Assembly: GCF_009905725.1 (NCBI RefSeq)
Contig: NZ_JAAAKV010000004.1
Span: 372,001 to 436,000 of the forward strand
DNA length: 64,000 nt
Direction: 5' to 3'
Source: Emticicia sp. CRIBPO
GTDB lineage: Bacteria; Bacteroidota; Bacteroidia; Cytophagales; Spirosomataceae
Every line of letters begins with the position of its first letter. The stretch's first letter is position 1. The notes under the pieces were generated by a model that made no database searches, was not told where the DNA came from, and saw only the letters and a list, made by a program, of their open reading frames with translations. Positions 1 to 64,000 of this stretch are shown piece by piece. Position numbers and translations under genes: made by a program.

Positions 1-951
1 CATCGGGGCTCCCCAGCTTTCATCTGTACCGTCGGTACCTGTAGTCGAAGCAGACACTGAGCCGTAGGCAGCCTTGTATTGCTCATAAGCATCAGGCTTG
101 ATCACGCCGCTCCATCCGTCCGAATACCAGGTTCTGTAGCCGTTACCGCCACCGTAAGTATTCTGGAAATTGGGTTTGATGAAAGGTCTTTCAAAAGTAT
201 AGCTTGTGTTGAAGTCTATTCCGAGGCCTTTGGTTCCTGCACCATTCTTGGTAGTAACGAGGATTACACCGTTAGATGCCCTGGAACCGTACAGAGCTGC
301 TGCGTTTGGTCCTTTAAGAACAGATATCTCTTTAATATCATCAGGGTTGATTTCAGACAGACCACCACCTTTGGTTTTATCGTATTGCTGCTGAAGAGGC
401 ACACCATCCACTACGTAAAGTGGTTCGTTGTTGCCTGAAACGGAAGAGGAACCCCTGATCTGGACTGTTGATCCGCTACCCGGGCCACCGTTTGAGGTAA
501 TTCTTACTCCGGCGATTTTTCCGGACAGGGCGTTCACAACGTTAGTCGAGCGTGACTCTGTCAAGCTTTCCCCTTTGACCTCTTGCTGTGAAAACCCCAA
601 AGACTTTTTTTCGCGTGAAATACCTAAGGCTGTTACTACTACTTCACTCAATAGTTTGGTATCGGGGGCCATGATAACATCAAGCTTGGATTTGTTTTCA
701 ACTTTAATTTCAATGCCGGCATAACCGATGGCACTGAAAACCAAAACCGCATCTGAAGAAGGTACTTTGATCGTAAAAGATCCTTCGGCGTTGGTTATGG
801 TACCGATACTGGTACCTTTAACAAGGACGGAAACTCCGGGTAAAGACCCTTCGCTGGCAGAACTTACAACTCCTGAAACCACTTTTTCCTGGGCGAAAAC
901 AAAAGAGGAAAAAGCAATCAGCATGTAAATCAACGGTACAACTCTCTTCAT
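1..951 (-). CDS. SusC/RagA family TonB-linked outer membrane protein, N-terminal part (cut by window edge)
   Basis: The first 317 codons are present and the gene continues past the left edge. The start is the ATG at 949-951, giving MKRVVPLIYMLIAFSSF and a signal peptide ending near VFAQ. A carboxypeptidase-D-like regulatory domain follows (about residues 25-95, with GTSIGTITNAEGSF), then the TonB plug domain, recognised by QIRGSSSVSGNNEPLYVVDG and the SusC motif ALYGSRASNGVILVTTK. Family members import glycans or peptides across the outer membrane, powered by TonB and paired with a SusD lipoprotein. The partner would lie left of the window. The plug begins with TALGISREKKSLGF rather than the usual VVVGYGT..K, so this is a different SusC subgroup from the one at 59959-63198. 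The substrate cannot be inferred. Confidence 0.93.
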   Translation of the reverse strand, partial: MKRVVPLIYMLIAFSSFVFAQEKVVSGVVSSASEGSLPGVSVLVKGTSIGTITNAEGSFTIKVPSSDAVLVFSAIGYAGIEIKVENKSKLDVIMAPDTKLLSEVVVTALGISREKKSLGFSQQEVKGESLTESRSTNVVNALSGKIAGVRITSNGGPGSGSTVQIRGSSSVSGNNEPLYVVDGVPLQQQYDKTKGGGLSEINPDDIKEISVLKGPNAAALYGSRASNGVILVTTKNGAGTKGLGIDFNTSYTFERPFIKPNFQNTYGGGNGYRTWYSDGWSGVIKPDAYEQYKAAYGSVSASTTGTDGTDESWGAPM

Positions 952-1607
952 AATCATCTTTAGTTTAGTTTAATTCACGTTATTTTAGATTTACCACCAA
1001 CCTAAACCATATTTATCTCCGACCGCTCAGATATAAGTCTATAGTTTAATGTCGGTGGCAATGAGAACGTCTCCCTGAACCTTTCTTCCGGAAACGCACA
1101 TTAATTGTGGTCAAACGAAACCATCGCCAAAAACTACGACAGTCTCATCACTTAGTGCTTTGTTGTACTACCTTTTTACATTTGATCTTAATAAACAGGA
1201 ATTTATCAAGTCCGCGTTGTGGCCGGAATCCAGCCATCTTATTTTGTATCAGCTGTTCACTTTTTGCGGTCGGAAGTAAACAGTAGAAGAATTCTTAATT
1301 GTATTATTTTAATAAATACAATTCAATGTTAAAAATAAAAATTAATTAATGGAAAATAATTTGGCAAAAAGATAAAAAAAATGAAAAAAAACATAATAAT
1401 GTTAAATGCAAGATAGAAATTATGCAATTTTTTTTGATTTTGAAGAATTTTATACTTTTTGCTTTAAGTTAATTTTAAGTTTAAAAATTGCTAGTTATGT
1501 GTTTAAAAATTAAAATTTTGTTGATTTTTGGTTTAATATTATACGTATTCTTATGGTATTTTTATTAAAATGATAAAAATAAGTTTGAAAATAATTTTAA
1601 AAACTTG

Positions 1608-1726
1608 TTTGATAATTGTATTTATTATAGTTTTGCTGATGTATTTCATCAATCGCCTAAGAATCATTATTTGTTCCCTAAACTATAAGCAAAAAGAAAG
1701 CCCCGGATTTCGGGGTTTTTTCTTTT
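1608..1726 (+). ncRNA. Candidate small RNA: orphan promoter plus intrinsic terminator
   Basis: On the plus strand TTTG (1608-1611) lies 16 bases before TAGTTTTG (1628-1635), matching the Bacteroidota -33/-7 pattern. About 65 bases downstream of the -7 box there is a hairpin (CCCCG 1701-1705, CGGGG 1711-1715) followed by a T-rich run. No ORF lies between. Transcription would give an RNA of about 80 nt. This is inference from the two signals alone. The hairpin could instead serve the minus-strand gene that ends at 1906. Confidence 0.3.
1696..1726. terminator. Bidirectional intrinsic terminator hairpin
   Basis: A 5-bp GC stem (CCCCG/CGGGG, 1701-1715) has an A/G-rich left flank and a T-rich right flank, so it can end transcription on either strand. 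On the minus strand it would back up the terminator at 1850-1880. Confidence 0.65.
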
Positions 1727-1849
1727 ATACCCCTTTCCGTTTGTTTTGATCTGGTAATAATCCGTGAAACGGACCTTTGTGACAGAATGCCCGCAGAGCC
1801 GGTTTTTGCGGCAGGCAGGTCTTGACATAGTATAATGCTACCTTTAAAT

Positions 1850-1880
1850 AAAAAAGCCGCTGATCTGTTCAGCGGCTTTT
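1850..1880 (-). terminator. Intrinsic terminator of the gamma-glutamyltransferase gene
   Basis: An 8-bp perfect stem (GCCGCTGA 1855-1862 with TCAGCGGC 1869-1876) is followed on the minus strand by a run of T, 25 bases after the stop codon of the gene ending at 1906. Confidence 0.85.
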
Positions 1881-1905
1881 CAATGGTATTAAACAAAGGT
1901 GAGTC

Positions 1906-3675
1906 TCAATATCCTATACTCGTGTTGTCAGCCCGTGGGTCAGAGGCTCCTTCAAGGACGCCCCCGGGGTGTAGCATAATGCAATCCATACGGCCCAAAG
2001 TGCCTTTCTGGGCGTCAATGATATAGCCCCTGGCCCTCAGTTTCTCCACCGTCTTGTCTGAAAAGGCATTGGGTTCATAGACCGTCCTGTCAGGAAGCCA
2101 CTGGTGGTGAAATTTCAGGGCATTTACGGCCTGTTGCATCGTCATGCCATGTTCTGTTACATTCAATATCGTCTGGAACACTGAAGTGATGATGGTAGAT
2201 CCCCCCGGAGTACCTACGGTCATGAAAAATTTACCGTCCTTTTCAACGATGGTGGGTGTCATGGAAGAAAGCATTCTTTTCTCCGGCTGAATTTCGTTGG
2301 CTTTGTTGCCGATCAGCCCGAACATGTTCGGTACACCGGCTTTGATGCTGAAGTCGTCCATTTCATTGTTCATCAGGAATCCGCCGCCTTTTACAACTAC
2401 TTTACTGCCATATCCCCCGTTGAGGGTGGTGGTGATTGAAACAGCGTTACCTTCCTTATCTACCACAGAATAGTGGGTGGTTTCATCTGATTCGTATCCC
2501 GGCACATCACCGCCGCCTACATCCTTGCTGTCTGAAGCCTTCGCAAAATTAAAATCGGCCCAGCGTTTATTCAGGTATTCATAACTGATCAGTTCTTTGA
2601 TCGGCACTTTTACAAAATCCATGTCACCCAGCCATTTGGAGCGGTCGGCATAGACCCTTCTTTCGGCTTCTATCATCACCTGGACGGTTGAATCGGAGTT
2701 CCAGCCCCATTTTTTCAGCGGAAAAGGCTCGACTGTTCTCAGCAATTGCATCAGGGCAATTCCACCGCTCGAAGACGGTGGCATGGTAATGATCTTATAG
2801 TTTTTATAGGAAGCAGCAATAGGCTCTCTCCATACAGAATGATATTTTTTCAGGTCTTCGTGAGAGATGATGCCACCTCCGTTTTTCATTTCACTGACAA
2901 GTAGGTCGGCCACTTCGCCTTCATAAAATCCCTCACGGCCTTTTTTCTGTATCAGTCTCAATGTCTTGCCAAGGTCCTGCTGAACCAGCAAGTCTCCTTT
3001 TGCCCACGGTCTTTTATCCGGGTGTATAAAATAAGTGGTGTTGTCACCATTCACTTTCATGAAATTGCTTTTCTGGTTGTTTAGTCCCAAAGCTTCCCTG
3101 TCGGTCAGTACAATGCCTTTTTCTGCAAGGTCAATAGAAGGCTGGACGATTTTTTCCCAGGACAGTTTTCCGAATTTTTTATGCATTTCGGTCATCCCGT
3201 CTACAGAACCCGGCACACCGCTCGCGAGGTGTCCGAGGAGGCTCAGTCCCTGTATCACCTCACCTTTGGCATCAAGGTACATGTCCCTGCTGGCTTTTAA
3301 AGGGGCTTTTTCTCTGAAGTCCAGGGTGTAGGCCTTGCCGTTTTTATCCCTGATTACCGCAAATCCGCCCCCGCCAAGGTTACCCGCAAAAGGAAAAGTG
3401 ACCACCAAGGCAAAATGCGTGGCGATAGCGGCGTCAATGGCATTACCACCGGCTTTGAGTATTTCTACACCTACTTTGGAGGCTTCGGGATGGGCTGAGG
3501 CCACCATGCCGTTTTCACCGGTTACTCCTTTTTTATCCGAAAAGAAGGGCTTCTGATCGGGGTCTTCAACAAACAGGGAGAAGAGGTCTTTTGGCTCAGA
3601 GCTTTTTACCGGTTTCTGACCTGTTTTACAGGATATTACAATAGACAGAACTACAAGGCAGGTAATTTTTTTCAT
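1906..3675 (-). CDS. ggt: Gamma-glutamyltransferase (lipoprotein form)
   Basis: 589 aa, the usual length for a gamma-glutamyltransferase proenzyme. It cleaves gamma-glutamyl bonds of glutathione and related compounds in the periplasm or at the outer membrane. The N terminus MKKITCLVVLSIVISC has a lipobox-like VISC, so it is probably lipid-anchored at Cys16. The autoprocessing nucleophile is Thr399 in ETTHYSVVD, which would start the small subunit. Supporting motifs are GGNAIDAAIATHFAL and the oxyanion-region MPPSSSGGIALMQLL in the large subunit, and GGGFLMNNEMDDFS and TVGTPGGSTIITSV in the small subunit. It is a single-gene unit with a strong terminator behind it. No truncation or missing catalytic residue was seen. 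Confidence 0.95.
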   Translation of the reverse strand: MKKITCLVVLSIVISCKTGQKPVKSSEPKDLFSLFVEDPDQKPFFSDKKGVTGENGMVASAHPEASKVGVEILKAGGNAIDAAIATHFALVVTFPFAGNLGGGGFAVIRDKNGKAYTLDFREKAPLKASRDMYLDAKGEVIQGLSLLGHLASGVPGSVDGMTEMHKKFGKLSWEKIVQPSIDLAEKGIVLTDREALGLNNQKSNFMKVNGDNTTYFIHPDKRPWAKGDLLVQQDLGKTLRLIQKKGREGFYEGEVADLLVSEMKNGGGIISHEDLKKYHSVWREPIAASYKNYKIITMPPSSSGGIALMQLLRTVEPFPLKKWGWNSDSTVQVMIEAERRVYADRSKWLGDMDFVKVPIKELISYEYLNKRWADFNFAKASDSKDVGGGDVPGYESDETTHYSVVDKEGNAVSITTTLNGGYGSKVVVKGGGFLMNNEMDDFSIKAGVPNMFGLIGNKANEIQPEKRMLSSMTPTIVEKDGKFFMTVGTPGGSTIITSVFQTILNVTEHGMTMQQAVNALKFHHQWLPDRTVYEPNAFSDKTVEKLRARGYIIDAQKGTLGRMDCIMLHPGGVLEGASDPRADNTSIGY

Positions 3676-3807
3676 AGTTTAGAATTATAATGATGAATGT
3701 ACAAAATTTTCAGAAGACACAAACAACCGGGCCTTGTTTTGTCGAAAAAGTAAAGGTAAATATTAGAATAATTTAAAAACAGGAAAATGTCGGATTTTGA
3801 TAAAAGC

Positions 3808-3846
3808 AAAAAAGCCCGGCTGGAGTTTTCCAGGCCGGACTTTCAG
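3808..3846 (-). terminator. Intrinsic terminator of the ECF/anti-sigma/DUF4097-like operon
   Basis: An imperfect GC-rich stem (AAAGCCCGGC-TGG paired with CCAGGCCGGACTTT, one mismatch and one bulge) follows the stop of the gene ending at 3861 by about 15 bases. The following minus-strand sequence is T-rich. Confidence 0.75.
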
Positions 3847-3860
3847 CGTATCTGTAACTT

Positions 3861-4943
3861 TTACTTTATTTTGACATCCCCGTAGTTCGAAACGATGGTG
3901 ATCCTGGCGTCTGATGTTTTGGTGCCGATTTTGCCCACATAGTTGTTAGACATGCGTTGCACTACTTTTCCGGCTTTTTTAGCGTCCTGTTCAGTATTTT
4001 TTACAAATCTCACGGTTCTTTCATTGTTGATCTTCAAATCTGAATTTGTCATTTTGATGTCAAAGTCAGCATTGAAGTTCTCGCCGAAAGGCAGATCAAT
4101 GGTCGTATAATTACATTTTATTTCAACATCCTTAACCTTGTCGTCAATTTTAGTGATCTTCAGGTCATCGGAATAATTCAATTTAAGTTTTACCGCTTCC
4201 TTGATCGTGCCGATGATGCCTTCGGAATAGTTGAGGATGCCCTGAATGTCGGTGATCTGCCTGATGTTCAGATTTCCGTGGTTATTATTCAGGATCAGGT
4301 TGCTGGCGTTATCAATGTTCAGAGAGGCGTAATTGGAGCGGAGGTCTCCGCCGTTCATAGAGTGAATATTGGCCTTACCGAAATTCACGCTCACTTTTGA
4401 CAGCCCGTTGCTGATATTGTCGGCGTAAAGGACGCCGTAGCTTTGATTCAGATTAAGAACCGAGCTGAATTCCGGCAGGTAAACATCACCAAATGAGTTG
4501 TTCAGGTTCAGCTCGTTTTCCTGGGGCATATACACCACATAGTCAATCCTGAGGTTTGTTTCTTTGCTTTTATCTTTCGACAGAGCGTTTGACAATTTGA
4601 ATTTTGAGTAAGACGGATTGATGTTCGTCTTGAAAATCACATTGCCGGCTTCCTTATTGTTACTTACCGACACAAGGTTCAGAAAAGAGCTCGCTTTTTC
4701 TTCACTGGGCGAATTCGCGATGATGGTGATGTCTACTTTTACGACATTCTTGTTCCAGAATTTAACCCTGACATCTCCAAACTGGTTGTCAATATTGATC
4801 CTGTCTCTTGAAGTGATGGTGTAGGAATAAGAAAGTTGTTTTCTTTTTTCCAGCATGGTTATCTCGGCCCGCTCGCTGGCCAGAAGCGGAGTCATACTGC
4901 CGCTTGCAGAGAATAACAACACCCATATGATTATTTTTTTCAT
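3861..4943 (-). CDS. Secreted DUF4097-like beta-strand-repeat protein
   Basis: 360 aa from the ATG at 4943, chosen because it opens a clean signal peptide (MKKIIIWVLLFSASGSMTPLLA). An in-frame ATG at 4997 would put 18 polar residues in front of it. The mature part is a run of short beta-strand-like repeats (NQFGDVRVKFW, NNSFGDVYLPEF, NQSYGVLYAD, NYASLNIDN, NNHGNLNIRQI, NYGDVKIK) with regular Asn/Gly turns, as in the DUF4097/putative-adhesin beta-helix families. The exact function is unknown. It is third in a minus-strand operon behind an ECF sigma factor and a putative anti-sigma factor, a common arrangement in Bacteroidota, and may belong to an envelope-stress output. Confidence is good for the fold type and low for the function. 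Confidence 0.8.
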   Translation of the reverse strand: MKKIIIWVLLFSASGSMTPLLASERAEITMLEKRKQLSYSYTITSRDRINIDNQFGDVRVKFWNKNVVKVDITIIANSPSEEKASSFLNLVSVSNNKEAGNVIFKTNINPSYSKFKLSNALSKDKSKETNLRIDYVVYMPQENELNLNNSFGDVYLPEFSSVLNLNQSYGVLYADNISNGLSKVSVNFGKANIHSMNGGDLRSNYASLNIDNASNLILNNNHGNLNIRQITDIQGILNYSEGIIGTIKEAVKLKLNYSDDLKITKIDDKVKDVEIKCNYTTIDLPFGENFNADFDIKMTNSDLKINNERTVRFVKNTEQDAKKAGKVVQRMSNNYVGKIGTKTSDARITIVSNYGDVKIK

Positions 4944-5047
4944 CTTTGGTATTTTTAAAATTTGATATCTGGTGATCTTCTTCGTTCCTGCCTGCACATG
5001 TCCGGACCACCGTGAAATATGATCATTGATTATAACTGACGTTGCGT

Positions 5048-5584
5048 TTAAATCAGTCCCGGTTTTTCTTTTTCTTTAAATTTCTCACCTATCTGGTTTT
5101 GCTTGTTTAAAAGCTCAATCTGCCATTGAAGGTTTTGTATCATGGCCTTGATCAGCTCTTCCTGGTTCGGATTGTTCGGAAGCTCGGCTTTCAAAGTCTT
5201 ATAGTTTTCTTCCAGCACTATCAGGTCTCCTAAAAACTCATTATAAAGCTCCGGAGCGGCGGTTTTGATAAATTTCAACTCATCTCTTTTCTTTTCGATC
5301 ATCGAGGTATAAGAGATCAGTGTGTTGGCCGAATTCGGGTCCATGAGGGTATATTCGGGATTCTGAGAGGCCGGTTTTGCATATCTTCCCAACAGATAAC
5401 CAATAGACAGCACAATAAGAATGCCCGCTGCCATACTGAAGTTAAACTGCATTTTTCTGAAGATTTTGAATTTGCCGGATTCTTTGGTTTTCATCTTCTT
5501 CTCCATCCTCGCCCACAGTTCTGCCGGAACTTCACGATCATCAAACGCACTTCTGTTTTCTTTTACGAAATCTTCTATTCTCAT
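5048..5584 (-). CDS. Putative anti-sigma factor with one membrane segment
   Basis: 178 aa. The cytoplasmic N-terminal part (about 1-50, MRIEDFVKENRSAFDD...) is followed by one transmembrane helix at about 51-67 (FSMAAGILIVLSIGYLLGRY) and a periplasmic helical tail (about 100-170) with coiled-coil character (LEENYKTLKAEL, MIQNLQWQIELLNKQNQ). It starts 15 bases after the stop of the ECF sigma gene, so the two are probably translated together. The size, topology and position fit a regulator that holds the sigma factor at the membrane. No zinc-binding HxxxCxxC anti-sigma motif is visible, so the role is inferred from context. Confidence 0.75.
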   Translation of the reverse strand: MRIEDFVKENRSAFDDREVPAELWARMEKKMKTKESGKFKIFRKMQFNFSMAAGILIVLSIGYLLGRYAKPASQNPEYTLMDPNSANTLISYTSMIEKKRDELKFIKTAAPELYNEFLGDLIVLEENYKTLKAELPNNPNQEELIKAMIQNLQWQIELLNKQNQIGEKFKEKEKPGLI

Positions 5585-5599
5585 AATACTTACGGTTTA

Positions 5600-6160
5600 T
5601 CAACCCATTGTTGACATAATGGACAATAATTTTTGTTTTGCTCTCAGGTACTGGCTTCTTGATGTACTTTCATTGATAGACAGTATCTGACTGATTTCAT
5701 CGTGGTCATATCCTTCAAAAAGATAAAGTGACAGCACCACCCTGAAACCCTGGGGAAGCTGCTCCATTCCCCTTTTGATTTTTTGAATCGTTTCCTGCTT
5801 TTCTTCAAAAATGAACTCGTCATTTACTTCATCAGGCCTGCTCTCGATGATCTTGTCGTCTATTTCTGTCAGGCTGAGTTTCTGGCTCCTGAGCTGGTTG
5901 ATGGCTTTGTTGATGACGATGGTCTTAAGCCACGCCCCGAACGCCGATTCAGCCCTGAACGAGTTGATCTTGGTGAAAGCATCCAGGAAAGCTTCCTGCA
6001 GCACATCTTCCGCTTCAGTTTCATTGTTTAATATCCTGATACATACATTATACATAGCCTTCGAGTAAAGCCTGTAGATTTCATACTGGGCTTTTCTGTC
6101 GCCTTGCTTGCACAATTCAATAAGCTCTGAATTTTTTTCTATGTATTCAGCTATTTTCAA
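5600..6160 (-). CDS. ECF (sigma-70 family) RNA polymerase sigma factor
   Basis: 186 aa. Region 2 spans about residues 20-90, with YSKAMYNVCIRILNNETEAEDVLQEAFLDAF (the DVLQEAF core) and FGAWLKTIVINKAINQLR. Region 4 spans about 130-180, with LPQGFRVVLSLYLFEGYDHDEI and a helix-turn-helix around ISQILSINESTSRSQYLRAKQKL. There is no region 1 or 3, as expected for ECF factors. It leads a three-gene operon with the putative anti-sigma factor and the DUF4097-like protein. A perfect 12-bp palindrome lies about 38 bases upstream (6198-6209). Confidence 0.95.
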   Translation of the reverse strand: MKIAEYIEKNSELIELCKQGDRKAQYEIYRLYSKAMYNVCIRILNNETEAEDVLQEAFLDAFTKINSFRAESAFGAWLKTIVINKAINQLRSQKLSLTEIDDKIIESRPDEVNDEFIFEEKQETIQKIKRGMEQLPQGFRVVLSLYLFEGYDHDEISQILSINESTSRSQYLRAKQKLLSIMSTMG

Positions 6161-6197
6161 TTAATTGATAGTTTTAGGAACAATGCTGCTTAAAAAT

Positions 6198-6209
6198 CTT
6201 ATCGATAAG
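6198..6209. promoter_or_regulatory. 12-bp palindrome upstream of the ECF sigma operon
   Basis: CTTATCGATAAG is a perfect palindrome 38 bases before the sigma factor start and could be an operator. There is no second copy nearby, and a 12-bp palindrome in AT-rich DNA can arise by chance. Confidence 0.25.
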
Positions 6210-6354
6210 CGATTCAAAAAATCTGGTTTAACTTAAATTACAACTCAATGACAACATGCTCACCAAGATGTTGCATATTTCTTTTAAAATTTCTTAATTA
6301 AAGTGAAATTTATCACTATTTACTGCGTTGCCGTCTTTCAGGGCCGGTTCTATG

Positions 6355-6400
6355 CAAAAAAGAAGCCCTCTTTCCGGTTTAGAAAGAAGGCTTCTTTTTA
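6355..6400 (-). terminator. Intrinsic terminator of the M1 metallopeptidase gene
   Basis: A long stem (AAAAAGAAGCC-CTCTTTC with GAAAGAAG-GCTTCTTTTT) starts about 18 bases after the stop codon at 6418. Its A/T flanks make it usable on both strands. Confidence 0.85.
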
Positions 6401-6417
6401 TATTCATCTGAAACAGC

Positions 6418-8778
6418 TTAGTTATTTCCACTGCTTTGGGTAGAGGCCGGCTGGTTCTTTCTGGCTTCCTGCATAGGGTTGGCCGGAGCGGTAAACGGTC
6501 TCTGCTTGAACAACTGGAATTTGGTCGGTTGTTCAGGCTCACGCGGGAACACGTTATTGGCTGTGTCAATATCTGCGATTTCATAGAAAGGATCCAGTTT
6601 GAATTTCTTCACTTTCTGTTTGGTAGAAATCGTTTTAGAAATTTCACCGTCGTTCATTCTCCAGATTTCTGCAGGGTATCTCAATACCTCTGAAGTACCA
6701 TCTTCATATTCCAGCTGAATGATCACCGGCATCACCAGACCACCTTTGTTTTTAAGTTTGATGCTGTAGAAGTTCATACCTGAGCTCAGCAGTTTCTGGT
6801 CTTCTTCTGAAAGCGAGGCTTTGTATGCATCGAATTTCTTTTTATCGGCATCCGTTACTTCAAAAGGATCATAAGAGTTGTAGAAATCCTTCATGGTCGG
6901 ATCAGCTTCCACTACCGACTGCGGAATATCCTTTTCGTTGCGGATATTGCTCATGGTTTTCTTTTTGGCTTCTGCTTCTTTCCTGGCTTCAGCTTTGGTG
7001 ATTTCCGGATTCTGGGTGTCCAGGGCATACCATTGGATTTCGGCGATGTCCTGATCTACCGCGTCAACGGTATGGAACCAGCCTTTCCAGAACCAGTCAA
7101 GGTCAACGCCCGAGGCGTCTTCCATTGTTCTGAAGAAATCAGCAGGCATAGGGCCTTTGAATGCCCATCTCCTGGCATATTCTTTAAACGCCGCGTCAAA
7201 CAGTTCGCGTCCCATGACGGTTTCACGAAGGATGTTCAAGGCCGTAGCCGGTTTGGCATAGGCATTGTTACCCAGCCCGATCACGTTATCAGAAGAGGAC
7301 ATGATAGGCACCTGCTGGCTTGGGTCTGTTTTCATATAAGCGACAATGTTCTGAGGCTCGCCGCGTCTTGAAGGATAATCTTTGTCCCACTCTTTTTCTG
7401 CCAGGTACTGACAGAAGGTGTTCAGGCCTTCGTCCATCCAGGTCCATTGTCTTTCATCAGAATTGACGATCATCGGGAAGAAATTATGGCCTACTTCGTG
7501 GATAATTACCCCGATCATGCCGTATTTTACCTGCTCAGAGTAGGTTCCGTCAGGTTGCGGACGGCCACCGTTAAAGCTGATCATCGGATATTCCATTCCG
7601 CCGCCCGCAGTGGCGTGGCACGAGATGGCTACAGGATAAGGGTACTCGATCGTACGTTTTCCATAAGATAATAAAGTATGCTCCACCACGCGGGTTGAGT
7701 ATTTTTCCCAAAGCGGGTTGCCTTCTTTAGAGTAGAAAGACATGCTCCAGATTTTTCTGCCGTTGTTGTACACATCGGTTTGCATGGCGTCCCAGACAAA
7801 CCTCCTGGAAGAAGCAAAGGCAAAATCCCTTACGTTTTTGGCGGTATAAATCCAGGTCTGCTTTTTAGTTGATTTGTTTTTCAGTTTTTCTTCAGCTTCT
7901 GCCTGGGTAGCAATGATGACCGGTGTTTTTGAAGTAGAAGCCTCCTTCATTCTCGCCTGCTGGGTTTTGGTCAGTACCTTGGCGTAGTTCTGACATTCGC
8001 CGGTAGCACCCACCAGGTGGTCATCAGGTACAGTAATTTCTACTTTATAATCTCCGAAAGGCAGGGTAAACTCTCCCTGACCCAGGAATTGTTTGTTTTG
8101 CCATCCGCTTACATCATCGTAAACGCACATTCTCGGAAACCAGTGGGCGATGAAATAGTTGTAGTTGCCGTCAGCAGCAAAAAACTCATACCCCGAGCGG
8201 CCGTAATAGGCGGTGATGAAATATTCCCAGTCAATTTTGAAAGAGAAAGCCTGGCCTGTTTTCAGAGCCACAGGAATGTCAACCCTCATCATGGTTCCGT
8301 TGATCGTAAAAGGAATATTAGCTCCTTTGAGGTCTTTGACCAGTTTGATGTTGTATCCGAATTCTTTTTCAGCCTGTCCCGTAATGGCTTTGATCTGCGT
8401 ACCACTCATCTGGGTACTGATGTCTCCGGTTTTGGTCAGGTTACTGGTCGAATTGCCCTTAAAAAGGTTCTGGTCCAGCTGCAGCCACAGGTATTTAAGT
8501 TCATCCGGCGACTGGTTGGTATAGGTAACCACTTCAGACCCGATGATTCTCTGGTTGGCGTCATCCAGCTCAACTTTGATGTCATAGTCGGCTTTGTTCT
8601 GGAAGTAATCTCTGCCGGGAGCCCCTGAGGCCGTTCTGAAAGTGTTTGGGGTCGGTAATTCGGTCCCCATCTGTTCGAATTTGGTATTGGCATTGAAAGA
8701 GCCTCCTGCGGGCCTTTGAGCAAATGCTCCTGTAAAAATACCAAAAGCCAGGGCAATGGTGGTAAGCTTTTTAAACAT
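6418..8778 (-). CDS. Secreted M1-type zinc metallopeptidase
   Basis: 786 aa with a signal peptide (MFKKLTTIALAFGIFTGAFA). The gluzincin zinc site is HEVGH at residues 427-431, with the third ligand Glu450 in WMDEGLNTF. GGGMEYPMISF just upstream corresponds to the substrate-binding GxMEN loop of M1 aminopeptidases. The N-terminal domain has the beta-sandwich seen in this family (for example YTNQSPDELKYLWLQLDQN). The tail ends in a Pro/Gln/Asn-rich stretch (QPASTQSSGNN) and is likely disordered. Its role is probably peptide or protein breakdown in the periplasm or at the cell surface. It is monocistronic with its own terminator. Codon use and composition resemble its neighbours. Confidence 0.92.
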   Translation of the reverse strand: MFKKLTTIALAFGIFTGAFAQRPAGGSFNANTKFEQMGTELPTPNTFRTASGAPGRDYFQNKADYDIKVELDDANQRIIGSEVVTYTNQSPDELKYLWLQLDQNLFKGNSTSNLTKTGDISTQMSGTQIKAITGQAEKEFGYNIKLVKDLKGANIPFTINGTMMRVDIPVALKTGQAFSFKIDWEYFITAYYGRSGYEFFAADGNYNYFIAHWFPRMCVYDDVSGWQNKQFLGQGEFTLPFGDYKVEITVPDDHLVGATGECQNYAKVLTKTQQARMKEASTSKTPVIIATQAEAEEKLKNKSTKKQTWIYTAKNVRDFAFASSRRFVWDAMQTDVYNNGRKIWSMSFYSKEGNPLWEKYSTRVVEHTLLSYGKRTIEYPYPVAISCHATAGGGMEYPMISFNGGRPQPDGTYSEQVKYGMIGVIIHEVGHNFFPMIVNSDERQWTWMDEGLNTFCQYLAEKEWDKDYPSRRGEPQNIVAYMKTDPSQQVPIMSSSDNVIGLGNNAYAKPATALNILRETVMGRELFDAAFKEYARRWAFKGPMPADFFRTMEDASGVDLDWFWKGWFHTVDAVDQDIAEIQWYALDTQNPEITKAEARKEAEAKKKTMSNIRNEKDIPQSVVEADPTMKDFYNSYDPFEVTDADKKKFDAYKASLSEEDQKLLSSGMNFYSIKLKNKGGLVMPVIIQLEYEDGTSEVLRYPAEIWRMNDGEISKTISTKQKVKKFKLDPFYEIADIDTANNVFPREPEQPTKFQLFKQRPFTAPANPMQEARKNQPASTQSSGNN

Positions 8779-9176
8779 TGTTGATCCTTTAAATGAAGTT
8801 TAGTTCAGGTAAAACCATAGGAGATAGGGATGTTTCAGACATCAGTTTCTCTGCGTTGCGAATTTAAATGAAATAGAGCAATTGACACTCATATTATAGA
8901 CTATTTTGTTTATTCAGGCGATCAATATCCCGGACAAATCGCCGGCCGGCTTTTTTTGACATCAATTTCAGGTTTCCTGTATGCCTTTGCGAAAGAATTT
9001 CGCCGGTTTAAAGGCAAAAGCCCTTTTCCTTTCATCTGTTCTCCATTTTCCTTCGCAGCGAATATTTATAAGGGAAATACTGTCCTGACGCCCAAAATAT
9101 TTGTAATTTTGCAGCCTCATTTTTAAAATTAACCATTGTTGCAACGTGAAATCCGCTGCGACAAACCATCAGCATC
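8779..9176. other. Divergent intergenic region between the M1 peptidase gene and gltX
   Basis: This 398-bp gap holds the start regions of two divergent genes. The only clear signal is a TAATTTTG -7 box at 9104-9111 for gltX. A GC palindrome (8941-8950) followed by seven T is too tight to fold well and is not called as a terminator. Confidence 0.5.
9104..9111 (+). promoter_or_regulatory. -7 box (TAnnTTTG) for gltX
   Basis: TAATTTTG fits the Bacteroidota sigma-A -7 consensus 65 bases upstream of the gltX start. No good -33 element was found at the expected distance. Confidence 0.45.
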
Positions 9177-10676
9177 ATGAGCGTAAGAGTACGATTTGCC
9201 CCAAGCCCTACAGGGCCGTTACACATCGGGGGAGTAAGAACAGCCTTATATAATTATCTTTTTGCCCGTAAGATGGGCGGGAAAATGCTTCTCAGAATCG
9301 AAGATACAGACCAGACCAGGTTTGTGGAGGGAGCGGAAAAATATATTCAGGAAGCCCTTGAATGGATCGGAATTAAAATAGATGAGGGTGTGACAGAAGG
9401 CGGGCCTCATGCTCCGTATAAACAATCCCAGAGGAAGGATATTTACAAACAATATGCACAGCAATTGCTTGACGAAGGCAAGGCGTATTATGCCTTTGAT
9501 ACGGCAGAAGAGCTGGACGCCATGAGAAAAAGCCTGGAGGAAGCCAAAGTAGACAACCTGTCTTATAATGCCGTGACCCGTATGCAGATGAAAAACTCCA
9601 TCACACTCTCAAAAGATGAGGTGGCGGAGAGGATCGGATCCGGCGAACCTTATGTGATCAGGTTGAAGGTGCCTCTTAAAGAAGAGATCAGGTTCAAAGA
9701 CATCATCCGCGAATGGGTGGTGGTGCATTCTTCTACCATAGATGATAAAGTTTTGATGAAGTCAGACGGAATGCCGACTTATCACCTGGCCAATATTGTG
9801 GATGACCACCTGATGGGCATTACGCATGTGATCAGGGGAGAAGAATGGCTGCCGTCTGCTCCGTTGCATATATTGTTATACAGGGCTTTCGGCTGGGAAG
9901 CTCCCCAGTTTGCCCATTTGCCACTTCTGCTTAAGCCAGAGGGCAACGGAAAGCTGAGCAAAAGAGATGGCTTACTGGGAGATTTTCCGGTGTTTCCGCT
10001 CGAGTGGAAAGACCCTCAGAGTGGCGAAACTTCAAGAGGTTTCAGAGAAGACGGCTATTTGCCGGAGGCTTTGCTTAACTTCCTGGCCTTTCTGGGCTGG
10101 AATCCGGGTACAGACCAGGAGTTTTTTGGTCTGGATGAAATGGTCGAGGCCTTTTCACTGGAAAAAATACATAAAGCAGGAGCCAGGTTTGATGTCAATA
10201 AAGCCAAATGGTTTAATCAGCATTATTTAAGACAGATGTCTGATGAAGAGCTGGCTGAACAGGTTTCGATGAAACTGGAAAATAAGGCCCTGGCACCAAA
10301 GCTGGTCAAACTGATGAAAGACCGCGTAACTTTCACGAAAGAAATCATCACGGAAGTTCCTTATCTGTTCAATCCTCCAATGGAGTATGACCAGGAAGTG
10401 GCTCAGAAAAAATGGGATGACCTGGCTAAAAAAGCCATCCCGGTTATCGCCGATATCCTGGGTAATATTCCTGATGCCGATTTTGAAGCACAGAAAATCC
10501 ATGATACCTTGTTTGAAAAACTGGAAGCAGAAGGTATTAAACCCGGCAAAGTCATGCAGGCCTTCAGGCTGGCGGTCACAGGCGAAGGAAAAGGCCCGGA
10601 CCTGATGCTGATCCTGGAAATTCTTGGAAAACAGACGGTGCTCGAAAGGATCGCCAAAGCACTCGCTACCTTATAA
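9177..10676 (+). CDS. gltX: Glutamyl-tRNA synthetase
   Basis: 499 aa class I aminoacyl-tRNA synthetase that charges tRNA-Glu. The start at 9177 gives MSVRVRFAPSPTGPLHIGG, which holds the HIGH-type motif near residue 17. The KMSKS-type motif is KLSKR at residue 259. Other family landmarks are LLRIEDTDQTR, LIWRG-equivalent HVIRGEEWLPSAPLH and the C-terminal anticodon-binding region. An insertion after KLSKRDG (about 265-295, GDFPVFPLEWKDPQSGE) is one I recall from other Bacteroidota enzymes. It is a single gene ending in a hairpin shared with the convergent membrane-protein gene. Confidence 0.97.
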   Translation: MSVRVRFAPSPTGPLHIGGVRTALYNYLFARKMGGKMLLRIEDTDQTRFVEGAEKYIQEALEWIGIKIDEGVTEGGPHAPYKQSQRKDIYKQYAQQLLDEGKAYYAFDTAEELDAMRKSLEEAKVDNLSYNAVTRMQMKNSITLSKDEVAERIGSGEPYVIRLKVPLKEEIRFKDIIREWVVVHSSTIDDKVLMKSDGMPTYHLANIVDDHLMGITHVIRGEEWLPSAPLHILLYRAFGWEAPQFAHLPLLLKPEGNGKLSKRDGLLGDFPVFPLEWKDPQSGETSRGFREDGYLPEALLNFLAFLGWNPGTDQEFFGLDEMVEAFSLEKIHKAGARFDVNKAKWFNQHYLRQMSDEELAEQVSMKLENKALAPKLVKLMKDRVTFTKEIITEVPYLFNPPMEYDQEVAQKKWDDLAKKAIPVIADILGNIPDADFEAQKIHDTLFEKLEAEGIKPGKVMQAFRLAVTGEGKGPDLMLILEILGKQTVLERIAKALATL

Positions 10677-10683
10677 TATTTTT

Positions 10684-10712
10684 AAAGCCGGTTAGTCAGA
10701 CTCTCCGGCTTT
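10684..10712. terminator. Shared terminator hairpin between gltX and the convergent membrane-protein gene
   Basis: The 8-bp stem AAAGCCGG (10684-10691)/CCGGCTTT (10705-10712) is followed by a T-rich stretch. It lies 8 bases after the gltX stop, and its loop and right arm cover the last codons and stop (10692-10694) of the minus-strand gene. Confidence 0.7.
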
Positions 10713-11450
10713 ATTTCTTACAATATCTTCGTTGGCAAAGCCCCACAGGAAAAACAGCGGGCTGAACATATTCAGAAAACAAATCAACGGGTAAGAGTAC
10801 GGGATCTTCTCAATGAAGATGTTGTACGTATTGACCGCCGTCGTAAAAGACACCAGGGCCAGGGCCATCAGGATGATGGATTGACTTCGTTTGGTGAAAT
10901 TCAGATTACTCCCCGTCAGCATCATCGCAATAAAAAATACGGTATAGGCGATCGTCAGGATAAAATAAGACCTGTTTAAAAGGGTCTGATAAACCACAAA
11001 GTAGTAATAGGCCAAGGGAATGCCGATATAAAGGAAGTAGCGGTTGAACAGTTCTCCGGGGCTTTTTTTTATGGTTGATATTTTCCGCTCCCTCAGAAAA
11101 ACAATGATCAGTAAAATATTGGTAATAAAGGGCAGGATGATTTCAAGGTAAGTTTCCGTTTCCGGATCACCGAAAAACCGGGATTGGAAAGGGTAGGCGA
11201 TCAGGACAAAAACCGAAATTAACATCAGGATGTTCCTGGTTGCAAAGGGGGCGGGTGACGCCCTGACAAACCACGCCAGGAGGATTAAAGTATGAACGGG
11301 CCTGAATATGAACTCCATCAGGGGAGTGGTGTAGTAATGAAAGAAAAGGTCGAGGACATAAAGCGGGATACTGAGGATAAAAATGGTGCTGAGGTCTTTA
11401 ATTTTCACTCCGGGGACGCTGTCTGTTCTTTTTTTGAAAAAGGAATTCAT
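10692..11450 (-). CDS. Multi-pass membrane protein, paralogue 1 of 4
   Basis: 252 aa with seven to eight predicted membrane segments and no signal peptide or soluble domain. I do not recognise the family with certainty. It shares a pattern with the three genes to its right: WFVRASPAP...RN near residue 61, P.AYYYFVVYQ in the middle, and the tail NLNFTKRSQS..MALALVSF...VNTYNIFIEK...GFANEDIVR. The tail resembles in layout the end of the YhhN/TMEM86 family (8-TM lysoplasmalogenases), but this is only a pattern impression. It is the most isolated copy, 495 bp from paralogue 2, and lacks the conserved EH...W pair (EKIPYSY instead). Confidence 0.75.
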   Translation of the reverse strand: MNSFFKKRTDSVPGVKIKDLSTIFILSIPLYVLDLFFHYYTTPLMEFIFRPVHTLILLAWFVRASPAPFATRNILMLISVFVLIAYPFQSRFFGDPETETYLEIILPFITNILLIIVFLRERKISTIKKSPGELFNRYFLYIGIPLAYYYFVVYQTLLNRSYFILTIAYTVFFIAMMLTGSNLNFTKRSQSIILMALALVSFTTAVNTYNIFIEKIPYSYPLICFLNMFSPLFFLWGFANEDIVRNKAGESD

Positions 11451-11945
11451 TGTATGTCGTTTTAATAGGGTGGCTGATGGGTGCTGACAGGCATCAGCTC
11501 GAAATAAAGGCTATTTTTGGATGGACCGGAAGGTTTTTAATGACAAAATCACTCAGAATTAAAGACCGGTAAAAATAATGGAGACAGATCCGGAACGGCC
11601 GGATTTGTATTTTGAGGCCTTTTTGTAAGGCAAATATGCAATGGTAAAGAAAACAGAACGGAAAGGTCCGGTTCACTGATTTTTAACAGGGCAGCTGATT
11701 TTCTGTCAAGAGTTGATTCCATCCGACGAATAAATCTGAGTTATAAAGTTGTTGCGATTTTAATATTACACAACGGGTTGAAAAAGATAGTTTCTTGCTG
11801 GAAACAAAGGCAAAATGGGTGTTAACAGGGCATTAAGTGACTCACAATGAAATTGTTTACGTCACAAAGTTAATTAAGATTTGCTTTAAAAAAAATATAA
11901 TGCAGATAGAAATGCTTTTGGACTTTAAGGGGAAGTTTGTTTTTT
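11451..11945. other. Intergenic gap between membrane paralogues 1 and 2
   Basis: A 495-bp stretch without a credible gene. I saw no terminator, strong promoter or repeat in it. It may carry the remains of a lost paralogue or a leader for paralogue 1, but nothing in the sequence shows this. Confidence 0.4.
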
Positions 11946-12728
11946 TCAGTGCAGAAACTCACGCGATTTCCTGTACTGGTCTTCTATCGCAAGACCATAG
12001 AAAAGAAGTACCCGTGAAAGCAGGGCCAGCAGGATGGTGAGCTCAACCCACCAGTCGGGGTGCTCAACAAAACTGTAGTAAGAAATGGCAATATTGGTGA
12101 TGGCCATCACTGCCATACTGGCAAAGACCAGACTTTTGGATTCCCGGCAGAAATTGACCTCCATGCCATAGTAAAATACACCTACAAGTGAACAAAAGTA
12201 GGCCACATGCAGGGGAAGATAGGGGCTTTCAATGATGTAGGGATACAATACAAAGTAGGAGAAGAGTACAGGCAGGAAAATAAATATGAACAGGAACCTG
12301 AAAAAGTGAAAGAAACCTTTGTCTTTGATCTTCAGGTTTTCAAGCCTGAATGCAGTCAGCAGAAACAAAAAGCCGACGTTAGGCAAAATCATCATCAGGT
12401 AATATTCGAGTATCTGGTGTTGAAAAATATTGGACCAGGCAGGATAAATATGTGTAAAACTTATAGAAATCATGATCATGATGTTTCTTTGAGAAAACGC
12501 GTAGGGTGAGTTTCTGATAAGCCACCCGATTAAGAACAGGAAGATGATGAGCCTGATAATGAGCCTGCTCCACGGCCATTCATAACGGAAACACAGAGCA
12601 TCGGCACACCCCATCAAAAGGCAGAACAGGCAATAGTAAAGAAAGCGGAGATCGTTTATCTTAAGTGGTCTTTTAGAATAGATATGTGATGCTTTTGGTT
12701 TTGACATCATCGCTTTGTTGGTAGTCAT
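11946..12728 (-). CDS. Multi-pass membrane protein, paralogue 2 of 4
   Basis: 260 aa from the ATG at 12728; an alternative start seven codons in (MMSKPK) is possible. It has seven to eight hydrophobic helices after a basic N terminus. Conserved elements shared with its siblings are WLIRNSPYAFSQRN, LPVLFSYFVLYP, and the tail YYGMEVNFCRESKSLVF...ITN...SFVEHPDWW...LLSRVLLFYGLAIEDQYR. It lies 3 bases after the stop of paralogue 3, so the two are almost certainly cotranscribed and translationally linked. The function is unknown. A membrane-lipid enzyme of YhhN/TMEM86 type or a receptor-like membrane sensor are both open. Confidence 0.75.
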   Translation of the reverse strand: MTTNKAMMSKPKASHIYSKRPLKINDLRFLYYCLFCLLMGCADALCFRYEWPWSRLIIRLIIFLFLIGWLIRNSPYAFSQRNIMIMISISFTHIYPAWSNIFQHQILEYYLMMILPNVGFLFLLTAFRLENLKIKDKGFFHFFRFLFIFIFLPVLFSYFVLYPYIIESPYLPLHVAYFCSLVGVFYYGMEVNFCRESKSLVFASMAVMAITNIAISYYSFVEHPDWWVELTILLALLSRVLLFYGLAIEDQYRKSREFLH

Positions 12729-12731
12729 AGC

Positions 12732-13502
12732 TTAATGATAGTAGTTTGTAGCTTCCTTTTGTCTGAATATATCCTCACTGGCAAAGCCACAAAAAAGCAA
12801 TACTCTTGAAAAAATAGATAAAAAGCAGACGATTTCGAACATCCAGTCGAAGTGCTCAACAAAAAAGTTATAGGCATTCAGCTCGTTTGTGAGGGTGATC
12901 AGGGCCAGGCTGTAGAACACCAGTTTTTTGCTGTTTCTTGAGAAATTAATGTTGATCCCGTAATAAATCATCACCAGCAAAACCATCAGGTAAACGATCA
13001 CCATCAGCAGGTAATCATTTTTTTGCTGCAGGGCCTGGTAAAGCACAAAATAGAAAAACAACACCGGTACGAGGATGAAAGGAAACAGGAATTTAAAAAA
13101 GAAAGTGATCCTGCCCTCTTTTCTTTTGATCTCCCTGTTGATTCTGAAGGCTAGAATCAGGAGAAAATAAGAAAGCATGGGCAAAAGCATCGAAATTTTT
13201 ACTTCCAGGTCGCGGTTGTTAAGGAAGCCGGAATCATAAGGATAAGTATTGGAAACCAGCAGGGAAAATATCAGGATGTAATTTTTGAGGTTGCCCGGGG
13301 TAGGAGAGACCCTGATAAACCAGAATATCATGACGAGCACATTGAGGGTCTTAAAAAGAAACTCATGAAGGATATTGTCGCCCTGATGGAGGCGGATTTC
13401 AACAAAATAAGAAACAAGATTAATCGAAAAAAGAAACACAATATCCTGAACTCTCAGGTTTAGAAATGTTTTCGACTTCTCAAAAATTGAAAAGGCTCTC
13501 AT
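12732..13502 (-). CDS. Multi-pass membrane protein, paralogue 3 of 4
   Basis: 256 aa from the ATG at 13502. An in-frame ATG at 13568 would add 22 polar residues absent from the siblings, so the shorter form is preferred. Conserved elements are WFIRVSPTP...KN, LVPVLFFYFVLYQ, and YYGININFSRNSKKLVFYSLALITLTNELNAY, then FFVEHFDW and SRVLLFCGFASEDIFR. This copy fits the shared pattern best. It is the first gene of the tight pair with paralogue 2. The conserved charged positions (Arg in SP motif, Asn/Arg in NFSR, Glu-His, Glu-Asp-x-x-Arg) are concentrated in the C-terminal half and would face the membrane boundary. Confidence 0.75.
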   Translation of the reverse strand: MRAFSIFEKSKTFLNLRVQDIVFLFSINLVSYFVEIRLHQGDNILHEFLFKTLNVLVMIFWFIRVSPTPGNLKNYILIFSLLVSNTYPYDSGFLNNRDLEVKISMLLPMLSYFLLILAFRINREIKRKEGRITFFFKFLFPFILVPVLFFYFVLYQALQQKNDYLLMVIVYLMVLLVMIYYGININFSRNSKKLVFYSLALITLTNELNAYNFFVEHFDWMFEIVCFLSIFSRVLLFCGFASEDIFRQKEATNYYH

Positions 13503-13917
13503 TATGGTTTTGTTGTAGGTTCTTTTTAGATATGGGTCAAATTTCTCTGTTGCCGGACAACGCTCCATTCAAGCAAGTGCTCCATTCAGAATACATACAA
13601 TAAATGTACCTACATATTTAATGAGGGGAAAGAATCCTTTTCATTTAAAAATGCAGTGGTATTCTAAAATTTATGCTGGAATTTGCAGGATCGGTTAAAG
13701 TTATTTTCTTACAACCTTTTTTGTGAAGGTAGTTTACAGGCAATCAGATTTCATGACAAATGTATATTTTTTTTAGAAAAAATAAAAGAAGAGGGGCTTT
13801 TTATATCCTTTTTTGATATTTAATGTATATTTATTTGCAGTTTCTGGCTATTCAGAAGGGCATCAGGTACTTAATGATGTGTTAATTTTTTGATGACACT
13901 GCCTCAGCAATGAGAGG
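13503..13917. other. Intergenic gap between membrane paralogues 3 and 4
   Basis: About 415 bp of AT-rich DNA with no gene, separating the paralogue 3-2 pair from paralogue 4. It should hold the promoter of the pair. I found no exact TAnnTTTG box on the minus strand and no terminator hairpin for paralogue 4. Confidence 0.4.
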
Positions 13918-14682
13918 TTAATAGGAGTAAGGAGGGGTTAAGGTGTCTCTTCTCCGGTAAAGTTCCTCATTAACAAAACCGCCGGTAATCAGAATCCTGG
14001 ATAAATGAGAAAGCAAACGGCTTACCGGGAAAACCCATGGTATGTGCTCTACCAGCAGATCATAGGTGTTGATTTCATTGGCAACGGTAATCATGACGAG
14101 ACCCAGGGTGACAAGTAACCTGCTGTACCTGCTGAAGCGGAGGTGTGTTCCGTAAAAAAGCATAACCACTATGACAATCATATAGAAGGTCATGAGGTTA
14201 AAATAAGGAGAATGAAAAATTCCCTGAAAAACGATAAAATAGAAGAACAGGGAGGGTACAATGATAAAAATGATCACATTTAATACATAGTCCTGTCTTT
14301 TAAGGAGTTTTATATTTGACTTTTCATGCATAAAAACATAGGTCATCAGGATATAAGAGGCAGACAGCAGCAGCACAGGCACAATGATGCCTTCCGAATC
14401 TTTCATGTCGGTAGGATAATACGGAACGACATTGGCCAGTACAACAGAAATACCAAGCAGGCAGTTTTTAAGGCTTTTGGGCCGGGGTGACATCTTGATG
14501 AGCCACAGAAAGACCAGTAATGAATGCAGAATACGGACCAGAAAGCTGCTGAAGTATTCCCTGGAATAATAAAGGGTGATTTCGAAAACATAGAAGGAAA
14601 GGCAAACGGCCAGAAGAGTCAGGAGGTCAGTGTAGTGAATCAATAAATAGGTTTTTGACCTTTTATCTAAAAATGAGTCCAT
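13918..14682 (-). CDS. Multi-pass membrane protein, paralogue 4 of 4
   Basis: 254 aa with seven to eight membrane segments. Shared elements are WLIKMSPRPKSLKN, IVPSLFFYFIVFQ and the tail FYGTHLRFSRYSRLLV...ITVANEINTYDLLVEHIPW, then LSRILITGGFVNEELYR. The Arg of the SP motif is Lys here and ED is EE, both conservative. As with its siblings there is no signal peptide or soluble domain. It is transcribed alone, since the gap to paralogue 3 is 415 bp. The four copies are diverged, so the duplication is old or under diversifying pressure. Confidence 0.75.
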   Translation of the reverse strand: MDSFLDKRSKTYLLIHYTDLLTLLAVCLSFYVFEITLYYSREYFSSFLVRILHSLLVFLWLIKMSPRPKSLKNCLLGISVVLANVVPYYPTDMKDSEGIIVPVLLLSASYILMTYVFMHEKSNIKLLKRQDYVLNVIIFIIVPSLFFYFIVFQGIFHSPYFNLMTFYMIVIVVMLFYGTHLRFSRYSRLLVTLGLVMITVANEINTYDLLVEHIPWVFPVSRLLSHLSRILITGGFVNEELYRRRDTLTPPYSY

Positions 14683-14878
14683 TTAGTTTAAAATGTTAAA
14701 GTTATTAGGTTATTTTGTTTAATGTTGTGGCCTTTTCAGGGTAAAGTAAAGGCCATTTATTTTCGTGAAGATTCCGATTTCATGGACAGGGTTAAAAGAT
14801 TTTGAAAAAGTTTTTGAATTAATCCGAAGATTACTAAATATTTACCGGTTTTTCGAATATTTGAAAAAATAAATAAAG

Positions 14879-15067
14879 ATGTCAAAGAAAAAAGTAGTTG
14901 AAAAAGATCTGCCTAAAGTGCATAAAGACCTCGAAGGTTTTGATATTAAAATCAATTCATTCGGTGAAATACAAATGTCCTATGACATTGAAAATATCAA
15001 TACATTTTTAAACAAGAAAGTAGAAGACAAAAAACTAAAACACCTGAAAGACGATGAGAAGTCATGA
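14879..15067 (+). CDS. Small charged protein (62 aa) overlapping the AIM24-family gene
   Basis: 62 aa, Lys/Asp/Glu-rich ([20 protein letters not shown]...), with no membrane segment. The ATG at 14879 and the stop at 15065-15067 lie in a different frame from the next gene, which it overlaps by 14 bp. The overlap and the protein-like composition ([21 protein letters not shown]) favour a real gene translated with its neighbour. I do not recognise the family. A role as partner of the AIM24-family protein is only suggested by position. Confidence 0.65.
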
Positions 15068-15833
15068 AATTGATTACAAAATTATAGGAGAAGACATCCA
15101 GATTGTTGAAATAGAACTGGATCCTAATGAAACCGTTGTGGCAGAAGCCGGATCCATGCTTTTTATGGAGGACGGCATCATGTTTGAAACCAAAATGGGC
15201 GACGGTTCACAACCGGAGCAGGGGTTTCTCGGCAAAATGTTTCAGGCCGGTTCCAGGATACTGATGGGAGAGTCGCTGTTCATGACCCACTTTACCAACA
15301 GGGGGCACGGTAAGAGGAAAGTGGCTTTTGCTGCTCCTTATCCGGGCACGATTAGGGCGGTTGACCTTGCCCAGATCAATCAGAACACCCTTATCGTTCA
15401 GAAAGACGCGTTTTTGTGTGCGGCTTTAGGCACCAGCATCGCTATTCATTTTAACAAAAAATTCGGGGCGGGACTTTTTGGAGGCGAAGGCTTTATTCTT
15501 CAGAGGGTCCAGGGCGACGGCATGGCTTTTATTCATTCGGGAGGCGTTGTGATTGAGCGTCAGCTGAATAATGAAACCCTCAGGATCGATACCGGTTGTG
15601 TTGTCGGATTCGAACCTCAGCTGAGTTTTGATATAGAAAGGGCCGGTAACCTCAAGTCCATGGTGTTCGGAGGGGAAGGTATGTTCCTGGCTACTTTGCG
15701 TGGTACAGGTAAAGTATGGATACAGTCGCTGCCGATTTCCAAACTGATCAGCAGGTTATCTGTGGGTGGTGGAAATGCAGGAAAAGAGTCCGGATCTGTT
15801 TTAGGCGGTCTTGGAGACCTTTTTGAAAGGTAG
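15054..15833 (+). CDS. AIM24/TIGR00266 family protein
   Basis: 259 aa, close to the usual length. The Gly-rich beta-strand pattern is typical: [12 protein letters not shown] near residue 30, [45 protein letters not shown] and [13 protein letters not shown]. The family forms a trimeric beta-roll related to the mitochondrial biogenesis protein AIM24 and its bacterial homologues. The biochemical role in bacteria is not settled. It starts inside the 62-aa gene (14-bp overlap), indicating one transcript. Confidence 0.88.
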
Positions 15834-15977
15834 TTTGTCGATAGAATCGGCAATAATGTCCACGGATTGGCAGTTTTGACAGATTAACGCTGAAAAACAT
15901 ACTGGCATTTTCTAGCTTTACTGCCGTATTATTCAACCTCTCTTTATCTTTTTTTACAAGAAAATATAAGTATTTTA

Positions 15978-16808
15978 ATGAACAGAAGAATTTTTTTGCA
16001 GCAATCGTCTTCTTTAGCCCTGATGGCATTGCTTTCTCAGGATTTATTGGCAAAGGGAACGCTTAAGAAGTTTGGTTGTCAGCTGTACAGTGTACGTGAC
16101 CTTATGCCTAAAGACGCGAAAGGCACCATGGAAAAGCTGGCGAAAATGGGATACAAGCAATTTGAGTCCTATTCAAAAGATCCTTTCTGGGGAATGAGTG
16201 CTTCTGAAGCCAAATCATTCCTTAAATCTATCGGAGTGGATATGGTAAGCACCCACCTGGGCTTAGCCGATATCACAGACGAAATGGCTGCTAAAGCCGC
16301 AGAAGTTGGTTTGAAATACCTGATCTGCCCTGCCATCGGTGGTCAGCCTAATGCTGAAGCCTGGAAGAAAAAGGCTTCTGAGTTTAATGAAAAAGGAGAG
16401 ATTTGTAAAAAACACGGATTGAAGTTCGGTTACCACAATCACTCTTATTCATTTGAAAATAAAAACGGTGTAATCGGTCAGGACATCCTTCTGGCTGAAT
16501 CTGATCCGTCCCTTGTTATTTTTGAACTGGACATTTTCTGGATCGAAGCTTCAAAAAACAGCAGCATCGAACACCTGACCAAACACAAGGGAAGATACGA
16601 ACTGTGTCACATCAAACAGATGATTGCCAATGATCCTAAGCCGAAGCAGGGTGATTTGTCATCAGGTCTTATTGATTATTCCAAAGTTTTGAGGGTTGCC
16701 AAAGACACCGGAATGAAGTATTTCTATGTAGAGCAGGAAGAGTATAAAATTGATTCACTGACGAGTATGAAAGTGGACGCTGATTATATGAAAGAGCTGA
16801 AGTTCTGA
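15978..16808 (+). CDS. Exported sugar phosphate isomerase/epimerase-like protein
   Basis: 276 aa xylose-isomerase-like TIM barrel. The N terminus (MNRRIFLQQSSSLALMALLSQDLLA) has RR followed by a hydrophobic stretch, like the Tat signals on many Bacteroidota epimerases. Barrel and metal-site landmarks are FGCQLYSVRD, STHLGLAD, YHNHSYSFE (His and Glu), ELDIFWIE (Asp/Glu) and HIKQM (His). The substrate is unknown. Such proteins often act on oxidised or 3-keto sugars together with Gfo/Idh/MocA oxidoreductases. No partner is adjacent here, but one lies at 53043-54389. It is monocistronic with a terminator. Confidence 0.88.
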   Translation: MNRRIFLQQSSSLALMALLSQDLLAKGTLKKFGCQLYSVRDLMPKDAKGTMEKLAKMGYKQFESYSKDPFWGMSASEAKSFLKSIGVDMVSTHLGLADITDEMAAKAAEVGLKYLICPAIGGQPNAEAWKKKASEFNEKGEICKKHGLKFGYHNHSYSFENKNGVIGQDILLAESDPSLVIFELDIFWIEASKNSSIEHLTKHKGRYELCHIKQMIANDPKPKQGDLSSGLIDYSKVLRVAKDTGMKYFYVEQEEYKIDSLTSMKVDADYMKELKF

Positions 16809-16837
16809 CAGAATCATCCTGAAAATCAAGATATATA

Positions 16838-16867
16838 GAAAAAGCCGGAATCTTCCGGCTTTTTTTG
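16838..16867 (+). terminator. Intrinsic terminator after the epimerase-like gene
   Basis: Perfect stem AAAGCCGGAA/TTCCGGCTTT with a 2-base spacer, followed by a run of T, 30 bases after the stop codon at 16808. Confidence 0.9.
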
Positions 16868-16981
16868 TGTCCGGAATTTGGTTCGTTTATAGGTTATGAT
16901 TATTATTGCGGGTCAATAGTTTGTTATAGCCCAAATTGTTAAATATTAACGGACATCCTGTCAGGGGGAGGTCATATAATC

Positions 16982-18973
16982 ATGTCGTTTATGTCTAAAT
17001 ATCTGCTTGTTTTGCTTGCTCTTTTTTCATTGAATGTATCCGGTCAGCAATATCCCAATCCCAAATTCGGGGCGGTTACAAAAGAAGAATTATCACAAAA
17101 AACATTCCCGATTGACTCTGCTGCTGATGCGGTGGTATTGTATGAAAAAGGGACTGTCAATTTTTTCTACAAAGACAACAGTACCGGGTTCTATATTGAA
17201 ACCGAAGTACATGTCAGGAAGAAAATCCTTAAATCATCTGCACTGAGTTTAGGCGTAGTGGTGATCCCTTATTACATGGGAAGCGTGGGTGCTGAAGAAC
17301 AGATTGTTGATCTGAAAGCCAGTACGTATAATATTGAGAATGGTCAGATAGTCAAAAATGAAGTAGATTCAAAGTCAACTTTCACCGAGAAAATACAGGA
17401 TAAGTACTATCAGAAAAAACTGACCTTCCCGAATGTGAAAGAGGGGAGTGTTATCGAGTATAAATATCTCATCAGGAGCCCGCTGGCCGTCAGGGATAAG
17501 CCCAAAACCTGGTATTTCCAGGGGAGTATTCCTACCTTGTGGAGTGAGCTCGTTATGACAATACCTTCACATTTTTATTACCAGATGATCGTTGGAGGCT
17601 ATCTGCCGCTTTTTGTCAGTGAGCAGGAAAAAGTCAGTGTCGGCATGGGGCACAGTCAGCTGGATACCGACGGAGTTAAATACAGGGTGGTTATTAAGGA
17701 TGCTCCGGCCTTTAAAAATGAGCCTTATATCACTACATCGGAAGACTATCTTTCGAAAGTGGACTTTGAACTTTCGCAGGTTTCGATTCCGGGGCAATCC
17801 GTCAAAAGCTATTCTGTGAGCTGGGAAGATTTAGATAAAACGCTGCTTGAATCAGATAACTGGGGAATGAGATTAAGAAGGTCGAATTACCTTAAGGAGG
17901 CCGTAGAACAGCTCAAAACCGTGCCTGATATGAATGAAAGACTGGCCAAAGCTCATTCGTTTATGACCGGCAGATTTAAATGGAACGGGAACACAGGTTT
18001 ATGGCTCAGGGAGGACCTCAAAAAGGTATATGATAACAAGACAGGATCAGCCAGTGAGTTGAATATGTGTATGCTGACCTTATTGAGAGAACTCGATTTT
18101 AAAGCACACCCGGTGATTCTCAGTACGAGGGAAAACGGAAAAATCAACCCGGCTTTTCCTTTGATCGACAGGTTTGACTATACCATGGTGATGGTTGAAC
18201 TGAATGATGAGAAAATATTCATTGATATTACAGACGAATTATTAAAACCCGGAAGCATCCCGGAGGATTGTCTGAATCATATTGCCAGGCTGGTTAAACC
18301 CGGGGGAGGGGAGATTATTGAAATTATTGATAAGGACAAATACAAAGAACTGGAGTCTTTTACCATCAGGATTGATGCTGAAAATAATAAGGTTTCAGGC
18401 AATTATTCCAATTTCGGATCCGGACATTATGCACGTGATCTGAGGGCTTCATATATGGCTGTGGGAGAAGAGAAATTCAAAAAGGAACTTTCTGAAAGTG
18501 CAAACAAGCGATTGACGGTTTCTAATATTGAGTTGGCTGATTTCAAAGATAAGTTTAAAAATACGACCATCAAGTTTGATTTTGAGGTAGACGAAGAACC
18601 TGTTAATCCTGATGTCTGGTACATCGATCCTATGTTTTTCGGAAAAATTGAGAAAAACCCTTTTCTGAAAAAAGAGCGGGAGTTTCCTGTCGATTTCGGC
18701 CATCTGACTGAGCAAACGGTTATGGGAACGTACGTCATCCCTGAGGGCTTTGTAGTAGATGAACTGCCTAAAAGCCTGGGTTTGTCATTACCTGACGGAG
18801 GCGGCAAATTTACCTACATCTGTTCGCAGGCCGATGGTAAAGTCCAGCTGGTAAGTAAGCTGATCATCTCGAAGGCCATGTTTTATGCTGAAAACTATCA
18901 CGAGCTGAAAGATTTTTACCAGAGGATTGTTCAGAAGCACGCCGAGCAGATTATTCTAAAGAAGAAAATATAA
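16982..18973 (+). CDS. Secreted DUF3857/transglutaminase-like protein lacking catalytic residues
   Basis: 663 aa with a signal peptide (KYLLVLLALFSLNVSGQ); a second ATG three codons in (16991) is also possible. An N-terminal DUF3857 beta domain (about 40-280) is followed by a transglutaminase-like fold (about 310-420) and a C-terminal beta domain. At the place where transglutaminases have the catalytic Cys (GxC) this protein reads KTGSASELNMC, and the His region reads FDYTMVMVEL with no His, so it is probably a non-catalytic member. Its stop overlaps the start of the next, more canonical paralogue (TAATG at 18971-18975), indicating translational coupling. The likely location is the periplasm; the substrate or partner is unknown. 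Confidence 0.85.
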   Translation: MSFMSKYLLVLLALFSLNVSGQQYPNPKFGAVTKEELSQKTFPIDSAADAVVLYEKGTVNFFYKDNSTGFYIETEVHVRKKILKSSALSLGVVVIPYYMGSVGAEEQIVDLKASTYNIENGQIVKNEVDSKSTFTEKIQDKYYQKKLTFPNVKEGSVIEYKYLIRSPLAVRDKPKTWYFQGSIPTLWSELVMTIPSHFYYQMIVGGYLPLFVSEQEKVSVGMGHSQLDTDGVKYRVVIKDAPAFKNEPYITTSEDYLSKVDFELSQVSIPGQSVKSYSVSWEDLDKTLLESDNWGMRLRRSNYLKEAVEQLKTVPDMNERLAKAHSFMTGRFKWNGNTGLWLREDLKKVYDNKTGSASELNMCMLTLLRELDFKAHPVILSTRENGKINPAFPLIDRFDYTMVMVELNDEKIFIDITDELLKPGSIPEDCLNHIARLVKPGGGEIIEIIDKDKYKELESFTIRIDAENNKVSGNYSNFGSGHYARDLRASYMAVGEEKFKKELSESANKRLTVSNIELADFKDKFKNTTIKFDFEVDEEPVNPDVWYIDPMFFGKIEKNPFLKKEREFPVDFGHLTEQTVMGTYVIPEGFVVDELPKSLGLSLPDGGGKFTYICSQADGKVQLVSKLIISKAMFYAENYHELKDFYQRIVQKHAEQIILKKKI

Positions 18974-20892
18974 TGAAAAGAATTGTTGTGTTGGTCGCAC
19001 TGCTTTTTTCGGGCATGTTGTCATTCGGACAATATAATTTCGCAGTTTCTGAAATTCCGGAAGGTTTGAAAACCGGTGCAGATGCTGTGACGAGGTTTGA
19101 TGAGACAGAATTTATTATTGAAGATATAAAATCGTCCGTTACCAAAAAGCATTGGGCGGTGACTATTTTCAATGAAATGGGAGAGTCGCAGCACAGTGTT
19201 TTCAGGGCTTACTACGATAAGTTTTCACAGGTGCGGAAAATAGAAGGGACTATATATGATGCCGGGGGAAAGGTTTTGAAGAAACTGAAAAATTCAGATA
19301 TCAGAGACATCGGAATTGGAAGTATAGGCGATGAGATAACAGATACGAGGGTTAAAATTGCTGAATTTGATAAAAAATACTATCCTTATCCATATACCGT
19401 AGAATTCAGTTTTGACGAGAAATCATCAAACATGATGTTTTTCCCTACCTGGATGCCTGCTTCAATGGAAAGGAATGCCATTCAGAAATCGTCATTTATG
19501 ATTTCTGTTCCTGACGGTATAAAGGTTCATAAACTGTCTCAGAATATTCCTACCCCCTCAAAAGTAACCAGAAACGGAACCCGTACAGACGAGTCATGGG
19601 AAATAGCGGACTTCAGGACCGGTGATTTTGAAAGCTATTCGAAGAACTTAACTGTCCCGAAGGTTATTACGGCCCCGGTTGACTTTCAGATCAACGATTA
19701 TGTAGGTAAAATAACCAGCTGGTCGGATATTTCCTCTTTTTACTACCAGCTCAATTCCGGGAGGGACAAGTTGCCGGAATCTTTAGTGTCTGAATTAAAC
19801 AATATGCTTAAAGATGAGAAAAGCATTGAGGCCAGGGTAAGGAAAATCTACAGCTATGTTCAGGCCAGAAGCCGCTACCAGAGCATTCAGCTTGGTATCG
19901 GAGGATGGCAGACCATTCCGGCTTCTGTAGTGGCCACCAAAGGTTATGGCGACTGTAAGGCCCTGACAAATTTTACACTGGCCCTTCTGAAAACAGCAGG
20001 CATTGAGGCTTATGCCGCTTTGATTAAAGCAGGCGAAGACGCTGTCTGGGATAATCCTGAGATTCCGAGAATGAATTTTAACCATGTGATAGCCTGTGTG
20101 CCTGTGAAAAATGACACGATATGGCTGGAATGTACTTCGCAGGACAATTCCTTTGGTTATCAGGGCGATTTTACGGGCAACCGGATGGCTTTGCTGATTA
20201 AACCTGCAGGCGGAGGCCTGGTTAAAACAACAGCCTATGAACCGGAAGCTAATTTTCTTTACAGGACTGCGGAGGTAAGTGTCTCAGAAACCGGAAACGC
20301 GAGAATTAAAACGAACACCAGTTTCGGAGGGATTCAGCAGGACACCCGGGCGTATCTTTACAAATCTATGAATGTGGAGGAGCAGAAAGACTGGCTGATG
20401 AAAAGGATACATCTTCCTAATTTTAAAATACTTACGGTGGGTAGCTCTCTGGATAAAAAGAGAAATCCGGTGTTAAGCGAGACCCTTGATATCGAAGCTA
20501 CTAATCTTTGTACTTTCAGTGGTAAAAGGATGTTTCTGAAGCTCAATCTTTTTGGAAATTTCATAGACCCAGACGGAGCAACCGGCGAGCGGAAAAGTGA
20601 ACTTTACCTGAACCCGAACATGTATAATTTCCTGGATACAGACTCTCTGGTGTTTGAAATACCGGCCCATTTTGACCCTGAATTTTTACCTAAAGAGCTT
20701 AATCTTAAGTTTGCCTTTGGAGAGTACCAGACCAAAGTGGTGAAAGAAGGAACAAAGTTAGTCTACCTCAGAAGAGTAAAAGTCAAGGGAGGGACATATC
20801 CTAAGGAAACCTACAAAGACTGGGTCGCTTTCATCAAAAAGATCAATGCCAACGACAAACAAAAAATAGTTTTTGTGAACAAAAACGGCTGA
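18973..20892 (+). CDS. Secreted DUF3857 and transglutaminase-domain protein
   Basis: 639 aa with a signal peptide (MKRIVVLVALLFSGMLSFGQ). DUF3857 covers about residues 50-260, and the transglutaminase core about 275-400. The catalytic Cys is in KGYGDCKALTNF and the His in MNFNHVIACV. The third position, usually Asp in WLDPT, is Glu here (WLECTSQD). It is coupled by a 1-bp stop/start overlap to the preceding paralogue, which lacks Cys and His, so an active/inactive pair may act together on the envelope. A convergent VOC gene begins 1 bp after the stop with no room for a terminator between them. Confidence 0.88.
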   Translation: MKRIVVLVALLFSGMLSFGQYNFAVSEIPEGLKTGADAVTRFDETEFIIEDIKSSVTKKHWAVTIFNEMGESQHSVFRAYYDKFSQVRKIEGTIYDAGGKVLKKLKNSDIRDIGIGSIGDEITDTRVKIAEFDKKYYPYPYTVEFSFDEKSSNMMFFPTWMPASMERNAIQKSSFMISVPDGIKVHKLSQNIPTPSKVTRNGTRTDESWEIADFRTGDFESYSKNLTVPKVITAPVDFQINDYVGKITSWSDISSFYYQLNSGRDKLPESLVSELNNMLKDEKSIEARVRKIYSYVQARSRYQSIQLGIGGWQTIPASVVATKGYGDCKALTNFTLALLKTAGIEAYAALIKAGEDAVWDNPEIPRMNFNHVIACVPVKNDTIWLECTSQDNSFGYQGDFTGNRMALLIKPAGGGLVKTTAYEPEANFLYRTAEVSVSETGNARIKTNTSFGGIQQDTRAYLYKSMNVEEQKDWLMKRIHLPNFKILTVGSSLDKKRNPVLSETLDIEATNLCTFSGKRMFLKLNLFGNFIDPDGATGERKSELYLNPNMYNFLDTDSLVFEIPAHFDPEFLPKELNLKFAFGEYQTKVVKEGTKLVYLRRVKVKGGTYPKETYKDWVAFIKKINANDKQKIVFVNKNG

Positions 20893-20893
20893 T

Positions 20894-21283
20894 TTATTGA
20901 ACCCCTGATTTCTCACATAACTCTATCCAGTAGCCGTCAGGATCTGTGACAAAGATCTGGATGGCCCCGTCCGGTCTTAGTTTGGGAGGATTGAAAGTGG
21001 CTTTCATTCGGGTGAGGTGTCTTTCAGCGGCCTCTGGATCTGTAATTTCGAGGGCAAAGTGTGTTCTCCTTGAAAAAGAGTTAACGGTTTCTGTTCTTCC
21101 CACAATCAGGTGGAGCTCCCTCGCTTCGCCCAATCCGAACCATGCCCCGTCAAAGTCAAACGCAGGTCTGGGAATCTGCGGCAAACCGAGGGTTTCACCA
21201 TAAAACCGGATGCTGGCCGCCAGGTCAGAAACATGAAGGGCAATGTGATCCAGGGTTTTTACAGACAAAGGGTTATGAGCCAT
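20894..21283 (-). CDS. VOC family (glyoxalase/dioxygenase-fold) protein
   Basis: 129 aa, one vicinal-oxygen-chelate module pair. Metal-ligand candidates are His in LDHIALHVSD, Glu/His in ARELHLIVG, His in RTHFALEI and Glu in YWIELCE. The motif FVTDPDGYWIEL is typical. It resembles the secreted VOC protein at 45221-45670 (IYVTDPDGYVIEL), so the two are probably paralogues. The substrate is unknown. It is encoded convergently with the transglutaminase gene with 1 bp between the stops. Confidence 0.88.
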   Translation of the reverse strand: MAHNPLSVKTLDHIALHVSDLAASIRFYGETLGLPQIPRPAFDFDGAWFGLGEARELHLIVGRTETVNSFSRRTHFALEITDPEAAERHLTRMKATFNPPKLRPDGAIQIFVTDPDGYWIELCEKSGVQ

Positions 21284-21452
21284 ATTTTTAATGGTTGTTA
21301 AGAAGGAACCTGGTGCAAAATTACGGTTTTTAGAGCTGATTTCTTCAATGATTTTTTAAGAAAACCTCATTGTTTTTTCTGGGGCTGCAGCCGGTAAAGA
21401 AAATTTGTCAGTAAAAAAATGAATAAATCCGGCACAGTTTCTTATTCTTTTT

Positions 21453-21460
21453 TATCTTTG
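21453..21460 (+). promoter_or_regulatory. -7 box for dnaX, predicting a leaderless mRNA
   Basis: TATCTTTG fits TAnnTTTG and ends 4 bases before the dnaX ATG at 21465. A start site at the usual distance would fall on or next to the A of the ATG. The -33 region is only T-rich. Confidence 0.5.
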
Positions 21461-21464
21461 CCAC

Positions 21465-22622
21465 ATGGAAAAATTCGTAGTTTCTGCACGAAAATACAGA
21501 CCCGTCACATTTGATTCTGTGGTTGGACAATCACACATTACCACCACCCTTAAGAACGCAATCAAGACCAATCACCTGGCTCAGGCTTTCCTTTTCACAG
21601 GACCCAGAGGAGTAGGTAAAACAACCTGTGCGAGGATTCTCGCCAAGACGATCAACTGTCTCAACGTCAACGAAGAAACGGAGCCTTGCAACGAATGTAC
21701 TTCCTGTAAGAATTTTGACCAGAACGCCTCTTTTAACATACATGAGCTGGATGCTGCTTCCAACAACTCGGTGGAAGACATCCGTAACCTGATTGACCAG
21801 GTGAGGTTTCCGCCTCAGGATGGTAAATACAAGGTTTATATCATAGATGAGGTTCACATGCTCTCTCAGGCGGCCTTCAATGCTTTTTTGAAGACCCTCG
21901 AAGAACCGCCTTCCTATGCCATTTTTATCCTGGCTACGACCGAAAAACATAAGATATTACCCACGATCCTGAGTCGTTGCCAGATTTTTGACTTCAACAG
22001 GATTCAGATCAGAGATATGGCCGACCATCTCTCCAATATTGCCAATAAAGAAGGTATTGGTTTTGAATATGAAGCCCTGGAGCTGATTGCCCAGAAAGCA
22101 GATGGCGGACTTCGCGATGCTTTGTCGATGTTTGACCTGAATGTGACTTTTTCGGCTGACAGGCACCTGGCGTTCAAACAGGTACTGGACAACCTTCACG
22201 TGCTGGATTATGATTATTATTTCAGGATAGTTGATGCCATCAATGAGTCTGATTTGTCTTCTACCTTGCTGATATTCAATGAGATTCTGACCAAAGGTTT
22301 TGACGGACACCAGTTTGTGGTGGGTCTTAACGAGCACATCCGTAACCTGCTGGTTTGCAAAGACCCGCAGACCGTAAGCCTTATGGAAGTGTCTGAATCT
22401 ACCAGACAAAAATACCTGAATCAGTCGGCCAAATCTTCTATGGGCTTCCTGATGTCTGCTTTGAGTGTTGGATCACAGCTGGATCTTAATTTTAAAGCAT
22501 CCAAAAATCAGCGTTTGCATGTAGAGATCGGCCTGATGAAATTGTCGCAGATCAACGCCGTATTGAACCTTGCGAACCTGCCTGGCGGCGACGCTGAAAA
22601 AAAAAAGCTGATGCTCCAGTAA
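21465..22622 (+). CDS. dnaX: DNA polymerase III subunit gamma (zero-frame dnaX product)
   Basis: 385 aa clamp-loader ATPase. Walker A is GPRGVGKTT from residue 46. The zinc module is CLNVNEETEPCNECTSC, Walker B is VYIIDEVHML, sensor 1 is LATTEKHK and the SRC motif is ILSRCQIF. This frame ends at 22622 just after ten consecutive A. The tau C-terminal part continues in the -1 frame to 23200. The product would therefore be a gamma-like short form holding the ATPase and oligomerisation domains. With recoding or transcript slippage a tau of about 578 aa would be made. An assembly error in the A tract is the alternative. Confidence 0.93.
   Translation: MEKFVVSARKYRPVTFDSVVGQSHITTTLKNAIKTNHLAQAFLFTGPRGVGKTTCARILAKTINCLNVNEETEPCNECTSCKNFDQNASFNIHELDAASNNSVEDIRNLIDQVRFPPQDGKYKVYIIDEVHMLSQAAFNAFLKTLEEPPSYAIFILATTEKHKILPTILSRCQIFDFNRIQIRDMADHLSNIANKEGIGFEYEALELIAQKADGGLRDALSMFDLNVTFSADRHLAFKQVLDNLHVLDYDYYFRIVDAINESDLSSTLLIFNEILTKGFDGHQFVVGLNEHIRNLLVCKDPQTVSLMEVSESTRQKYLNQSAKSSMGFLMSALSVGSQLDLNFKASKNQRLHVEIGLMKLSQINAVLNLANLPGGDAEKKKLMLQ
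22597..22607 (+). promoter_or_regulatory. Slippery site in dnaX (A10-G) for -1 frameshift or transcriptional slippage
   Basis: Ten A (22597-22606) then G. In the dnaX frame the end reads A AAA AAG, the same heptamer in the same phase used for programmed -1 frameshifting in E. coli dnaX. Long A runs in Thermus dnaX instead cause RNA polymerase slippage. A GC-rich GGCGG lies about 13 bases upstream, but I see no clear stimulatory hairpin just downstream. Confidence 0.6.
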
Positions 22623-23200
22623 ACACCGCTCCGCCTGTCAATAGCCAGGCTCAGAATCCTGCTCCGACCCCGGCTGCTTCAACGGCTTCGGCGGCTCCTG
22701 TCAGTTCATCCGATAATTCGCCTCGAAAGCCTATGGCATTTAAATCGTCCCGGTTTAAGTCTGTGGTGGCTATGGAAGAGTCTGTTGTCCAGGATGTTCA
22801 GAAGCAGGAAGGCCATCAACCTTCTTCAGACCAGTTCGGAAACAGGTCATTTACAAAAGAAGAAGCCTCCGATGCCCTCAGGGCTTTTGCAGATCAGCGT
22901 GATTCGACGACCGAAAAGATGATTTTCCAAAGTGATTTTGAGCTGAGAGACCAGTTTACCATTCATTTCAAGCTTTTGAATAAACTTAAAGAGGATGTTC
23001 TAAATGAGCTGAAACAGGAAATGCTGGATTTTGTCAGGAAAAGGCTGCAGAATTCATCGATCCAGGTAAGCTCCGAAGTGACTGCTGAAGAAACAAAAGC
23101 CAAACCAAGAACCGAGCAGGAAAAATTTGAAGCCATGGCCAAAAAGAACCCCGCCCTTAAGGATCTGAAGGAAAGACTGGGATTGGATTTGGTGTATTGA
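22607..23200 (+). CDS. dnaX: Tau-specific C-terminal part of dnaX (-1 frame)
   Basis: Reading on in the -1 frame after the A tract gives an open frame of 197 codons. It starts with a Pro/Ala/Ser/Thr-rich linker (ADAPVNTAPPVNSQAQ...), as between gamma and tau domains, and goes on to a helical C-terminal region (about 22860-23170, with SDFELRDQFTIHFKLLNKLKED and ending NPALKDLKERLGLDLVY). No ribosome start is needed, although an internal ATG exists at 22733. The conserved-looking protein downstream of the zero-frame stop argues that tau is made, so the gene is not simply broken. Confidence 0.8.
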   Translation, partial: ADAPVNTAPPVNSQAQNPAPTPAASTASAAPVSSSDNSPRKPMAFKSSRFKSVVAMEESVVQDVQKQEGHQPSSDQFGNRSFTKEEASDALRAFADQRDSTTEKMIFQSDFELRDQFTIHFKLLNKLKEDVLNELKQEMLDFVRKRLQNSSIQVSSEVTAEETKAKPRTEQEKFEAMAKKNPALKDLKERLGLDLVY

Positions 23201-23262
23201 TGGATAGGAGGAAAAAGGAGGACGGAAAAAGGACAACGGAGGTTATTGGGATATAAAAATTG

Positions 23263-23306
23263 AAATGGAGTAAGGATAAGTCTTCAGCTTTCTCCTTACT
23301 CCATTT
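23263..23306. terminator. Perfect inverted repeat between convergent dnaX and LOG-family genes
   Basis: AAATGGAGTAAGGA (23263-23276) pairs perfectly with TCCTTACTCCATTT (23293-23306) across a 16-base loop. It lies between two convergent genes, so it probably acts as a bidirectional terminator or 3-prime stabiliser. There is no strong T run. Confidence 0.5.
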
Positions 23307-23317
23307 TCCGATAAAAA

Positions 23318-24043
23318 TTAAAAATTCGGCTGCAGCATATATTTTCCGTAGAAATCATCAATTACCTTAATGGCTTCGTCGGCGGTGTCTACTACCTGTA
23401 TCAGGTTCATGTCTTCCGGGTTGACGTTGTGTTCCTGTTCCAGCATCGTTTCCCTGATCCATTCCAGCATACCCGACCAGAACGATGATCCCACCATAAC
23501 GATAGGAAAACGCCCGATTTTCTTGGTTTGAATAAGGGTCAAAGCTTCAAAAAGCTCATCCAGGGTTCCGAATCCCCCCGGCATTACGATATACCCCTGG
23601 GAATATTTCATAAAACAGACTTTGCGGGCAAAGAAATAATCAAAATTGATGCTTTTGTCAGGGTCAACATATTTATTCGGGACCTGTTCAAACGGAAGTT
23701 TGATGTTAAGTCCAACTGATTTTCCACCTTTTTCGCGGGCACCTTTATTTCCGGCTTCCATGATACCCGGGCCACCACCGGTAATTACGCCATAACCTTT
23801 GGTCACAAGTTTAGCGGCTATTTCGTCGGCCAGCTTGTAATATTTGTTGTCGGGTTTGGTTCTTGCTGAGCCGAAAATCGAAACACAGGGTCCGATTTTG
23901 GCTAGTTTATCATATCCTTCTACGAATTCAGAGATAGCTTTAAAAATTTGCCAGGAGTCCTGACTTTGAATTTCATTCCAGTTGCGTTCTACAAATGCTT
24001 CTTTAATAATTCTATCCTCATCTATGATTTCTTCTTCTTTCAT
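23318..24043 (-). CDS. LOG family protein (TIGR00730-type phosphoribohydrolase)
   Basis: 241 aa. The Rossmann-like fold carries the LOG signatures GGGPGIMEAGNKGA and PGGFGTLDELFEAL (from residue 155). The family removes ribose 5-phosphate from nucleoside monophosphates, including cytokinin precursors. In non-plant bacteria the natural substrate is usually AMP-like or unknown. The N-terminal 50 residues are a charged helix. It is divergent from rpiB with an 83-bp shared start region. Confidence 0.92.
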   Translation of the reverse strand: MKEEEIIDEDRIIKEAFVERNWNEIQSQDSWQIFKAISEFVEGYDKLAKIGPCVSIFGSARTKPDNKYYKLADEIAAKLVTKGYGVITGGGPGIMEAGNKGAREKGGKSVGLNIKLPFEQVPNKYVDPDKSINFDYFFARKVCFMKYSQGYIVMPGGFGTLDELFEALTLIQTKKIGRFPIVMVGSSFWSGMLEWIRETMLEQEHNVNPEDMNLIQVVDTADEAIKVIDDFYGKYMLQPNF

Positions 24044-24091
24044 ATTATAATTTTTAGTTGTTTTTTTTATTCATTAAGGATTATAACAACG

Positions 24092-24099
24092 TATCTTTG
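24092..24099 (+). promoter_or_regulatory. -7 box for rpiB
   Basis: TATCTTTG matches TAnnTTTG 27 bases upstream of the rpiB start. The -33 region is AT-rich without a clear TTTG. Confidence 0.5.
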
Positions 24100-24126
24100 C
24101 CCAATAAAGTTTAAAACGAGTATAAC

Positions 24127-24561
24127 ATGTCACTACGTATTGCCATCGGAGGCGACCACGCCGGGTTCGAATATAAGCAAATGATTTTGAATTGGATGCA
24201 GGAGCAGCAATTTGTTACTGCAGATTATGGTCCGTATTCTACCGACTCTTTTGATTATCCTGATGCGGCCCACCCTTTGTCTTCTGCCGTTGAAAACGGA
24301 GAATACGACTATGGTATCCTGATTTGTGGTAGCGGAAACGGCGTTTGTATGACTGCCAACAAACACCAGAAGATCCGTGCAGGATTGGTTTGGACTCCTG
24401 AAGTAGCCAGACTGATCAGACTTCACAACGATGCCAATGTGATTTGTCTTCCTGCCAGGTTTATTTCAAAAGAAATAGCTTTGGAATGTGTGCAGATTTT
24501 TCTGAATACGGCGTTTGAAGGCGGAAGGCATGGTTTGAGAGTAGGAAAGATTTCTTGTTGA
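24127..24561 (+). CDS. rpiB: Ribose-5-phosphate isomerase B
   Basis: 144 aa, normal length. It interconverts ribose 5-phosphate and ribulose 5-phosphate in the pentose phosphate pathway. Signatures are GGDHAGFEYK at the N terminus, ILICGSGNGVCMTANK containing the active-site Cys and anion-binding loop, and RLHNDANVICLPARFI. The gene is preceded by a good -7 box and followed by a palindromic stretch (24568-24590). Confidence 0.95.
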   Translation: MSLRIAIGGDHAGFEYKQMILNWMQEQQFVTADYGPYSTDSFDYPDAAHPLSSAVENGEYDYGILICGSGNGVCMTANKHQKIRAGLVWTPEVARLIRLHNDANVICLPARFISKEIALECVQIFLNTAFEGGRHGLRVGKISC

Positions 24562-24567
24562 TATGGT

Positions 24568-24590
24568 GCCCTGGCCTGAAGGCACAGGGC
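24568..24590. repeat. GCC-TGAA-GGC palindromic element, copy 1
   Basis: GCCCTG (24568-24573) pairs with CAGGGC (24585-24590) around an inner GCC-TGAA-GGC hairpin. The same inner core occurs at 56976-56996 and 57030-57046. It may be a dispersed REP-like element or a 3-prime mRNA stem-loop of rpiB. Confidence 0.5.
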
Positions 24591-24670
24591 AATATGAGGC
24601 GTTTCGGCCCCGATGTTCAGGGTAAACTCTGAAGGCCGTTGAGAGACTATAAAATCTTATGTTCTGACTA

Positions 24671-24698
24671 TTGATGCCCCGAAAGGGGCATTTCTTTT
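24671..24698 (+). terminator. Hairpin with T run between convergent rpiB and the Cys-rich gene
   Basis: The stem ATGCCCC/GGGGCAT around a GAAA tetraloop (about 24674-24691) is followed by TTCTTTTT, a compact intrinsic terminator on the plus strand about 110 bases after rpiB. Confidence 0.7.
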
Positions 24699-24699
24699 T

Positions 24700-24725
24700 A
24701 GCTAACAGCCAACGGCTAAACAGCT
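24700..24725. repeat. AGC-type short dispersed repeat, copy 1
   Basis: TAGCTAACAGCCAACGGCTAAACAGCTG is built from spaced TAGC/AGC/GGCTAA words. Similar strings occur at 33733-33765, 34586-34610 and, more degenerate, about 45183-45230. Confidence 0.45.
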
Positions 24726-25123
24726 GTCTCCATTTTTCCTTCTCCTTTCTCCAGGAAATCCGCCACAAAAAGCGGACAGATCTTGCAGGCTGAAATTCCT
24801 TCCTGGAAAAACCACCGGCATTCATTTTTGATCGGGCACCGCTGTACTTTTTGCTCCATTTCTGACAAATCCAGTTCTTTTAATTGATGGATTACTCCGC
24901 AGGCCGATCCGGTCCATTGGTTGCATCCTGACTCCACGCATTTGGACGTGTATCTGAATTTTGATTCGGCTGAGCCTGACTGATTTCCGAGTTCAATCAG
25001 CTCTTCGGTGAGTTCGACTTTTTCGGGCAGAAAACTGACCACGCCATGGACATTTACGACCCCAAAAAGCGATGCCCCGCTGCTGTTGGTTGCAGAGGGG
25101 CATGCCAGTTGTTGCTTTTTCAT
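24716..25123 (-). CDS. Small Cys-rich protein of unknown function
   Basis: 135 aa. Cysteines are grouped as CVESGCNQWTGSACGV (about 62-77) and CPIKNECRWFFQEGISACKIC (about 95-115), plus Cys8, a pattern suited to an iron-sulfur cluster or zinc. From memory, cyanobacterial proteins loosely named nitrogen fixation protein share a C-R-W-W-x-Q-E-G-x-x-A-C-x-x-C-P segment. I could not verify this, and no nif genes are present here. It overlaps the upstream 83-aa gene by 4 bp (ATGA), so the two are translationally coupled. The extreme C terminus overlaps the repeat at 24700-24725. Confidence 0.72.
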   Translation of the reverse strand: MKKQQLACPSATNSSGASLFGVVNVHGVVSFLPEKVELTEELIELGNQSGSAESKFRYTSKCVESGCNQWTGSACGVIHQLKELDLSEMEQKVQRCPIKNECRWFFQEGISACKICPLFVADFLEKGEGKMETAV

Positions 25124-25371
25124 CCCAGTTGGTTGATCTTAATGACATCAAACGTTTTGGCCCTCTGGATAAAAATATCTGCTTTGAACTTTTTAAGCCA
25201 GATGCCCAGCCATTCCGGGTTTTTGATGATCTTTTTCCCGATCGAATTTCCGGATTGGGCCCCGATAAGATGTTTGGCTACCACACCGTGCAGCTCTTTT
25301 TCAAGGGTGTCGATTTGTTTTTCGCTGAGTCCGAAATCTTCCAGTACAATTTCGAATTTTTGATTTTTCAT
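25120..25371 (-). CDS. Small helical protein coupled to the Cys-rich protein
   Basis: 83 aa (MKNQKFEIVLEDFGLSEK...), mixed charged and hydrophobic, no signal peptide or Cys. The sequence LSEKQIDTLEKELHGVVAKHL suggests an amphipathic helix and the end (KADIFIQRAKTFDVIKINQLG) looks like a beta strand. I do not recognise the family. The stop of this gene and the ATG of the Cys-rich gene share ATGA, indicating a two-gene unit whose products probably work together. Confidence 0.7.
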   Translation of the reverse strand: MKNQKFEIVLEDFGLSEKQIDTLEKELHGVVAKHLIGAQSGNSIGKKIIKNPEWLGIWLKKFKADIFIQRAKTFDVIKINQLG

Positions 25372-25699
25372 GGCTATATCATTTTTGTTTGATCAAAGGT
25401 AGGCCAATATTTCTTTCAGTAACAGCGTGGAAATACTGATTTTAAGATGGGTAATTGGCCCTTTTTTTAAGGGTGTGATTGACTGTATGACAGTAAGCAA
25501 ACAAGGTTTTTTAACGGTGCACTCATCGAAGAAACCTGCTCCGGAGCCTGTTTTATGCCCTATAATTTTTGAGATGAGTGATTAATCATGAAATTTCAGT
25601 TTAACAAACCCTCAGTTTGTTTATATTTGCACTCCATTTTCCTATGGATTAGCTTTTAAATGCTATTTTAAATTGATTTAACTAAAGAAAACAGAATAA
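25372..25699. other. Divergent intergenic region upstream of glyS
   Basis: 328 bp holding the start regions of the small two-gene unit and of glyS. Visible elements are the glyS -7 box (25622-25629) and a GCTCCGGAGC palindrome near 25540. I see no attenuator or riboswitch-like structure. Confidence 0.45.
25622..25629 (+). promoter_or_regulatory. -7 box for glyS
   Basis: TATATTTG is an exact TAnnTTTG match 70 bases before the glyS ATG. A weak TTT occurs about 20 bases upstream. Confidence 0.55.
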
Positions 25700-27175
25700 A
25701 TGAGTCAGCAATCCGGACCTGCTACCAGCTTACAAGACATTATCGCTCATGCCAAAGAGTATGGTTTTGTGTTCCCTTCTTCTGAAATTTACGATGGTTT
25801 ACAGGCTGTTTATGACTATGGTCAGAACGGCGTGGAACTGAAAAATAACCTTAAAACAGCCTGGTGGAAATCCATGACCCAGCTGTATGACAACATTGTC
25901 GGGATCGATGCTTCTATCTTTATGCATCCTACGACCTGGAAGGCTTCAGGACACGTAGACGGGTTCAATGACCCGATGATCGATAACAAGGATTCTAAGA
26001 AAAGATACCGTGCCGACCAGTTGCTGGAAGGCAGGGCAGAAGAATATGCAGCTAACGGACAGCAGGACAAGTCTGCGGCATTGCTGGCTGAAACGGGTCG
26101 TTTGCTGAGTGCAGAAGACCTGGATGGAGTAAGGGAACTGATCATTTCTGAAAATATTGTTTGCCCGATCTCTAAAACAGCCAACTGGACGGAAGTGCGT
26201 CAGTTTAACCTGATGTTTTCAACCCAGGTGGGTTCTGTGGCCGACGAATCGAGCACCATTTACCTGAGACCTGAAACAGCACAGGGTATTTTTGTCAACT
26301 TTCTGAATGTCCAGAAAAGCGGCAGGATGAAAGTGCCTTTCGGTATTGCCCAGATCGGTAAGGCTTTCCGTAACGAGATCGTGGCCCGCCAGTTTATTTT
26401 CCGTATGCGTGAGTTTGAACAAATGGAAATGCAATTCTTTGTTCGCCCCGGCACTGAAAATGAATGGTATGAATACTGGAAAGAAACCCGTCTTAAGTTT
26501 CACAAGGCGATCGGTTTACCGGCAGAAAAACTGAAATACCACGACCACGACAAGCTGGCCCACTATGCCAAAGCTGCGGTGGACATTGAGTACCAGTTCC
26601 CGTTTGGTTTCAGAGAAATGGAAGGAATTCACTCCAGAAGTGATTTTGACCTGAAAAATCACCAGGAATATTCTAAAAAGAAACAACAGTATTTTGATCC
26701 TGAGCTTGACGAAAGCGGCAAGCCTTACGGAAATTATATTCCTTACGTGGTAGAAACCTCAGTTGGAGCTGACCGTTTGTTCCTGGCTACCTTGTCCAAC
26801 GCCTTTGTACAGGAAACCGGCGAAAAGGAAAGAACTTATCTGAAGTTGCACCCGGCACTGGCCCCGATCAAAGCCGCGGTGTTGCCGCTGGTGAAAAAAG
26901 ATGGTCTGGCTGAAATTGCCCAGGATATCACCAAATCACTGAAGCCTTACTTCAGGACGGTGTATGATGACGGAGCGGCGATAGGAAAACGTTATACCCG
27001 TCAGGACCTGATCGGAACTCCGTTCTGTATTGCGGTCGATTATGAAACCAAAGATGACAACTGTGTGACCATCCGTCACCGCGATACCATGGAGCAGGAG
27101 CGTGTGCCGATTGCTGCCCTTAAAGATAAGATCGGAGAGCAGGTGGCGATGGAGAGGATTCTTGAATCTATTTGA
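25700..27175 (+). CDS. glyS: Glycyl-tRNA synthetase (single-chain class II type)
   Basis: 491 aa, the eukaryote/archaea-like alpha2 form used by Bacteroidota. Class II motifs are visible: motif 2 in FRNEIVARQFIFRMREFEQMEMQFF and motif 3 in VGADRLFLATL. LRPETAQGIFVNF is the glycine-site signature. The C-terminal anticodon-binding domain begins near residue 390 (APIKAAVLPLVKKDG). It charges tRNA-Gly. The gene has its own -7 box and is followed by a strong terminator. Confidence 0.96.
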   Translation: MSQQSGPATSLQDIIAHAKEYGFVFPSSEIYDGLQAVYDYGQNGVELKNNLKTAWWKSMTQLYDNIVGIDASIFMHPTTWKASGHVDGFNDPMIDNKDSKKRYRADQLLEGRAEEYAANGQQDKSAALLAETGRLLSAEDLDGVRELIISENIVCPISKTANWTEVRQFNLMFSTQVGSVADESSTIYLRPETAQGIFVNFLNVQKSGRMKVPFGIAQIGKAFRNEIVARQFIFRMREFEQMEMQFFVRPGTENEWYEYWKETRLKFHKAIGLPAEKLKYHDHDKLAHYAKAAVDIEYQFPFGFREMEGIHSRSDFDLKNHQEYSKKKQQYFDPELDESGKPYGNYIPYVVETSVGADRLFLATLSNAFVQETGEKERTYLKLHPALAPIKAAVLPLVKKDGLAEIAQDITKSLKPYFRTVYDDGAAIGKRYTRQDLIGTPFCIAVDYETKDDNCVTIRHRDTMEQERVPIAALKDKIGEQVAMERILESI

Positions 27176-27205
27176 TTGCCAGGTTAATGAAATATATTCT
27201 GTAAC

Positions 27206-27238
27206 AAAAAAAGCGAAGTCTCAGACTTCGCTTTTTTT
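27206..27238. terminator. Strong bidirectional terminator after glyS
   Basis: AAAAAGCGAAGTCT and AGACTTCGCTTTTT form a perfect 14-bp stem around one C, with A and T runs at the two ends. It serves glyS and the convergent small gene ending at 27253. Confidence 0.92.
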
Positions 27239-27252
27239 GTTGACTTAAATCC

Positions 27253-27471
27253 TCAGTTGGGATTATCGGATGATTGCACGCCATCATAAACAGACTTGAT
27301 AGACGATAGTTCTTTGATCAGGAAGGTCTGCAATTGCTCATTAAATTCTTTCTTGTCGTCTTCACTTAACGAATCGTACAAATCCTTCAGCTCCTGGTTT
27401 ATCTTAGCTTTTTCGGCTTCATCAGCATTCATGCCTCTGACATGAAACGCCCTGAAATCAAATTTTTCCAT
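27253..27471 (-). CDS. Small acidic helical protein, function unknown
   Basis: 72 aa, rich in Glu/Lys/Asp (INQELKDLYDSLSEDDKKEFNEQLQTFLIKEL), predicted mostly alpha-helical and soluble. It lies 31 bp after the stop of no other same-strand gene but downstream of the membrane-protein gene that ends at 27503, so the two may be cotranscribed. A terminator follows at 27206-27238. I do not recognise a family. Confidence 0.68.
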   Translation of the reverse strand: MEKFDFRAFHVRGMNADEAEKAKINQELKDLYDSLSEDDKKEFNEQLQTFLIKELSSIKSVYDGVQSSDNPN

Positions 27472-27502
27472 ATCGTAATTACTTTTATCTTTTTTGAAGA
27501 GG

Positions 27503-28906
27503 TTATTTCAACACATAAACGCCTTTGGAATGCACCTCATATTTTTTCTCCAGTTCGGGTATGGCCTTGAATATTTTCGGAATGACTTTCTTGTTATCAA
27601 AAATTACTTCCGGCATGTCCTTTTTGAAATTCTGATAGATATTCACCACACTTTCATAATTATTGGGATGCTGCAGATCGGATTTTGAGAGATTCCAGTT
27701 CAGGTATCCTGTAGCCATTCTGGCATTTTTATAGGCATCGGTCCTTTCGCCCGTCACCAGCACCGTCTTGCCTTTCAGTTTTTCCGGGATGACGATGTCT
27801 TTGGTTTTAAGATTGGACAGCTGGTCATAACCGGAACCGAGGAATGGTCTGACGCCCTGGAACTGAATCGCTAAAATGATCAGCATGAAAATGATAAAAG
27901 CCACTTCAGGCAAAAACATTCCCTTCATGTGCAGGTAAAAGCCGCTGATAAACAGGGCAAGCATAGGGATAAGAAAGCAAAGGTTATAAGGCGTGAAATT
28001 ATTCGAAAGCAACAGGCTCACAAAAGCGAAGATCCCGAAAAGGATGACGATCTGATGGGAGCGGTTCTGGAAGCTGTTGTACCGGTTACCCCTCAGAACC
28101 CGGAATATACCCAGCACGGCAAAGAACAGGGGAACTGAGTAAGCGATAATGATGCTGTCGAGTCCTTTGAATGAAAGGTTGCTGAAGGTAATGATATTGA
28201 ACAGCCACACCGTTTTGAGGGCTTCACTGGTATCTGAGAAATAGAAAAACAGGAACGTGAAAAACACCGGCAGTATAAAGGCCAGCACGACGAGGAACAT
28301 TTGCCGGAGATTGACGCCGGTATAAAACAGCAAGGAAATACCCGCCCATAAAATATAGGGGAAAGAGGGTAAATGGAACAATGTTGCTATCCCGATAAAC
28401 AGGCCGACTTCAAAGACATCGTCGCTGACCCCTGTGCGGCTTTCAATCTGCCTGAGCAGGATGTTGAGGGCGATCAGCAGGAAGGTGAGAGCCAGCAGGG
28501 CCGGAGAGGGCTTGCTGAGGTCAAAAGAGATGTTCATCAGCAATAAATAGATCAAACCGGGAACGTAATTCCTTTCCGTGAATGTTTGACGGTTATTGGT
28601 AATGAAGACAAAGAATAAAGACTGGATCAGGATGATCAGATAAGCAAAAAGCTCGTAAGCCAGCTGGTTTCTGCCAAACCAGAAGTCTATCATCTGGTAG
28701 AAAAGGGCTGAAAACGGCCCGACTTCGGTGAGGATCCCTTTATAGAGCGGAATATCCTGGTTGAGTTTTTCGCCTACAAGCACCCACTCAAGTTCCGGTA
28801 TCAGAACAGGGAGTGATTGTGTGATAAACGGCAGTTTCAGTAATAACATAACTACGAATAGTGTTATTATCTGAAAAAAGGAGTTAATTCTGAAAAAAGT
28901 AAGCAA
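27503..28906 (-). CDS. Multi-pass membrane protein, DUF6427-like
   Basis: 467 aa with about eleven to twelve membrane helices over residues 10-350, then a soluble C-terminal domain of about 110 residues (KGKTVLVTGERTDAYKNARMATGYLNWNLS...). The N-terminal stretch LVGEKLNQDIPLYKGILTEVGPFSALFYQMID resembles the first loop of membrane glycosyltransferases, but no clear catalytic DxD or DE pair stands out. It is similar in layout to the Bacteroidota DUF6427 family, which has no established role. It is divergent from rbfA. Confidence 0.75.
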   Translation of the reverse strand: MLTFFRINSFFQIITLFVVMLLLKLPFITQSLPVLIPELEWVLVGEKLNQDIPLYKGILTEVGPFSALFYQMIDFWFGRNQLAYELFAYLIILIQSLFFVFITNNRQTFTERNYVPGLIYLLLMNISFDLSKPSPALLALTFLLIALNILLRQIESRTGVSDDVFEVGLFIGIATLFHLPSFPYILWAGISLLFYTGVNLRQMFLVVLAFILPVFFTFLFFYFSDTSEALKTVWLFNIITFSNLSFKGLDSIIIAYSVPLFFAVLGIFRVLRGNRYNSFQNRSHQIVILFGIFAFVSLLLSNNFTPYNLCFLIPMLALFISGFYLHMKGMFLPEVAFIIFMLIILAIQFQGVRPFLGSGYDQLSNLKTKDIVIPEKLKGKTVLVTGERTDAYKNARMATGYLNWNLSKSDLQHPNNYESVVNIYQNFKKDMPEVIFDNKKVIPKIFKAIPELEKKYEVHSKGVYVLK

Positions 28907-29035
28907 ACGGGTGGCGTTTAAGTTATTTTAGTGCAAAAATATAATTTGATTAAAGGATTAACCAAAATTAGTGCGGATATTTGTAATATTAATTTAGAAG
29001 ACACACATTCTTAACATAAAAAAATCAGAGAGATC

Positions 29036-29413
29036 ATGGAAAATAAGAGACAAAAACAGGTAGCAAAGCAGATTCAGAAAGACCTGGGGGAGATTTTTCA
29101 AAGAGACATGAGGTCGGTTTTTGAAGGTGCTTTCGTGACCATTACGGACGTGAAAGTGAGCCCTGATTTAAGTATTGCCCGCGTTTATCTCAGCTTTTTG
29201 CTGACCAATGATAAAGAAGGCCTGCTTCAGAACATTAGAGAAAATACAAAAAAGATCAGAAGTATATTTGGTAACCAGGTAAGACACCAGTTCAGAATTA
29301 TCCCTCATTTCCAATTTTATATTGATGATACGGCCGAATATGCTCAGAAAATTGAGAACCTATTCGCAGACCTTCATATTCCCCCGCTTGACGAGGAAGC
29401 AAAAGACAGTTAA
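29036..29413 (+). CDS. rbfA: Ribosome-binding factor A
   Basis: 125 aa, normal length. It binds the 30S subunit and is needed for 16S rRNA processing. Signatures are KQIQKDLGEIFQRDM at the N terminus, VTITDVKVSPDLSIARVYLSFL in the KH-like fold and RHQFRIIPHFQFYIDDTAEYAQKIENL near the end. It is followed 14 bases later by the FtsX-like permease gene, probably in one operon. Confidence 0.94.
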   Translation: MENKRQKQVAKQIQKDLGEIFQRDMRSVFEGAFVTITDVKVSPDLSIARVYLSFLLTNDKEGLLQNIRENTKKIRSIFGNQVRHQFRIIPHFQFYIDDTAEYAQKIENLFADLHIPPLDEEAKDS

Positions 29414-29427
29414 TTAATTACCGCTGA

Positions 29428-30645
29428 ATGAACATACCTTTTTTTATTGCCAGAAAGTATTTCTTCTCTAAGAAAAAAAGGAGCTTTATCAACTTCATCT
29501 CGATAATCTCGATGGTGGCCGTGTGCATCGGCACCATGGCCCTGGTTATTGTATTGTCGGTTTTTAACGGACTGGAAGACCTGAACCGTCAACTGTTCAA
29601 GACCTTTGACCCCGATCTGAAAATCGAGAGCAATGCAGGCCGGTCGTTCAGCATCAGCCCGGAAAAACTTCAGAAAATCAAAAACCTGCCCCAGGTCAGT
29701 TTCGCGACGGAAGTGATCCAGGACAAAGCCCTGGCCAAAAACAAGGATGCCCAGATGATTGTTATCCTGAAAGGCGTCGACAGCACTTTTCAGCAGCACA
29801 GCTCCTTGAAAAAATCGGTGGTAGACGGCAGGATGATCCTGGAGCAGGGTACCAAGCGATGGGCTTTTGTCGGCGGAGGCGTGTACAATATCCTGAGTTT
29901 GCAGGTAGATGACTTTTTCAGGCCGCTTGAACTGCTTTATCCAAAAAATCAGAAACTTAATGTGCTCAATCCTGAAGAAAACATCAACAGGATGGCTTTG
30001 CTGGTTTCGGGTGTTTTTATCCTGGAGCAGCAATACGATAATTATGTATATCTTCCGCTGGATGTGGTGGAAAAACTCACGGGGCTGGAAGGCAAAAGAA
30101 CTTCTATTGAACTGACGCTGAAAGATCCTTCGAAAACAGAAGAAGTGAAGAAAGCCCTGGGAAGCCTGATAGGAGATACTTTTACGGTTAAAAACAGGGA
30201 CGAACAGAATGCTCCCCTGCTGAAAGCCATCAAAATAGAAAAGCTTTTTATATTCATTGCCCTCTTCTTTATCATCGGGATTGCGTCTTTCAACATCTTT
30301 TTTGCCCTGACCATGCTGGTGATAGACAAGAAGGATGACATAAAGGTTTTGGCGGCCATAGGGGCAGACAAAGCTTTGGTAAGAAATATTTTTGTGAGTG
30401 AAGGAGGGATCATTTCACTTTCCGGGGCCGTTATCGGCATGGTGGCCGGTTTGTTTGTCTGCTGGCTTCAGATAAAGTTCGGGTGGCTGAAATTAGGGAT
30501 GCAATATGCCCTGGTAGACGCATATCCTGTGAAAATTCAGTGGGAAGATGTCCTGTTTTCAGTGATTGGCGTGGTTGTGATCGCGTTTTTAGCTTCGATA
30601 TTACCAGCCAGGAAAGCCATCAGGTTTATGGAAGTAGACCGGTAA
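29428..30645 (+). CDS. FtsX-like ABC transporter permease (LolC/E-like)
   Basis: 405 aa with the MacB/FtsX topology: one membrane helix at about 20-45 (FINFISIISMVAVCIGTMALVIVL), a large periplasmic domain (about 50-265), then three helices at about 270-295, 320-345 and 372-395. The start IARKYFFSKKKRSFINFISIISM is typical of Bacteroidota lipoprotein-releasing or FtsX-type permeases. No ATPase gene is adjacent, so the partner is encoded elsewhere. It sits 14 bp behind rbfA. Confidence 0.9.
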   Translation: MNIPFFIARKYFFSKKKRSFINFISIISMVAVCIGTMALVIVLSVFNGLEDLNRQLFKTFDPDLKIESNAGRSFSISPEKLQKIKNLPQVSFATEVIQDKALAKNKDAQMIVILKGVDSTFQQHSSLKKSVVDGRMILEQGTKRWAFVGGGVYNILSLQVDDFFRPLELLYPKNQKLNVLNPEENINRMALLVSGVFILEQQYDNYVYLPLDVVEKLTGLEGKRTSIELTLKDPSKTEEVKKALGSLIGDTFTVKNRDEQNAPLLKAIKIEKLFIFIALFFIIGIASFNIFFALTMLVIDKKDDIKVLAAIGADKALVRNIFVSEGGIISLSGAVIGMVAGLFVCWLQIKFGWLKLGMQYALVDAYPVKIQWEDVLFSVIGVVVIAFLASILPARKAIRFMEVDR

Positions 30646-30734
30646 ACGATCTGAATATTGATAATTAGGTTTTTAATAGAGTACTTTGTGGTTTAAATTT
30701 TCGTTTTATTGTTTTAATTGCCCATCCCGATTTA

Positions 30735-31202
30735 ATGAAAAAACTTATTTTAATGGCCCTGGTCTTTGCTTTTTCGAAGGTGAGTGCCCAATCTCCGGAG
30801 CTTTTTGATAGTTCAAAACAGTGGATTTTAACCACCACCAATATCAAAAAGAATGAGCTGAGGTTTGTCGAATACAATGTGAGTAAGTTGTCGCTCAACA
30901 CCATGATCTGGAATTTCAGGAAAGGTGGTAAAATTGAGTACGACTACCAGTCGAGAGAAGGCATTGATGCCTGTGCAGGTGTTAATTTCCTGGACCTGGA
31001 TGTGGATGAATGTTCCTGGACTTATAATCCGGCCAATATGAAACTGACCATGACGTTGAAAGGAGGCTATGCCAGTATCGATGATTTTGTTTTAAAAAGA
31101 GAGTATACAGTGAGTGTTTTGGATGATGGGGATGGTTACGGCTACAAACTGACCAAAACCCGGGAGTACTTTTTTAACGACCTGACAAGAGGCGGTAAGT
31201 AA
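30735..31202 (+). CDS. Small secreted protein, lipocalin-like size
   Basis: 155 aa with a signal peptide (MKKLILMALVFAFSKVSA). The mature part has alternating strands and turns (QWILTTTNIKKNELRFVEYN, GKIEYDYQSREGIDACAGV, MKLTMTLKGGYASIDDFVLKREYTV) that would suit a small beta barrel. It has two Cys (ACAGV, DECSW) that could form a disulfide. It lies 30 bp before the second M1 peptidase gene and may share its transcript. I do not recognise the family. Confidence 0.7.
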   Translation: MKKLILMALVFAFSKVSAQSPELFDSSKQWILTTTNIKKNELRFVEYNVSKLSLNTMIWNFRKGGKIEYDYQSREGIDACAGVNFLDLDVDECSWTYNPANMKLTMTLKGGYASIDDFVLKREYTVSVLDDGDGYGYKLTKTREYFFNDLTRGGK

Positions 31203-31232
31203 AAGTGACCTGAAAACTATAGTTAAAAGCGT

Positions 31233-33728
31233 ATGAATATTAAGGGAGTTAAACCATTTCTGGTTGTTTTTTCGTGGCTGGCCATACCGGCTTTTTCTTT
31301 TGCACAACAAGTTTCTCTTCAGCCTTCCAATGAAAGAAAGTTTGATTTGCTTCACACAGAACTGCATCTTGAACCCAACTGGGCTACCCAGCAAATGCCG
31401 GGGAAAGCTACTTTGAAGTTAAAACCGCATTTTTATGAGCAACAGAGCCTGGTACTGGATGCCAAGGGCTTTGATATTAAAAGCGTTAAGGTGAAAGGAC
31501 AGGCTCAGAAGTTTGACTACGACAAACAGAAGATCAGCCTCGTTTTTGATAAGGCTTACACCCGTAAAGACACGCTGACCATTGACATTGAGTATGTCTC
31601 CAAACCTAATGAAATCAAGGTAAAAGGCAGCGACAATATTGTGCAGGACAAAGGCTTGTATTTTATCAATGCAGACGAAAAGATCAAAAATTATCCACGG
31701 CAGCTCTGGACACAGGGTGAAACCGAGGCCAATTCATGCTGGTTTCCGACCATTGATTCTCCCAATCAGAAGCATACCCAGGACATTTACCTGACGGTCG
31801 AAGACAAGTTTGTGACTTTGTCAAACGGCCTGCTGAAAGACTCGAAGAAAAACGCCAACGGCACGAGGACCGATCACTGGCAGCAAAACAAGCCCCATGC
31901 AGTTTACCTGACGATGATTGCTGCCGGAAATTTCAAAAAAGTGGTGGATTCTACTTTCAAGGATTTTGAGGTCAGCTATTATGTAGAGCCCGAATATGAA
32001 AAATATGCCTACGGGATTTTCGGAAGAACACCTGAAATGATCAGGTATTTTGAGAAACTGACCGGTGTGAAATATGCATGGGACAAATACTCCCAGATTC
32101 CGGTCCGTGAGTATGTTTCAGGGGCTATGGAGAATACCACGGCTACGGTTCACGGGCAATCTGTCCTTAAAAACGCCAATCAGCTGATTGATGCCAACGA
32201 CGACGGGGTGATTGCCCACGAGTTGTTTCACCATTGGTTCGGCGACCTGGTGACGGCTGAGTCCTGGTCGAATCTCCCTCTGAATGAATCTTTTGCAGAT
32301 TATTCGGAATACCTTTGGGCTGATCATAAATACGGGAAAGACGAAGGTGACCTGGTGGCTTTTAATGCTTTACAACAATACCTGTTTGAATCTGCCGAAA
32401 AACAGGAGCCGCTGATCAGGTACTACTATGCCGATAAAGAGGATATGTTTGATGCTCATACCTATCAGAAAGGCGGGCGGATATTGCATTTGCTGAGACA
32501 GGAGCTGGGCGACGAAGCGTTTTTCCAGGGCTGGCAGAATTACCTGAAAGCCAATGCCTTTAAGAATGCAGAAGTCAACAACCTGAGGATGGCTTTCGAG
32601 GAAGTCAGCGGGAGGGACCTGAACTGGTTTTTTGACCAGTGGTTTCTGAGCCCGGGCCACCCGAGGGTGATTGTGGATCATAAATACGAAAATGGAAACC
32701 TGCTGATCAATTTCAAACAAGTGTCCGATTCGCTCAATACCAGGATATATGAAGTGCCGCTTACCTATGAATACATAGTAAATGGTGTAAAAACAAGGAA
32801 AGTGGTCAGGTTAAAGAAAGCCTCAGAGCAGGTGGAGATTAAAATGCCTAAAGCTCCTGATATGGTTTCGGTTGATCCAGAAGGTTATTTTTTAGGCGTA
32901 ATTGATCACAATAAATCTGAATCCGAACTTATCGAACAATTCAAAAATTCGGGGGATGTAGTGGCCAGGATCACGGCTTTTGAAAAACTTACTTTTGTGG
33001 AATCGGAAGATGAGAATTTTCCGAACAACCCATTAAAGAACAAGAAAATCAGGGACCTGACGATATTGGCTACGAAAGATCCGTTCTGGAGGGTCAGACA
33101 ACTCGCTGTGCAGAAGTTTGCGGATTATGACGGTGAGGATTTCCTGGATGTGGAAAGGGCCCTGCAATATGTGATCAAGAATGATAAAAAATCTGCCGTA
33201 AAAGGAGATGCCATTCTGGCAATGAAAAACTTCCTGAACCCTCAGAACGACCTCTTGTTCAGAAACGCCCTGAAAGACAGTTCCTATATGGTAAAAGCCG
33301 CTGCCCTGGAAGGGTTGCTGGTCAATAAACCCGCTGATGCACAGGAGCTTGTCAAAGCTGTGGAAGAGATCAAAGACGTTAATATTTTTGCAGTAGTGGC
33401 TAATTACTATGCCTCAATCCCGACTCCTGAGCGATATGACTGGTTCATGACCAATTTCGAAAGAATGGATAATGGGGAATTGTACCAGACATTGGGTATA
33501 TTTGGTACTTACCTGGTTCAGTCGGATGCTGCTACACAGGAAAAGAGCATTCCGTACCTTAAATCGTTGGCGATGGACAAGCCGCAATGGTTTGTCAGGT
33601 TCTCTGCGGCACAGGTGCTGTATCTTTTGACTGAATCCGAAAAAGGCAAAAAAGCCATGAAGGAAGTGATAGCAGCCGAAAAAGACCAGAGACTGAAGAA
33701 TTATTACAGTCAGTTGAGGTTGGAGTGA
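31233..33728 (+). CDS. Secreted M1 family aminopeptidase
   Basis: 831 aa with a signal peptide (LVVFSWLAIPAFSFAQ). The substrate-binding GAMEN loop is YVSGAMENTTATVHG. The zinc site is HELFH at residues 329-333 with the third ligand Glu352 (LPLNESFADY). The N-terminal beta-sandwich is residues 30-240, and the C-terminal half (about 550-831) is an alpha-helical HEAT-like domain (ARITAFEKLTFVESEDE..., VRQLAVQKFADYDG, KSAVKGDAILAMKNFL). Its role is aminopeptidase activity outside the cytoplasm. Compared with the M1-type enzyme at 6418-8778 this one has the canonical GAMEN and HEAT tail. Confidence 0.94.
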   Translation: MNIKGVKPFLVVFSWLAIPAFSFAQQVSLQPSNERKFDLLHTELHLEPNWATQQMPGKATLKLKPHFYEQQSLVLDAKGFDIKSVKVKGQAQKFDYDKQKISLVFDKAYTRKDTLTIDIEYVSKPNEIKVKGSDNIVQDKGLYFINADEKIKNYPRQLWTQGETEANSCWFPTIDSPNQKHTQDIYLTVEDKFVTLSNGLLKDSKKNANGTRTDHWQQNKPHAVYLTMIAAGNFKKVVDSTFKDFEVSYYVEPEYEKYAYGIFGRTPEMIRYFEKLTGVKYAWDKYSQIPVREYVSGAMENTTATVHGQSVLKNANQLIDANDDGVIAHELFHHWFGDLVTAESWSNLPLNESFADYSEYLWADHKYGKDEGDLVAFNALQQYLFESAEKQEPLIRYYYADKEDMFDAHTYQKGGRILHLLRQELGDEAFFQGWQNYLKANAFKNAEVNNLRMAFEEVSGRDLNWFFDQWFLSPGHPRVIVDHKYENGNLLINFKQVSDSLNTRIYEVPLTYEYIVNGVKTRKVVRLKKASEQVEIKMPKAPDMVSVDPEGYFLGVIDHNKSESELIEQFKNSGDVVARITAFEKLTFVESEDENFPNNPLKNKKIRDLTILATKDPFWRVRQLAVQKFADYDGEDFLDVERALQYVIKNDKKSAVKGDAILAMKNFLNPQNDLLFRNALKDSSYMVKAAALEGLLVNKPADAQELVKAVEEIKDVNIFAVVANYYASIPTPERYDWFMTNFERMDNGELYQTLGIFGTYLVQSDAATQEKSIPYLKSLAMDKPQWFVRFSAAQVLYLLTESEKGKKAMKEVIAAEKDQRLKNYYSQLRLE

Positions 33729-33732
33729 TTAT

Positions 33733-33765
33733 CAGCTGTTTAGCTATAAGCTTTTAGCCGTTAGC
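33733..33765. repeat. AGC-type short dispersed repeat, copy 2 (left of DUF6169-like cassette)
   Basis: CAGCTGTTTAGCTATAAGC followed by TTTTAGCCGTTAGC. Its reverse complement shares words with the copy at 34586-34610, so the two frame the small cassette as inverted partners. Confidence 0.45.
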
Positions 33766-33911
33766 CCCGGTTTGTCAGATATAATTGCTACGCAAAAAAA
33801 GCTAAAGGCCGGTAAAATTGAACTTTGACAGTTAAGCCTGGAATATTTTTAACTTAAAAATTGTTGATTGCTTATAGAGTACTTAATTTGTGCTGTTAAA
33901 TATTTTCAATC

Positions 33912-34061
33912 ATGGAAAATAAGAAAGAAAAAACAATTAAGGTCAACGGACCTGTACCTGAGAGAATAAGGAAAGCCCTTGAAGAGAAGAGGGACTTTAT
34001 GAATAAAGTACAGTCCGGAGAAATAATTTTTGAGATTAAGAATGCAAAAAGAGTTTTATAA
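33912..34061 (+). CDS. 49-aa protein overlapping a DUF6169-like gene
   Basis: 49 aa (MENKKEKTIKVNGPVPERI...KNAKRVL), highly charged and basic, with no hydrophobic stretch. The ATG is at 33912 and the stop at 34059-34061. It overlaps the next gene by 20 bp in another frame, which implies coupled translation. The size and first position resemble an antitoxin or accessory subunit, but no DNA-binding motif can be identified. Confidence 0.6.
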   Translation: MENKKEKTIKVNGPVPERIRKALEEKRDFMNKVQSGEIIFEIKNAKRVL

Positions 34062-34524
34062 AACGTACCCGGTTTTTATAACTCATGAATCCCACAACAA
34101 GCATATTTATTCTTTCACAACTGATTCTGATATTGTTTACACGGTAGTTTTTACCAGGGCAAACTATCTTTTTAAAGAGGAATGTACAGCTTGTCATGAA
34201 GTTCACGAGATATCTTTTGTCCCGAACGGGGACAAATCCAGGTTTGACCAATCAATAAGACATACGATCATTGATCTCATGCAAATCTTTATAGATAAAC
34301 ATGAATGTCCTGTGTTGTATGTTTGTGATAGTTTAGATCTGAGGGCAGAATGCAGGTCCAGGCTTTTTAAGAAATGGTTCGAAACCAGCAGGTTGAAATC
34401 GGGGTTCAAATATGATTTTAAAAACCTGGTTTTTGACGATTTCAGTATGAAAGTTGAAATCATATCCAGAGAATCTGATCAGAATTTTAATGATTATTTT
34501 CAGCAACTGGAGGTGTTTGGTTAA
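34042..34524 (+). CDS. DUF6169-like protein
   Basis: 160 aa from the ATG at 34042; a TTG four codons upstream is less likely. The layout matches the DUF6169 family as I remember it: HIYSFTTDSDIVYTVVF near the start, a VHEISF strand, the D..IRHTIIDLMQIFI helix, PVLYVCDSLDLRAECRSRLFKKWF and a variable end. The family function is unknown. A frequent pairing with a small upstream ORF in Bacteroidota has suggested TA-like or defence-type roles, but I know no proof. It is flanked by short inverted repeats. Confidence 0.75.
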   Translation: MQKEFYKTYPVFITHESHNKHIYSFTTDSDIVYTVVFTRANYLFKEECTACHEVHEISFVPNGDKSRFDQSIRHTIIDLMQIFIDKHECPVLYVCDSLDLRAECRSRLFKKWFETSRLKSGFKYDFKNLVFDDFSMKVEIISRESDQNFNDYFQQLEVFG

Positions 34525-34585
34525 CAGAATGAAAATGATGATGAAGAGATATTTGAAGGGAACAGATTACGAATTAAACACAAAA

Positions 34586-34610
34586 CAGCTAAAAGCCAGC
34601 CGCTAAAAGC
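34586..34610. repeat. AGC-type short dispersed repeat, copy 3 (right of DUF6169-like cassette)
   Basis: CAGCTAAAAGCCAGCC followed by GCTAAAAGC. It lies between the DUF6169-like gene and the radical SAM gene, opposite in orientation to the copy at 33733-33765. Confidence 0.45.
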
Positions 34611-34624
34611 AAAAAAGCAGACAT

Positions 34625-35635
34625 ATGAACGATTATCTTAATTTCATGACCAAACTCAGCTTCAGGCGGGTGCTTAATGCCTTCCGGGTGATTTTCGGGT
34701 ACATGTATTCCAAGATAACCGGTCAGACTTATAATTCCGGCCTGCCGATGGCCATTGCTTTTGAACCGACTACGTCCTGCAACCTTCGTTGCCCGGAATG
34801 TCCCAGCGGGCTGAGGTCATTCACCAGGCCGACCGGTATGCTGCAGAAGGATTTGTTTTTTAAGACCATCAACGAACTTTCAGATACCTTACTTTACCTG
34901 ACCTTCTATTTTCAGGGGGAGCCTTACCTGCATCCTGATTTCCTGGAGATGGTACAGCATGCCTCAAAGAAAAAAGTTTATACAGCTACCTCTACCAATG
35001 CACATTACCTGAGCATGCAGAATGCCTACAAAACGGTCAATTCGGGTCTTGACAGGCTGATTATTTCCATCGACGGCACCTCGCAGGATACTTATGAGCA
35101 ATACCGCGTAGGAGGTAAGCTGGAAAAGGTAATAGAAGGAACCAAAAACATCATCAGGGCCAAAGAAGAACTGGGCTCATCCACGCCGCACATCATTTTC
35201 CAGTTCCTGGTAGTCAAACCCAACGAACACCAGATTGATGAAGTTAAAAAACTGGCCAAAGATTTGAAAGTAGATGAAGTAAGGCTTAAAACCGCACAGA
35301 TTTATGACTATGAACAGGGCTCAGACCTTATTCCTACCATAGATAAGTACTCGCGATACAAACAAAAAGAAAACGGGGACTACGAAATCAAGAACAAATT
35401 GCTGAATCACTGCTGGAAAATGTGGCACTCATGCGTCATCACCTGGGACGGTAAAGTTGTACCTTGTTGTTTTGACAAAGACGCCGAATACCGCATGGGA
35501 GATCTGAATGAAAACAGCTTTGCGACCGTCTGGAATTCAAAGCCTTATCTGAACTTCAGAAAAGCCCTGGTCACCTCACGGACACAGATCGAAATGTGTA
35601 AAAACTGCACGGAAGGTACAGAAATATGGGGTTAG
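34625..35635 (+). CDS. Radical SAM protein with C-terminal SPASM domain
   Basis: 336 aa. The [4Fe-4S]/SAM motif CNLRCPEC uses Cys52, Cys56 and Cys59. The half barrel follows with FYFQGEPYLHPDF and RLIISIDGTSQDTYEQYR. The SPASM region (about 260-336) has several Cys for auxiliary clusters: CWKMWHSCVITWDGKVVPCCFD and CKNC. Such enzymes modify peptides or small molecules by radical chemistry. No peptide precursor or transporter is adjacent, so the substrate is unknown. It is preceded by an AGC-type repeat. Confidence 0.93.
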   Translation: MNDYLNFMTKLSFRRVLNAFRVIFGYMYSKITGQTYNSGLPMAIAFEPTTSCNLRCPECPSGLRSFTRPTGMLQKDLFFKTINELSDTLLYLTFYFQGEPYLHPDFLEMVQHASKKKVYTATSTNAHYLSMQNAYKTVNSGLDRLIISIDGTSQDTYEQYRVGGKLEKVIEGTKNIIRAKEELGSSTPHIIFQFLVVKPNEHQIDEVKKLAKDLKVDEVRLKTAQIYDYEQGSDLIPTIDKYSRYKQKENGDYEIKNKLLNHCWKMWHSCVITWDGKVVPCCFDKDAEYRMGDLNENSFATVWNSKPYLNFRKALVTSRTQIEMCKNCTEGTEIWG

Positions 35636-35674
35636 TCCGCAAACTTAAACCTTAACCATCCTTTTTGCTTCATA

Positions 35675-35704
35675 TTGGGATATATTATAGTTTGATTATA
35701 TTTG
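35675..35704 (+). promoter_or_regulatory. Promoter of the SnoaL-GNAT-nitrilase operon
   Basis: TTG at 35675-35677 and an exact TATATTTG -7 box at 35697-35704 are separated by 19 bases, a good Bacteroidota sigma-A promoter, 33 bases before the ATG at 35738. Confidence 0.65.
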
Positions 35705-35737
35705 TTGTTTCTAAACATTACTTCAAAAATCAAATTC

Positions 35738-36139
35738 ATGACTTCACTGGAAATTGTTCAGCACTATTATCAATGTTTTAATCAGAAAGACTGGAAAGGA
35801 ATGCTTGCTCTTTTGCATCCGGAAGTCAGGCACGAATCCAATCAAGGGGAAGTGAGAACCGGGATAGAGAAATTTACGGAATTTCTTCAGAAAATGGACG
35901 AGAGCTATGAAGAAACACTGACCGACATGGTGTTTTTTACAGAGCCTTCCGACAACAGGGTGGCGGTTGAATTTACGGTGAACGGGATCTATAAGAAAGG
36001 AGAGGAAGGTTTGCCTGAGGCTCACGGACAAAGCTATGTTTTGCCTGCCGCAGCTTTTATCGCTTTAACGGATGGCAAGATTTCAAGGGTAACGACTTAT
36101 TACAATCTGCCGCTCTGGATTGAGCTGGTGTCTAAGTAA
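35738..36139 (+). CDS. SnoaL-like/nuclear transport factor 2-fold protein
   Basis: 133 aa from the ATG at 35738. An earlier in-frame ATG at 35702 would sit within the promoter -7 box, so it is rejected. The NTF2-like cone fold is suggested by IVQHYYQCFNQKDWKGMLALLHPEVRHE, RTGIEKFTEFLQKM and the strand TFSRVTTYYN-like DGKISRVTTYYNLPLWI. Members include ketosteroid isomerase-like enzymes and binding proteins; the substrate is unknown. Its stop TAA shares the A with the ATG of the next gene (TAATG), so the operon is coupled. Confidence 0.85.
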   Translation: MTSLEIVQHYYQCFNQKDWKGMLALLHPEVRHESNQGEVRTGIEKFTEFLQKMDESYEETLTDMVFFTEPSDNRVAVEFTVNGIYKKGEEGLPEAHGQSYVLPAAAFIALTDGKISRVTTYYNLPLWIELVSK

Positions 36140-36738
36140 TGATAAACGAGGCCCTCAGATTTGTAAAAAAGACCGGGGCAGATACTGCTGCGATCTTCGA
36201 TGACCTTGCCCGGCTCAGAATCGCGGTTTTCAGGGATTATCCTTATCTTTATGAAGGCTCGGTAGCCTACGAGAAGGAATATCTCAAAATTTATTCTGCT
36301 TCTGAAAAGTCCTTTATTTTCTTGGTTTACCAGGAGGAGGTTTTGGTAGGAGCTACCACCTGCATTCCGCTGTCGGACGAGAGTCCTGAGGTGGTTGAAC
36401 CCTTTCGTTTGAACGGCTGGGATATTGATTCCGTATTCTATTTCGGGGAAAGCATCCTGTTGCCTGAGTTCAGGGGGCTGGGCATTGGTAACCGTTTTTT
36501 TGACGAAAGGGAAACCTTTGCCGGGAGTTTTGAAGCAATCAGGACGCTTTGCTTTTGTTCGGTAGACAGAGGAGAGAACCATCCGATGAAACCTGAGAAT
36601 TACAGATCAAATGAAGCCTTCTGGCTCAAAAGAGGTTACAGGCCGGAACCGTCCTTACAGGCGACTTTCAGCTGGCCTGATACCGGAGAAACCGCGTCAA
36701 GTGACAAACCCATGATTTTCTGGATCAAAAATATTTAA
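36139..36738 (+). CDS. GNAT family N-acetyltransferase
   Basis: 199 aa. The fold is supported by YLYEGSVAYEKEYLKIY, FIFLVYQEEVLVGATTCIPL and the acetyl-CoA loop region FGESILLPEFRGLGIGNRFFDERE (RxxGxG/A-type RGLGIG). The acceptor substrate is unknown. It starts on the stop codon of the SnoaL gene and is followed 10 bp later by the nitrilase gene, which starts with GTG. Confidence 0.9.
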   Translation: MINEALRFVKKTGADTAAIFDDLARLRIAVFRDYPYLYEGSVAYEKEYLKIYSASEKSFIFLVYQEEVLVGATTCIPLSDESPEVVEPFRLNGWDIDSVFYFGESILLPEFRGLGIGNRFFDERETFAGSFEAIRTLCFCSVDRGENHPMKPENYRSNEAFWLKRGYRPEPSLQATFSWPDTGETASSDKPMIFWIKNI

Positions 36739-36748
36739 ACCCTGTTCT

Positions 36749-37651
36749 GTGATCAATCCTACATTTGCTTCAGCACAATATCCCATCAGTGAGCATGCCG
36801 ATTTTGCCGCCTGGGAAAAGCACACCAGCCAGTGGATAGCCGAAGCCGTAAGCAGCAATGCCGATGTGCTGGTTTTCCCCGAATACGGCTCAATGGAGTT
36901 GGTGAGTATATTTTCTCTTGAAATCCGCTCTGATATCAGAAAGCAGGTGCTGGAAATGCAGCTTTTGCTGGACGACTTTTGTGAAGTATTTTCAGAGGCT
37001 GCCATCAGGCATAAAATCATTATTGTAGCTCCCAGTTTTCCGGTCCAAATTGACGAAAAGATCGTCAACAGGGCTTTTGTTTTTTCAGCTAAAGGACTTT
37101 GCGGTTACCAGGATAAATTTTTCATGACCCGATTTGAAAACGAGGAATGGGGCATTCAGTCCGGAGAGAGACAGCTGACTTTATTTGAGGCTTCCTGGGG
37201 GAGTTTCGGCATACAGATTTGCTACGATGTGGAGTTTGGTGTCGGCTCACAATTACTATGTGCGGCAGGAGCGTCGGTGATTATTGCTCCAAGCTGCACG
37301 GAGACCATCAGGGGAGCTACCCGGGTGCATGTCGGTGCCAGGGCCAGGGCCATGGAAAACCAGGCGTATGTGGTGGTGTCCCAGACGGTAGGAAATGCAT
37401 TATGGTCGCCCGCAGTAGACATCAACTATGGTTATGCGGCGGTGTACGCTACGCCTGACAAAGGCTTGCCGGAAGAGGGAATCCTGAACCAGATGCCCCC
37501 TCAGCTCGAAGGCTGGCTGATAGAAGAACCCGACTTTTCGCTGATTGAAGAGGTCCGCCGTGACGGCCAGGTATTCAATTTTAAGGATCAGCAGACGCTT
37601 ATCACCGGATTGAAGAATGAAAAAATAAGAGTGGTACAGGTTTCTGTCTGA
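36749..37651 (+). CDS. Nitrilase/carbon-nitrogen hydrolase family protein
   Basis: 300 aa starting with GTG at 36749, just 10 bp after the GNAT gene. The catalytic triad Glu45 (FPEYGSME), Lys123 (GYQDKFFM) and Cys158 (GIQICYDVEF) is complete, so it should hydrolyse an amide or nitrile. Cytoplasmic, third gene of the SnoaL-GNAT-nitrilase operon. A GNAT plus amidase pair is also known in other contexts as two separate domains of one protein. The exact amide substrate cannot be read from the sequence. Confidence 0.93.
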   Translation: MINPTFASAQYPISEHADFAAWEKHTSQWIAEAVSSNADVLVFPEYGSMELVSIFSLEIRSDIRKQVLEMQLLLDDFCEVFSEAAIRHKIIIVAPSFPVQIDEKIVNRAFVFSAKGLCGYQDKFFMTRFENEEWGIQSGERQLTLFEASWGSFGIQICYDVEFGVGSQLLCAAGASVIIAPSCTETIRGATRVHVGARARAMENQAYVVVSQTVGNALWSPAVDINYGYAAVYATPDKGLPEEGILNQMPPQLEGWLIEEPDFSLIEEVRRDGQVFNFKDQQTLITGLKNEKIRVVQVSV

Positions 37652-37837
37652 GCAGGTTGCCGGAGTGGTGTTAATTGAGAATTGGTATTTCCTTCCCGTT
37701 AAATCATTAATATAAGATTTTTAGAAGACGATTATTTGTGTAATACATTTTGCATGCATATTTTTACCTGACGTTACTAAATCGTTAATTAAACAAAAAA
37801 AATTGGCACTCGTGAATGGTGCAACTGAATACCCGAT

Positions 37838-39505
37838 ATGGAAACGATTCAATCCAACATTGTAAACATTTTTGACAACACAATTTATTTCGGAGAGCTG
37901 GTCATCAATCAGGGACGTATTTTCCAGATCAAAAGACTGGGTGAGAGCCGTCCGGATACCCCTTTTCTTGTTCCCGGCTTCGTAGACGCCCATGTGCACA
38001 TCGAAAGTTCGATGCTGACCCCTTCGCAGTTTGGCAGGCTGGCCGTTACACACGGTACCATTGCCACGGTTTCTGATCCACATGAAATTGCCAATGTTTT
38101 GGGTGTGGAAGGTGTGAAATACATGATAGAAGACGGCAAACGCATTCCATTTAAGTTTTGTTTCGGAGCCCCGTCGTGCGTTCCGGCAACCACTTTTGAA
38201 ACTGCCGGAGCCATTATTGATTCCCAGGGTATCAATGAATTACTTCAGTTGTCTGATGTAGGCTATCTGGCTGAAATGATGAATTTTCCGGGGGCCATTC
38301 ATGGTGACGAGGAGGTATTGAAGAAAATTGATTTTGCAGAAAGATACAATAAACCTGTCGACGGGCATGCTCCCGGTTTGAGAGGGGAAGAAGCCGTTAA
38401 GTATTTCCAGAGAAATATCACGACGGATCATGAATGTTTTGAATATGAGGAGGCCAAAGAGAAATTGGAGCTGGGGGTTAAAATCCTGATCAGGGAAGGC
38501 AGTGCCGCCAAAAATTTCGATGATCTGATTCCGCTGGCAGGGTCGTATGCCAATCAGATGATGTTCTGTTCAGACGACAAACATCCTGACGACCTGGTCG
38601 CCGGGCATATCAATAAACTGGTCAGCAGGGCGGTTAAGGGCGGGTTGAATGTGTTCAAAGCCCTGAGAATGGCTTCATTAAATCCCGTCAGGCATTATAA
38701 TCTCGACATGGGTCTGGTAAGGGAAGGAGAGCCTGCCGATTTTGTCCTGGTCAATAACCTGGAGGATTTCCAGGTGGTAAGTACCTATATTGACGGTGTC
38801 AAAGTGGCCGAAAAGGGTATTTCGCTATTGCCGAACCTCGAAAGCCCGGTCATCAATAATTTCAAGGCACAAAAAATAAAACCGCAGGACCTGATCGTCA
38901 GAATGCCGGAGGGTACTACCAATATCAAAGTCATCAAAGCCCTTAACGGACAGCTGGTGACGAGGTCGTTTGTGCATTTACCTATCATGGTCAACAGGAT
39001 CGTGGAAATTGACGATACCCTTGACATTCTGAAGCTGGTGGTGTACAACCGTTATGAAAACAAACCCCCGGCCGTGGCATTTATCCAGGGTTTCGGATTA
39101 ACAGAAGGAGCCATCGCTTCGTCTGTAGCCCACGATTCGCATAATATCATTGCGGTGGGGGTAGACGACGTGGCTATTGCTGATGCCATTAACCTTGTTA
39201 TCCGTGAAAACGGAGGGGTTTCTGCTGTTTCCAATCAGAAAATGGGCGTTTTACCGCTTCCTATTGCGGGATTGATGAGCAACAAAGACGCCTACCAGGT
39301 GGCGGAGGATTATACCCAGATAGATAAATTTTCGAAAGAGGTGCTGGGAAGCAGGCTGAAATCGCCGTTTATGAGTTTATCGTTCATGGCTTTGCTGGTG
39401 ATTCCTTCCTTAAAACTTTCTGATCAGGGATTGTTTGACGGAAACACCTTCTCCTTCACCGATATGTTTGAATACCCCGAAACGACCTTAAAGAAAGAAA
39501 TATGA
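37838..39505 (+). CDS. ade: Adenine deaminase (amidohydrolase superfamily)
   Basis: 555 aa, normal length. It deaminates adenine to hypoxanthine for purine salvage. The metal-binding motif is VPGFVDAHVHIESSML near residue 50, followed by GTIATVSDPHEIANVLG and CFGAPSCVPATTFE. Later signatures are FCSDDKHPDDL and the C-terminal VAHDSHNIIAVGV. The stop overlaps the beta-lactamase-fold gene by 4 bp (ATGA at 39502-39505). Confidence 0.94.
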   Translation: METIQSNIVNIFDNTIYFGELVINQGRIFQIKRLGESRPDTPFLVPGFVDAHVHIESSMLTPSQFGRLAVTHGTIATVSDPHEIANVLGVEGVKYMIEDGKRIPFKFCFGAPSCVPATTFETAGAIIDSQGINELLQLSDVGYLAEMMNFPGAIHGDEEVLKKIDFAERYNKPVDGHAPGLRGEEAVKYFQRNITTDHECFEYEEAKEKLELGVKILIREGSAAKNFDDLIPLAGSYANQMMFCSDDKHPDDLVAGHINKLVSRAVKGGLNVFKALRMASLNPVRHYNLDMGLVREGEPADFVLVNNLEDFQVVSTYIDGVKVAEKGISLLPNLESPVINNFKAQKIKPQDLIVRMPEGTTNIKVIKALNGQLVTRSFVHLPIMVNRIVEIDDTLDILKLVVYNRYENKPPAVAFIQGFGLTEGAIASSVAHDSHNIIAVGVDDVAIADAINLVIRENGGVSAVSNQKMGVLPLPIAGLMSNKDAYQVAEDYTQIDKFSKEVLGSRLKSPFMSLSFMALLVIPSLKLSDQGLFDGNTFSFTDMFEYPETTLKKEI

Positions 39506-40401
39506 TAAAGTTTTCGCTGTTGCTTCTTTTGGTTACCCAACTGGCTTTTTCACAAACGCCGGGGCAGGACCCGAAACTTCAGCGATTACTGGAAAATACC
39601 CTCAAAGGATTTAACGGGGATGCCGGGGTGTATGTTCATCACCTGAAATCAGGCAAATTTGCAGCGATCAACGCAGATACGACCTTTCCTACCGCCAGCC
39701 TGATCAAGGTGCCGATCATGGCTGGGGTTTTTGATGCCATCAGAAATAACAAACTCAGCTACAAACAGGATCTGGTTTACCGCGATTCCATCAAATATGA
39801 CAATGGTGTGGTCGGTTCGCTGAAAGACAGCACCGTGATTTCGGTCAGTAAGGTCATCATGCTGATGGAGACCATCAGTGACAATACTGCCAGTTTATGG
39901 TTGCAGGGCATCGTGGGAGGCACCCGCATCAATGAACTCATGGATTCTCTTGGTCTTCAGAAAACCAGGGTCAATTCGAGGACCAAAGGCCGGGAAGCTT
40001 TCAGGTCGGTTTACGGATGGGGGCAAACCACACCCCGGGAAATGGCCACCCTGATGGAAAAAATAAGACTGGGGCAATTGTACAGCCCTGACGCTTCTGA
40101 TAAAATGTACAGGATACTCGGACGGCAATTCTTTGAAGAGGAGGGTTTGTCGCAGATTCCTGCCAGCATCAAAACCGCCTCGAAAACAGGGGCCGTTAAT
40201 CAATCCCGGTCTGAAGTTACTTTTGTGCATGCTCCGCATGGCGAATATGTCTACTGTATCATCACCAAAAATCAGAAGGATGCCTCGTGGGTAAGAAGTA
40301 ACGAAGGCTACGAGCTGATCCGCAAAGTGTCATCGGTGCTTTGGCATTACTTCGAACCGAAATCCGGCTGGAAGCCTGTCGAAGGCTACGAAAAATGGTG
40401 A
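39502..40401 (+). CDS. Serine hydrolase of the class A beta-lactamase fold
   Basis: 299 aa with a signal peptide (MIKFSLLLLLVTQLAFSQ), so periplasmic. The active-site triads are Ser66-x-x-Lys69 (TASLIKVP), Ser126-Asp-Asn128 (TISDNTASL) and Lys228-Thr-Gly230 (SKTGAVN). The omega loop reads GREAFRSVYGWGQTTPRE and lacks the ExxLN of true class A beta-lactamases. It may therefore be a low-activity or non-beta-lactamase hydrolase. It overlaps ade by 4 bp. Confidence 0.88.
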   Translation: MIKFSLLLLLVTQLAFSQTPGQDPKLQRLLENTLKGFNGDAGVYVHHLKSGKFAAINADTTFPTASLIKVPIMAGVFDAIRNNKLSYKQDLVYRDSIKYDNGVVGSLKDSTVISVSKVIMLMETISDNTASLWLQGIVGGTRINELMDSLGLQKTRVNSRTKGREAFRSVYGWGQTTPREMATLMEKIRLGQLYSPDASDKMYRILGRQFFEEEGLSQIPASIKTASKTGAVNQSRSEVTFVHAPHGEYVYCIITKNQKDASWVRSNEGYELIRKVSSVLWHYFEPKSGWKPVEGYEKW

Positions 40402-41583
40402 TCAGATGAATTTCCAGCTGTCTCTTCTTTCATAACAAACCAGGAACGCCAGGGCTGAAACGGCCATGATGAGGCAGGTGTAATAAGCGTAGGGTAAGTT
40501 TGAAATGTTATTTCCGTAGATCAGTGATGGAAAAAACGCCCCGGTTCCGATACCGGTTTCATGAAAAATATACATAGTGGCTATCGCTCTGCCGCGGTGG
40601 TGTTCTGATGCCAGGTCTATTGTCCACGCCTGACAAACCGGCGAGACTATCCCGATCGTGATGCCGTAAATCAAAGCAGAAATGACCAAACCGCTGGTTG
40701 TTTGTACATTAATGTTGATGATCATGCAAACGATCAGGGCAATTACCCCGATTTTGATGACAGGCGTTCTGCCGATCTTGTCCGACCACTTGCCTGAAAG
40801 CAGGCGGATGGCAATGGCCCCCAAAGTATAGATCAGGAAATAAAACCCTTTGTTTTCCACGCCCAGGGCCTTGCTGTGGTCAGGAATGAGCGTAATGACT
40901 GCCCCGTGACAAAATGCTGCCAGGAAAACGACCACAGCGGCAGGCAGTACATTCTTGTCAAAAAACTCAGATTTTTTAAGTTTGAAAAATGAAAGAGTAA
41001 GTGGTTTTCTCCTGCTTTCGGGCAGTGTTTCTCTGACATTAAACACAATAATGAGCGATAGAAATGCCAAGAACGAGGAGGTATAAAACAAGACCGGGTA
41101 ATCAAAATAAATCATGACCGTTCCGCCGATGGCCGGACCGAAAGCCATGCCGAGGCTGCCTGCCATGGCGTGTATGCCCATGGCCTCGCCCCTTCGGTGA
41201 GGCATCACGATATCGGCAATGTAAGCTGCGGTGCCCGTAGGGTTAAACCCGGCCGAGAAACCATGAAAAAAGCGGATGATCAGAAAAGGCAGGACGGTGG
41301 TAAAAAATGGATAAAGAAAGCTGGCCACCAGGCAAACCACCACACCGATGATCATCACCGGAACACGCCCGATGGTATCGGTCATTTTACCGCTGAACGG
41401 TCTGGACAGCCCGGCTGTGACGGTAAACAACGCAATAATAAGCCCTTTGTAATCTTCTCCGCCGAGGCTGCTCAGATAATCAGGCAACTCAGGCACCAGC
41501 ATATTAAAACTGGAGAAAAACAAAAAAGAGCCGGTACAAAGCAGCCAGAACTGTGGCGTATATATTCCTTTTTCTTTCTCCAA
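40402..41583 (-). CDS. MFS transporter (drug/sugar-type, 12 TM)
   Basis: 393 aa with about twelve helices. MFS motifs are GKMTDTIGRVPVMIIG (the motif-A loop between TM2 and TM3) and GKWSDKIGRTPVIKIG at the equivalent place in the second half. Large hydrophobic stretches and GTAAYIADIVMPHRRGEAMG are typical of the DHA1-type family. The substrate is not known. It lies convergent with the beta-lactamase-fold gene, with stop codons abutting. Confidence 0.92.
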   Translation of the reverse strand: MEKEKGIYTPQFWLLCTGSFLFFSSFNMLVPELPDYLSSLGGEDYKGLIIALFTVTAGLSRPFSGKMTDTIGRVPVMIIGVVVCLVASFLYPFFTTVLPFLIIRFFHGFSAGFNPTGTAAYIADIVMPHRRGEAMGIHAMAGSLGMAFGPAIGGTVMIYFDYPVLFYTSSFLAFLSLIIVFNVRETLPESRRKPLTLSFFKLKKSEFFDKNVLPAAVVVFLAAFCHGAVITLIPDHSKALGVENKGFYFLIYTLGAIAIRLLSGKWSDKIGRTPVIKIGVIALIVCMIININVQTTSGLVISALIYGITIGIVSPVCQAWTIDLASEHHRGRAIATMYIFHETGIGTGAFFPSLIYGNNISNLPYAYYTCLIMAVSALAFLVCYERRDSWKFI

Positions 41584-41863
41584 AATCCGATGTTTTTATA
41601 AAGGAAACACCTGGAAAAGAGATGAATTCACTATTTTCCCGGAAAAATAAGTTATTCCACAAAATGTCAAATTTTATCTTTTTATATGACAAATTGAAAG
41701 CCAGGGCTGACTTTATGAGGGGCTGGTCAGGACAGGAGAATAATTATGCCGGCTGATTTAAACCTCAAACAGGATAGAACAGGTCACTCCCAAAAGATTC
41801 GCGTTTTAATTTCGGATTGTAAAACGTTAGATTAGCTGTTTATTTAAGATTTCAACCTTACTG

Positions 41864-43009
41864 ATGATGAGAATTAATCCGTCCTTTCTGAGAATTTTAA
41901 CCTCTGTATTGATCCTTGGCGGCCACATGATGGCTTCCGGGCAGACTCTTCCTGACAAAGCCAAAGTGCTGAAAGACATGGAGCTGGCTAATGCCTATTT
42001 CGTGAAAAAGTGGCCTGATCCGGGTTTGCCAATTGTGATGGACAAGGTCAGGACCTCTAATTTATGGACAAGAGCCGTTTATAAAGAAGGCCTGATGGAG
42101 TTCTATAAAATCACCAAAAATCCGTCTTACCTGGCTTACATGACTGAGTGGGGGGAGCGAAACAAATGGGGACTCTGGTTTGGAAAAGAAAGCCGGCATG
42201 CCGATTCCCAGCTGGCAGGGCTGACTTACCTGGACCTGTATCTCATTGACCAGAAACCGGAAAGGATCGCAGACATCAAATACAATATCGACAAAATGGT
42301 CAATTCGGACAAGAAAAACGACTGGACCTGGATTGATGCCATCGAGATGTCTATGCCCGTTTTTGCGAAGCTGGGTGTGATGTACAATGATAATCGCTAT
42401 TTTGAGAAAATGCACGAACTCTACCTGCATTCGAGAGACGTAGAAGGCGGAGGCCTTTACAATAAAACAGAGAAACTGTGGTGGAGGGATAAGGATTTTG
42501 TGCCGCCTTATAAAACCCCCGATGGAAAGAATTGTTACTGGTCAAGGGGCAACGGCTGGGTGGTAGCCGCTTTGGTGAAGGTCATGGAGATTATCCCGGA
42601 AAACAGCCCGCACTACAACGAATACAAAAAGGATTACCTGGACCTGATGGCGGCCCTGCTACCATTGCAAAGAGAAGACGCCTTCTGGAATGTGAGCCTG
42701 GCCGATCCGAACCACTTCGGAGGAAAGGAACTTTCCGGAACCGCCCTGTTTTGCTATGGAATGGCCTGGGGAATGAACAAAGGCTGGCTGGATAAAAAGA
42801 AATACCTGAAACCTACGGTAAATGCCTGGAACGCGATGGTGAAGGATGGTCTGCATACCGACGGGATGCTGGGGTATGTACAGAGTACGGGTAAAGAGCC
42901 TAAAGACGGGCAGCCCTTGTCGTATGATAAGATTGCTAATTTTGAGGATTATGGCCTGGGATGTTTCCTGCTGGCAGGGACCGAAATCTATAATCTGAAG
43001 AAGAAATGA
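41864..43009 (+). CDS. Unsaturated glucuronyl hydrolase, GH105-type (copy 1)
   Basis: 381 aa with a signal-like start (FLRILTSVLILGGHMMASGQ). The (alpha/alpha)6 barrel shows WTWIDAIEMSMPVFAKLG (catalytic-Asp region), YCWSRGNGWVVAALVKVMEI and FCYGMAWGMNKGWLD, landmarks of GH88/GH105. It hydrolyses unsaturated galacturonyl-rhamnose made by rhamnogalacturonan lyases. It overlaps the next glycosidase gene by 4 bp (ATGA). A second GH105 is at 49702-51057. Confidence 0.9.
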   Translation: MMRINPSFLRILTSVLILGGHMMASGQTLPDKAKVLKDMELANAYFVKKWPDPGLPIVMDKVRTSNLWTRAVYKEGLMEFYKITKNPSYLAYMTEWGERNKWGLWFGKESRHADSQLAGLTYLDLYLIDQKPERIADIKYNIDKMVNSDKKNDWTWIDAIEMSMPVFAKLGVMYNDNRYFEKMHELYLHSRDVEGGGLYNKTEKLWWRDKDFVPPYKTPDGKNCYWSRGNGWVVAALVKVMEIIPENSPHYNEYKKDYLDLMAALLPLQREDAFWNVSLADPNHFGGKELSGTALFCYGMAWGMNKGWLDKKKYLKPTVNAWNAMVKDGLHTDGMLGYVQSTGKEPKDGQPLSYDKIANFEDYGLGCFLLAGTEIYNLKKK

Positions 43010-45120
43010 AACGCTTAAGCCTGGTTTTTCTAATGCTTGTACAGGTGGCTTACGGCCAGAAAATCAACCGGAAATCAGTGGTGGACCGCCATAAAGTAAA
43101 GGTGTCGGAAGTAGATACTCTCGGCTCATTATCAGTAGGCAACGGCCGTTTTGCTTTTACGGTGGATGTGACGGGTCTTCAGACTTTTCCGGAATATTAC
43201 CACAATGGCATTCCGCTGGGTACACAGTCGGAGTGGGGCTGGCACGCCTGGCCGAACAAAGAGCATTACAAGATTGAAGAAACCATCAGGACGGTAAAGG
43301 CCAATGGCCGGGAGGTGCCTTATGCTGTACAATGGAAAGAAGGCAGGGCCAAAGCCGCAGCGGATTTCCTGAGACAGAATCCGCATCGTTTGCAACTGGG
43401 AAACATCGGGCTGGAATTGCTTAAAAGCGACGGGTCAGTAGCACAACCCGCCGATCTGAAGAATATCCGTCAGCAGCTCGACCTGTGGACGGGAGTCATC
43501 ACCAGCTATTTTGAGCTGGAAGGTAAAAACCTGGAAGTGGAAACACTGTCATCTCAAATCACCGACAAGATAGCAGTTAAAATGAAAGGCAGTCTGCTCG
43601 CCTCCAAACAGGTGAAACTGAGGGTTCGTTTTCCTTATCCTACTGATTTATTCCTTGACGACGGGGTTAATTATAATCCCAAAGCAGATCATTCAACTTC
43701 AGCCGCCTGGAAGCTGGCGGGCCATTCGGCGGTGATTACCCATGATCTCAGGACTTTCTCTTACGACCTTCATCTGGAATCGGGCGTGGCATTGAAAAAT
43801 CCTGAACAAAAGCAGAATGAACTGATTTACGAGCCTGTGGCTGCTGCTTCTGTATGGAGTTTTACGGCAGAATTCGCCACGAAAGAGAAAAAGATAAGCA
43901 AGACAAGTTTTGAACAGGTAAAGGCGGAGTCTGTTGCCCGGTGGGCAGGATTCTGGAACTCCGGCGGGATGGTGGATTTCGGAAAAGTGGCCGATCCCCG
44001 GGGAAAAGAAATAGAAAGAAGGATGATCCTGTCGCTTTACCTGACGAAAATACAATGTGCCGGAGACATGCCGCCGCAGGAAACGGGTCTGACCCAGAAC
44101 TCCTGGTTTGGTAAACCCCACCTCGAAATGGCCTGGTGGCATGGTGTGCATTTTGCCCAGTGGGGGAGACCTGAAATTCTCGAAAACCAGATGAAGTTTT
44201 ACCTGAAAACCATCGGAGAGGCCAGGATTATTGCTCAGAGACAGGGTTTTGAAGGTGTCAGATGGCAAAAGATGACTGATCCTGACGGAAAAGAAGCCCC
44301 GTCATCTGTCGGAGCTTACCTGATCTGGCAGCAGCCGCATCCGATCTATTTTGCAGAACTGATCTACAGGGCCAAACCCAACGCAGCCACCATTGAAAAA
44401 TACAGGAATATGGTGTATGAAACCGCGGACTTTATGGCTTCCTATGCCTATTTTGATCCTGAATTGAAACGTAATATTCTCGGAAGGGGTGTGATAGCCG
44501 CCCAGGAGCGGTTTAATCCTGATGAAACTTTTAACCCGACCTACGAGCTGGCGTACTGGCATTATGCCCTTGAAACCGCCCAGCAATGGAGAATAAGAGA
44601 TAAAAAAGGCCGGAATAAACAATGGGACGAGGTCATGAACCAGTTGTCGCCTCTGCCTAAGCTGGGCAATGTTTACCTGGCCGCCGAAAGTGCCCCCGAT
44701 TCTTATACCCGGCCTGCTTACATGACGGATCATCCGAGCGTGCTGTGTGCCCTGGGCATGATTCCGGCCACCAAAAACATGGAAACAGAAGTGATGAATA
44801 ATACTTTTGAGAAGATCTGGACGGATTGGGACTGGGACGATACCTGGGGTTGGGATTTTCCGATGGTGGCCATGACTGCTACGAGGCTGAAAAAACCGGA
44901 GAAAGCGGTGGAGGCCCTGCTTATGCCGATCAGGACCAATAATTTTCTGATCAACGGCCATAATTACCAGGACAAGAGACTCAGGTTATATTTACCGGCC
45001 AATGGCGGCGTACTATCAGCTATCGCCCTCATGACCGTTGGATTTGACGGCTCCGGCACCAACCCCGGCATCCCTAAAAACTGGGAAGTAAAATCCGAAG
45101 GCCTGAAGAAGATGCCTTGA
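43006..45120 (+). CDS. Putative six-hairpin glycosidase (alpha/alpha-toroid)
   Basis: 704 aa with a signal peptide (MKRLSLVFLMLVQVAYGQ). An N-terminal beta-sandwich-like region (about 30-300) is followed by an (alpha/alpha)6-type domain (about 320-650) with HLEMAWWHGVHFAQWG, WQQPHPIYFAELIYR, FNPTYELAYWHYALE and DWDWDDTWGWDFPM. The layout resembles GH65/GH15-type proteins found in Bacteroidota pectin loci, but I cannot assign a CAZy family. It is translationally coupled to the GH105 gene in front and followed by a terminator. Confidence 0.78.
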   Translation: MKRLSLVFLMLVQVAYGQKINRKSVVDRHKVKVSEVDTLGSLSVGNGRFAFTVDVTGLQTFPEYYHNGIPLGTQSEWGWHAWPNKEHYKIEETIRTVKANGREVPYAVQWKEGRAKAAADFLRQNPHRLQLGNIGLELLKSDGSVAQPADLKNIRQQLDLWTGVITSYFELEGKNLEVETLSSQITDKIAVKMKGSLLASKQVKLRVRFPYPTDLFLDDGVNYNPKADHSTSAAWKLAGHSAVITHDLRTFSYDLHLESGVALKNPEQKQNELIYEPVAAASVWSFTAEFATKEKKISKTSFEQVKAESVARWAGFWNSGGMVDFGKVADPRGKEIERRMILSLYLTKIQCAGDMPPQETGLTQNSWFGKPHLEMAWWHGVHFAQWGRPEILENQMKFYLKTIGEARIIAQRQGFEGVRWQKMTDPDGKEAPSSVGAYLIWQQPHPIYFAELIYRAKPNAATIEKYRNMVYETADFMASYAYFDPELKRNILGRGVIAAQERFNPDETFNPTYELAYWHYALETAQQWRIRDKKGRNKQWDEVMNQLSPLPKLGNVYLAAESAPDSYTRPAYMTDHPSVLCALGMIPATKNMETEVMNNTFEKIWTDWDWDDTWGWDFPMVAMTATRLKKPEKAVEALLMPIRTNNFLINGHNYQDKRLRLYLPANGGVLSAIALMTVGFDGSGTNPGIPKNWEVKSEGLKKMP

Positions 45121-45132
45121 TATCCCCAATAT

Positions 45133-45172
45133 AAAAATCCCCTGTCTGATCGATTCAGACGGGGGATTTTTG
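45133..45172. terminator. Intrinsic terminator between convergent glycosidase and VOC genes
   Basis: Long stem with AAAATCCCC-GTCTGA pairing to TCAGAC-GGGGATTTT around TCGAT, with A and T flanks, so it works on both strands. It lies 13 bases after the glycosidase stop. Confidence 0.88.
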
Positions 45173-45220
45173 CATATATCTATGGCTATCGCTTACAGCT
45201 TATTGCTTAAAGCTCACTGC

Positions 45221-45670
45221 CTACAACTTCTTCGGCTCATTCAGCTCAATCACATAACCGTCCGGATCTGTCACATAAATCTGGAACGCCCCGTCAAACC
45301 TCTTCTGGCGGTGATACGGCACCTCTTTTTCCTTTAAAAAGGCCTCTATGGTATCCGCGGAATTGGCCGGGATCGTCAGTGAAAAATGGGCTGAGTTTTT
45401 ATCGTTGTTCGTCACAGGGTCTTTTCTGCCCAACAAAAGGTGAAGTTCCTGTCCCGGAGCGATCCTGAACCATCGTCTGATAGCAGCCAGGCTTTCCGGC
45501 ACATCGAGGTAAATGAGGCCGATGATGTCTTTATAGAATCTGGCACTTTCCTTGAGGTCTTTCACGGCTAGTCCCACGTGGTTATAGCCCTGGATTTCTA
45601 TTTTGCTTTGAGCAGAAACGGCCGCAGTAAATAATAAACTGAAGGCAAAAAGACTGATGATTTTTTTCAT
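45221..45670 (-). CDS. Secreted VOC family protein
   Basis: 149 aa with a signal peptide (KIISLFAFSLLFTAAVSAQ), unusual for glyoxalase-fold proteins, which are mostly cytoplasmic. Candidate metal ligands are His in YNHVGLAVKD, His in ELHLLLGRK, His in AHFSLTI and Glu in GYVIELNE. The end FQIYVTDPDGYVIEL is close to the VOC protein at 20894-21283. It is the last gene of the minus-strand pectin operon (rhaM, GH105, esterase, PL26), 74 bp behind the lyase gene. The role is unknown. Confidence 0.88.
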   Translation of the reverse strand: MKKIISLFAFSLLFTAAVSAQSKIEIQGYNHVGLAVKDLKESARFYKDIIGLIYLDVPESLAAIRRWFRIAPGQELHLLLGRKDPVTNNDKNSAHFSLTIPANSADTIEAFLKEKEVPYHRQKRFDGAFQIYVTDPDGYVIELNEPKKL

Positions 45671-45744
45671 GAATTAAGGTTGATTTTGGGCAGTAAATAT
45701 ACAATTTGCCCGGTATATTTCTTCTTTAATTATGTTTTCCGGAG

Positions 45745-48393
45745 TTATTTTTTCCATAAGTCATGCTGCTCCGGCATCTGGTCTCCGATCAGCTCCAGCA
45801 ACTGGATCGCATTGAGGCTCCACTGGGCTGTATTATTGGTGGAAATCCCCTTGATTTCAGTGGTTTCTCTTAACACGTCAGGGGTGGGCACTTTGGTGGT
45901 CTCGAAGACGTGGTACCACGGATGATTCCTGACATTGAGCAAAATTTCCCAGGCTTTGGCGGCTTTTTCTTTGCTCCCGGTGGTTTTGGCGTCGTAGGCC
46001 ATCAGCCGGGTGTAGTGCGGCGACATATCCCCCAATTTCGCTTCCCTTCCCAGTTCCGCACTGATCGTTTCTTTCGGAGCTCCGTAAAGCCGGCAGTATT
46101 GCAGCCATAATTTATCAAAATCTTTGTTTTTTAGTATTTTACTCAACTCGAAAGCCACTTCTCCGCCTCCCATGATGGTGGCGAGAGACGCTGCCCCGAT
46201 CTCGTTTTCAGCCAGCTGGTTCAAGGTGGCGTCTTTCGGATCATAGCCAAAGGCCCCGTCTTTGCCCGAGAAGAATCCATAGGGCATTTTGCTGAAGCTG
46301 TTGACACCTGCAAGAATTTTGTCTTTCCACTTCGTATCTCCCGTTCTTTCCCATTCCGTCATCCAGTTGCCTACCAGGGCGAGCCAGTCCGGGCCCATCC
46401 TGGCATGGGTGGGATAAGCCGATTTCGGAAGGATCAACCGCAGCGGGTCCGTCTTGACCAAAGCTTCGTCTGCGTCAATCGTTTCTCTGATCAGCTCACC
46501 GGTTCTTTCGTCGGTGGTGAAGTAGTAAAAAAAGCGTTTCAGGGCCGCCTGACTGATCCTGACCTCCTTCGCTCCGCAGCCCCAGTGCCTGACGTTGTGC
46601 CGGGAACCCAGCCCCTGGAATTTACCCAGGTGATACACGTCCACCTCCGAGGTGTGGCGGGTCATGGCGGAAGCCATTTTGAAGATGTCTTTCCGGCCTG
46701 TCCTGAGATAGCTGTACCACAGCCACATGTCGGGCACCAGCTCGGTGTTGGCCCAGGCAAATCCGCCGACATCATATTTCCATTCGTGGCGGAGCGGGTC
46801 GTAGCTGTGCATCACGTCGCCGTAGTTCCAGTAGCCGTACCATCTGCGGTCGTCTATTTCGTTCTTGTAAAAATCAAGGCCTGCAGTGAGTTGGTTTTCA
46901 AGCCACTTTTTTCCTGCCGTGCTGGTGTCTGGCAAACTCCAGACTCCGAAAACCCCGGTTTTATGCAGGTATTCAGGCGTGCTCACAAGAAGGTTGTTTT
47001 GCTGTACATGATCTGCCAGCTGACTCAATACGGCATTGGAAGGCACGGATTCATGTAAAAACAGGGTGATTTCTGAGGTCCTGGCTACCCCGTTGGCGGT
47101 GCTGAAACCCGGTTGAATGTCTTCATAACTGGCTTCCAGGCCGTGGCCGTAGGCCAGAGTGTCGTAATGCCGCATATCCATTACTTCCGCATAAGGCGAC
47201 CACATCCAAGCCCTTAAAGTCGCTTCCCTGCTTCCTGCTCCTGTTACTTCCAGGGCAGCCGGGTAAGATTGCCAGAAATCTTTCAGACCCAGCGATACAC
47301 CTCCTGAAACATCCCCGGTAAACGTCAGCCCGCGGGCCCGGCCTCCTGAGTTGGCGTCTATCCAGGCCCCGTTTTTATGGGTTCTTTTCTGAATCCTGAA
47401 ACCGTCCGAAGTGTGCTGGGTGAGCAGAAAATCATTCCAGACCGCCCAGTCTTTGATCAGGGCCTGGCCTTTGGCATCATATTTTTCTTTGTCCGGAATC
47501 CTGAGACCTCTGACCTGGTCTTCAAAGACGTTCCGGTTGTCATACATCAGGTTTCGTCTTCCGTTAACGGGCTGCACAGGCTCTGCCCAGATGCCGTTTT
47601 CTTCCCCGCTGAACCGGATGTGGTGGTTGAGCGTCTGCTCTCTCATCGGCACTTTAAGGCTCAGGGCCAGGCCTTTGATGAAGTCTTTTTCGGGTTCGCC
47701 GTCATAAATGACCGTTTGCACTACCCTGATATGATCGGTGTGGGCGTAAAGGTAAAACCGCAATATAAAATGTAAGACCTGGCGTTCTCCGGCTTTCAGT
47801 ACACCGGAAATTTTCACGACCGACCTCACTTCGCCGCTTTGTTCAAGTTCCGTTCTGATGATCTCACAAGCCAGTTTTTCTTTGCTGACCTGGGCCAGGA
47901 CGTCGTCGGGCTGGTCCTGCAGGATAGCCTCAAGCCCCAGGCCTGTTAAAATGGTTTTTTGGTTAACGACCACCGAATCCAAAGCAAACGGCCCTCTTTT
48001 AGAGAAAAAATAGCTGTTGTTGCCGGAACTCAGGATGATCTGAGAGTAGGTTTCCTTTACATTTAAACCTAGCTTAACTTTCGAAATGGCCTTTGCCGGA
48101 GAAAGGGAGAATGACTGGTCCGACGAATCTGCCGTAGTGGCAAATCCCATCCATTTGATGCTGCCGTCAGGCCAGTAAGCCATTGGCCACTGTTGTATAT
48201 CAAGGGGTTTCTCAGATTGGTTTTTCAGGCCAAACTGCTGGGTTTTCCTCACCGACCCCTCCGTAAAAGGCACACCCCAGCTGATGCCATGGCGATAAGG
48301 GATCGTGTTGTTTTCCAGCCTTTTGAGCGTCACTTTCTGGGCATAAGCCGTCGACGTGACGAGCAGCATGAAGTATAAAAAGTATCTTTTCAT
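45745..48393 (-). CDS. Exo-rhamnogalacturonan lyase-like protein (PL26/PcRGLX-like)
   Basis: 882 aa with a signal peptide (MKRYFLYFMLLVTSTAYA). The N-terminal RIFT-barrel-like domain (about 25-110) has ISWGVPFTEGSV and QQWPMAYWPDGSIKWMGFA. A middle beta domain follows, then an (alpha/alpha)-type domain from about 500 on, with SRHNVRHWGCG, PTHARMGPDWLALVGNWM and ENEIGAASLATIMGGGEVAFEL. This three-domain layout is that of Penicillium PcRGLX and bacterial YetA-like proteins, which release unsaturated galacturonyl-rhamnose from the ends of rhamnogalacturonan I. It lies in the operon between the acetylesterase and the secreted VOC gene. Confidence 0.85.
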   Translation of the reverse strand: MKRYFLYFMLLVTSTAYAQKVTLKRLENNTIPYRHGISWGVPFTEGSVRKTQQFGLKNQSEKPLDIQQWPMAYWPDGSIKWMGFATTADSSDQSFSLSPAKAISKVKLGLNVKETYSQIILSSGNNSYFFSKRGPFALDSVVVNQKTILTGLGLEAILQDQPDDVLAQVSKEKLACEIIRTELEQSGEVRSVVKISGVLKAGERQVLHFILRFYLYAHTDHIRVVQTVIYDGEPEKDFIKGLALSLKVPMREQTLNHHIRFSGEENGIWAEPVQPVNGRRNLMYDNRNVFEDQVRGLRIPDKEKYDAKGQALIKDWAVWNDFLLTQHTSDGFRIQKRTHKNGAWIDANSGGRARGLTFTGDVSGGVSLGLKDFWQSYPAALEVTGAGSREATLRAWMWSPYAEVMDMRHYDTLAYGHGLEASYEDIQPGFSTANGVARTSEITLFLHESVPSNAVLSQLADHVQQNNLLVSTPEYLHKTGVFGVWSLPDTSTAGKKWLENQLTAGLDFYKNEIDDRRWYGYWNYGDVMHSYDPLRHEWKYDVGGFAWANTELVPDMWLWYSYLRTGRKDIFKMASAMTRHTSEVDVYHLGKFQGLGSRHNVRHWGCGAKEVRISQAALKRFFYYFTTDERTGELIRETIDADEALVKTDPLRLILPKSAYPTHARMGPDWLALVGNWMTEWERTGDTKWKDKILAGVNSFSKMPYGFFSGKDGAFGYDPKDATLNQLAENEIGAASLATIMGGGEVAFELSKILKNKDFDKLWLQYCRLYGAPKETISAELGREAKLGDMSPHYTRLMAYDAKTTGSKEKAAKAWEILLNVRNHPWYHVFETTKVPTPDVLRETTEIKGISTNNTAQWSLNAIQLLELIGDQMPEQHDLWKK

Positions 48394-48433
48394 CTTTTTT
48401 GAGATTAAGCTTTCCGGAATGGGGATTTGCCTG

Positions 48434-49705
48434 TCAGTTGCCGTCAGGTTTGATGACTTCGGCGACAGGACTCAGCGGGAAATCGAACGTTTTGGGATCG
48501 TCAGGGTGCTGAGGATCAAATGTTTTGAGGTCTTTTAGCAGCAAGGCTGTCAGCTCGGGAATGTTCTTTTTAATACCCTCGACCATGCATTTGGCCAGTT
48601 CATAAGCCCCGTAATTGCTGAAATGGGTATTGTCTTCAATCGGCTTGGTTTGGCCGGGAAAGACGTTGGCCGGATAATGCACAAAGGCCAGTTTAGAAGT
48701 TTCTTCTCCCAGCGACTCCCATAAGACCCCGGCCATTTCATTCAGGTCAATCAGCAGGGTGTTCTTTTCTCTGGCTACACCTCGCATCGCCTCCGGAAAA
48801 TCCCCCAGGGTGTTGATAATCTTGCCGTTCTGATCAAAATTCCGGCGGGGCATGGAAGTCACCAATACCGGAATGCCCCCTTTCTCACGAATGCCGTCAA
48901 TGTATTTTCTCAGGTAATCAGCATATTTGCCGAATGCGTCAAAATCCTTTATTTTCTGATCGTTATGGGCAAATTCTATGAACAGGTAATCGCCTTTTCT
49001 GATCTGGCTTTCAATCTTGGCCAGTCTCCTTTCTGTCACAAAACTCTGGATAGATTCTCCGGATTCGGCATAGTTGGCTATAACCACTTTCCCGGGAGCA
49101 AAAAAACGGGGAATCATCTGCCCCCATGAACTGTATGGCTCCAGGGCCTGGTCAACTACGGTGGAGTTTCCTGCCAGAAAGATGGTCTTGACCTGTGTTT
49201 TCGGCTTGATTTCTATCCTTGCTATTTTCGGTTTCGGTCCGGTAAATTCAAAGGTCAGTTGCCTGTCCCATTGCAGATAGGTCATTTCCCTGGGTTTTAG
49301 TCTGACGGAATCCTTCCCCGAAATCAAAGGTGAGCGGACGCTTACGGTAATGTTCCGGGAAACCGTTTTTCCTTTCGGAGCCAGCACCTTCTCCAGCATC
49401 AGACGCCTGTTTTCTACCTTCAGCGTCGTTTCAGAATCTTCTCCGAAAAGTAAAGTAATATCATAATTGCCTTCAGGAATGTCGACCGTAAAAAATAAGG
49501 GTTTGCCGGAAGAAATAAATCCGCGTCCGGCAACAGGTGCAGATCCTTTCATCCAGCCGAAACCTGCTTTGGCTGTGTAAAAACTGCCTGCGTCTACTTT
49601 GGTATGGCCTTTGGCCGTTTCACCGCTTCCGAAATCAAACTTATTGGTCTGGGAAAAAGCAGTGAAACACACCAGTGGAAGAAAAAACAATGCTATTTTT
49701 CTCAT
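48434..49705 (-). CDS. Rhamnogalacturonan acetylesterase (SGNH/GDSL, CE12-type) with N-terminal beta domain
   Basis: 423 aa with a signal peptide (MRKIALFFLPLVCFTAFSQ). An N-terminal beta-sandwich of about 130 residues (FDFGSGETAKGHTKV...) looks like a galactose-binding-type accessory domain. The SGNH hydrolase follows: Ser181 in FLAGNSTVVD, Gly in YAESGESIQSF, Asn in FIEFAHNDQK and Asp/His in DNTHFSNYGA. It should remove acetyl groups from rhamnogalacturonan and let the lyase act. Its start overlaps the stop of the GH105 gene (ATGA at 49702-49705). Confidence 0.92.
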   Translation of the reverse strand: MRKIALFFLPLVCFTAFSQTNKFDFGSGETAKGHTKVDAGSFYTAKAGFGWMKGSAPVAGRGFISSGKPLFFTVDIPEGNYDITLLFGEDSETTLKVENRRLMLEKVLAPKGKTVSRNITVSVRSPLISGKDSVRLKPREMTYLQWDRQLTFEFTGPKPKIARIEIKPKTQVKTIFLAGNSTVVDQALEPYSSWGQMIPRFFAPGKVVIANYAESGESIQSFVTERRLAKIESQIRKGDYLFIEFAHNDQKIKDFDAFGKYADYLRKYIDGIREKGGIPVLVTSMPRRNFDQNGKIINTLGDFPEAMRGVAREKNTLLIDLNEMAGVLWESLGEETSKLAFVHYPANVFPGQTKPIEDNTHFSNYGAYELAKCMVEGIKKNIPELTALLLKDLKTFDPQHPDDPKTFDFPLSPVAEVIKPDGN

Positions 49706-51057
49706 TTCTTCAGTAACAGCTGCACAGAGCTGTCGTTGATCTCAAATTTGTTCTTGTTCAGGAAATTGATGATCTCAGCACCGGCCAGCAACACCGGGCC
49801 ATAGCCATGTGCCGCATAAGGGCTGATCGGACGGTGATAATAAAACGCCGGGTCAAAGCTCATGCCTGTACCCACGCAGGTGCCTTCCACCTGGCCTTTG
49901 TCGTTTACTTTGGTAGAAACCGCCTGCCAGGCCAGCAAAGTAGCCGAGGTATAGGCCAGTTTATCAATCCATCCGTTGTTCATCGCTTTGGCCAGCGAGT
50001 AAGCATAAATAGCCGTAGCGGAGGTCTCCAGGTAAGAATCATGCCTGTCAAGCAGCTGGTGCCAGAATCCGTCTCCCGACTGATAGGAAGTCAGTCCCCT
50101 CACATGAGCCTTAAGCAGGTCAAGTATTTTTTGTCTGTCCGGATGATCCGGTGGCAACACTTCCAGTAGCTCCACTTTAGTCAGGATCGCCCAGCCGTTG
50201 GCCCGGGCCCAGTGAAACTGCGGATGTTCTTCCATGCCTTCCACCCAGCCGTGCATATACACGCCTTTTTCTTTGTTAAACATCCTTTTGGCAAACTGAA
50301 GCACCTGTTTGGTGGCTTCGTCGTAGTATTTTTTGTCGCCGGTCAGCTTACCCATCTGGGCGATGGCCGGAACAGCCATAAACATATCGTCCAGCCAGAG
50401 GCTTTTATTCTGGGGCCTGATGCGTGACAGCGTACCGTCCGAAAGGCGGTGTTCTTTGTTCATGATGTAATCGATGTGGATATCAATCAGCGGCCTCAGT
50501 TTCGGTGTGCCGCCATCTCTCATCGACTTGATCATGGCCATGCACATCGCTCCGCAGTCATCCAGGGCATGCGGATTGAGCAGGTTTTTAAGCGGCCCTT
50601 TCGCTCCCCAGTCAAAAGTCTGGCTTTTCAGATTGGAAAAATAAGGAGCAGACTCGGCGATGAAATTAAGACGTTTATCAGAATAGTCCTTGAATTTATT
50701 GTCGCCCGTAATCTGGCTGATCTTGTACATACCGGCATAGGTAACCCCCCATTCATAGCTCACGAGCCTGAAATCCCCTTTCTTGAGGGTGATGTTTTCG
50801 TCAGATTTGGTGAGGTCGGTGATCGTTTCCCCCGTTTTTGAATTGACAAATTCGTACGGCGTGGTCGTATTCAGGTAATTATAAATCCTGTCTAACACGG
50901 TTTTGACATCTGCCTGAACGGGGATTCCGTAGGGTACCGGGTAGTCGGGTTTCAGCAGGTGCAGGGGTGTATTGGAATCGTTGGCGTTGGTTACATTTCG
51001 CTGGGCGTAGCCGGTCAGGGAAAACAATAAGGCGGTCAGAATTGAGGCGTATTTCAT
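49702..51057 (-). CDS. Unsaturated glucuronyl hydrolase, GH105-type (copy 2)
   Basis: 451 aa from the ATG at 51057, chosen because it opens a signal peptide (MKYASILTALLFSLTGYA). An upstream ATG at 51081 adds eight residues. Barrel landmarks are KSLWLDDMFMAVPAIAQMG (catalytic-Asp region), HFHW-like EHPQFHWARANGWAILTKVELL and TSATAIYAYSLAKAMNNGWID. Function as for the copy at 41864. The two copies share fold but are clearly different sequences, suggesting different linkages or positions. It follows rhaM by 35 bp and overlaps the acetylesterase gene by 4 bp. Confidence 0.92.
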   Translation of the reverse strand: MKYASILTALLFSLTGYAQRNVTNANDSNTPLHLLKPDYPVPYGIPVQADVKTVLDRIYNYLNTTTPYEFVNSKTGETITDLTKSDENITLKKGDFRLVSYEWGVTYAGMYKISQITGDNKFKDYSDKRLNFIAESAPYFSNLKSQTFDWGAKGPLKNLLNPHALDDCGAMCMAMIKSMRDGGTPKLRPLIDIHIDYIMNKEHRLSDGTLSRIRPQNKSLWLDDMFMAVPAIAQMGKLTGDKKYYDEATKQVLQFAKRMFNKEKGVYMHGWVEGMEEHPQFHWARANGWAILTKVELLEVLPPDHPDRQKILDLLKAHVRGLTSYQSGDGFWHQLLDRHDSYLETSATAIYAYSLAKAMNNGWIDKLAYTSATLLAWQAVSTKVNDKGQVEGTCVGTGMSFDPAFYYHRPISPYAAHGYGPVLLAGAEIINFLNKNKFEINDSSVQLLLKK

Positions 51058-51092
51058 CGGATATAGTTTATTTTTTAGCATTTTAAGCCGGG

Positions 51093-51407
51093 TTAAGGTA
51101 AGTAGAAAACTTCTTTCAGCGGAATGCTGACAGGTGAATTGTCGGGATTACTGGCCATGATATCACCCATATAAGCCCACCAGCGTTTCATGACTTCCTG
51201 TTTGGGCAGGTCGTCCATTTTAAGCTCGTCGCTCACTTTCATAACGCCGAACAAAGAAAGCGTCTCTTCGTCCAGGAAAATGGAATAATCTTCAATGCCC
51301 GTATTTTTGAGCAATTCAACGAGCTCCGGCCAGATCTCGTCGTGTCTTTTTTTATACTCTTCTTCTTTTCCTGCGAAAAGCGTCATTTTAAATCCAAGTT
51401 TTTTCAT
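51093..51407 (-). CDS. rhaM: L-rhamnose mutarotase
   Basis: 104 aa, normal length, from the ATG at 51407 (MKKLGFKMTLFAGKEEEYKKRH). Upstream in-frame starts would add a Pro-rich extension. Signatures are YKKRHDEIWPELVELL with the active-site His, IEDYSIFLDEETLSLFGVMKV and the tail VMKRWWAYMGDIM. It interconverts alpha and beta L-rhamnose. It is the first gene of the five-gene minus-strand operon, which fits a pathway yielding rhamnose from RG-I. Confidence 0.94.
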   Translation of the reverse strand: MKKLGFKMTLFAGKEEEYKKRHDEIWPELVELLKNTGIEDYSIFLDEETLSLFGVMKVSDELKMDDLPKQEVMKRWWAYMGDIMASNPDNSPVSIPLKEVFYLP

Positions 51408-51589
51408 TTTTTCATTTTTTTGGAGAAGGGAAAAAGGAGAGGGGAGAAAGCCGGTCCCGACTATTCTGCCAGTCGACGAAACTTTCCCTGCCTGCATCAA
51501 TCCATTCTCGTATCATTCATACAATATTACAAATCATCGTTCAAAATTCTATCATTCATCATTGGCCCACGTCAGCATTGCGGACAGAC

Positions 51590-51655
51590 GTTGCCTGCAA
51601 CGCTCCACTCACTTATTCATCACTCACACCCGCCCGGGACAAGCCCAGGTCGGGC
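51590..51655. repeat. GC-rich hairpin element in an otherwise AT-rich control region
   Basis: Contains GTTGC-CT-GCAAC (51590-51601), then GCCCG...CGGGC (51632-51655) with inner GGG/CCC. It resembles a dispersed palindromic element inserted between ATTCATCATT words. Confidence 0.4.
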
Positions 51656-51841
51656 AGGCACTCAAAATTCATCATTCTCCCTCCCCCCGTCATCCTGTAC
51701 TTTCCTGCATTTGTTGCCGGGTGTAAATAGGCGTGATCGCGGTGGTTTGCCGGGAACGTTCCCGATAACGATTGCATAAATTTATTTTAACTATTCCTGT
51801 CTTTAGCTGTATTATATCGATAATTTTATAACAATAAGACA

Positions 51842-51860
51842 AAATATTCTTAGAATATTT
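51842..51860. promoter_or_regulatory. Perfect 19-bp palindrome, candidate operator of the GntR-type regulator
   Basis: AAATATTCT-T-AGAATATTT is perfectly symmetrical and lies 32 bases before the regulator start at 51892, suggesting autoregulation. Related half-sites occur at 54526-54539 and 54559-54573 upstream of the oxidoreductase gene. Confidence 0.5.
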
Positions 51861-51891
51861 CAGTCACATTCCAATTTTAATCTTAAAAGAC

Positions 51892-52974
51892 ATGTATCCT
51901 AAAACCTCAACCTCACCCTTTTTTTCATTTCCCGAAAGTCTGATTAGGAAAAATAATTTCCATAGATTAGATTTGAATATGAATGACCGGATGCCTAAGT
52001 ACAAGCAAATCGTCAACTCGATCATCAATGACATCGAGAGGGGGTACTACAAAAAGAATGACCAGCTGCTTTCCATCACGGAATTGAGCATAGAGTATCT
52101 TTTATCAAGAGATACGGTCGAAAAAGCCTACAGAGAACTTAAATCAAAAGGTTATATTGATTCGGTTCAGGGCAAAGGATACTTTGTCAAAAGCAAAAGA
52201 GAGCAGAAGATCAAAGTGCTTCTGATCCTCAATAAATTAAGTTCGTATAAGAAAATCGTCTACTACTCGTTCATCGAAGCCCTGGGTGAAAACGCCAGCG
52301 TCGATCTGCAGGTGCATAATTATGACCTCGAAACCCTGGAAGAAATACTGGATAAGAACCTCGGAAGGTATAATTATTATGCCATCATGCCGCATTTTGC
52401 GAAAGGCACCCCTGCTTCCGAATACCTCGAAATTCTGAACAGGATACCTTCCAACGAGCTGATTCTGCTGGATAAGCAAATACCCGAACTGAGAAATAAG
52501 TCGATCTGCATCTACCAGGATTTTGAAAAAGATATATTCAATGTGCTGGAGGATAACCTCATTTGTCTTAAGAAGTACCATCACCTGACGCTGATTTTTC
52601 CGAAACTGGGCAACTACCCTGAGGAAATCGTCAAAGGATTCAGTTCTTTCTGCAATCTGAATAATTTCAATTTCAGCATTGATCACTGTGTGAAATCCGT
52701 GATGGAAGACTTTGAAGAAAAAACCGCCTACATTGTCATCGAAGAACCCGATCTGGCTGAACTGATTAAGTTTTCAAGGTCCGAAAACCTGACGCCCGGC
52801 GTAGACATCGGCCTGATATCGTTCAATGAAACTACTTTGAAAGAAGTATTGGGCATTACCGTGATTACCACTGATTTTGAAGCCATGGGCCGCCTGGCAG
52901 CAGAAAACCTGCTGAGCAAAACCATCGTGACCCGGAAAAGTCCTTTTTATATGATCGACAGGGGTTCTGTTTAA
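51892..52974 (+). CDS. GntR family regulator with periplasmic-binding-protein-like effector domain
   Basis: 360 aa; an internal start at 51979 (MNDRMPKYKQIV) would remove a 29-residue extension and is also plausible. The winged helix-turn-helix covers about residues 30-105 (IVNSIINDIERGYYKKNDQLLS, SRDTVEKAYRELKSKGYIDSVQGKGYF). From about 110 on there is a LacI/sugar-binding-protein-like domain (KIKVLLILNKLSSYKKIVYYSF, DIGLISFNETTLKEVLGITVITTDF, MGRLAAENLL). It probably senses a sugar released from pectin, likely rhamnose or a derivative, and controls the operon across the divergent region. Confidence 0.9.
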   Translation: MYPKTSTSPFFSFPESLIRKNNFHRLDLNMNDRMPKYKQIVNSIINDIERGYYKKNDQLLSITELSIEYLLSRDTVEKAYRELKSKGYIDSVQGKGYFVKSKREQKIKVLLILNKLSSYKKIVYYSFIEALGENASVDLQVHNYDLETLEEILDKNLGRYNYYAIMPHFAKGTPASEYLEILNRIPSNELILLDKQIPELRNKSICIYQDFEKDIFNVLEDNLICLKKYHHLTLIFPKLGNYPEEIVKGFSSFCNLNNFNFSIDHCVKSVMEDFEEKTAYIVIEEPDLAELIKFSRSENLTPGVDIGLISFNETTLKEVLGITVITTDFEAMGRLAAENLLSKTIVTRKSPFYMIDRGSV

Positions 52975-52997
52975 AATCTTACCTGGATCAACCCGCT

Positions 52998-53030
52998 AAA
53001 AAAGCCCTTCCATACCGGAAGGGCTTTTTA
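52998..53030. terminator. Strong bidirectional terminator between the GntR-type gene and the oxidoreductase gene
   Basis: AAAAGCCCTTCC pairs with GGAAGGGCTTTT around a short loop, with A and T runs on the two sides, between two convergent stops (52974 and 53043). Confidence 0.92.
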
Positions 53031-53042
53031 GCTGGGCTTTGG

Positions 53043-54389
53043 TCAGCTCTTTATCGCTCTGGGTTTTAAATCCGTCAGGTCTTTTATCTTCACCGGCATG
53101 CCGCTTGATACACTTTTTCTGGCCGCAATGCCCACCAGGATAGCCATCGCCCCGTCACGGCTTCCGGCAGACTGCCTGTGCTTGTCTTCAGTGTCCGGCG
53201 ACTTGAAAATGCGGTCTCTCAGGATCGCATCTCCGCCACCGTGGCCCTCAGATTGAGGTATTCTTACATATTCAATGCCCCCGAAATTCTTATTGATCAT
53301 AATTTCGTCATAGTCAGGCATGTCCATTTTTCCTGATTCCCTGATCCAGGCATCTATCCGGCCTTTGGTGCCGTTAAAGGCAATCCTGTAACCTTCATAC
53401 GGAGAATAGGTCGTCAGGGAATAACTCACATTGACGCCGCTGGCGTACTTGATCGTGGCAGCCATTTTATCATAAATATCGATATCTTCCTTAAAAACAC
53501 AACCGTCACGGTGATAACCGTCATACTGCTCATTTTCTACATACAAGCTCATGTAGTTCTTGTTTTTGGTGATGTCAAAGTAAAAATTGCAATCCGTTTT
53601 ATGGTCACAGGTTCTGCAGTTCGTACCTCTTATCCTGCCGTTTTTACCGTAGTGGTCCAGCGATGCCTGGGCAAAAACAGATTCAGGCTCTGATTCCAGC
53701 CACCAGTTGAGCAGGTCAAAATGATGACTGGCCTTGTGAACCCACAGCGAACCTCCCTTGGAGGTCAGTCTGTGCCATCTTCTGAAATAATCTGCTCCGT
53801 GCTTCACATCCAGGTACCAGTGAAAATCAACGGAGGTGATATCCCCGATTTCGCCTGCCCTTAGCAGTTCATAGATTTTCTGGCGGTGAGGTGAGTACCG
53901 GTAATTGAACGTAACCGTCACTTTTTTACCTGTTCTGCGTTCGGCATCCAGTATCGCCTGGCACTTGGTTTCATCAGTTGTCATGGGTTTTTCAGTGACG
54001 ACATCAGCCCCTAGCTCCATTCCCCTGATGATGTAGTCGCTGTGTGTGGCGTCTACGGTGGTCACGATCAGGATGTCCGGTTTTTGTTCTTTCATCATTT
54101 TCTCAAAATCAGTGTAAACCGGGATATTACCGCCCAGAAATTTCTGTGCCGTTCTGACCCTCCCTTCATTGATATCACATAAGCCCGCAAATTCAATAAT
54201 GTCGGAGAATTCCCGGATAACCGGCCGGCCCCACATGCCTGTTCCACGCGACCCGGTGCCTACCATAGCCACCTTTTTTTTAGCTACGGTTTCTGTAGCA
54301 AACAATTCATGAAGGCCGGTGGTCATCAGTCCGGCAGTGGTCAGAGAACTCCTCTCTAAGAATGCTCTCCGGTTAAGGTTGTTTTTCAT
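53043..54389 (-). CDS. Tat-exported Gfo/Idh/MocA family oxidoreductase
   Basis: 448 aa from the ATG at 54389, which opens a twin-arginine-type signal (MKNNLNRRAFLERSSLTTAG). An in-frame upstream ATG at 54452 adds 21 unrelated residues. The dinucleotide-binding Rossmann motif is VAMVGTGSRGTGMWG, and the catalytic Lys region is VVTEKPMTTDET. A Cys cluster (CRTCDHKTDC...C) lies in the C-terminal half. Members oxidise or epimerise sugars, including 3-keto-glycoside formation and GH109-type chemistry. Candidate operator half-sites lie upstream (54526-54573). Confidence 0.9.
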   Translation of the reverse strand: MKNNLNRRAFLERSSLTTAGLMTTGLHELFATETVAKKKVAMVGTGSRGTGMWGRPVIREFSDIIEFAGLCDINEGRVRTAQKFLGGNIPVYTDFEKMMKEQKPDILIVTTVDATHSDYIIRGMELGADVVTEKPMTTDETKCQAILDAERRTGKKVTVTFNYRYSPHRQKIYELLRAGEIGDITSVDFHWYLDVKHGADYFRRWHRLTSKGGSLWVHKASHHFDLLNWWLESEPESVFAQASLDHYGKNGRIRGTNCRTCDHKTDCNFYFDITKNKNYMSLYVENEQYDGYHRDGCVFKEDIDIYDKMAATIKYASGVNVSYSLTTYSPYEGYRIAFNGTKGRIDAWIRESGKMDMPDYDEIMINKNFGGIEYVRIPQSEGHGGGDAILRDRIFKSPDTEDKHRQSAGSRDGAMAILVGIAARKSVSSGMPVKIKDLTDLKPRAIKS

Positions 54390-54525
54390 TTTCTGATTTT
54401 GGTAAACTGGAATAAAACGTTGCTGATTTTTGATAATAAGGTAGTTGCCCACCGGGTGTTCAACATGGATAAAAATAGAAAACGAAATGATCCGATCCCT
54501 CCTGCACTGTTCTGTAGTAAAGTTG

Positions 54526-54573
54526 TTTAGAATAATTCCAGGAATACCACTAAATAAAATTCTAAAATATTCC
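54526..54573. promoter_or_regulatory. Inverted half-sites upstream of the oxidoreductase gene
   Basis: TTTAGAATAATTCC (54526-54539) and, on the other strand, GGAATATTTTAGAAT (54559-54573) share the TTAGAATAwTTCC core with the palindrome at 51842-51860. They lie 137-184 bases before the oxidoreductase start and also near the divergent lipoprotein gene. Confidence 0.4.
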
Positions 54574-54596
54574 TTTAAATAGCCATACCTGATGGA

Positions 54597-54604
54597 TAAT
54601 TTTG
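54597..54604 (+). promoter_or_regulatory. -7 box for the small lipoprotein gene
   Basis: TAATTTTG fits TAnnTTTG and lies 25 bases before the ATG at 54630, with TTT about 20 bases upstream. Confidence 0.5.
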
Positions 54605-54629
54605 GCTAAAATTAAATCATATACAAACC

Positions 54630-54908
54630 ATGAAAAACAAAGCTACGTCCATTATCCTTCTTGCTGTTTTCCTATCTGTTTTCTCAGGCTGCAAAAAAGG
54701 GGGAGATATTGTAGAATCCAGGTGTGAAGACCTGAGCAATGATTACACTGCTAAACTGAACGCTTTCGTGGCGGTTCAGAACAAAGCCAACTGCACGGCT
54801 TTTATAACATCTCTGGATGTTCTCGTTGACAAATGTGCCATTCTTACGGCAGCAGAGAAAAAAGAGTATAAAGAAAGCAGGGATGCCATTGATTGTTCAG
54901 ATTTCTGA
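54630..54908 (+). CDS. Small lipoprotein with paired cysteines
   Basis: 92 aa. A lipoprotein signal (MKNKATSIILLAVFLSVFSGC) ends at Cys21 in FSGC. The short mature part (KKGGDIVESRCEDLSNDY...) has four further Cys that could form two disulfides and is otherwise helical (LTAAEKKEYKESRDAI). I do not recognise a family. It lies next to the oxidoreductase gene but on the other strand with its own -7 box. Confidence 0.75.
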   Translation: MKNKATSIILLAVFLSVFSGCKKGGDIVESRCEDLSNDYTAKLNAFVAVQNKANCTAFITSLDVLVDKCAILTAAEKKEYKESRDAIDCSDF

Positions 54909-54995
54909 GCATGAAACCACACTTATTTGAATCCGGTTTTACTGCCGGATTCAAGTAATTTTACCGGCTCCTGCCGGGTTATGAAAACATATCTT

Positions 54996-55003
54996 TATTT
55001 TTG
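54996..55003 (+). promoter_or_regulatory. -7 box for the rRNA pseudouridine synthase gene
   Basis: TATTTTTG fits TAnnTTTG and lies 29 bases before the ATG at 55033. Confidence 0.5.
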
Positions 55004-55032
55004 TATTTAATTTCTTATCAAAAATAGATAAT

Positions 55033-56064
55033 ATGTTCGAGGATGAGTCAGGGTTTTCAAGGCTGAACAAGGCCATAAGTGATACAGGTTACTGTTCCAG
55101 GCGTGAAGCAGACATGCTGATCACAGAGGGAAGGGTGACGATCAACGGCAAAAAAGCCACCATGGGCGACAAGGCCCGTCTCACCGATCACATTAAAATT
55201 GACGGCAAACTCCTCAAAAGGCAAAGTAAACTGGTTTACATCGCCCTCAATAAACCCAAAGGCATTACCAGTACTACTGAAAGACACATTCCGGGAAACA
55301 TTATAGATTTTGTCAATCACGCTGAAAGGATTTTCCCGATCGGAAGACTGGATAAGCTATCTGAAGGCCTTATCCTGCTCACCAATGACGGAAACATTGT
55401 CAATAAAATCCTCAGGGCGGGTAATAACCACGAGAAAGAATACATCGTGACGGTCAATAAACCCATTACGGCTGAGTTTATCCAGAATATGCGGAAGGGT
55501 GTACCGGTGCTGAACACCATCACAGAGCCGTGTCATGTGGTCAAGGAAACCACCAGCGTGTTCAGGATCATCCTGAAGCAGGGTCTCAACCGCCAGATCA
55601 GACGCATGTGCGAATACCTGGGGTATGACGTCATCAAGCTGAAAAGGGTAAGAATCATGAACATTACCCTCGACAAAATCCCGGTAGGGGCGTGGAGGGA
55701 CCTGAAGCCGGAAGAACTGGAAACTATTTCCAAACTGATTTCCGAGTCGAGCAAAACAGAGGAAGCTTCCAGGTCTAAAGTATCGACGAAGTTTTACCCT
55801 GCCGACAAGCTGGGAATAGCAGGTAAGCCAAAGGTGTTTGAACGTTTTAAAGCCGCCGGAAAACCGAAAGCAGAAGACCAGTTTAAACCGGGAGATAAGC
55901 CAAGGCCAACCGGTAGGGCTAAGTCTCCCGAAAAGGCTAAACCTGCAGACAAAGCCAGACCAACGGGTAATTCGAGGACCGGCAGAGACCGGACTACCCC
56001 GAAAGCCGGGCCTTCAAAGCCTAAAAAAGCGGAGCTTCCTAAAAAGAATCCGAGACAGAGATAG
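55033..56064 (+). CDS. rluF: 23S rRNA pseudouridine synthase (RluF-like) with disordered tail
   Basis: 343 aa. The S4 RNA-binding domain covers about residues 10-65 ([21 protein letters not shown]), and the synthase domain about 70-235. The catalytic Asp is Asp107 in [18 protein letters not shown], followed by [14 protein letters not shown] and [15 protein letters not shown]. The match to RluF (rather than RluB/E) rests on [12 protein letters not shown] and KGVPVL. The last about 95 residues are a Lys/Pro/Ala/Arg-rich low-complexity tail with repeated KP.A.K-type units, probably disordered and RNA-binding. Confidence 0.92.
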
Positions 56065-56099
56065 TATATTTGAAGATTCGCTTACCTGAAATAAAAACT

Positions 56100-56513
56100 A
56101 TGAAAAGAGTTACCGGAGTCGGAGGCATTTTCTTCAAATGCAAAGATCCTGACCAGATGAAGGCCTGGTACAATACCCACCTGGGCCTGGATACGGATCA
56201 GTACGGCACCAACTTCGAGTGGAGGCAGTCTGACGAGCAGGATAAAAAAGGGTTTACCCAATGGAGTCCCTTCAAAGATACCACCACCTATTTTGAGCCT
56301 TCTCCCAAAGAATTCATGATCAATTACCGGGTAGAAAACCTGGAAGAGCTTGTTGAAATCCTGAAAACAGAAGGAGTGACTATAACAGACGAAATTCAGG
56401 CTTTTGAATATGGCAAATTCGTTCACATCATGGACCCCGAAGGTAACAAAATAGAACTCTGGGAGCCTAACGATATTGAATACGAAAAGCTGGTCATCGG
56501 CAGGACCAAATAA
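56100..56513 (+). CDS. VOC family protein
   Basis: 137 aa from the ATG at 56100; a TTG at 56070 is possible but less likely. One VOC module pair: GVGGIFFKCKDPDQMKAWYNTHLGL (loop before the first helix), FMINYRVENLEELVEIL and FVHIMDPEGNKIELWEPND with the terminal Glu. Similar proteins are often annotated as glyoxalase or bleomycin-resistance family; the substrate is unknown. It follows rluF by 35 bp and probably shares the transcript. Confidence 0.88.
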   Translation: MKRVTGVGGIFFKCKDPDQMKAWYNTHLGLDTDQYGTNFEWRQSDEQDKKGFTQWSPFKDTTTYFEPSPKEFMINYRVENLEELVEILKTEGVTITDEIQAFEYGKFVHIMDPEGNKIELWEPNDIEYEKLVIGRTK

Positions 56514-56537
56514 TAAAGACTATTCCGTGCTATCTGT

Positions 56538-56939
56538 ATGAAATCAATCGCTGTGTATGATTATCCGAAGCTGCTTTCGGGGTTTATTGCCCTCGGAGTC
56601 CTTTCCGGAGTAGCCACCATCTTCTGGTTACCTTCCGGCCGGGAATGGCTCCTCTGGATGGTCCTCGTCTTGTTTACAGGCCTTTTCGTTTCAAAAAACT
56701 GCTTTCAGAATTACTTTGCCGGCGGATTTTATTTTGCGGTCATTCTCGGTATGGCTATTACTGCTACTCACCTGATGTTTTTGAAGGAATACCTTCAGAC
56801 CCACCACGAGGAAGCACAGTGGATGAAAAATCACTATTCTCCATACCTCACCCTGCTGCTCACAGCACCCCTGTACTGGCTGGTTTTAGGCTTCTTTTCG
56901 GGCCTGTCGGCAATGGGATGGAAGAAGGTAGTGGGCTGA
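56538..56939 (+). CDS. Small membrane protein (four predicted helices)
   Basis: 133 aa. Hydrophobic segments lie at about 12-30, 37-55, 62-82 and 105-125 (FIALGVLSGVATIFWL, LLWMVLVLFTGLFV, GGFYFAVILGMAITATHL, LTLLLTAPLYWLVLGFFSGL). The layout resembles DUF4199-like Bacteroidota proteins, but no motif proves it. It lies 24 bp behind the VOC gene in an apparent operon and is followed by palindromic elements. Confidence 0.72.
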   Translation: MKSIAVYDYPKLLSGFIALGVLSGVATIFWLPSGREWLLWMVLVLFTGLFVSKNCFQNYFAGGFYFAVILGMAITATHLMFLKEYLQTHHEEAQWMKNHYSPYLTLLLTAPLYWLVLGFFSGLSAMGWKKVVG

Positions 56940-56975
56940 TATCTATAATATTGTTGTCGATATTTCACCATCTTA

Positions 56976-57046
56976 CCCAGGCCTGAAGGCCGGGGCAAGT
57001 GTCAATCATTGTGGCAGAAAGCGGACTTTGGGGCCTGAAGGTCCGG
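56976..57046. repeat. GCC-TGAA-GGC palindromic element, copies 2 and 3
   Basis: Two closely spaced palindromes, 56976-56996 (CCCAGGCC-TGAA-GGCCGGGG) and 57030-57046 (GGGCC-TGAA-GGTCC), share the core with the element at 24568-24590. All three lie just after plus-strand genes. Confidence 0.5.
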
Positions 57047-57182
57047 ATGTAGCCCGAAAAAATCTCCTTTCTCTTTCTCCCTTTTTCCCTCCTCCTTTGT
57101 CCAGCCATTCCCTTTTCCTTTGTCCAGCCTCCTTTTTCCATTTATTATTACTACTTTTAAAAAAAAATATTCAACCAAATCA

Positions 57183-57968
57183 ATGATAATGAAAAGAAAA
57201 TCTAAATTTTACCCGGTTGCAGCAGCACTTGTGCTTACTTTTTTTATGGCCAATAAAGCCCACAGCCAGGTTGGTGTGGGAGTGAAGGCCCCCAAAGGAT
57301 CCATCGTTTTAATGGATGGTTCACGCAAAATGCTGGACGATAAATGGACTTATTGGGATGGCCCGAGACTGGCCGCCACCCTTCCGATCAAATGGCAGGT
57401 TGTAAGCGACCCCGCCACAAAGGGAACGGCCGTGAGCAGTAACGACCCTTCAGGAGCAGGTGGTTTATACGGGGCAGCGGATATTGTAACCAAACAAAAA
57501 TTCAAAGACTTCAGGCTTCATGTTGAATTCTTTATCTCAGAAAAAGGCGGGAATAGCGGCGTTTATCTTCAAAACCGTTATGAGATCCAGGTACTGGACG
57601 GAGATTCCACTTCGCACGGTCTCGGAGCAGTCATCAATGAAAGTAAATCTCCGTATTTCGCTTACAACGGCATCGGCAAATGGAATTCTTATGACATCGT
57701 TTTCAGGGCTGCGAGATTCGAAAACGGCAAAAAAGTAGAAAACCCCCTCGTGACCATGTATTTTAACGGCAAAAAAGCCCATACCAACCAGGTCATTACG
57801 CAGGTCTGGGGAGGCCCTAATTCAGGTATCGACGGCGGCAACGACGGCGGAAAAGGCATTACCGACACCCCCGGCGGATTGAAACTACAGGCCGAAGGTC
57901 ACAATGTTCTGTACCGCAATATCTGGATCAAAGAAATGGACATCAAAAAAGCCGACACCGATTTTTAA
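57183..57968 (+). CDS. DUF1080 (3-keto-disaccharide hydrolase family) protein
   Basis: 261 aa from the ATG at 57183; the ATG two codons later is equally possible. A signal peptide (KFYPVAAALVLTFFMANKAHSQ) is followed by the concanavalin-like beta sandwich of the DUF1080/PF06439 family: LMDGSRKMLDDKWTYWDG, FKDFRLHVEFFISEKGGNSGVYLQNRYEIQVLDG and GLKLQAEGHNVLYRNIWIKE. Some members hydrolyse 3-keto-glycosides made by Gfo/Idh/MocA dehydrogenases, which fits the oxidoreductase at 53043-54389. It is convergent with the SusD gene. Confidence 0.9.
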   Translation: MIMKRKSKFYPVAAALVLTFFMANKAHSQVGVGVKAPKGSIVLMDGSRKMLDDKWTYWDGPRLAATLPIKWQVVSDPATKGTAVSSNDPSGAGGLYGAADIVTKQKFKDFRLHVEFFISEKGGNSGVYLQNRYEIQVLDGDSTSHGLGAVINESKSPYFAYNGIGKWNSYDIVFRAARFENGKKVENPLVTMYFNGKKAHTNQVITQVWGGPNSGIDGGNDGGKGITDTPGGLKLQAEGHNVLYRNIWIKEMDIKKADTDF

Positions 57969-57974
57969 TTGTGG

Positions 57975-57996
57975 CCCCATGCCTCCAGGCATGGGG
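57975..57996. repeat. Perfect 10-bp hairpin after the DUF1080 gene
   Basis: CCCCATGCCT/AGGCATGGGG with two bases between. It has no T run, so it is a stable 3-prime stem-loop rather than a full intrinsic terminator. Confidence 0.5.
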
Positions 57997-58005
57997 GAGA
58001 AAAAA

Positions 58006-58032
58006 AACCACCGCCGAAAATCAGCGGTGGTT
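58006..58032 (-). terminator. Intrinsic terminator of the SusC-SusD operon
   Basis: AACCACCGC (58006-58014) pairs with GCGGTGGTT (58024-58032). On the minus strand it is followed by a run of at least seven T, about 42 bases after the susD stop codon. Confidence 0.85.
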
Positions 58033-58073
58033 TATCATTGTTCCAATTCTAACCTTTTTTTGTGATTAGTGCC

Positions 58074-59945
58074 TTAGTAGCCAGGATTTTGCTGACTGGC
58101 ATACTGATCTTTGGGAAGCGGTGCCCCGTTTTTCCAGATTCTTTCAATGTGAGCCAGAGGTATAGGCCTCTTCTGGTGGAACTCCTGCACAGACCCCGCC
58201 GCAAATTCATTGGCTTTTTTCACCCTTTCTACCAGGGTCTCAGTCCTGGCCAGCTCATTCCAGCGTTGCATTTCACCATAGAACTCACGCACTTTTTCGT
58301 TCAGAATAAAATGGATAAACCTGGTGTTCTTACTGGTGGCCGAGGCAGGATATTGCTCAACAGCCTGGTCTTTATCCCAGTAACTTTCCGTGATTATCAT
58401 TTCATTTTCCGTTGATTTTTTCAGATCGCTTACGCCGTCAAACTTAGCTCTTTGTATGTAAGGATATTTGTCTGTGCTCTTATATCCGGCTCTTTTTCTT
58501 ACGATATTGACCAGCTCTGCTGCTTTGGTGTAATTCCCTTTGCGTCCGTATGCTTCTGCTGCGATCAGGTAGGTTTCAGCCAGGCGGGCCGCCACAAAAT
58601 CACGCACACCAAACTCCGACTGGAAGTTATCCCTGTTCGGATCGAAATACTTAGACACAGGAGGAAACGTTTGCAGATCCCAGGTGTTCTGCGGATAATA
58701 GCTGTATTTCGCCCTGTCTATCGCCGCCGCGGATACGTTTTTCTCCGGCGTAATGAAAATCGCCGTATCGCCTACCGCCCATTTTGGTTGTCCTACCAGG
58801 TTCGGGCTCGGGGCATTCGCTGCCGTCCATTTGGTGATACTCGCTGCATTATTGGAGTAATAAACCCAGTTAAATGACTTATAAAAACGTGAGTCATTGG
58901 CCTTGTCCCAAAGATTAAAAGCAAATTCTGTCGGTCTGATCCTCCTGAACGGACGACCATTCTGCAAATCTCTCAGCATACCGGGCCTCGTGTCATACAC
59001 CATCCCCCAGTACAGGTGTATCCTGTTGCCGAAGCTGTTGTTGATGAGTGACAGGTTGTTGTTAAACTGGACATTGAAGATAAATTCAGAACTTCTTTCA
59101 TTGGTAAAAGCATGATCTTTGGTGTCAGGGAAAAGATTGGCATAATCAGCCTCCAGTTTATAAGCCCCTGAGTTGATCACCAGCTCGGCATATTTGATGG
59201 CATTGTCCATGTCATCCGCCTTCTGGCCCCTCTGGTCTTTCACGGCACTGCCCCTGGTCAGGTAGACTTTCGACAGGAAGTGGTTAGCTGCCCCTTTGGT
59301 GGCTCTTCCCCACTGGCTTTGATTTACAGGAAGGTTATCTGAAGCATAGGTAAGGTCCGCGATGATCTGCTCATACACCTGTGGCATCGGAGCCCTTTCA
59401 AACTCCAACTGAACGCCCACTGTGCCTTTAAGAGGCAGGGGAACCGCACCAAATTGTTGTACCAGTTGAAAATAATAATAGGCACGTAAAAATTTCAGCT
59501 CCGCTTCGCGGATCTTTTTCCCGGCATCATCTTTCAACACACCGGTGCCGCCCGTTACACCCGGCACTTTCTCAATGCCGAGGTTACACGCATTGATAGC
59601 CCGGTAGTAAGCCGTCCACATGGCATGCAGGAAACCACCCTGGTCAGAAGGGTTGAGCAATGAACTGTAGGAATCGTAATGCTTGTTCAGGCCATCAGCT
59701 GCCTGGCGTACCTCATCGGTTCCGTATTCATTCAGCGTAAAAGACTGCTCCCCGTTGGCCAGCCAGCGTAGTTCGCTGTAAGCCGAGTGAATCAGGTCTT
59801 CCATGCCTTTTTCAGTATCGTAGTATGAGTAAGAAGCCTGGGCTACAGGAACTTCCTCTAAGAAATCCTTGCAGGAGCTCGAAAAAAGGCCCAGTGCGAG
59901 TGTTCCGATTAATAATTTATTTTTCATGTTTTTCATCTTCATCAT
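58074..59945 (-). CDS. SusD/RagB family nutrient-binding outer membrane lipoprotein
   Basis: 623 aa. The lipoprotein signal ends at FSSSC (MKNKLLIGTLALGLFSSSC), followed by KDFLEEVPVAQASYSYYDTEKGMEDLIHSAY, a typical SusD N terminus. TPR-like helices follow, with AELKFLRAYYYFQLVQQFGAVPLPL and AETYLIAAEAYGRKGNYTKAAELVNIVRKRAGY as family landmarks. It binds oligosaccharides on the cell surface and delivers them to the SusC channel. It lies 13 bp behind the SusC gene in the same operon. The likely substrate is a rhamnogalacturonan oligomer, inferred from context only. Confidence 0.95.
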   Translation of the reverse strand: MMKMKNMKNKLLIGTLALGLFSSSCKDFLEEVPVAQASYSYYDTEKGMEDLIHSAYSELRWLANGEQSFTLNEYGTDEVRQAADGLNKHYDSYSSLLNPSDQGGFLHAMWTAYYRAINACNLGIEKVPGVTGGTGVLKDDAGKKIREAELKFLRAYYYFQLVQQFGAVPLPLKGTVGVQLEFERAPMPQVYEQIIADLTYASDNLPVNQSQWGRATKGAANHFLSKVYLTRGSAVKDQRGQKADDMDNAIKYAELVINSGAYKLEADYANLFPDTKDHAFTNERSSEFIFNVQFNNNLSLINNSFGNRIHLYWGMVYDTRPGMLRDLQNGRPFRRIRPTEFAFNLWDKANDSRFYKSFNWVYYSNNAASITKWTAANAPSPNLVGQPKWAVGDTAIFITPEKNVSAAAIDRAKYSYYPQNTWDLQTFPPVSKYFDPNRDNFQSEFGVRDFVAARLAETYLIAAEAYGRKGNYTKAAELVNIVRKRAGYKSTDKYPYIQRAKFDGVSDLKKSTENEMIITESYWDKDQAVEQYPASATSKNTRFIHFILNEKVREFYGEMQRWNELARTETLVERVKKANEFAAGSVQEFHQKRPIPLAHIERIWKNGAPLPKDQYASQQNPGY

Positions 59946-59958
59946 TTAATGTTATTGA

Positions 59959-62900
59959 TTACAATCCTGCCCTGATACCAAACACAAGACTTTTCTCTGT
60001 CAGGTTAATTCCGAAAATCTGGTCATTGAACGTTCTGCTCGAACTCGTAAACTCCGGGTCGCTCACTTTGAACTTGGTGAATAACAGCGGGTTGGTAGCC
60101 GTCACGTAGACATTCAAAGTGCTCAGTTTGAGCTTGGACAAGATGTTGTTCTTGAAATTATAACCCAATGAAGCATTTCTCAACTTGATAAATGACCCGT
60201 CTGCATACAGGTAAGCATCCGCATTTACCGGCCTTTCCGAATCCCAGTTGGCCATCGGATAGGTGTTCGTAGGATTTTCAGGCTTCCAGCGGTCATTCAG
60301 GAATGAAGGCTCAGGATAACGGCCCGTCAGTGTCGGTCTCAGGTAGCCGTTCAGTACCGTTTGTCCGAGACGGCCGAAGAAAAACAGTGAAAGATCAAAA
60401 CCTTTGTAAGAGAACGTGTTGGTGATACCGCCCTGAAGCTGAGGAACATTGCTTCCTACAATCTGACGGTCGTTCGTGGCGTCGATGATCCCGTCATTGT
60501 TCAAATCCCTGAATTTTGGACGTCCCACGCCGGGCTTGCCCAGCGGGTTTTTGGTATCTGATGGGTAATATTTGGCAGCAGCCTCAGCTTCACCCAGTTG
60601 CCATACGCCGTCAACCACATAATCATAATAGCTGATCACCGGGCTTCCGATAAACCACCTGTTACCGATGTCATCGTTCGTTCCGCCATATAGTTTTACA
60701 ATTTCTTCCTTGTTTTTGGCCAGCGAGATGTTGGTTGTCCATCTTAACCCGTTGCTCCGGTCTATGTTGACCGTGTTGACGGTCAGTTCAATTCCTTTGT
60801 TCTGGGTAGAACCGATATTCGCCTGGATCAGACCGAAACCTGAGGCCGTCGGCAATTGCCTGTCCATCAGAAGGTCGTCGGTTTTGGCCTGGTACACATC
60901 CAGTGAGCCTGAAATACGGTCATTGAAGAATCCGAAATCAATTCCGATGTCGATTTGTCCCGTTGATTCCCATTTAAGATCCGGGTTAGGGATCAGGTTA
61001 GGTACAAAGCCGATGGCCGGCGTGGCATCCCAGGCATACAGGGTTTTGGATATCCGGCCACCGGTGGTGTAAGGTCCTACAGCGGCGTTGCCCGTACGGC
61101 CGTACCCGATTCTGACTTTCAGTTCATTGATTGAGGTCAGGCCTTTCATGAATGCCTCTTCGTTCATTTTCCAGGCTACAGCAAAAGACGGGAAGAAGCC
61201 CCATTTTTTGCCCGGTGCCAATACCGAAGAACCGTCATAGCGGCCCGTGGCCGTGATCAGGTACTTGTTCATCAGGCTGTAGTTCACACGGCCCATCCAC
61301 GACATCATCTTGATCTGGGAGAAGTCCGAACCAAAGCTTTTGGCACCCGATCCCACCTGGGAACCTAAGTTGTACCATAGCTGAGAAGGGTAAGGCAGGT
61401 CCTGTGCCTCGATATCGGAAAATTCATAACGGTCGCTCTGCACCGACTGCAGGGCCGTAAAACTCAGGTTATGATTCGTTCCGATGCTTTTATCATAGAA
61501 TAAGAGGTTTTCCATCACATAGTTAAAGCGGTTGCTCTGACGGTATCTTCCCGTAAATGAAGCCGCCGTTCCTTTGCTCGCTGCCGGGCTTAGGAAATTA
61601 CCCTGGCGGTTCTGAGACATATCCGGACCGAAGTTCATACGGTATCTCAGTCCCTTTGCCAGTTTTACCTCGGCAAAAAGACTCGCCATGATCCTGTTAG
61701 TGCGTCGGTTGTCCAGTTCACCTTCGATCTTCGGGATCGGGTTATACACCTGCGGGTCACCACCCGGTTGTGAAATCAGGATACCGTTGGCATCATAAGG
61801 CTGGGCCAGTTTATAGTTGCCCAGGGCCTCGGCATATAAGTTCGAACCCCAGTTTTGTTCGTTCAGGTTCAGGTTGACCGATCCGCCCACTTTCAGGAAT
61901 TTGGTTGCCTGAAGCTCCACCGCCAGCCTTGAACTGTAACGGGTAAAGTCCTGGCCCAGCTGAATGCCTTTTTGATTAAAATAACCTACTGAAAATGAAG
62001 CACTCAGGTTTTCAGACCCACCCTGGAAACTCAGCTGGTGGCTTTGCTGGAAGCCCTGACGCATCACGTAATCTTCCCAGCTCGTATTGCCCACGTTGGC
62101 AGCATTATAAACAGGCACCTGGTCTACCACGGGATAACCGTAAAGGGCCATGTTGGCTTTTTCCTGGGCTGTAGCCGGACGGTATTTCGGGATCAGGTTT
62201 TCTTTGTTATCCCATTCATATCCTTTCGAAACCTCAGCCCACTGATCGGTGCTGAAAATGGCTTTATCCTGTACCGGGTTAGGGAAGGGAGTCGTATAGT
62301 TGGTCGGATTCCCATCCCCGCGGTAGCCGTCGCGTCTTAATTCGGCAAAGTCGGCACCGCTCAGCATTTCAAGTGGGGCCAGTGGGGCAGAAATACCCGC
62401 AAAACCGTTATAAGTCACCTGCGTTTTACCTCTTTTGCCTTTTTTACTCGTCACGAGGATGACGCCGTTGGCACCACGTGAACCGTAAATAGCAGTTGCT
62501 GAAGCATCCTTCAGGATTTCGATAGATTCGATATCATTCGGGTTGAAATCGTTAATTCCCGAGCCTGGGGCCAGTGGAATGCCGTCCAGTACAAACAGCG
62601 GATCATTGGAAGCGTTCAATGAACGGTTACCACGGATCCTGATGGCCGGGGCAGCACCCGGTCTGGCGTTGGTCTGGGCAATGTCGACCCCCGCAGCCCT
62701 TCCCTGCATCGCCTGTGAAAGGTTCTGCACCGGAACAGCTTCCAGTTGTTTGGAAGAAATAGAAGACAAAGACCCGGTTACGTCACTTTTTTTGACGGTA
62801 CCGTATCCTACCACCACCACTTCCTGCAGAGCCTGGTCGTCAGACTCCAGGACTACGTCTATCACCGATTTTGAACCCACGGTTACTTCCTGGGTTTTAT

Positions 62901-63198
62901 ATCCAACAAATGAAAAGACCAATACCGCACTCTTATCCGGTACGGAAATCTTATAAGAACCGTCATTACCGCTAACAGTACCCGCAGAGGTACCTTTAAG
63001 CACAATACTCACACCTGGTAATAAATCGCCCTCTGAACCTTTCACCGTACCGGTGACAGCAAGAGCGGCTACAGTAGAAATAGAAATTTCCGGGACAATT
63101 TTACCCCCGCCTGCGATGGCCGGAAACTGACCGAACGTAAGGGCCAGCAACCACAGGGGTATGATGGAGCCTTTAATTCTGAGTAATTTTTTTAACAT
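59959..63198 (-). CDS. SusC/RagA family TonB-linked outer membrane receptor
   Basis: 1079 aa from the ATG at 63198; an in-frame TTG at 63210 would add four residues. Signal peptide about 1-30, then a carboxypeptidase-D-like domain (GTSAGTVSGNDGSYKISV) and the classic TonB-box region VVVGYGTVKKSDVTGSLSSI. The plug carries IRGNRSLNASNDPLFVLDG and ATAIYGSRGANGVILVTSKKG. The beta barrel fills the rest, ending in the usual aromatic/hydrophobic C terminus (LVFGIRAGL). It imports the oligosaccharide bound by the SusD partner and needs the TonB complex. No sigma/anti-sigma regulator is adjacent. Confidence 0.96.
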   Translation of the reverse strand: MLKKLLRIKGSIIPLWLLALTFGQFPAIAGGGKIVPEISISTVAALAVTGTVKGSEGDLLPGVSIVLKGTSAGTVSGNDGSYKISVPDKSAVLVFSFVGYKTQEVTVGSKSVIDVVLESDDQALQEVVVVGYGTVKKSDVTGSLSSISSKQLEAVPVQNLSQAMQGRAAGVDIAQTNARPGAAPAIRIRGNRSLNASNDPLFVLDGIPLAPGSGINDFNPNDIESIEILKDASATAIYGSRGANGVILVTSKKGKRGKTQVTYNGFAGISAPLAPLEMLSGADFAELRRDGYRGDGNPTNYTTPFPNPVQDKAIFSTDQWAEVSKGYEWDNKENLIPKYRPATAQEKANMALYGYPVVDQVPVYNAANVGNTSWEDYVMRQGFQQSHQLSFQGGSENLSASFSVGYFNQKGIQLGQDFTRYSSRLAVELQATKFLKVGGSVNLNLNEQNWGSNLYAEALGNYKLAQPYDANGILISQPGGDPQVYNPIPKIEGELDNRRTNRIMASLFAEVKLAKGLRYRMNFGPDMSQNRQGNFLSPAASKGTAASFTGRYRQSNRFNYVMENLLFYDKSIGTNHNLSFTALQSVQSDRYEFSDIEAQDLPYPSQLWYNLGSQVGSGAKSFGSDFSQIKMMSWMGRVNYSLMNKYLITATGRYDGSSVLAPGKKWGFFPSFAVAWKMNEEAFMKGLTSINELKVRIGYGRTGNAAVGPYTTGGRISKTLYAWDATPAIGFVPNLIPNPDLKWESTGQIDIGIDFGFFNDRISGSLDVYQAKTDDLLMDRQLPTASGFGLIQANIGSTQNKGIELTVNTVNIDRSNGLRWTTNISLAKNKEEIVKLYGGTNDDIGNRWFIGSPVISYYDYVVDGVWQLGEAEAAAKYYPSDTKNPLGKPGVGRPKFRDLNNDGIIDATNDRQIVGSNVPQLQGGITNTFSYKGFDLSLFFFGRLGQTVLNGYLRPTLTGRYPEPSFLNDRWKPENPTNTYPMANWDSERPVNADAYLYADGSFIKLRNASLGYNFKNNILSKLKLSTLNVYVTATNPLLFTKFKVSDPEFTSSSRTFNDQIFGINLTEKSLVFGIRAGL

Positions 63199-63439
63199 AG
63201 GAATGTTCAAGTTTTAGATTAGATAGAATAAATAATTACAATTAATTATCCGAAAGTTTATATTTATCAATTCCGATAGCATCCTGCAGTCGCATGCAGG
63301 ACACTGCCTGTGAATAAAAAGCGAAATAAAAATGTTGATTACCGGCTCAGAACGCCATTTATGTTTTAAATTATTATTGAAAAGCAGGAGAGTGTTTCCG
63401 ACCCCTCCTGTCCCTCCAGGAATCCTGTCGATAAAATCG

Positions 63440-63527
63440 GGCACCCAGCTGTCCAGCGTCTCAGACGCCCCGGACGGTGTTACACGGTCTTCGACCGCAT
63501 CCTGTCCATCCTGAAATCCTGTCCATA
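63440..63527. repeat. Long hairpin-bearing repeat, copy A
   Basis: Contains the palindrome GCGTCT-C-AGACGC and the phrase CCCGGACGG...CACGGTC, then CCTGTCCATCCTGAAATCC. It repeats at 63811-63897 and 63921-64000 with a few substitutions. An 11-base AATCCTGTC-type word lies at the end of each copy. Confidence 0.7.
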
Positions 63528-63558
63528 AAAATATCAGCACCTTTGGCCTCGCGTTCAG

Positions 63559-63810
63559 TTTTTCTGGTCACTACTTCAATTTTTCTGGTCACTACTTCAG
63601 TTTTTCTGGTCACTACTTCAGTTTTTCTGGTCTCTACTTCAATCTTTCCGGTCACTACTTCAGTTTTTCTGGTCTCTACTTCAATCTTTCCGGTCACTAC
63701 TTCAATTTTTCTGGTCGCTACCTCAGTTTTTCTGGTCGCTACTTCAATCTTTCAGGTCTCTACTTCAATTATTCCGGTCGATATTTCAATTATTCAGGTC
63801 TCTGCTTTCC
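63559..63810. repeat. 21-bp tandem repeat array (about 12 units)
   Basis: Units of the type TTTTTCTGGTCACTACTTCAG start every 21 bases from 63559 to 63810, with variation at a few positions (CTGG/CCGG/CAGG, CACT/CTCT/CGCT, CAA/CAG). The last two units degrade towards GGTCTCTGCTTTCC, which is also part of the long repeat at 63811, so the array looks like an amplified fragment of it. There are no spacers, so it is not a CRISPR array. Confidence 0.85.
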
Positions 63811-64000
63811 GGTCCCGGCTGTCCAGCGTCTCAGACACCCCGGACGGCGTCACACGGTCTCCGACCGTATCCTGTCCATCCTGAAATCCTGTCAATAATG
63901 AAAACCGGTCTCTGCTTTCCGGTCCCGGCTGTCCAGCGTCTCAGACGCCCCGGACGGTGTCACACGGTCTCCGACCGCATCCTGTCCCTCCTGAAATCCT
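63811..64000. repeat. Long repeat copies B and C, tandem with a 109-bp period, continuing past the edge
   Basis: GTCCAGCGTC recurs at 63821 and 63930 (109 bases apart), with the same flanking order: GGTCCCGGCT, CAGAC(A/G)CCCCGGACGG, CACACGGTCTCCGACCG (CGGTC-TCC-GACCG hairpin), ATCCTGTCC and CTGAAATCCT. Copy C is cut by the window edge. Confidence 0.75.

Follow-up and report, generated by a model that had tools for sequence, protein, structure and literature searches.

A run of ten adenines at the gamma/tau border of dnaX very probably lets the gene make a short and a long replication protein

In the 64-kb stretch of DNA analyzed here, called the window throughout, dnaX breaks off shortly after a run of ten adenines, and the sequence expected to encode the rest of the tau protein continues in another reading frame. 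Does this gene make two products, as dnaX does in E. coli and Thermus, and by what route is the frame changed? The original prediction named two routes, programmed -1 frameshifting by the ribosome and slippage of RNA polymerase on the A run, together with the alternative that an A had been undercalled in the assembly. We examined the gene itself, its relatives in the genus and family, and a survey of dnaX loci from the phylum.

Two reading frames of dnaX meet at the A run

The relevant features, in window coordinates, are these:

21465..22622, + strand: dnaX zero frame, gamma-like product of 385 aa, AAA+ clamp loader domains I-III (ORF, Pfam, NCBIfam)
22597..22606, + strand: A10 slippery run at the gamma/tau border (sequence; A≥9 kept in 180/225 phylum dnaX loci)
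22601..22607, + strand: A_AAA_AAG heptamer, in phase, at the end of the run (sequence)
22609..22611, + strand: TGA, early stop of the third (+1) frame, after one codon (sequence)
22620..22622, + strand: TAA, zero-frame stop and end of the gamma-like product (sequence, ORF)
22607..23200, + strand: tau tail in the -1 frame, 197 codons plus TGA (23198-23200), a Pro/Ala-rich linker followed by a conserved C-terminal part (PRK14971 match, tail homology, substitutions)

The zero frame begins with ATG at 21465 and has 385 codons. Across the border it reads GAA AAA AAA AAG CTG ATG CTC CAG TAA, with G at 22607 following the run, and the -1 frame opens at GCT (22607). The layout originally described, with a stop 16 bases after A10-G, an in-phase A_AAA_AAG at the end of the run and a tau tail of 197 codons in the -1 frame, thus stands in all three parts. 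Insertion of one nucleotide, or a -1 shift, gives a product of 381 + 197 = 578 aa, in which DAEKKK is followed by ADAPV at the border.

Both frames match the same protein model, NCBIfam PRK14971 (DnaX gamma/tau, 614 positions): the zero-frame part covers positions 1-364 (E 2.4e-216) and the -1 tail positions 421-613 (E 1e-22). The curated score of this model, 685, applies to the whole protein; the N-terminal part alone scores 720 and passes, and the tail alone scores 81, below it. The zero-frame part also matches dnaX_nterm and, in Pfam, DNA_pol3_delta2, DNAX_ATPase_lid and DNA_pol3_gamma3; a Pfam search of the tau tail found no family. The genome to which the window belongs (G000, 6.06 Mb in 39 contigs) has one dnaX, all remaining matches being weak (E 1e-11 or worse). 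The closest named dnaX among the best 80 of 594 matches is from Dyadobacter, at 75% identity, and on this basis the window was assigned to Cytophagales, Bacteroidota. Apart from the A10 of dnaX, no homopolymer in the window reaches ten bases; the only other A or T run of at least nine is one of nine A at 57159-57167.

The run is conserved in most sampled loci of the phylum

We surveyed 225 dnaX loci of the phylum, drawn from three sources (56 + 80 + 89). The first gave 56 loci (L006-L035 and L116-L141) from 59 genomes; G019, G022 and G023 had no clear dnaX match and were left out. The second consisted of 80 named contigs, the best 80 of 594 matches, and is biased to near relatives. The third gave 89 loci (L142-L230) from a 148-genome draw of the phylum, with G077 (no clear match) and G152 (cut gene) left out: 34 from order- or class-mates new to the set and 55 from other classes, the latter representing 55 of 111 genomes at one per genus, or two for g81 and g86. 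Duplicates were sought only as identical 240-nt stretches, and none was found. Loci that end before the tail does include L075, L091, L092 and L099. In each locus we scored whichever A run was longest between -90 and +330 nt of the conserved part, which places a few of them (L057, L139) far inside the tail.

At least nine consecutive adenines were found at the gamma/tau border in 180 of the 225 loci. Ten was by far the most frequent length (127 loci), followed by nine (39), eleven (11), twelve (2) and thirteen (1). Outside the 420-nt border window, 974,911 bases of the same loci hold 21 such runs, or 0.009 per window, which puts the chance expectation at about 2 for 225 border windows versus the 180 observed. 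The gamma coding part has one such run (224,550 bases), and the sequence further down has four (103,263 bases). Within the gamma part, 33% of lysines are encoded by AAG, which means that an uninterrupted A run does not simply reflect codon preference; the GC content of A10 loci reaches 0.63. Beyond the survey, 23 of 27 further loci of the class carry A≥9; these are 30 loci minus three repeats of survey genomes (L278, L282, L297; 26/30 with the repeats), and none was added to the survey counts.

The run is absent from the other 45 survey loci. It is present in 15 of 27 named Bacteroidales (12 without) and in 35 of 55 other-class loci (20 without). Homologues with no A run and a single frame had been proposed as the finding that would weaken the case for recoding. 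The survey points mostly the opposite way, with the run kept in 180 loci, 118 of which have a single frame, and missing from the 45.

Frames, phases and stops vary around a constant run

Of the 180 run-bearing loci, 118 encode tau in the zero frame, 60 in the -1 frame and two (L098 and L169) in the +1 frame, the rare direction. The run stands in all three codon phases (88/68/24), the base after it is G in 79 loci, C in 67 and T in 34, and 29 different peptides are encoded over it. Such variation in phase, next base and peptide indicates that conservation acts on the nucleotide run itself and not on a peptide or any single heptamer. A following G is found in 41 of the 60 two-ORF genes with tau in -1.

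Stops close to the run are over-represented in the frames that do not lead to tau. Where tau is in frame 0, the -1 frame is stopped within eight codons in 98% of loci and the +1 frame in 83%, versus 46% and 43% for sites chosen elsewhere in these tails. Where tau is in -1, the third frame is stopped within eight codons in 87%, versus 50% at other sites of the same tails. That both non-tau frames mostly end soon is what one would expect of a run from which all three frames are reached, the situation that passages of PMC1088944 describe for Thermus.

The arrangement appears to have changed often. A FastTree tree of the N-terminal part requires at least 30 switches between one-ORF and two-ORF layouts among run-bearing loci. 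It also requires 31 changes of run phase, 55 changes in which base comes next, and 23 gains or losses of the run.

The two-frame layout is kept within the genus

Counting the window, eight of ten genomes of the genus have A10, tau in -1 and a zero-frame stop within five codons. The A10 two-frame layout is thus seen in seven of the nine other genomes, and in the remaining two the run is A9 and the zero frame encodes tau. The position of the zero-frame stop varies among these genomes, and the stop may be TAA, TGA or TAG. In the eight two-ORF tails, differences summed over the 28 pairs fall 1721/1459/2952 on the first, second and third codon positions of the -1 frame, and in the closest pair 5/6/21. 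The excess at third positions indicates that the tail evolves as coding sequence, as would be expected if the -1 frame is translated.

These results bear on two explanations in which the gene is not recoded. A runs are error-prone, and tau sits in the zero frame in most run-bearing relatives (118/180), which would suit an assembly or base-calling error, the true run being 11 A and the gene an ordinary one for a 578-aa tau. Yet seven of the nine other genomes, the related sequences in which the original prediction had advised counting the A's, share the A10 two-frame layout, their zero-frame stops differing in position, tau lies in -1 at 60 run-bearing loci across the phylum, and the -1 tail changes as coding sequence does. 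Because the layout is kept at the genus level, we set this explanation aside; on these comparisons, an undercalled A is very unlikely. The other explanation, a broken or split gene whose tail is translated by re-initiation (e.g. from ATG 22733) or a phase-variable switch, can draw on an ATG-started ORF of 155 aa within the tail, but it too appears highly improbable: the frame runs through into the tail in the 118 run-bearing relatives, the tail of the window resembles those of one-ORF relatives, and the run length is 10 in eight of the ten genus genomes.

Stimulatory elements and tRNA supply

Programmed frameshifting in E. coli dnaX involves an upstream Shine-Dalgarno-like stimulator and a downstream hairpin, according to passages of PMC3711429; neither was found in the window. 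No stable hairpin or pseudoknot is predicted 3' of the run (z -0.41), and the 22 nt before the last seven A contain no Shine-Dalgarno-like 5-mer. Nor was downstream structure detected over 178 loci, whose mean of -7.55 kcal/mol compares with a control of -7.24 kcal/mol (p = 0.56). Across all run-bearing loci, Shine-Dalgarno-like words are in excess just upstream of the run, with 5-mers in 20 of 180 loci (control mean 7.8, range 1-15) and 4-mers in 69 of 180 (control mean 37.8, range 28-55). Most of these words are separated from the run by 0-7 nt, a shorter spacing than in E. coli. At E. coli-like spacing their numbers, 21/118 (control 2-21) and 6/60 (control 1-6), reach the top of the control range.

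Of the 36 tRNA genes found in the window's genome, which is rated 97.8% complete, two are for lysine, and both are tRNA-Lys(UUU). As a discriminator between the mechanisms, tRNA supply is not decisive. A further tRNA-Lys pattern match (L231) was rejected, as ARAGORN finds no tRNA there.

Ribosomal-type sites seem to take the place of the run within the family

The family of the window is represented by 34 loci of the first source plus Dyadobacter L036, an assumed member. Twenty-nine of these have the run and six do not. Five of the six (L025, L026, L032, L118 and L119) carry an in-phase A_AAA_AAG or G_GGA_AAG at dnaX codon 380, and the -1 frame is stopped after one codon in four of them and after three codons in one. 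All five have GGAGG exactly 10 nt before the heptamer, and such a Shine-Dalgarno word at 8-11 nt occurs in just one of the 29 run-bearing family loci (L021). Of the five, L118 alone has a strong hairpin predicted downstream (-22 kcal/mol over 60 nt); the other four give -6.0 to -15.4. The sixth run-less member, L031, has neither the run nor such a site. The poly-A run and the ribosomal site appear to substitute for one another at a single position in the family, and the window belongs to the run type.

Slippage of RNA polymerase as the probable main route

We conclude that the A10 very probably lets dnaX make both a short and a long replication protein. Slippage in transcription is, with a probability of about 0.7, the main route to the two DnaX forms, and a mixture with ribosomal slippage is possible. 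RNA polymerase would slip on the ten adenines and yield mRNAs with differing numbers of A. An unslipped mRNA, with 10 A, would be translated up to TAA into the 385-aa gamma form. An mRNA with one additional A would place the tau tail in frame and give the 578-aa tau form, and one lacking an A would lead to TGA at 22609 and again to a gamma-like end. By its conserved length of about ten A, the run would determine how much of each form is made. In the E. coli reporters with magnesium chelatase cassettes described in passages of PMC3711429, runs of 11, 9 and 7 A gave 63%, 40% and 10% shifting; passages of PMC5009743 give a gamma:tau ratio of 1:1 in both E. coli and Thermus. If the reporter figures carry over, we infer that ten A would cause about half of the messages to be shifted, near 1:1.

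Ribosomal slippage needs only a seven-base heptamer. We favor the polymerase because the run is longer than the ribosome needs, neither the next base nor the phase is fixed, both non-tau frames have stops, and the window shows no stimulators. The competing explanation is programmed -1 frameshifting by the ribosome, either at A_AAA_AAG or through movement along the entire A run; tau would then come from the shift. The in-phase heptamer and the finding of tRNA-Lys(UUU) alone mean that the ribosome could slip here as in E. coli. Tau lies in -1 in 60 of the 62 two-ORF run-bearing genes and in +1 in two, a one-sidedness that counts against polymerase slippage, although slippage biased toward insertion would give the same. 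The frequent G in the tau-in--1 genes (41/60), the over-representation of Shine-Dalgarno-like words close to the run when all loci are counted, and the five run-less family members with a heptamer and GGAGG 10 nt upstream point in the same direction. The 45 of 225 loci that do without the run also count against slippage. But the upstream word is missing from the window and stands at 8-11 nt in only 1/29 run-bearing family loci, no downstream structure appears in the window or the 178 loci, ten A are kept where seven suffice, only 79 of 180 runs have G as the next base, and the third frame, too, is closed by near stops. On balance, ribosomal frameshifting as the main route appears rather unlikely. 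Thus the original proposal that one of these two routes makes gamma and tau gains support, and the evidence leans to RNA polymerase slippage. The emphasis it placed on the E. coli heptamer is borne out as to phase and has become less telling, since fewer than half of the run-bearing relatives have the G.

Elsewhere in the window's genome, two of 16 A10 sites lie in the middle of a long frame, an observation that we counted against the slippage reading. They are in L309 and L310, near position 1502 (G000:C36:91224-91235 and G000:C37:177100-177111), where frames of 369 + 377 and 275 + 500 codons surround the runs, and they are possible further slippage sites.

Relation to known dnaX systems

A two-ORF dnaX with a poly-A run has been known since 2013, and the gene in the window adds one more case. 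In the type described by Antonov et al. (passages of PMC3711429), the zero frame encodes gamma and ends just after the poly-A, so that a -1 shift is needed for tau. The window has this arrangement, its gamma ORF ending after the poly-A with tau in -1, and so do eight of the ten genus genomes. Ten adenines occur in nine of the 17 two-ORF dnaX genes of that study, for which transcriptional realignment was proposed; it also took one-directional shifts as a sign of ribosomal frameshifting. Passages of its main text do not cover phylum-wide conservation, switching between one and two ORFs, or exchange with ribosomal sites at the family level. Likewise, conservation of the run across a phylum is not stated in the titles and abstract openings of the open-licence papers listed for dnaX slippage or frameshifting.

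The dnaX of Thermus thermophilus, in passages of PMC1088944, resembles that of the window in having an A run at the gamma/tau border and near stops in the other frames. At least nine A stand at the border in the window as well, and TGA 22609 and TAA 22620 close the non-tau frames. In Thermus, however, tau is the zero-frame product, slippage gives gamma and the run has 9 A; the window has the reverse layout and 10 A. Passages of PMC5009743 report that Thermus mRNAs carry extra bases, and treat the reversed dnaX layout as ribosomal frameshifting. With E. coli dnaX the window shares the in-phase A_AAA_AAG and the same two products, but the shift makes gamma in E. coli, whereas in the window it would make tau.

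The run in 180 of 225 loci, together with the closure of both non-tau frames, suggests that selection for the two products extends well outside E. coli and Thermus. We would give even odds to a wider reading for the Bacteroidota. Under it, the gamma/tau ratio in most lineages would be set by polymerase slippage tuned by a length of about ten A, with free switching between layouts in which gamma or tau is the standard product. Lineages that lose the run may substitute Shine-Dalgarno-driven ribosomal frameshifting, as in the window's family, or possibly TAG readthrough, as in some Bacteroidales, selection acting for two products rather than for one mechanism. The A9, A10 and A11 genes, the one- and two-ORF layouts, and the run or ribosomal site within one family form a natural series in which substitution between polymerase and ribosome slippage can be tested. 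We expect that annotation is likely to split such genes into a truncated dnaX and a hypothetical protein; according to passages of PMC3711429, none of its 17 genes was annotated as recoded in RefSeq.

Genes with an in-frame TAG and other unusual loci

Three loci from Bacteroidales/Bacteroidetes metagenome-assembled genomes have no A run and carry an in-frame TAG at the gamma/tau border (locus coordinates):

L077:2788-2790, TAG codon
L094:4099-4101, TAG codon
L100:4102-4104, TAG codon

In each, ATTGC(A/T)AGG follows the TAG, the tau frame runs on without a shift for 189-254 codons, and the tail matches PRK14971. The neighboring genes (antiporter, dapF and folC, assigned by eye) have frames that are open under the standard code. 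Over the 36 nt from TAG on, L077 and L094 are identical at 31 positions, versus 44/60 before and 19/60 after this stretch, and L100 agrees with the other two at only 20/36 and 21/36. Judged from sequence, the TAG may be a candidate site of stop-codon readthrough and hence a further route to gamma and tau. The pattern was seen in none of 395 genomes of the class, a set that does not include L094's own lineage (top identity 66% among the matches listed), and in 0/64, 0/8 and 0/16 genomes from the orders of three arbitrarily chosen centres. Readthrough of this kind in dnaX is not described in the titles and abstract openings of the papers listed for dnaX and stop-codon readthrough (10 of 18).

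One further locus, L108, also has no A run at dnaX codons 365-384. Its zero frame ends at TAA, and a +1 frame of 260 codons has a tau-like end, as judged by eye. In this single metagenome-assembled genome, the layout could be an error or a +1 shift.
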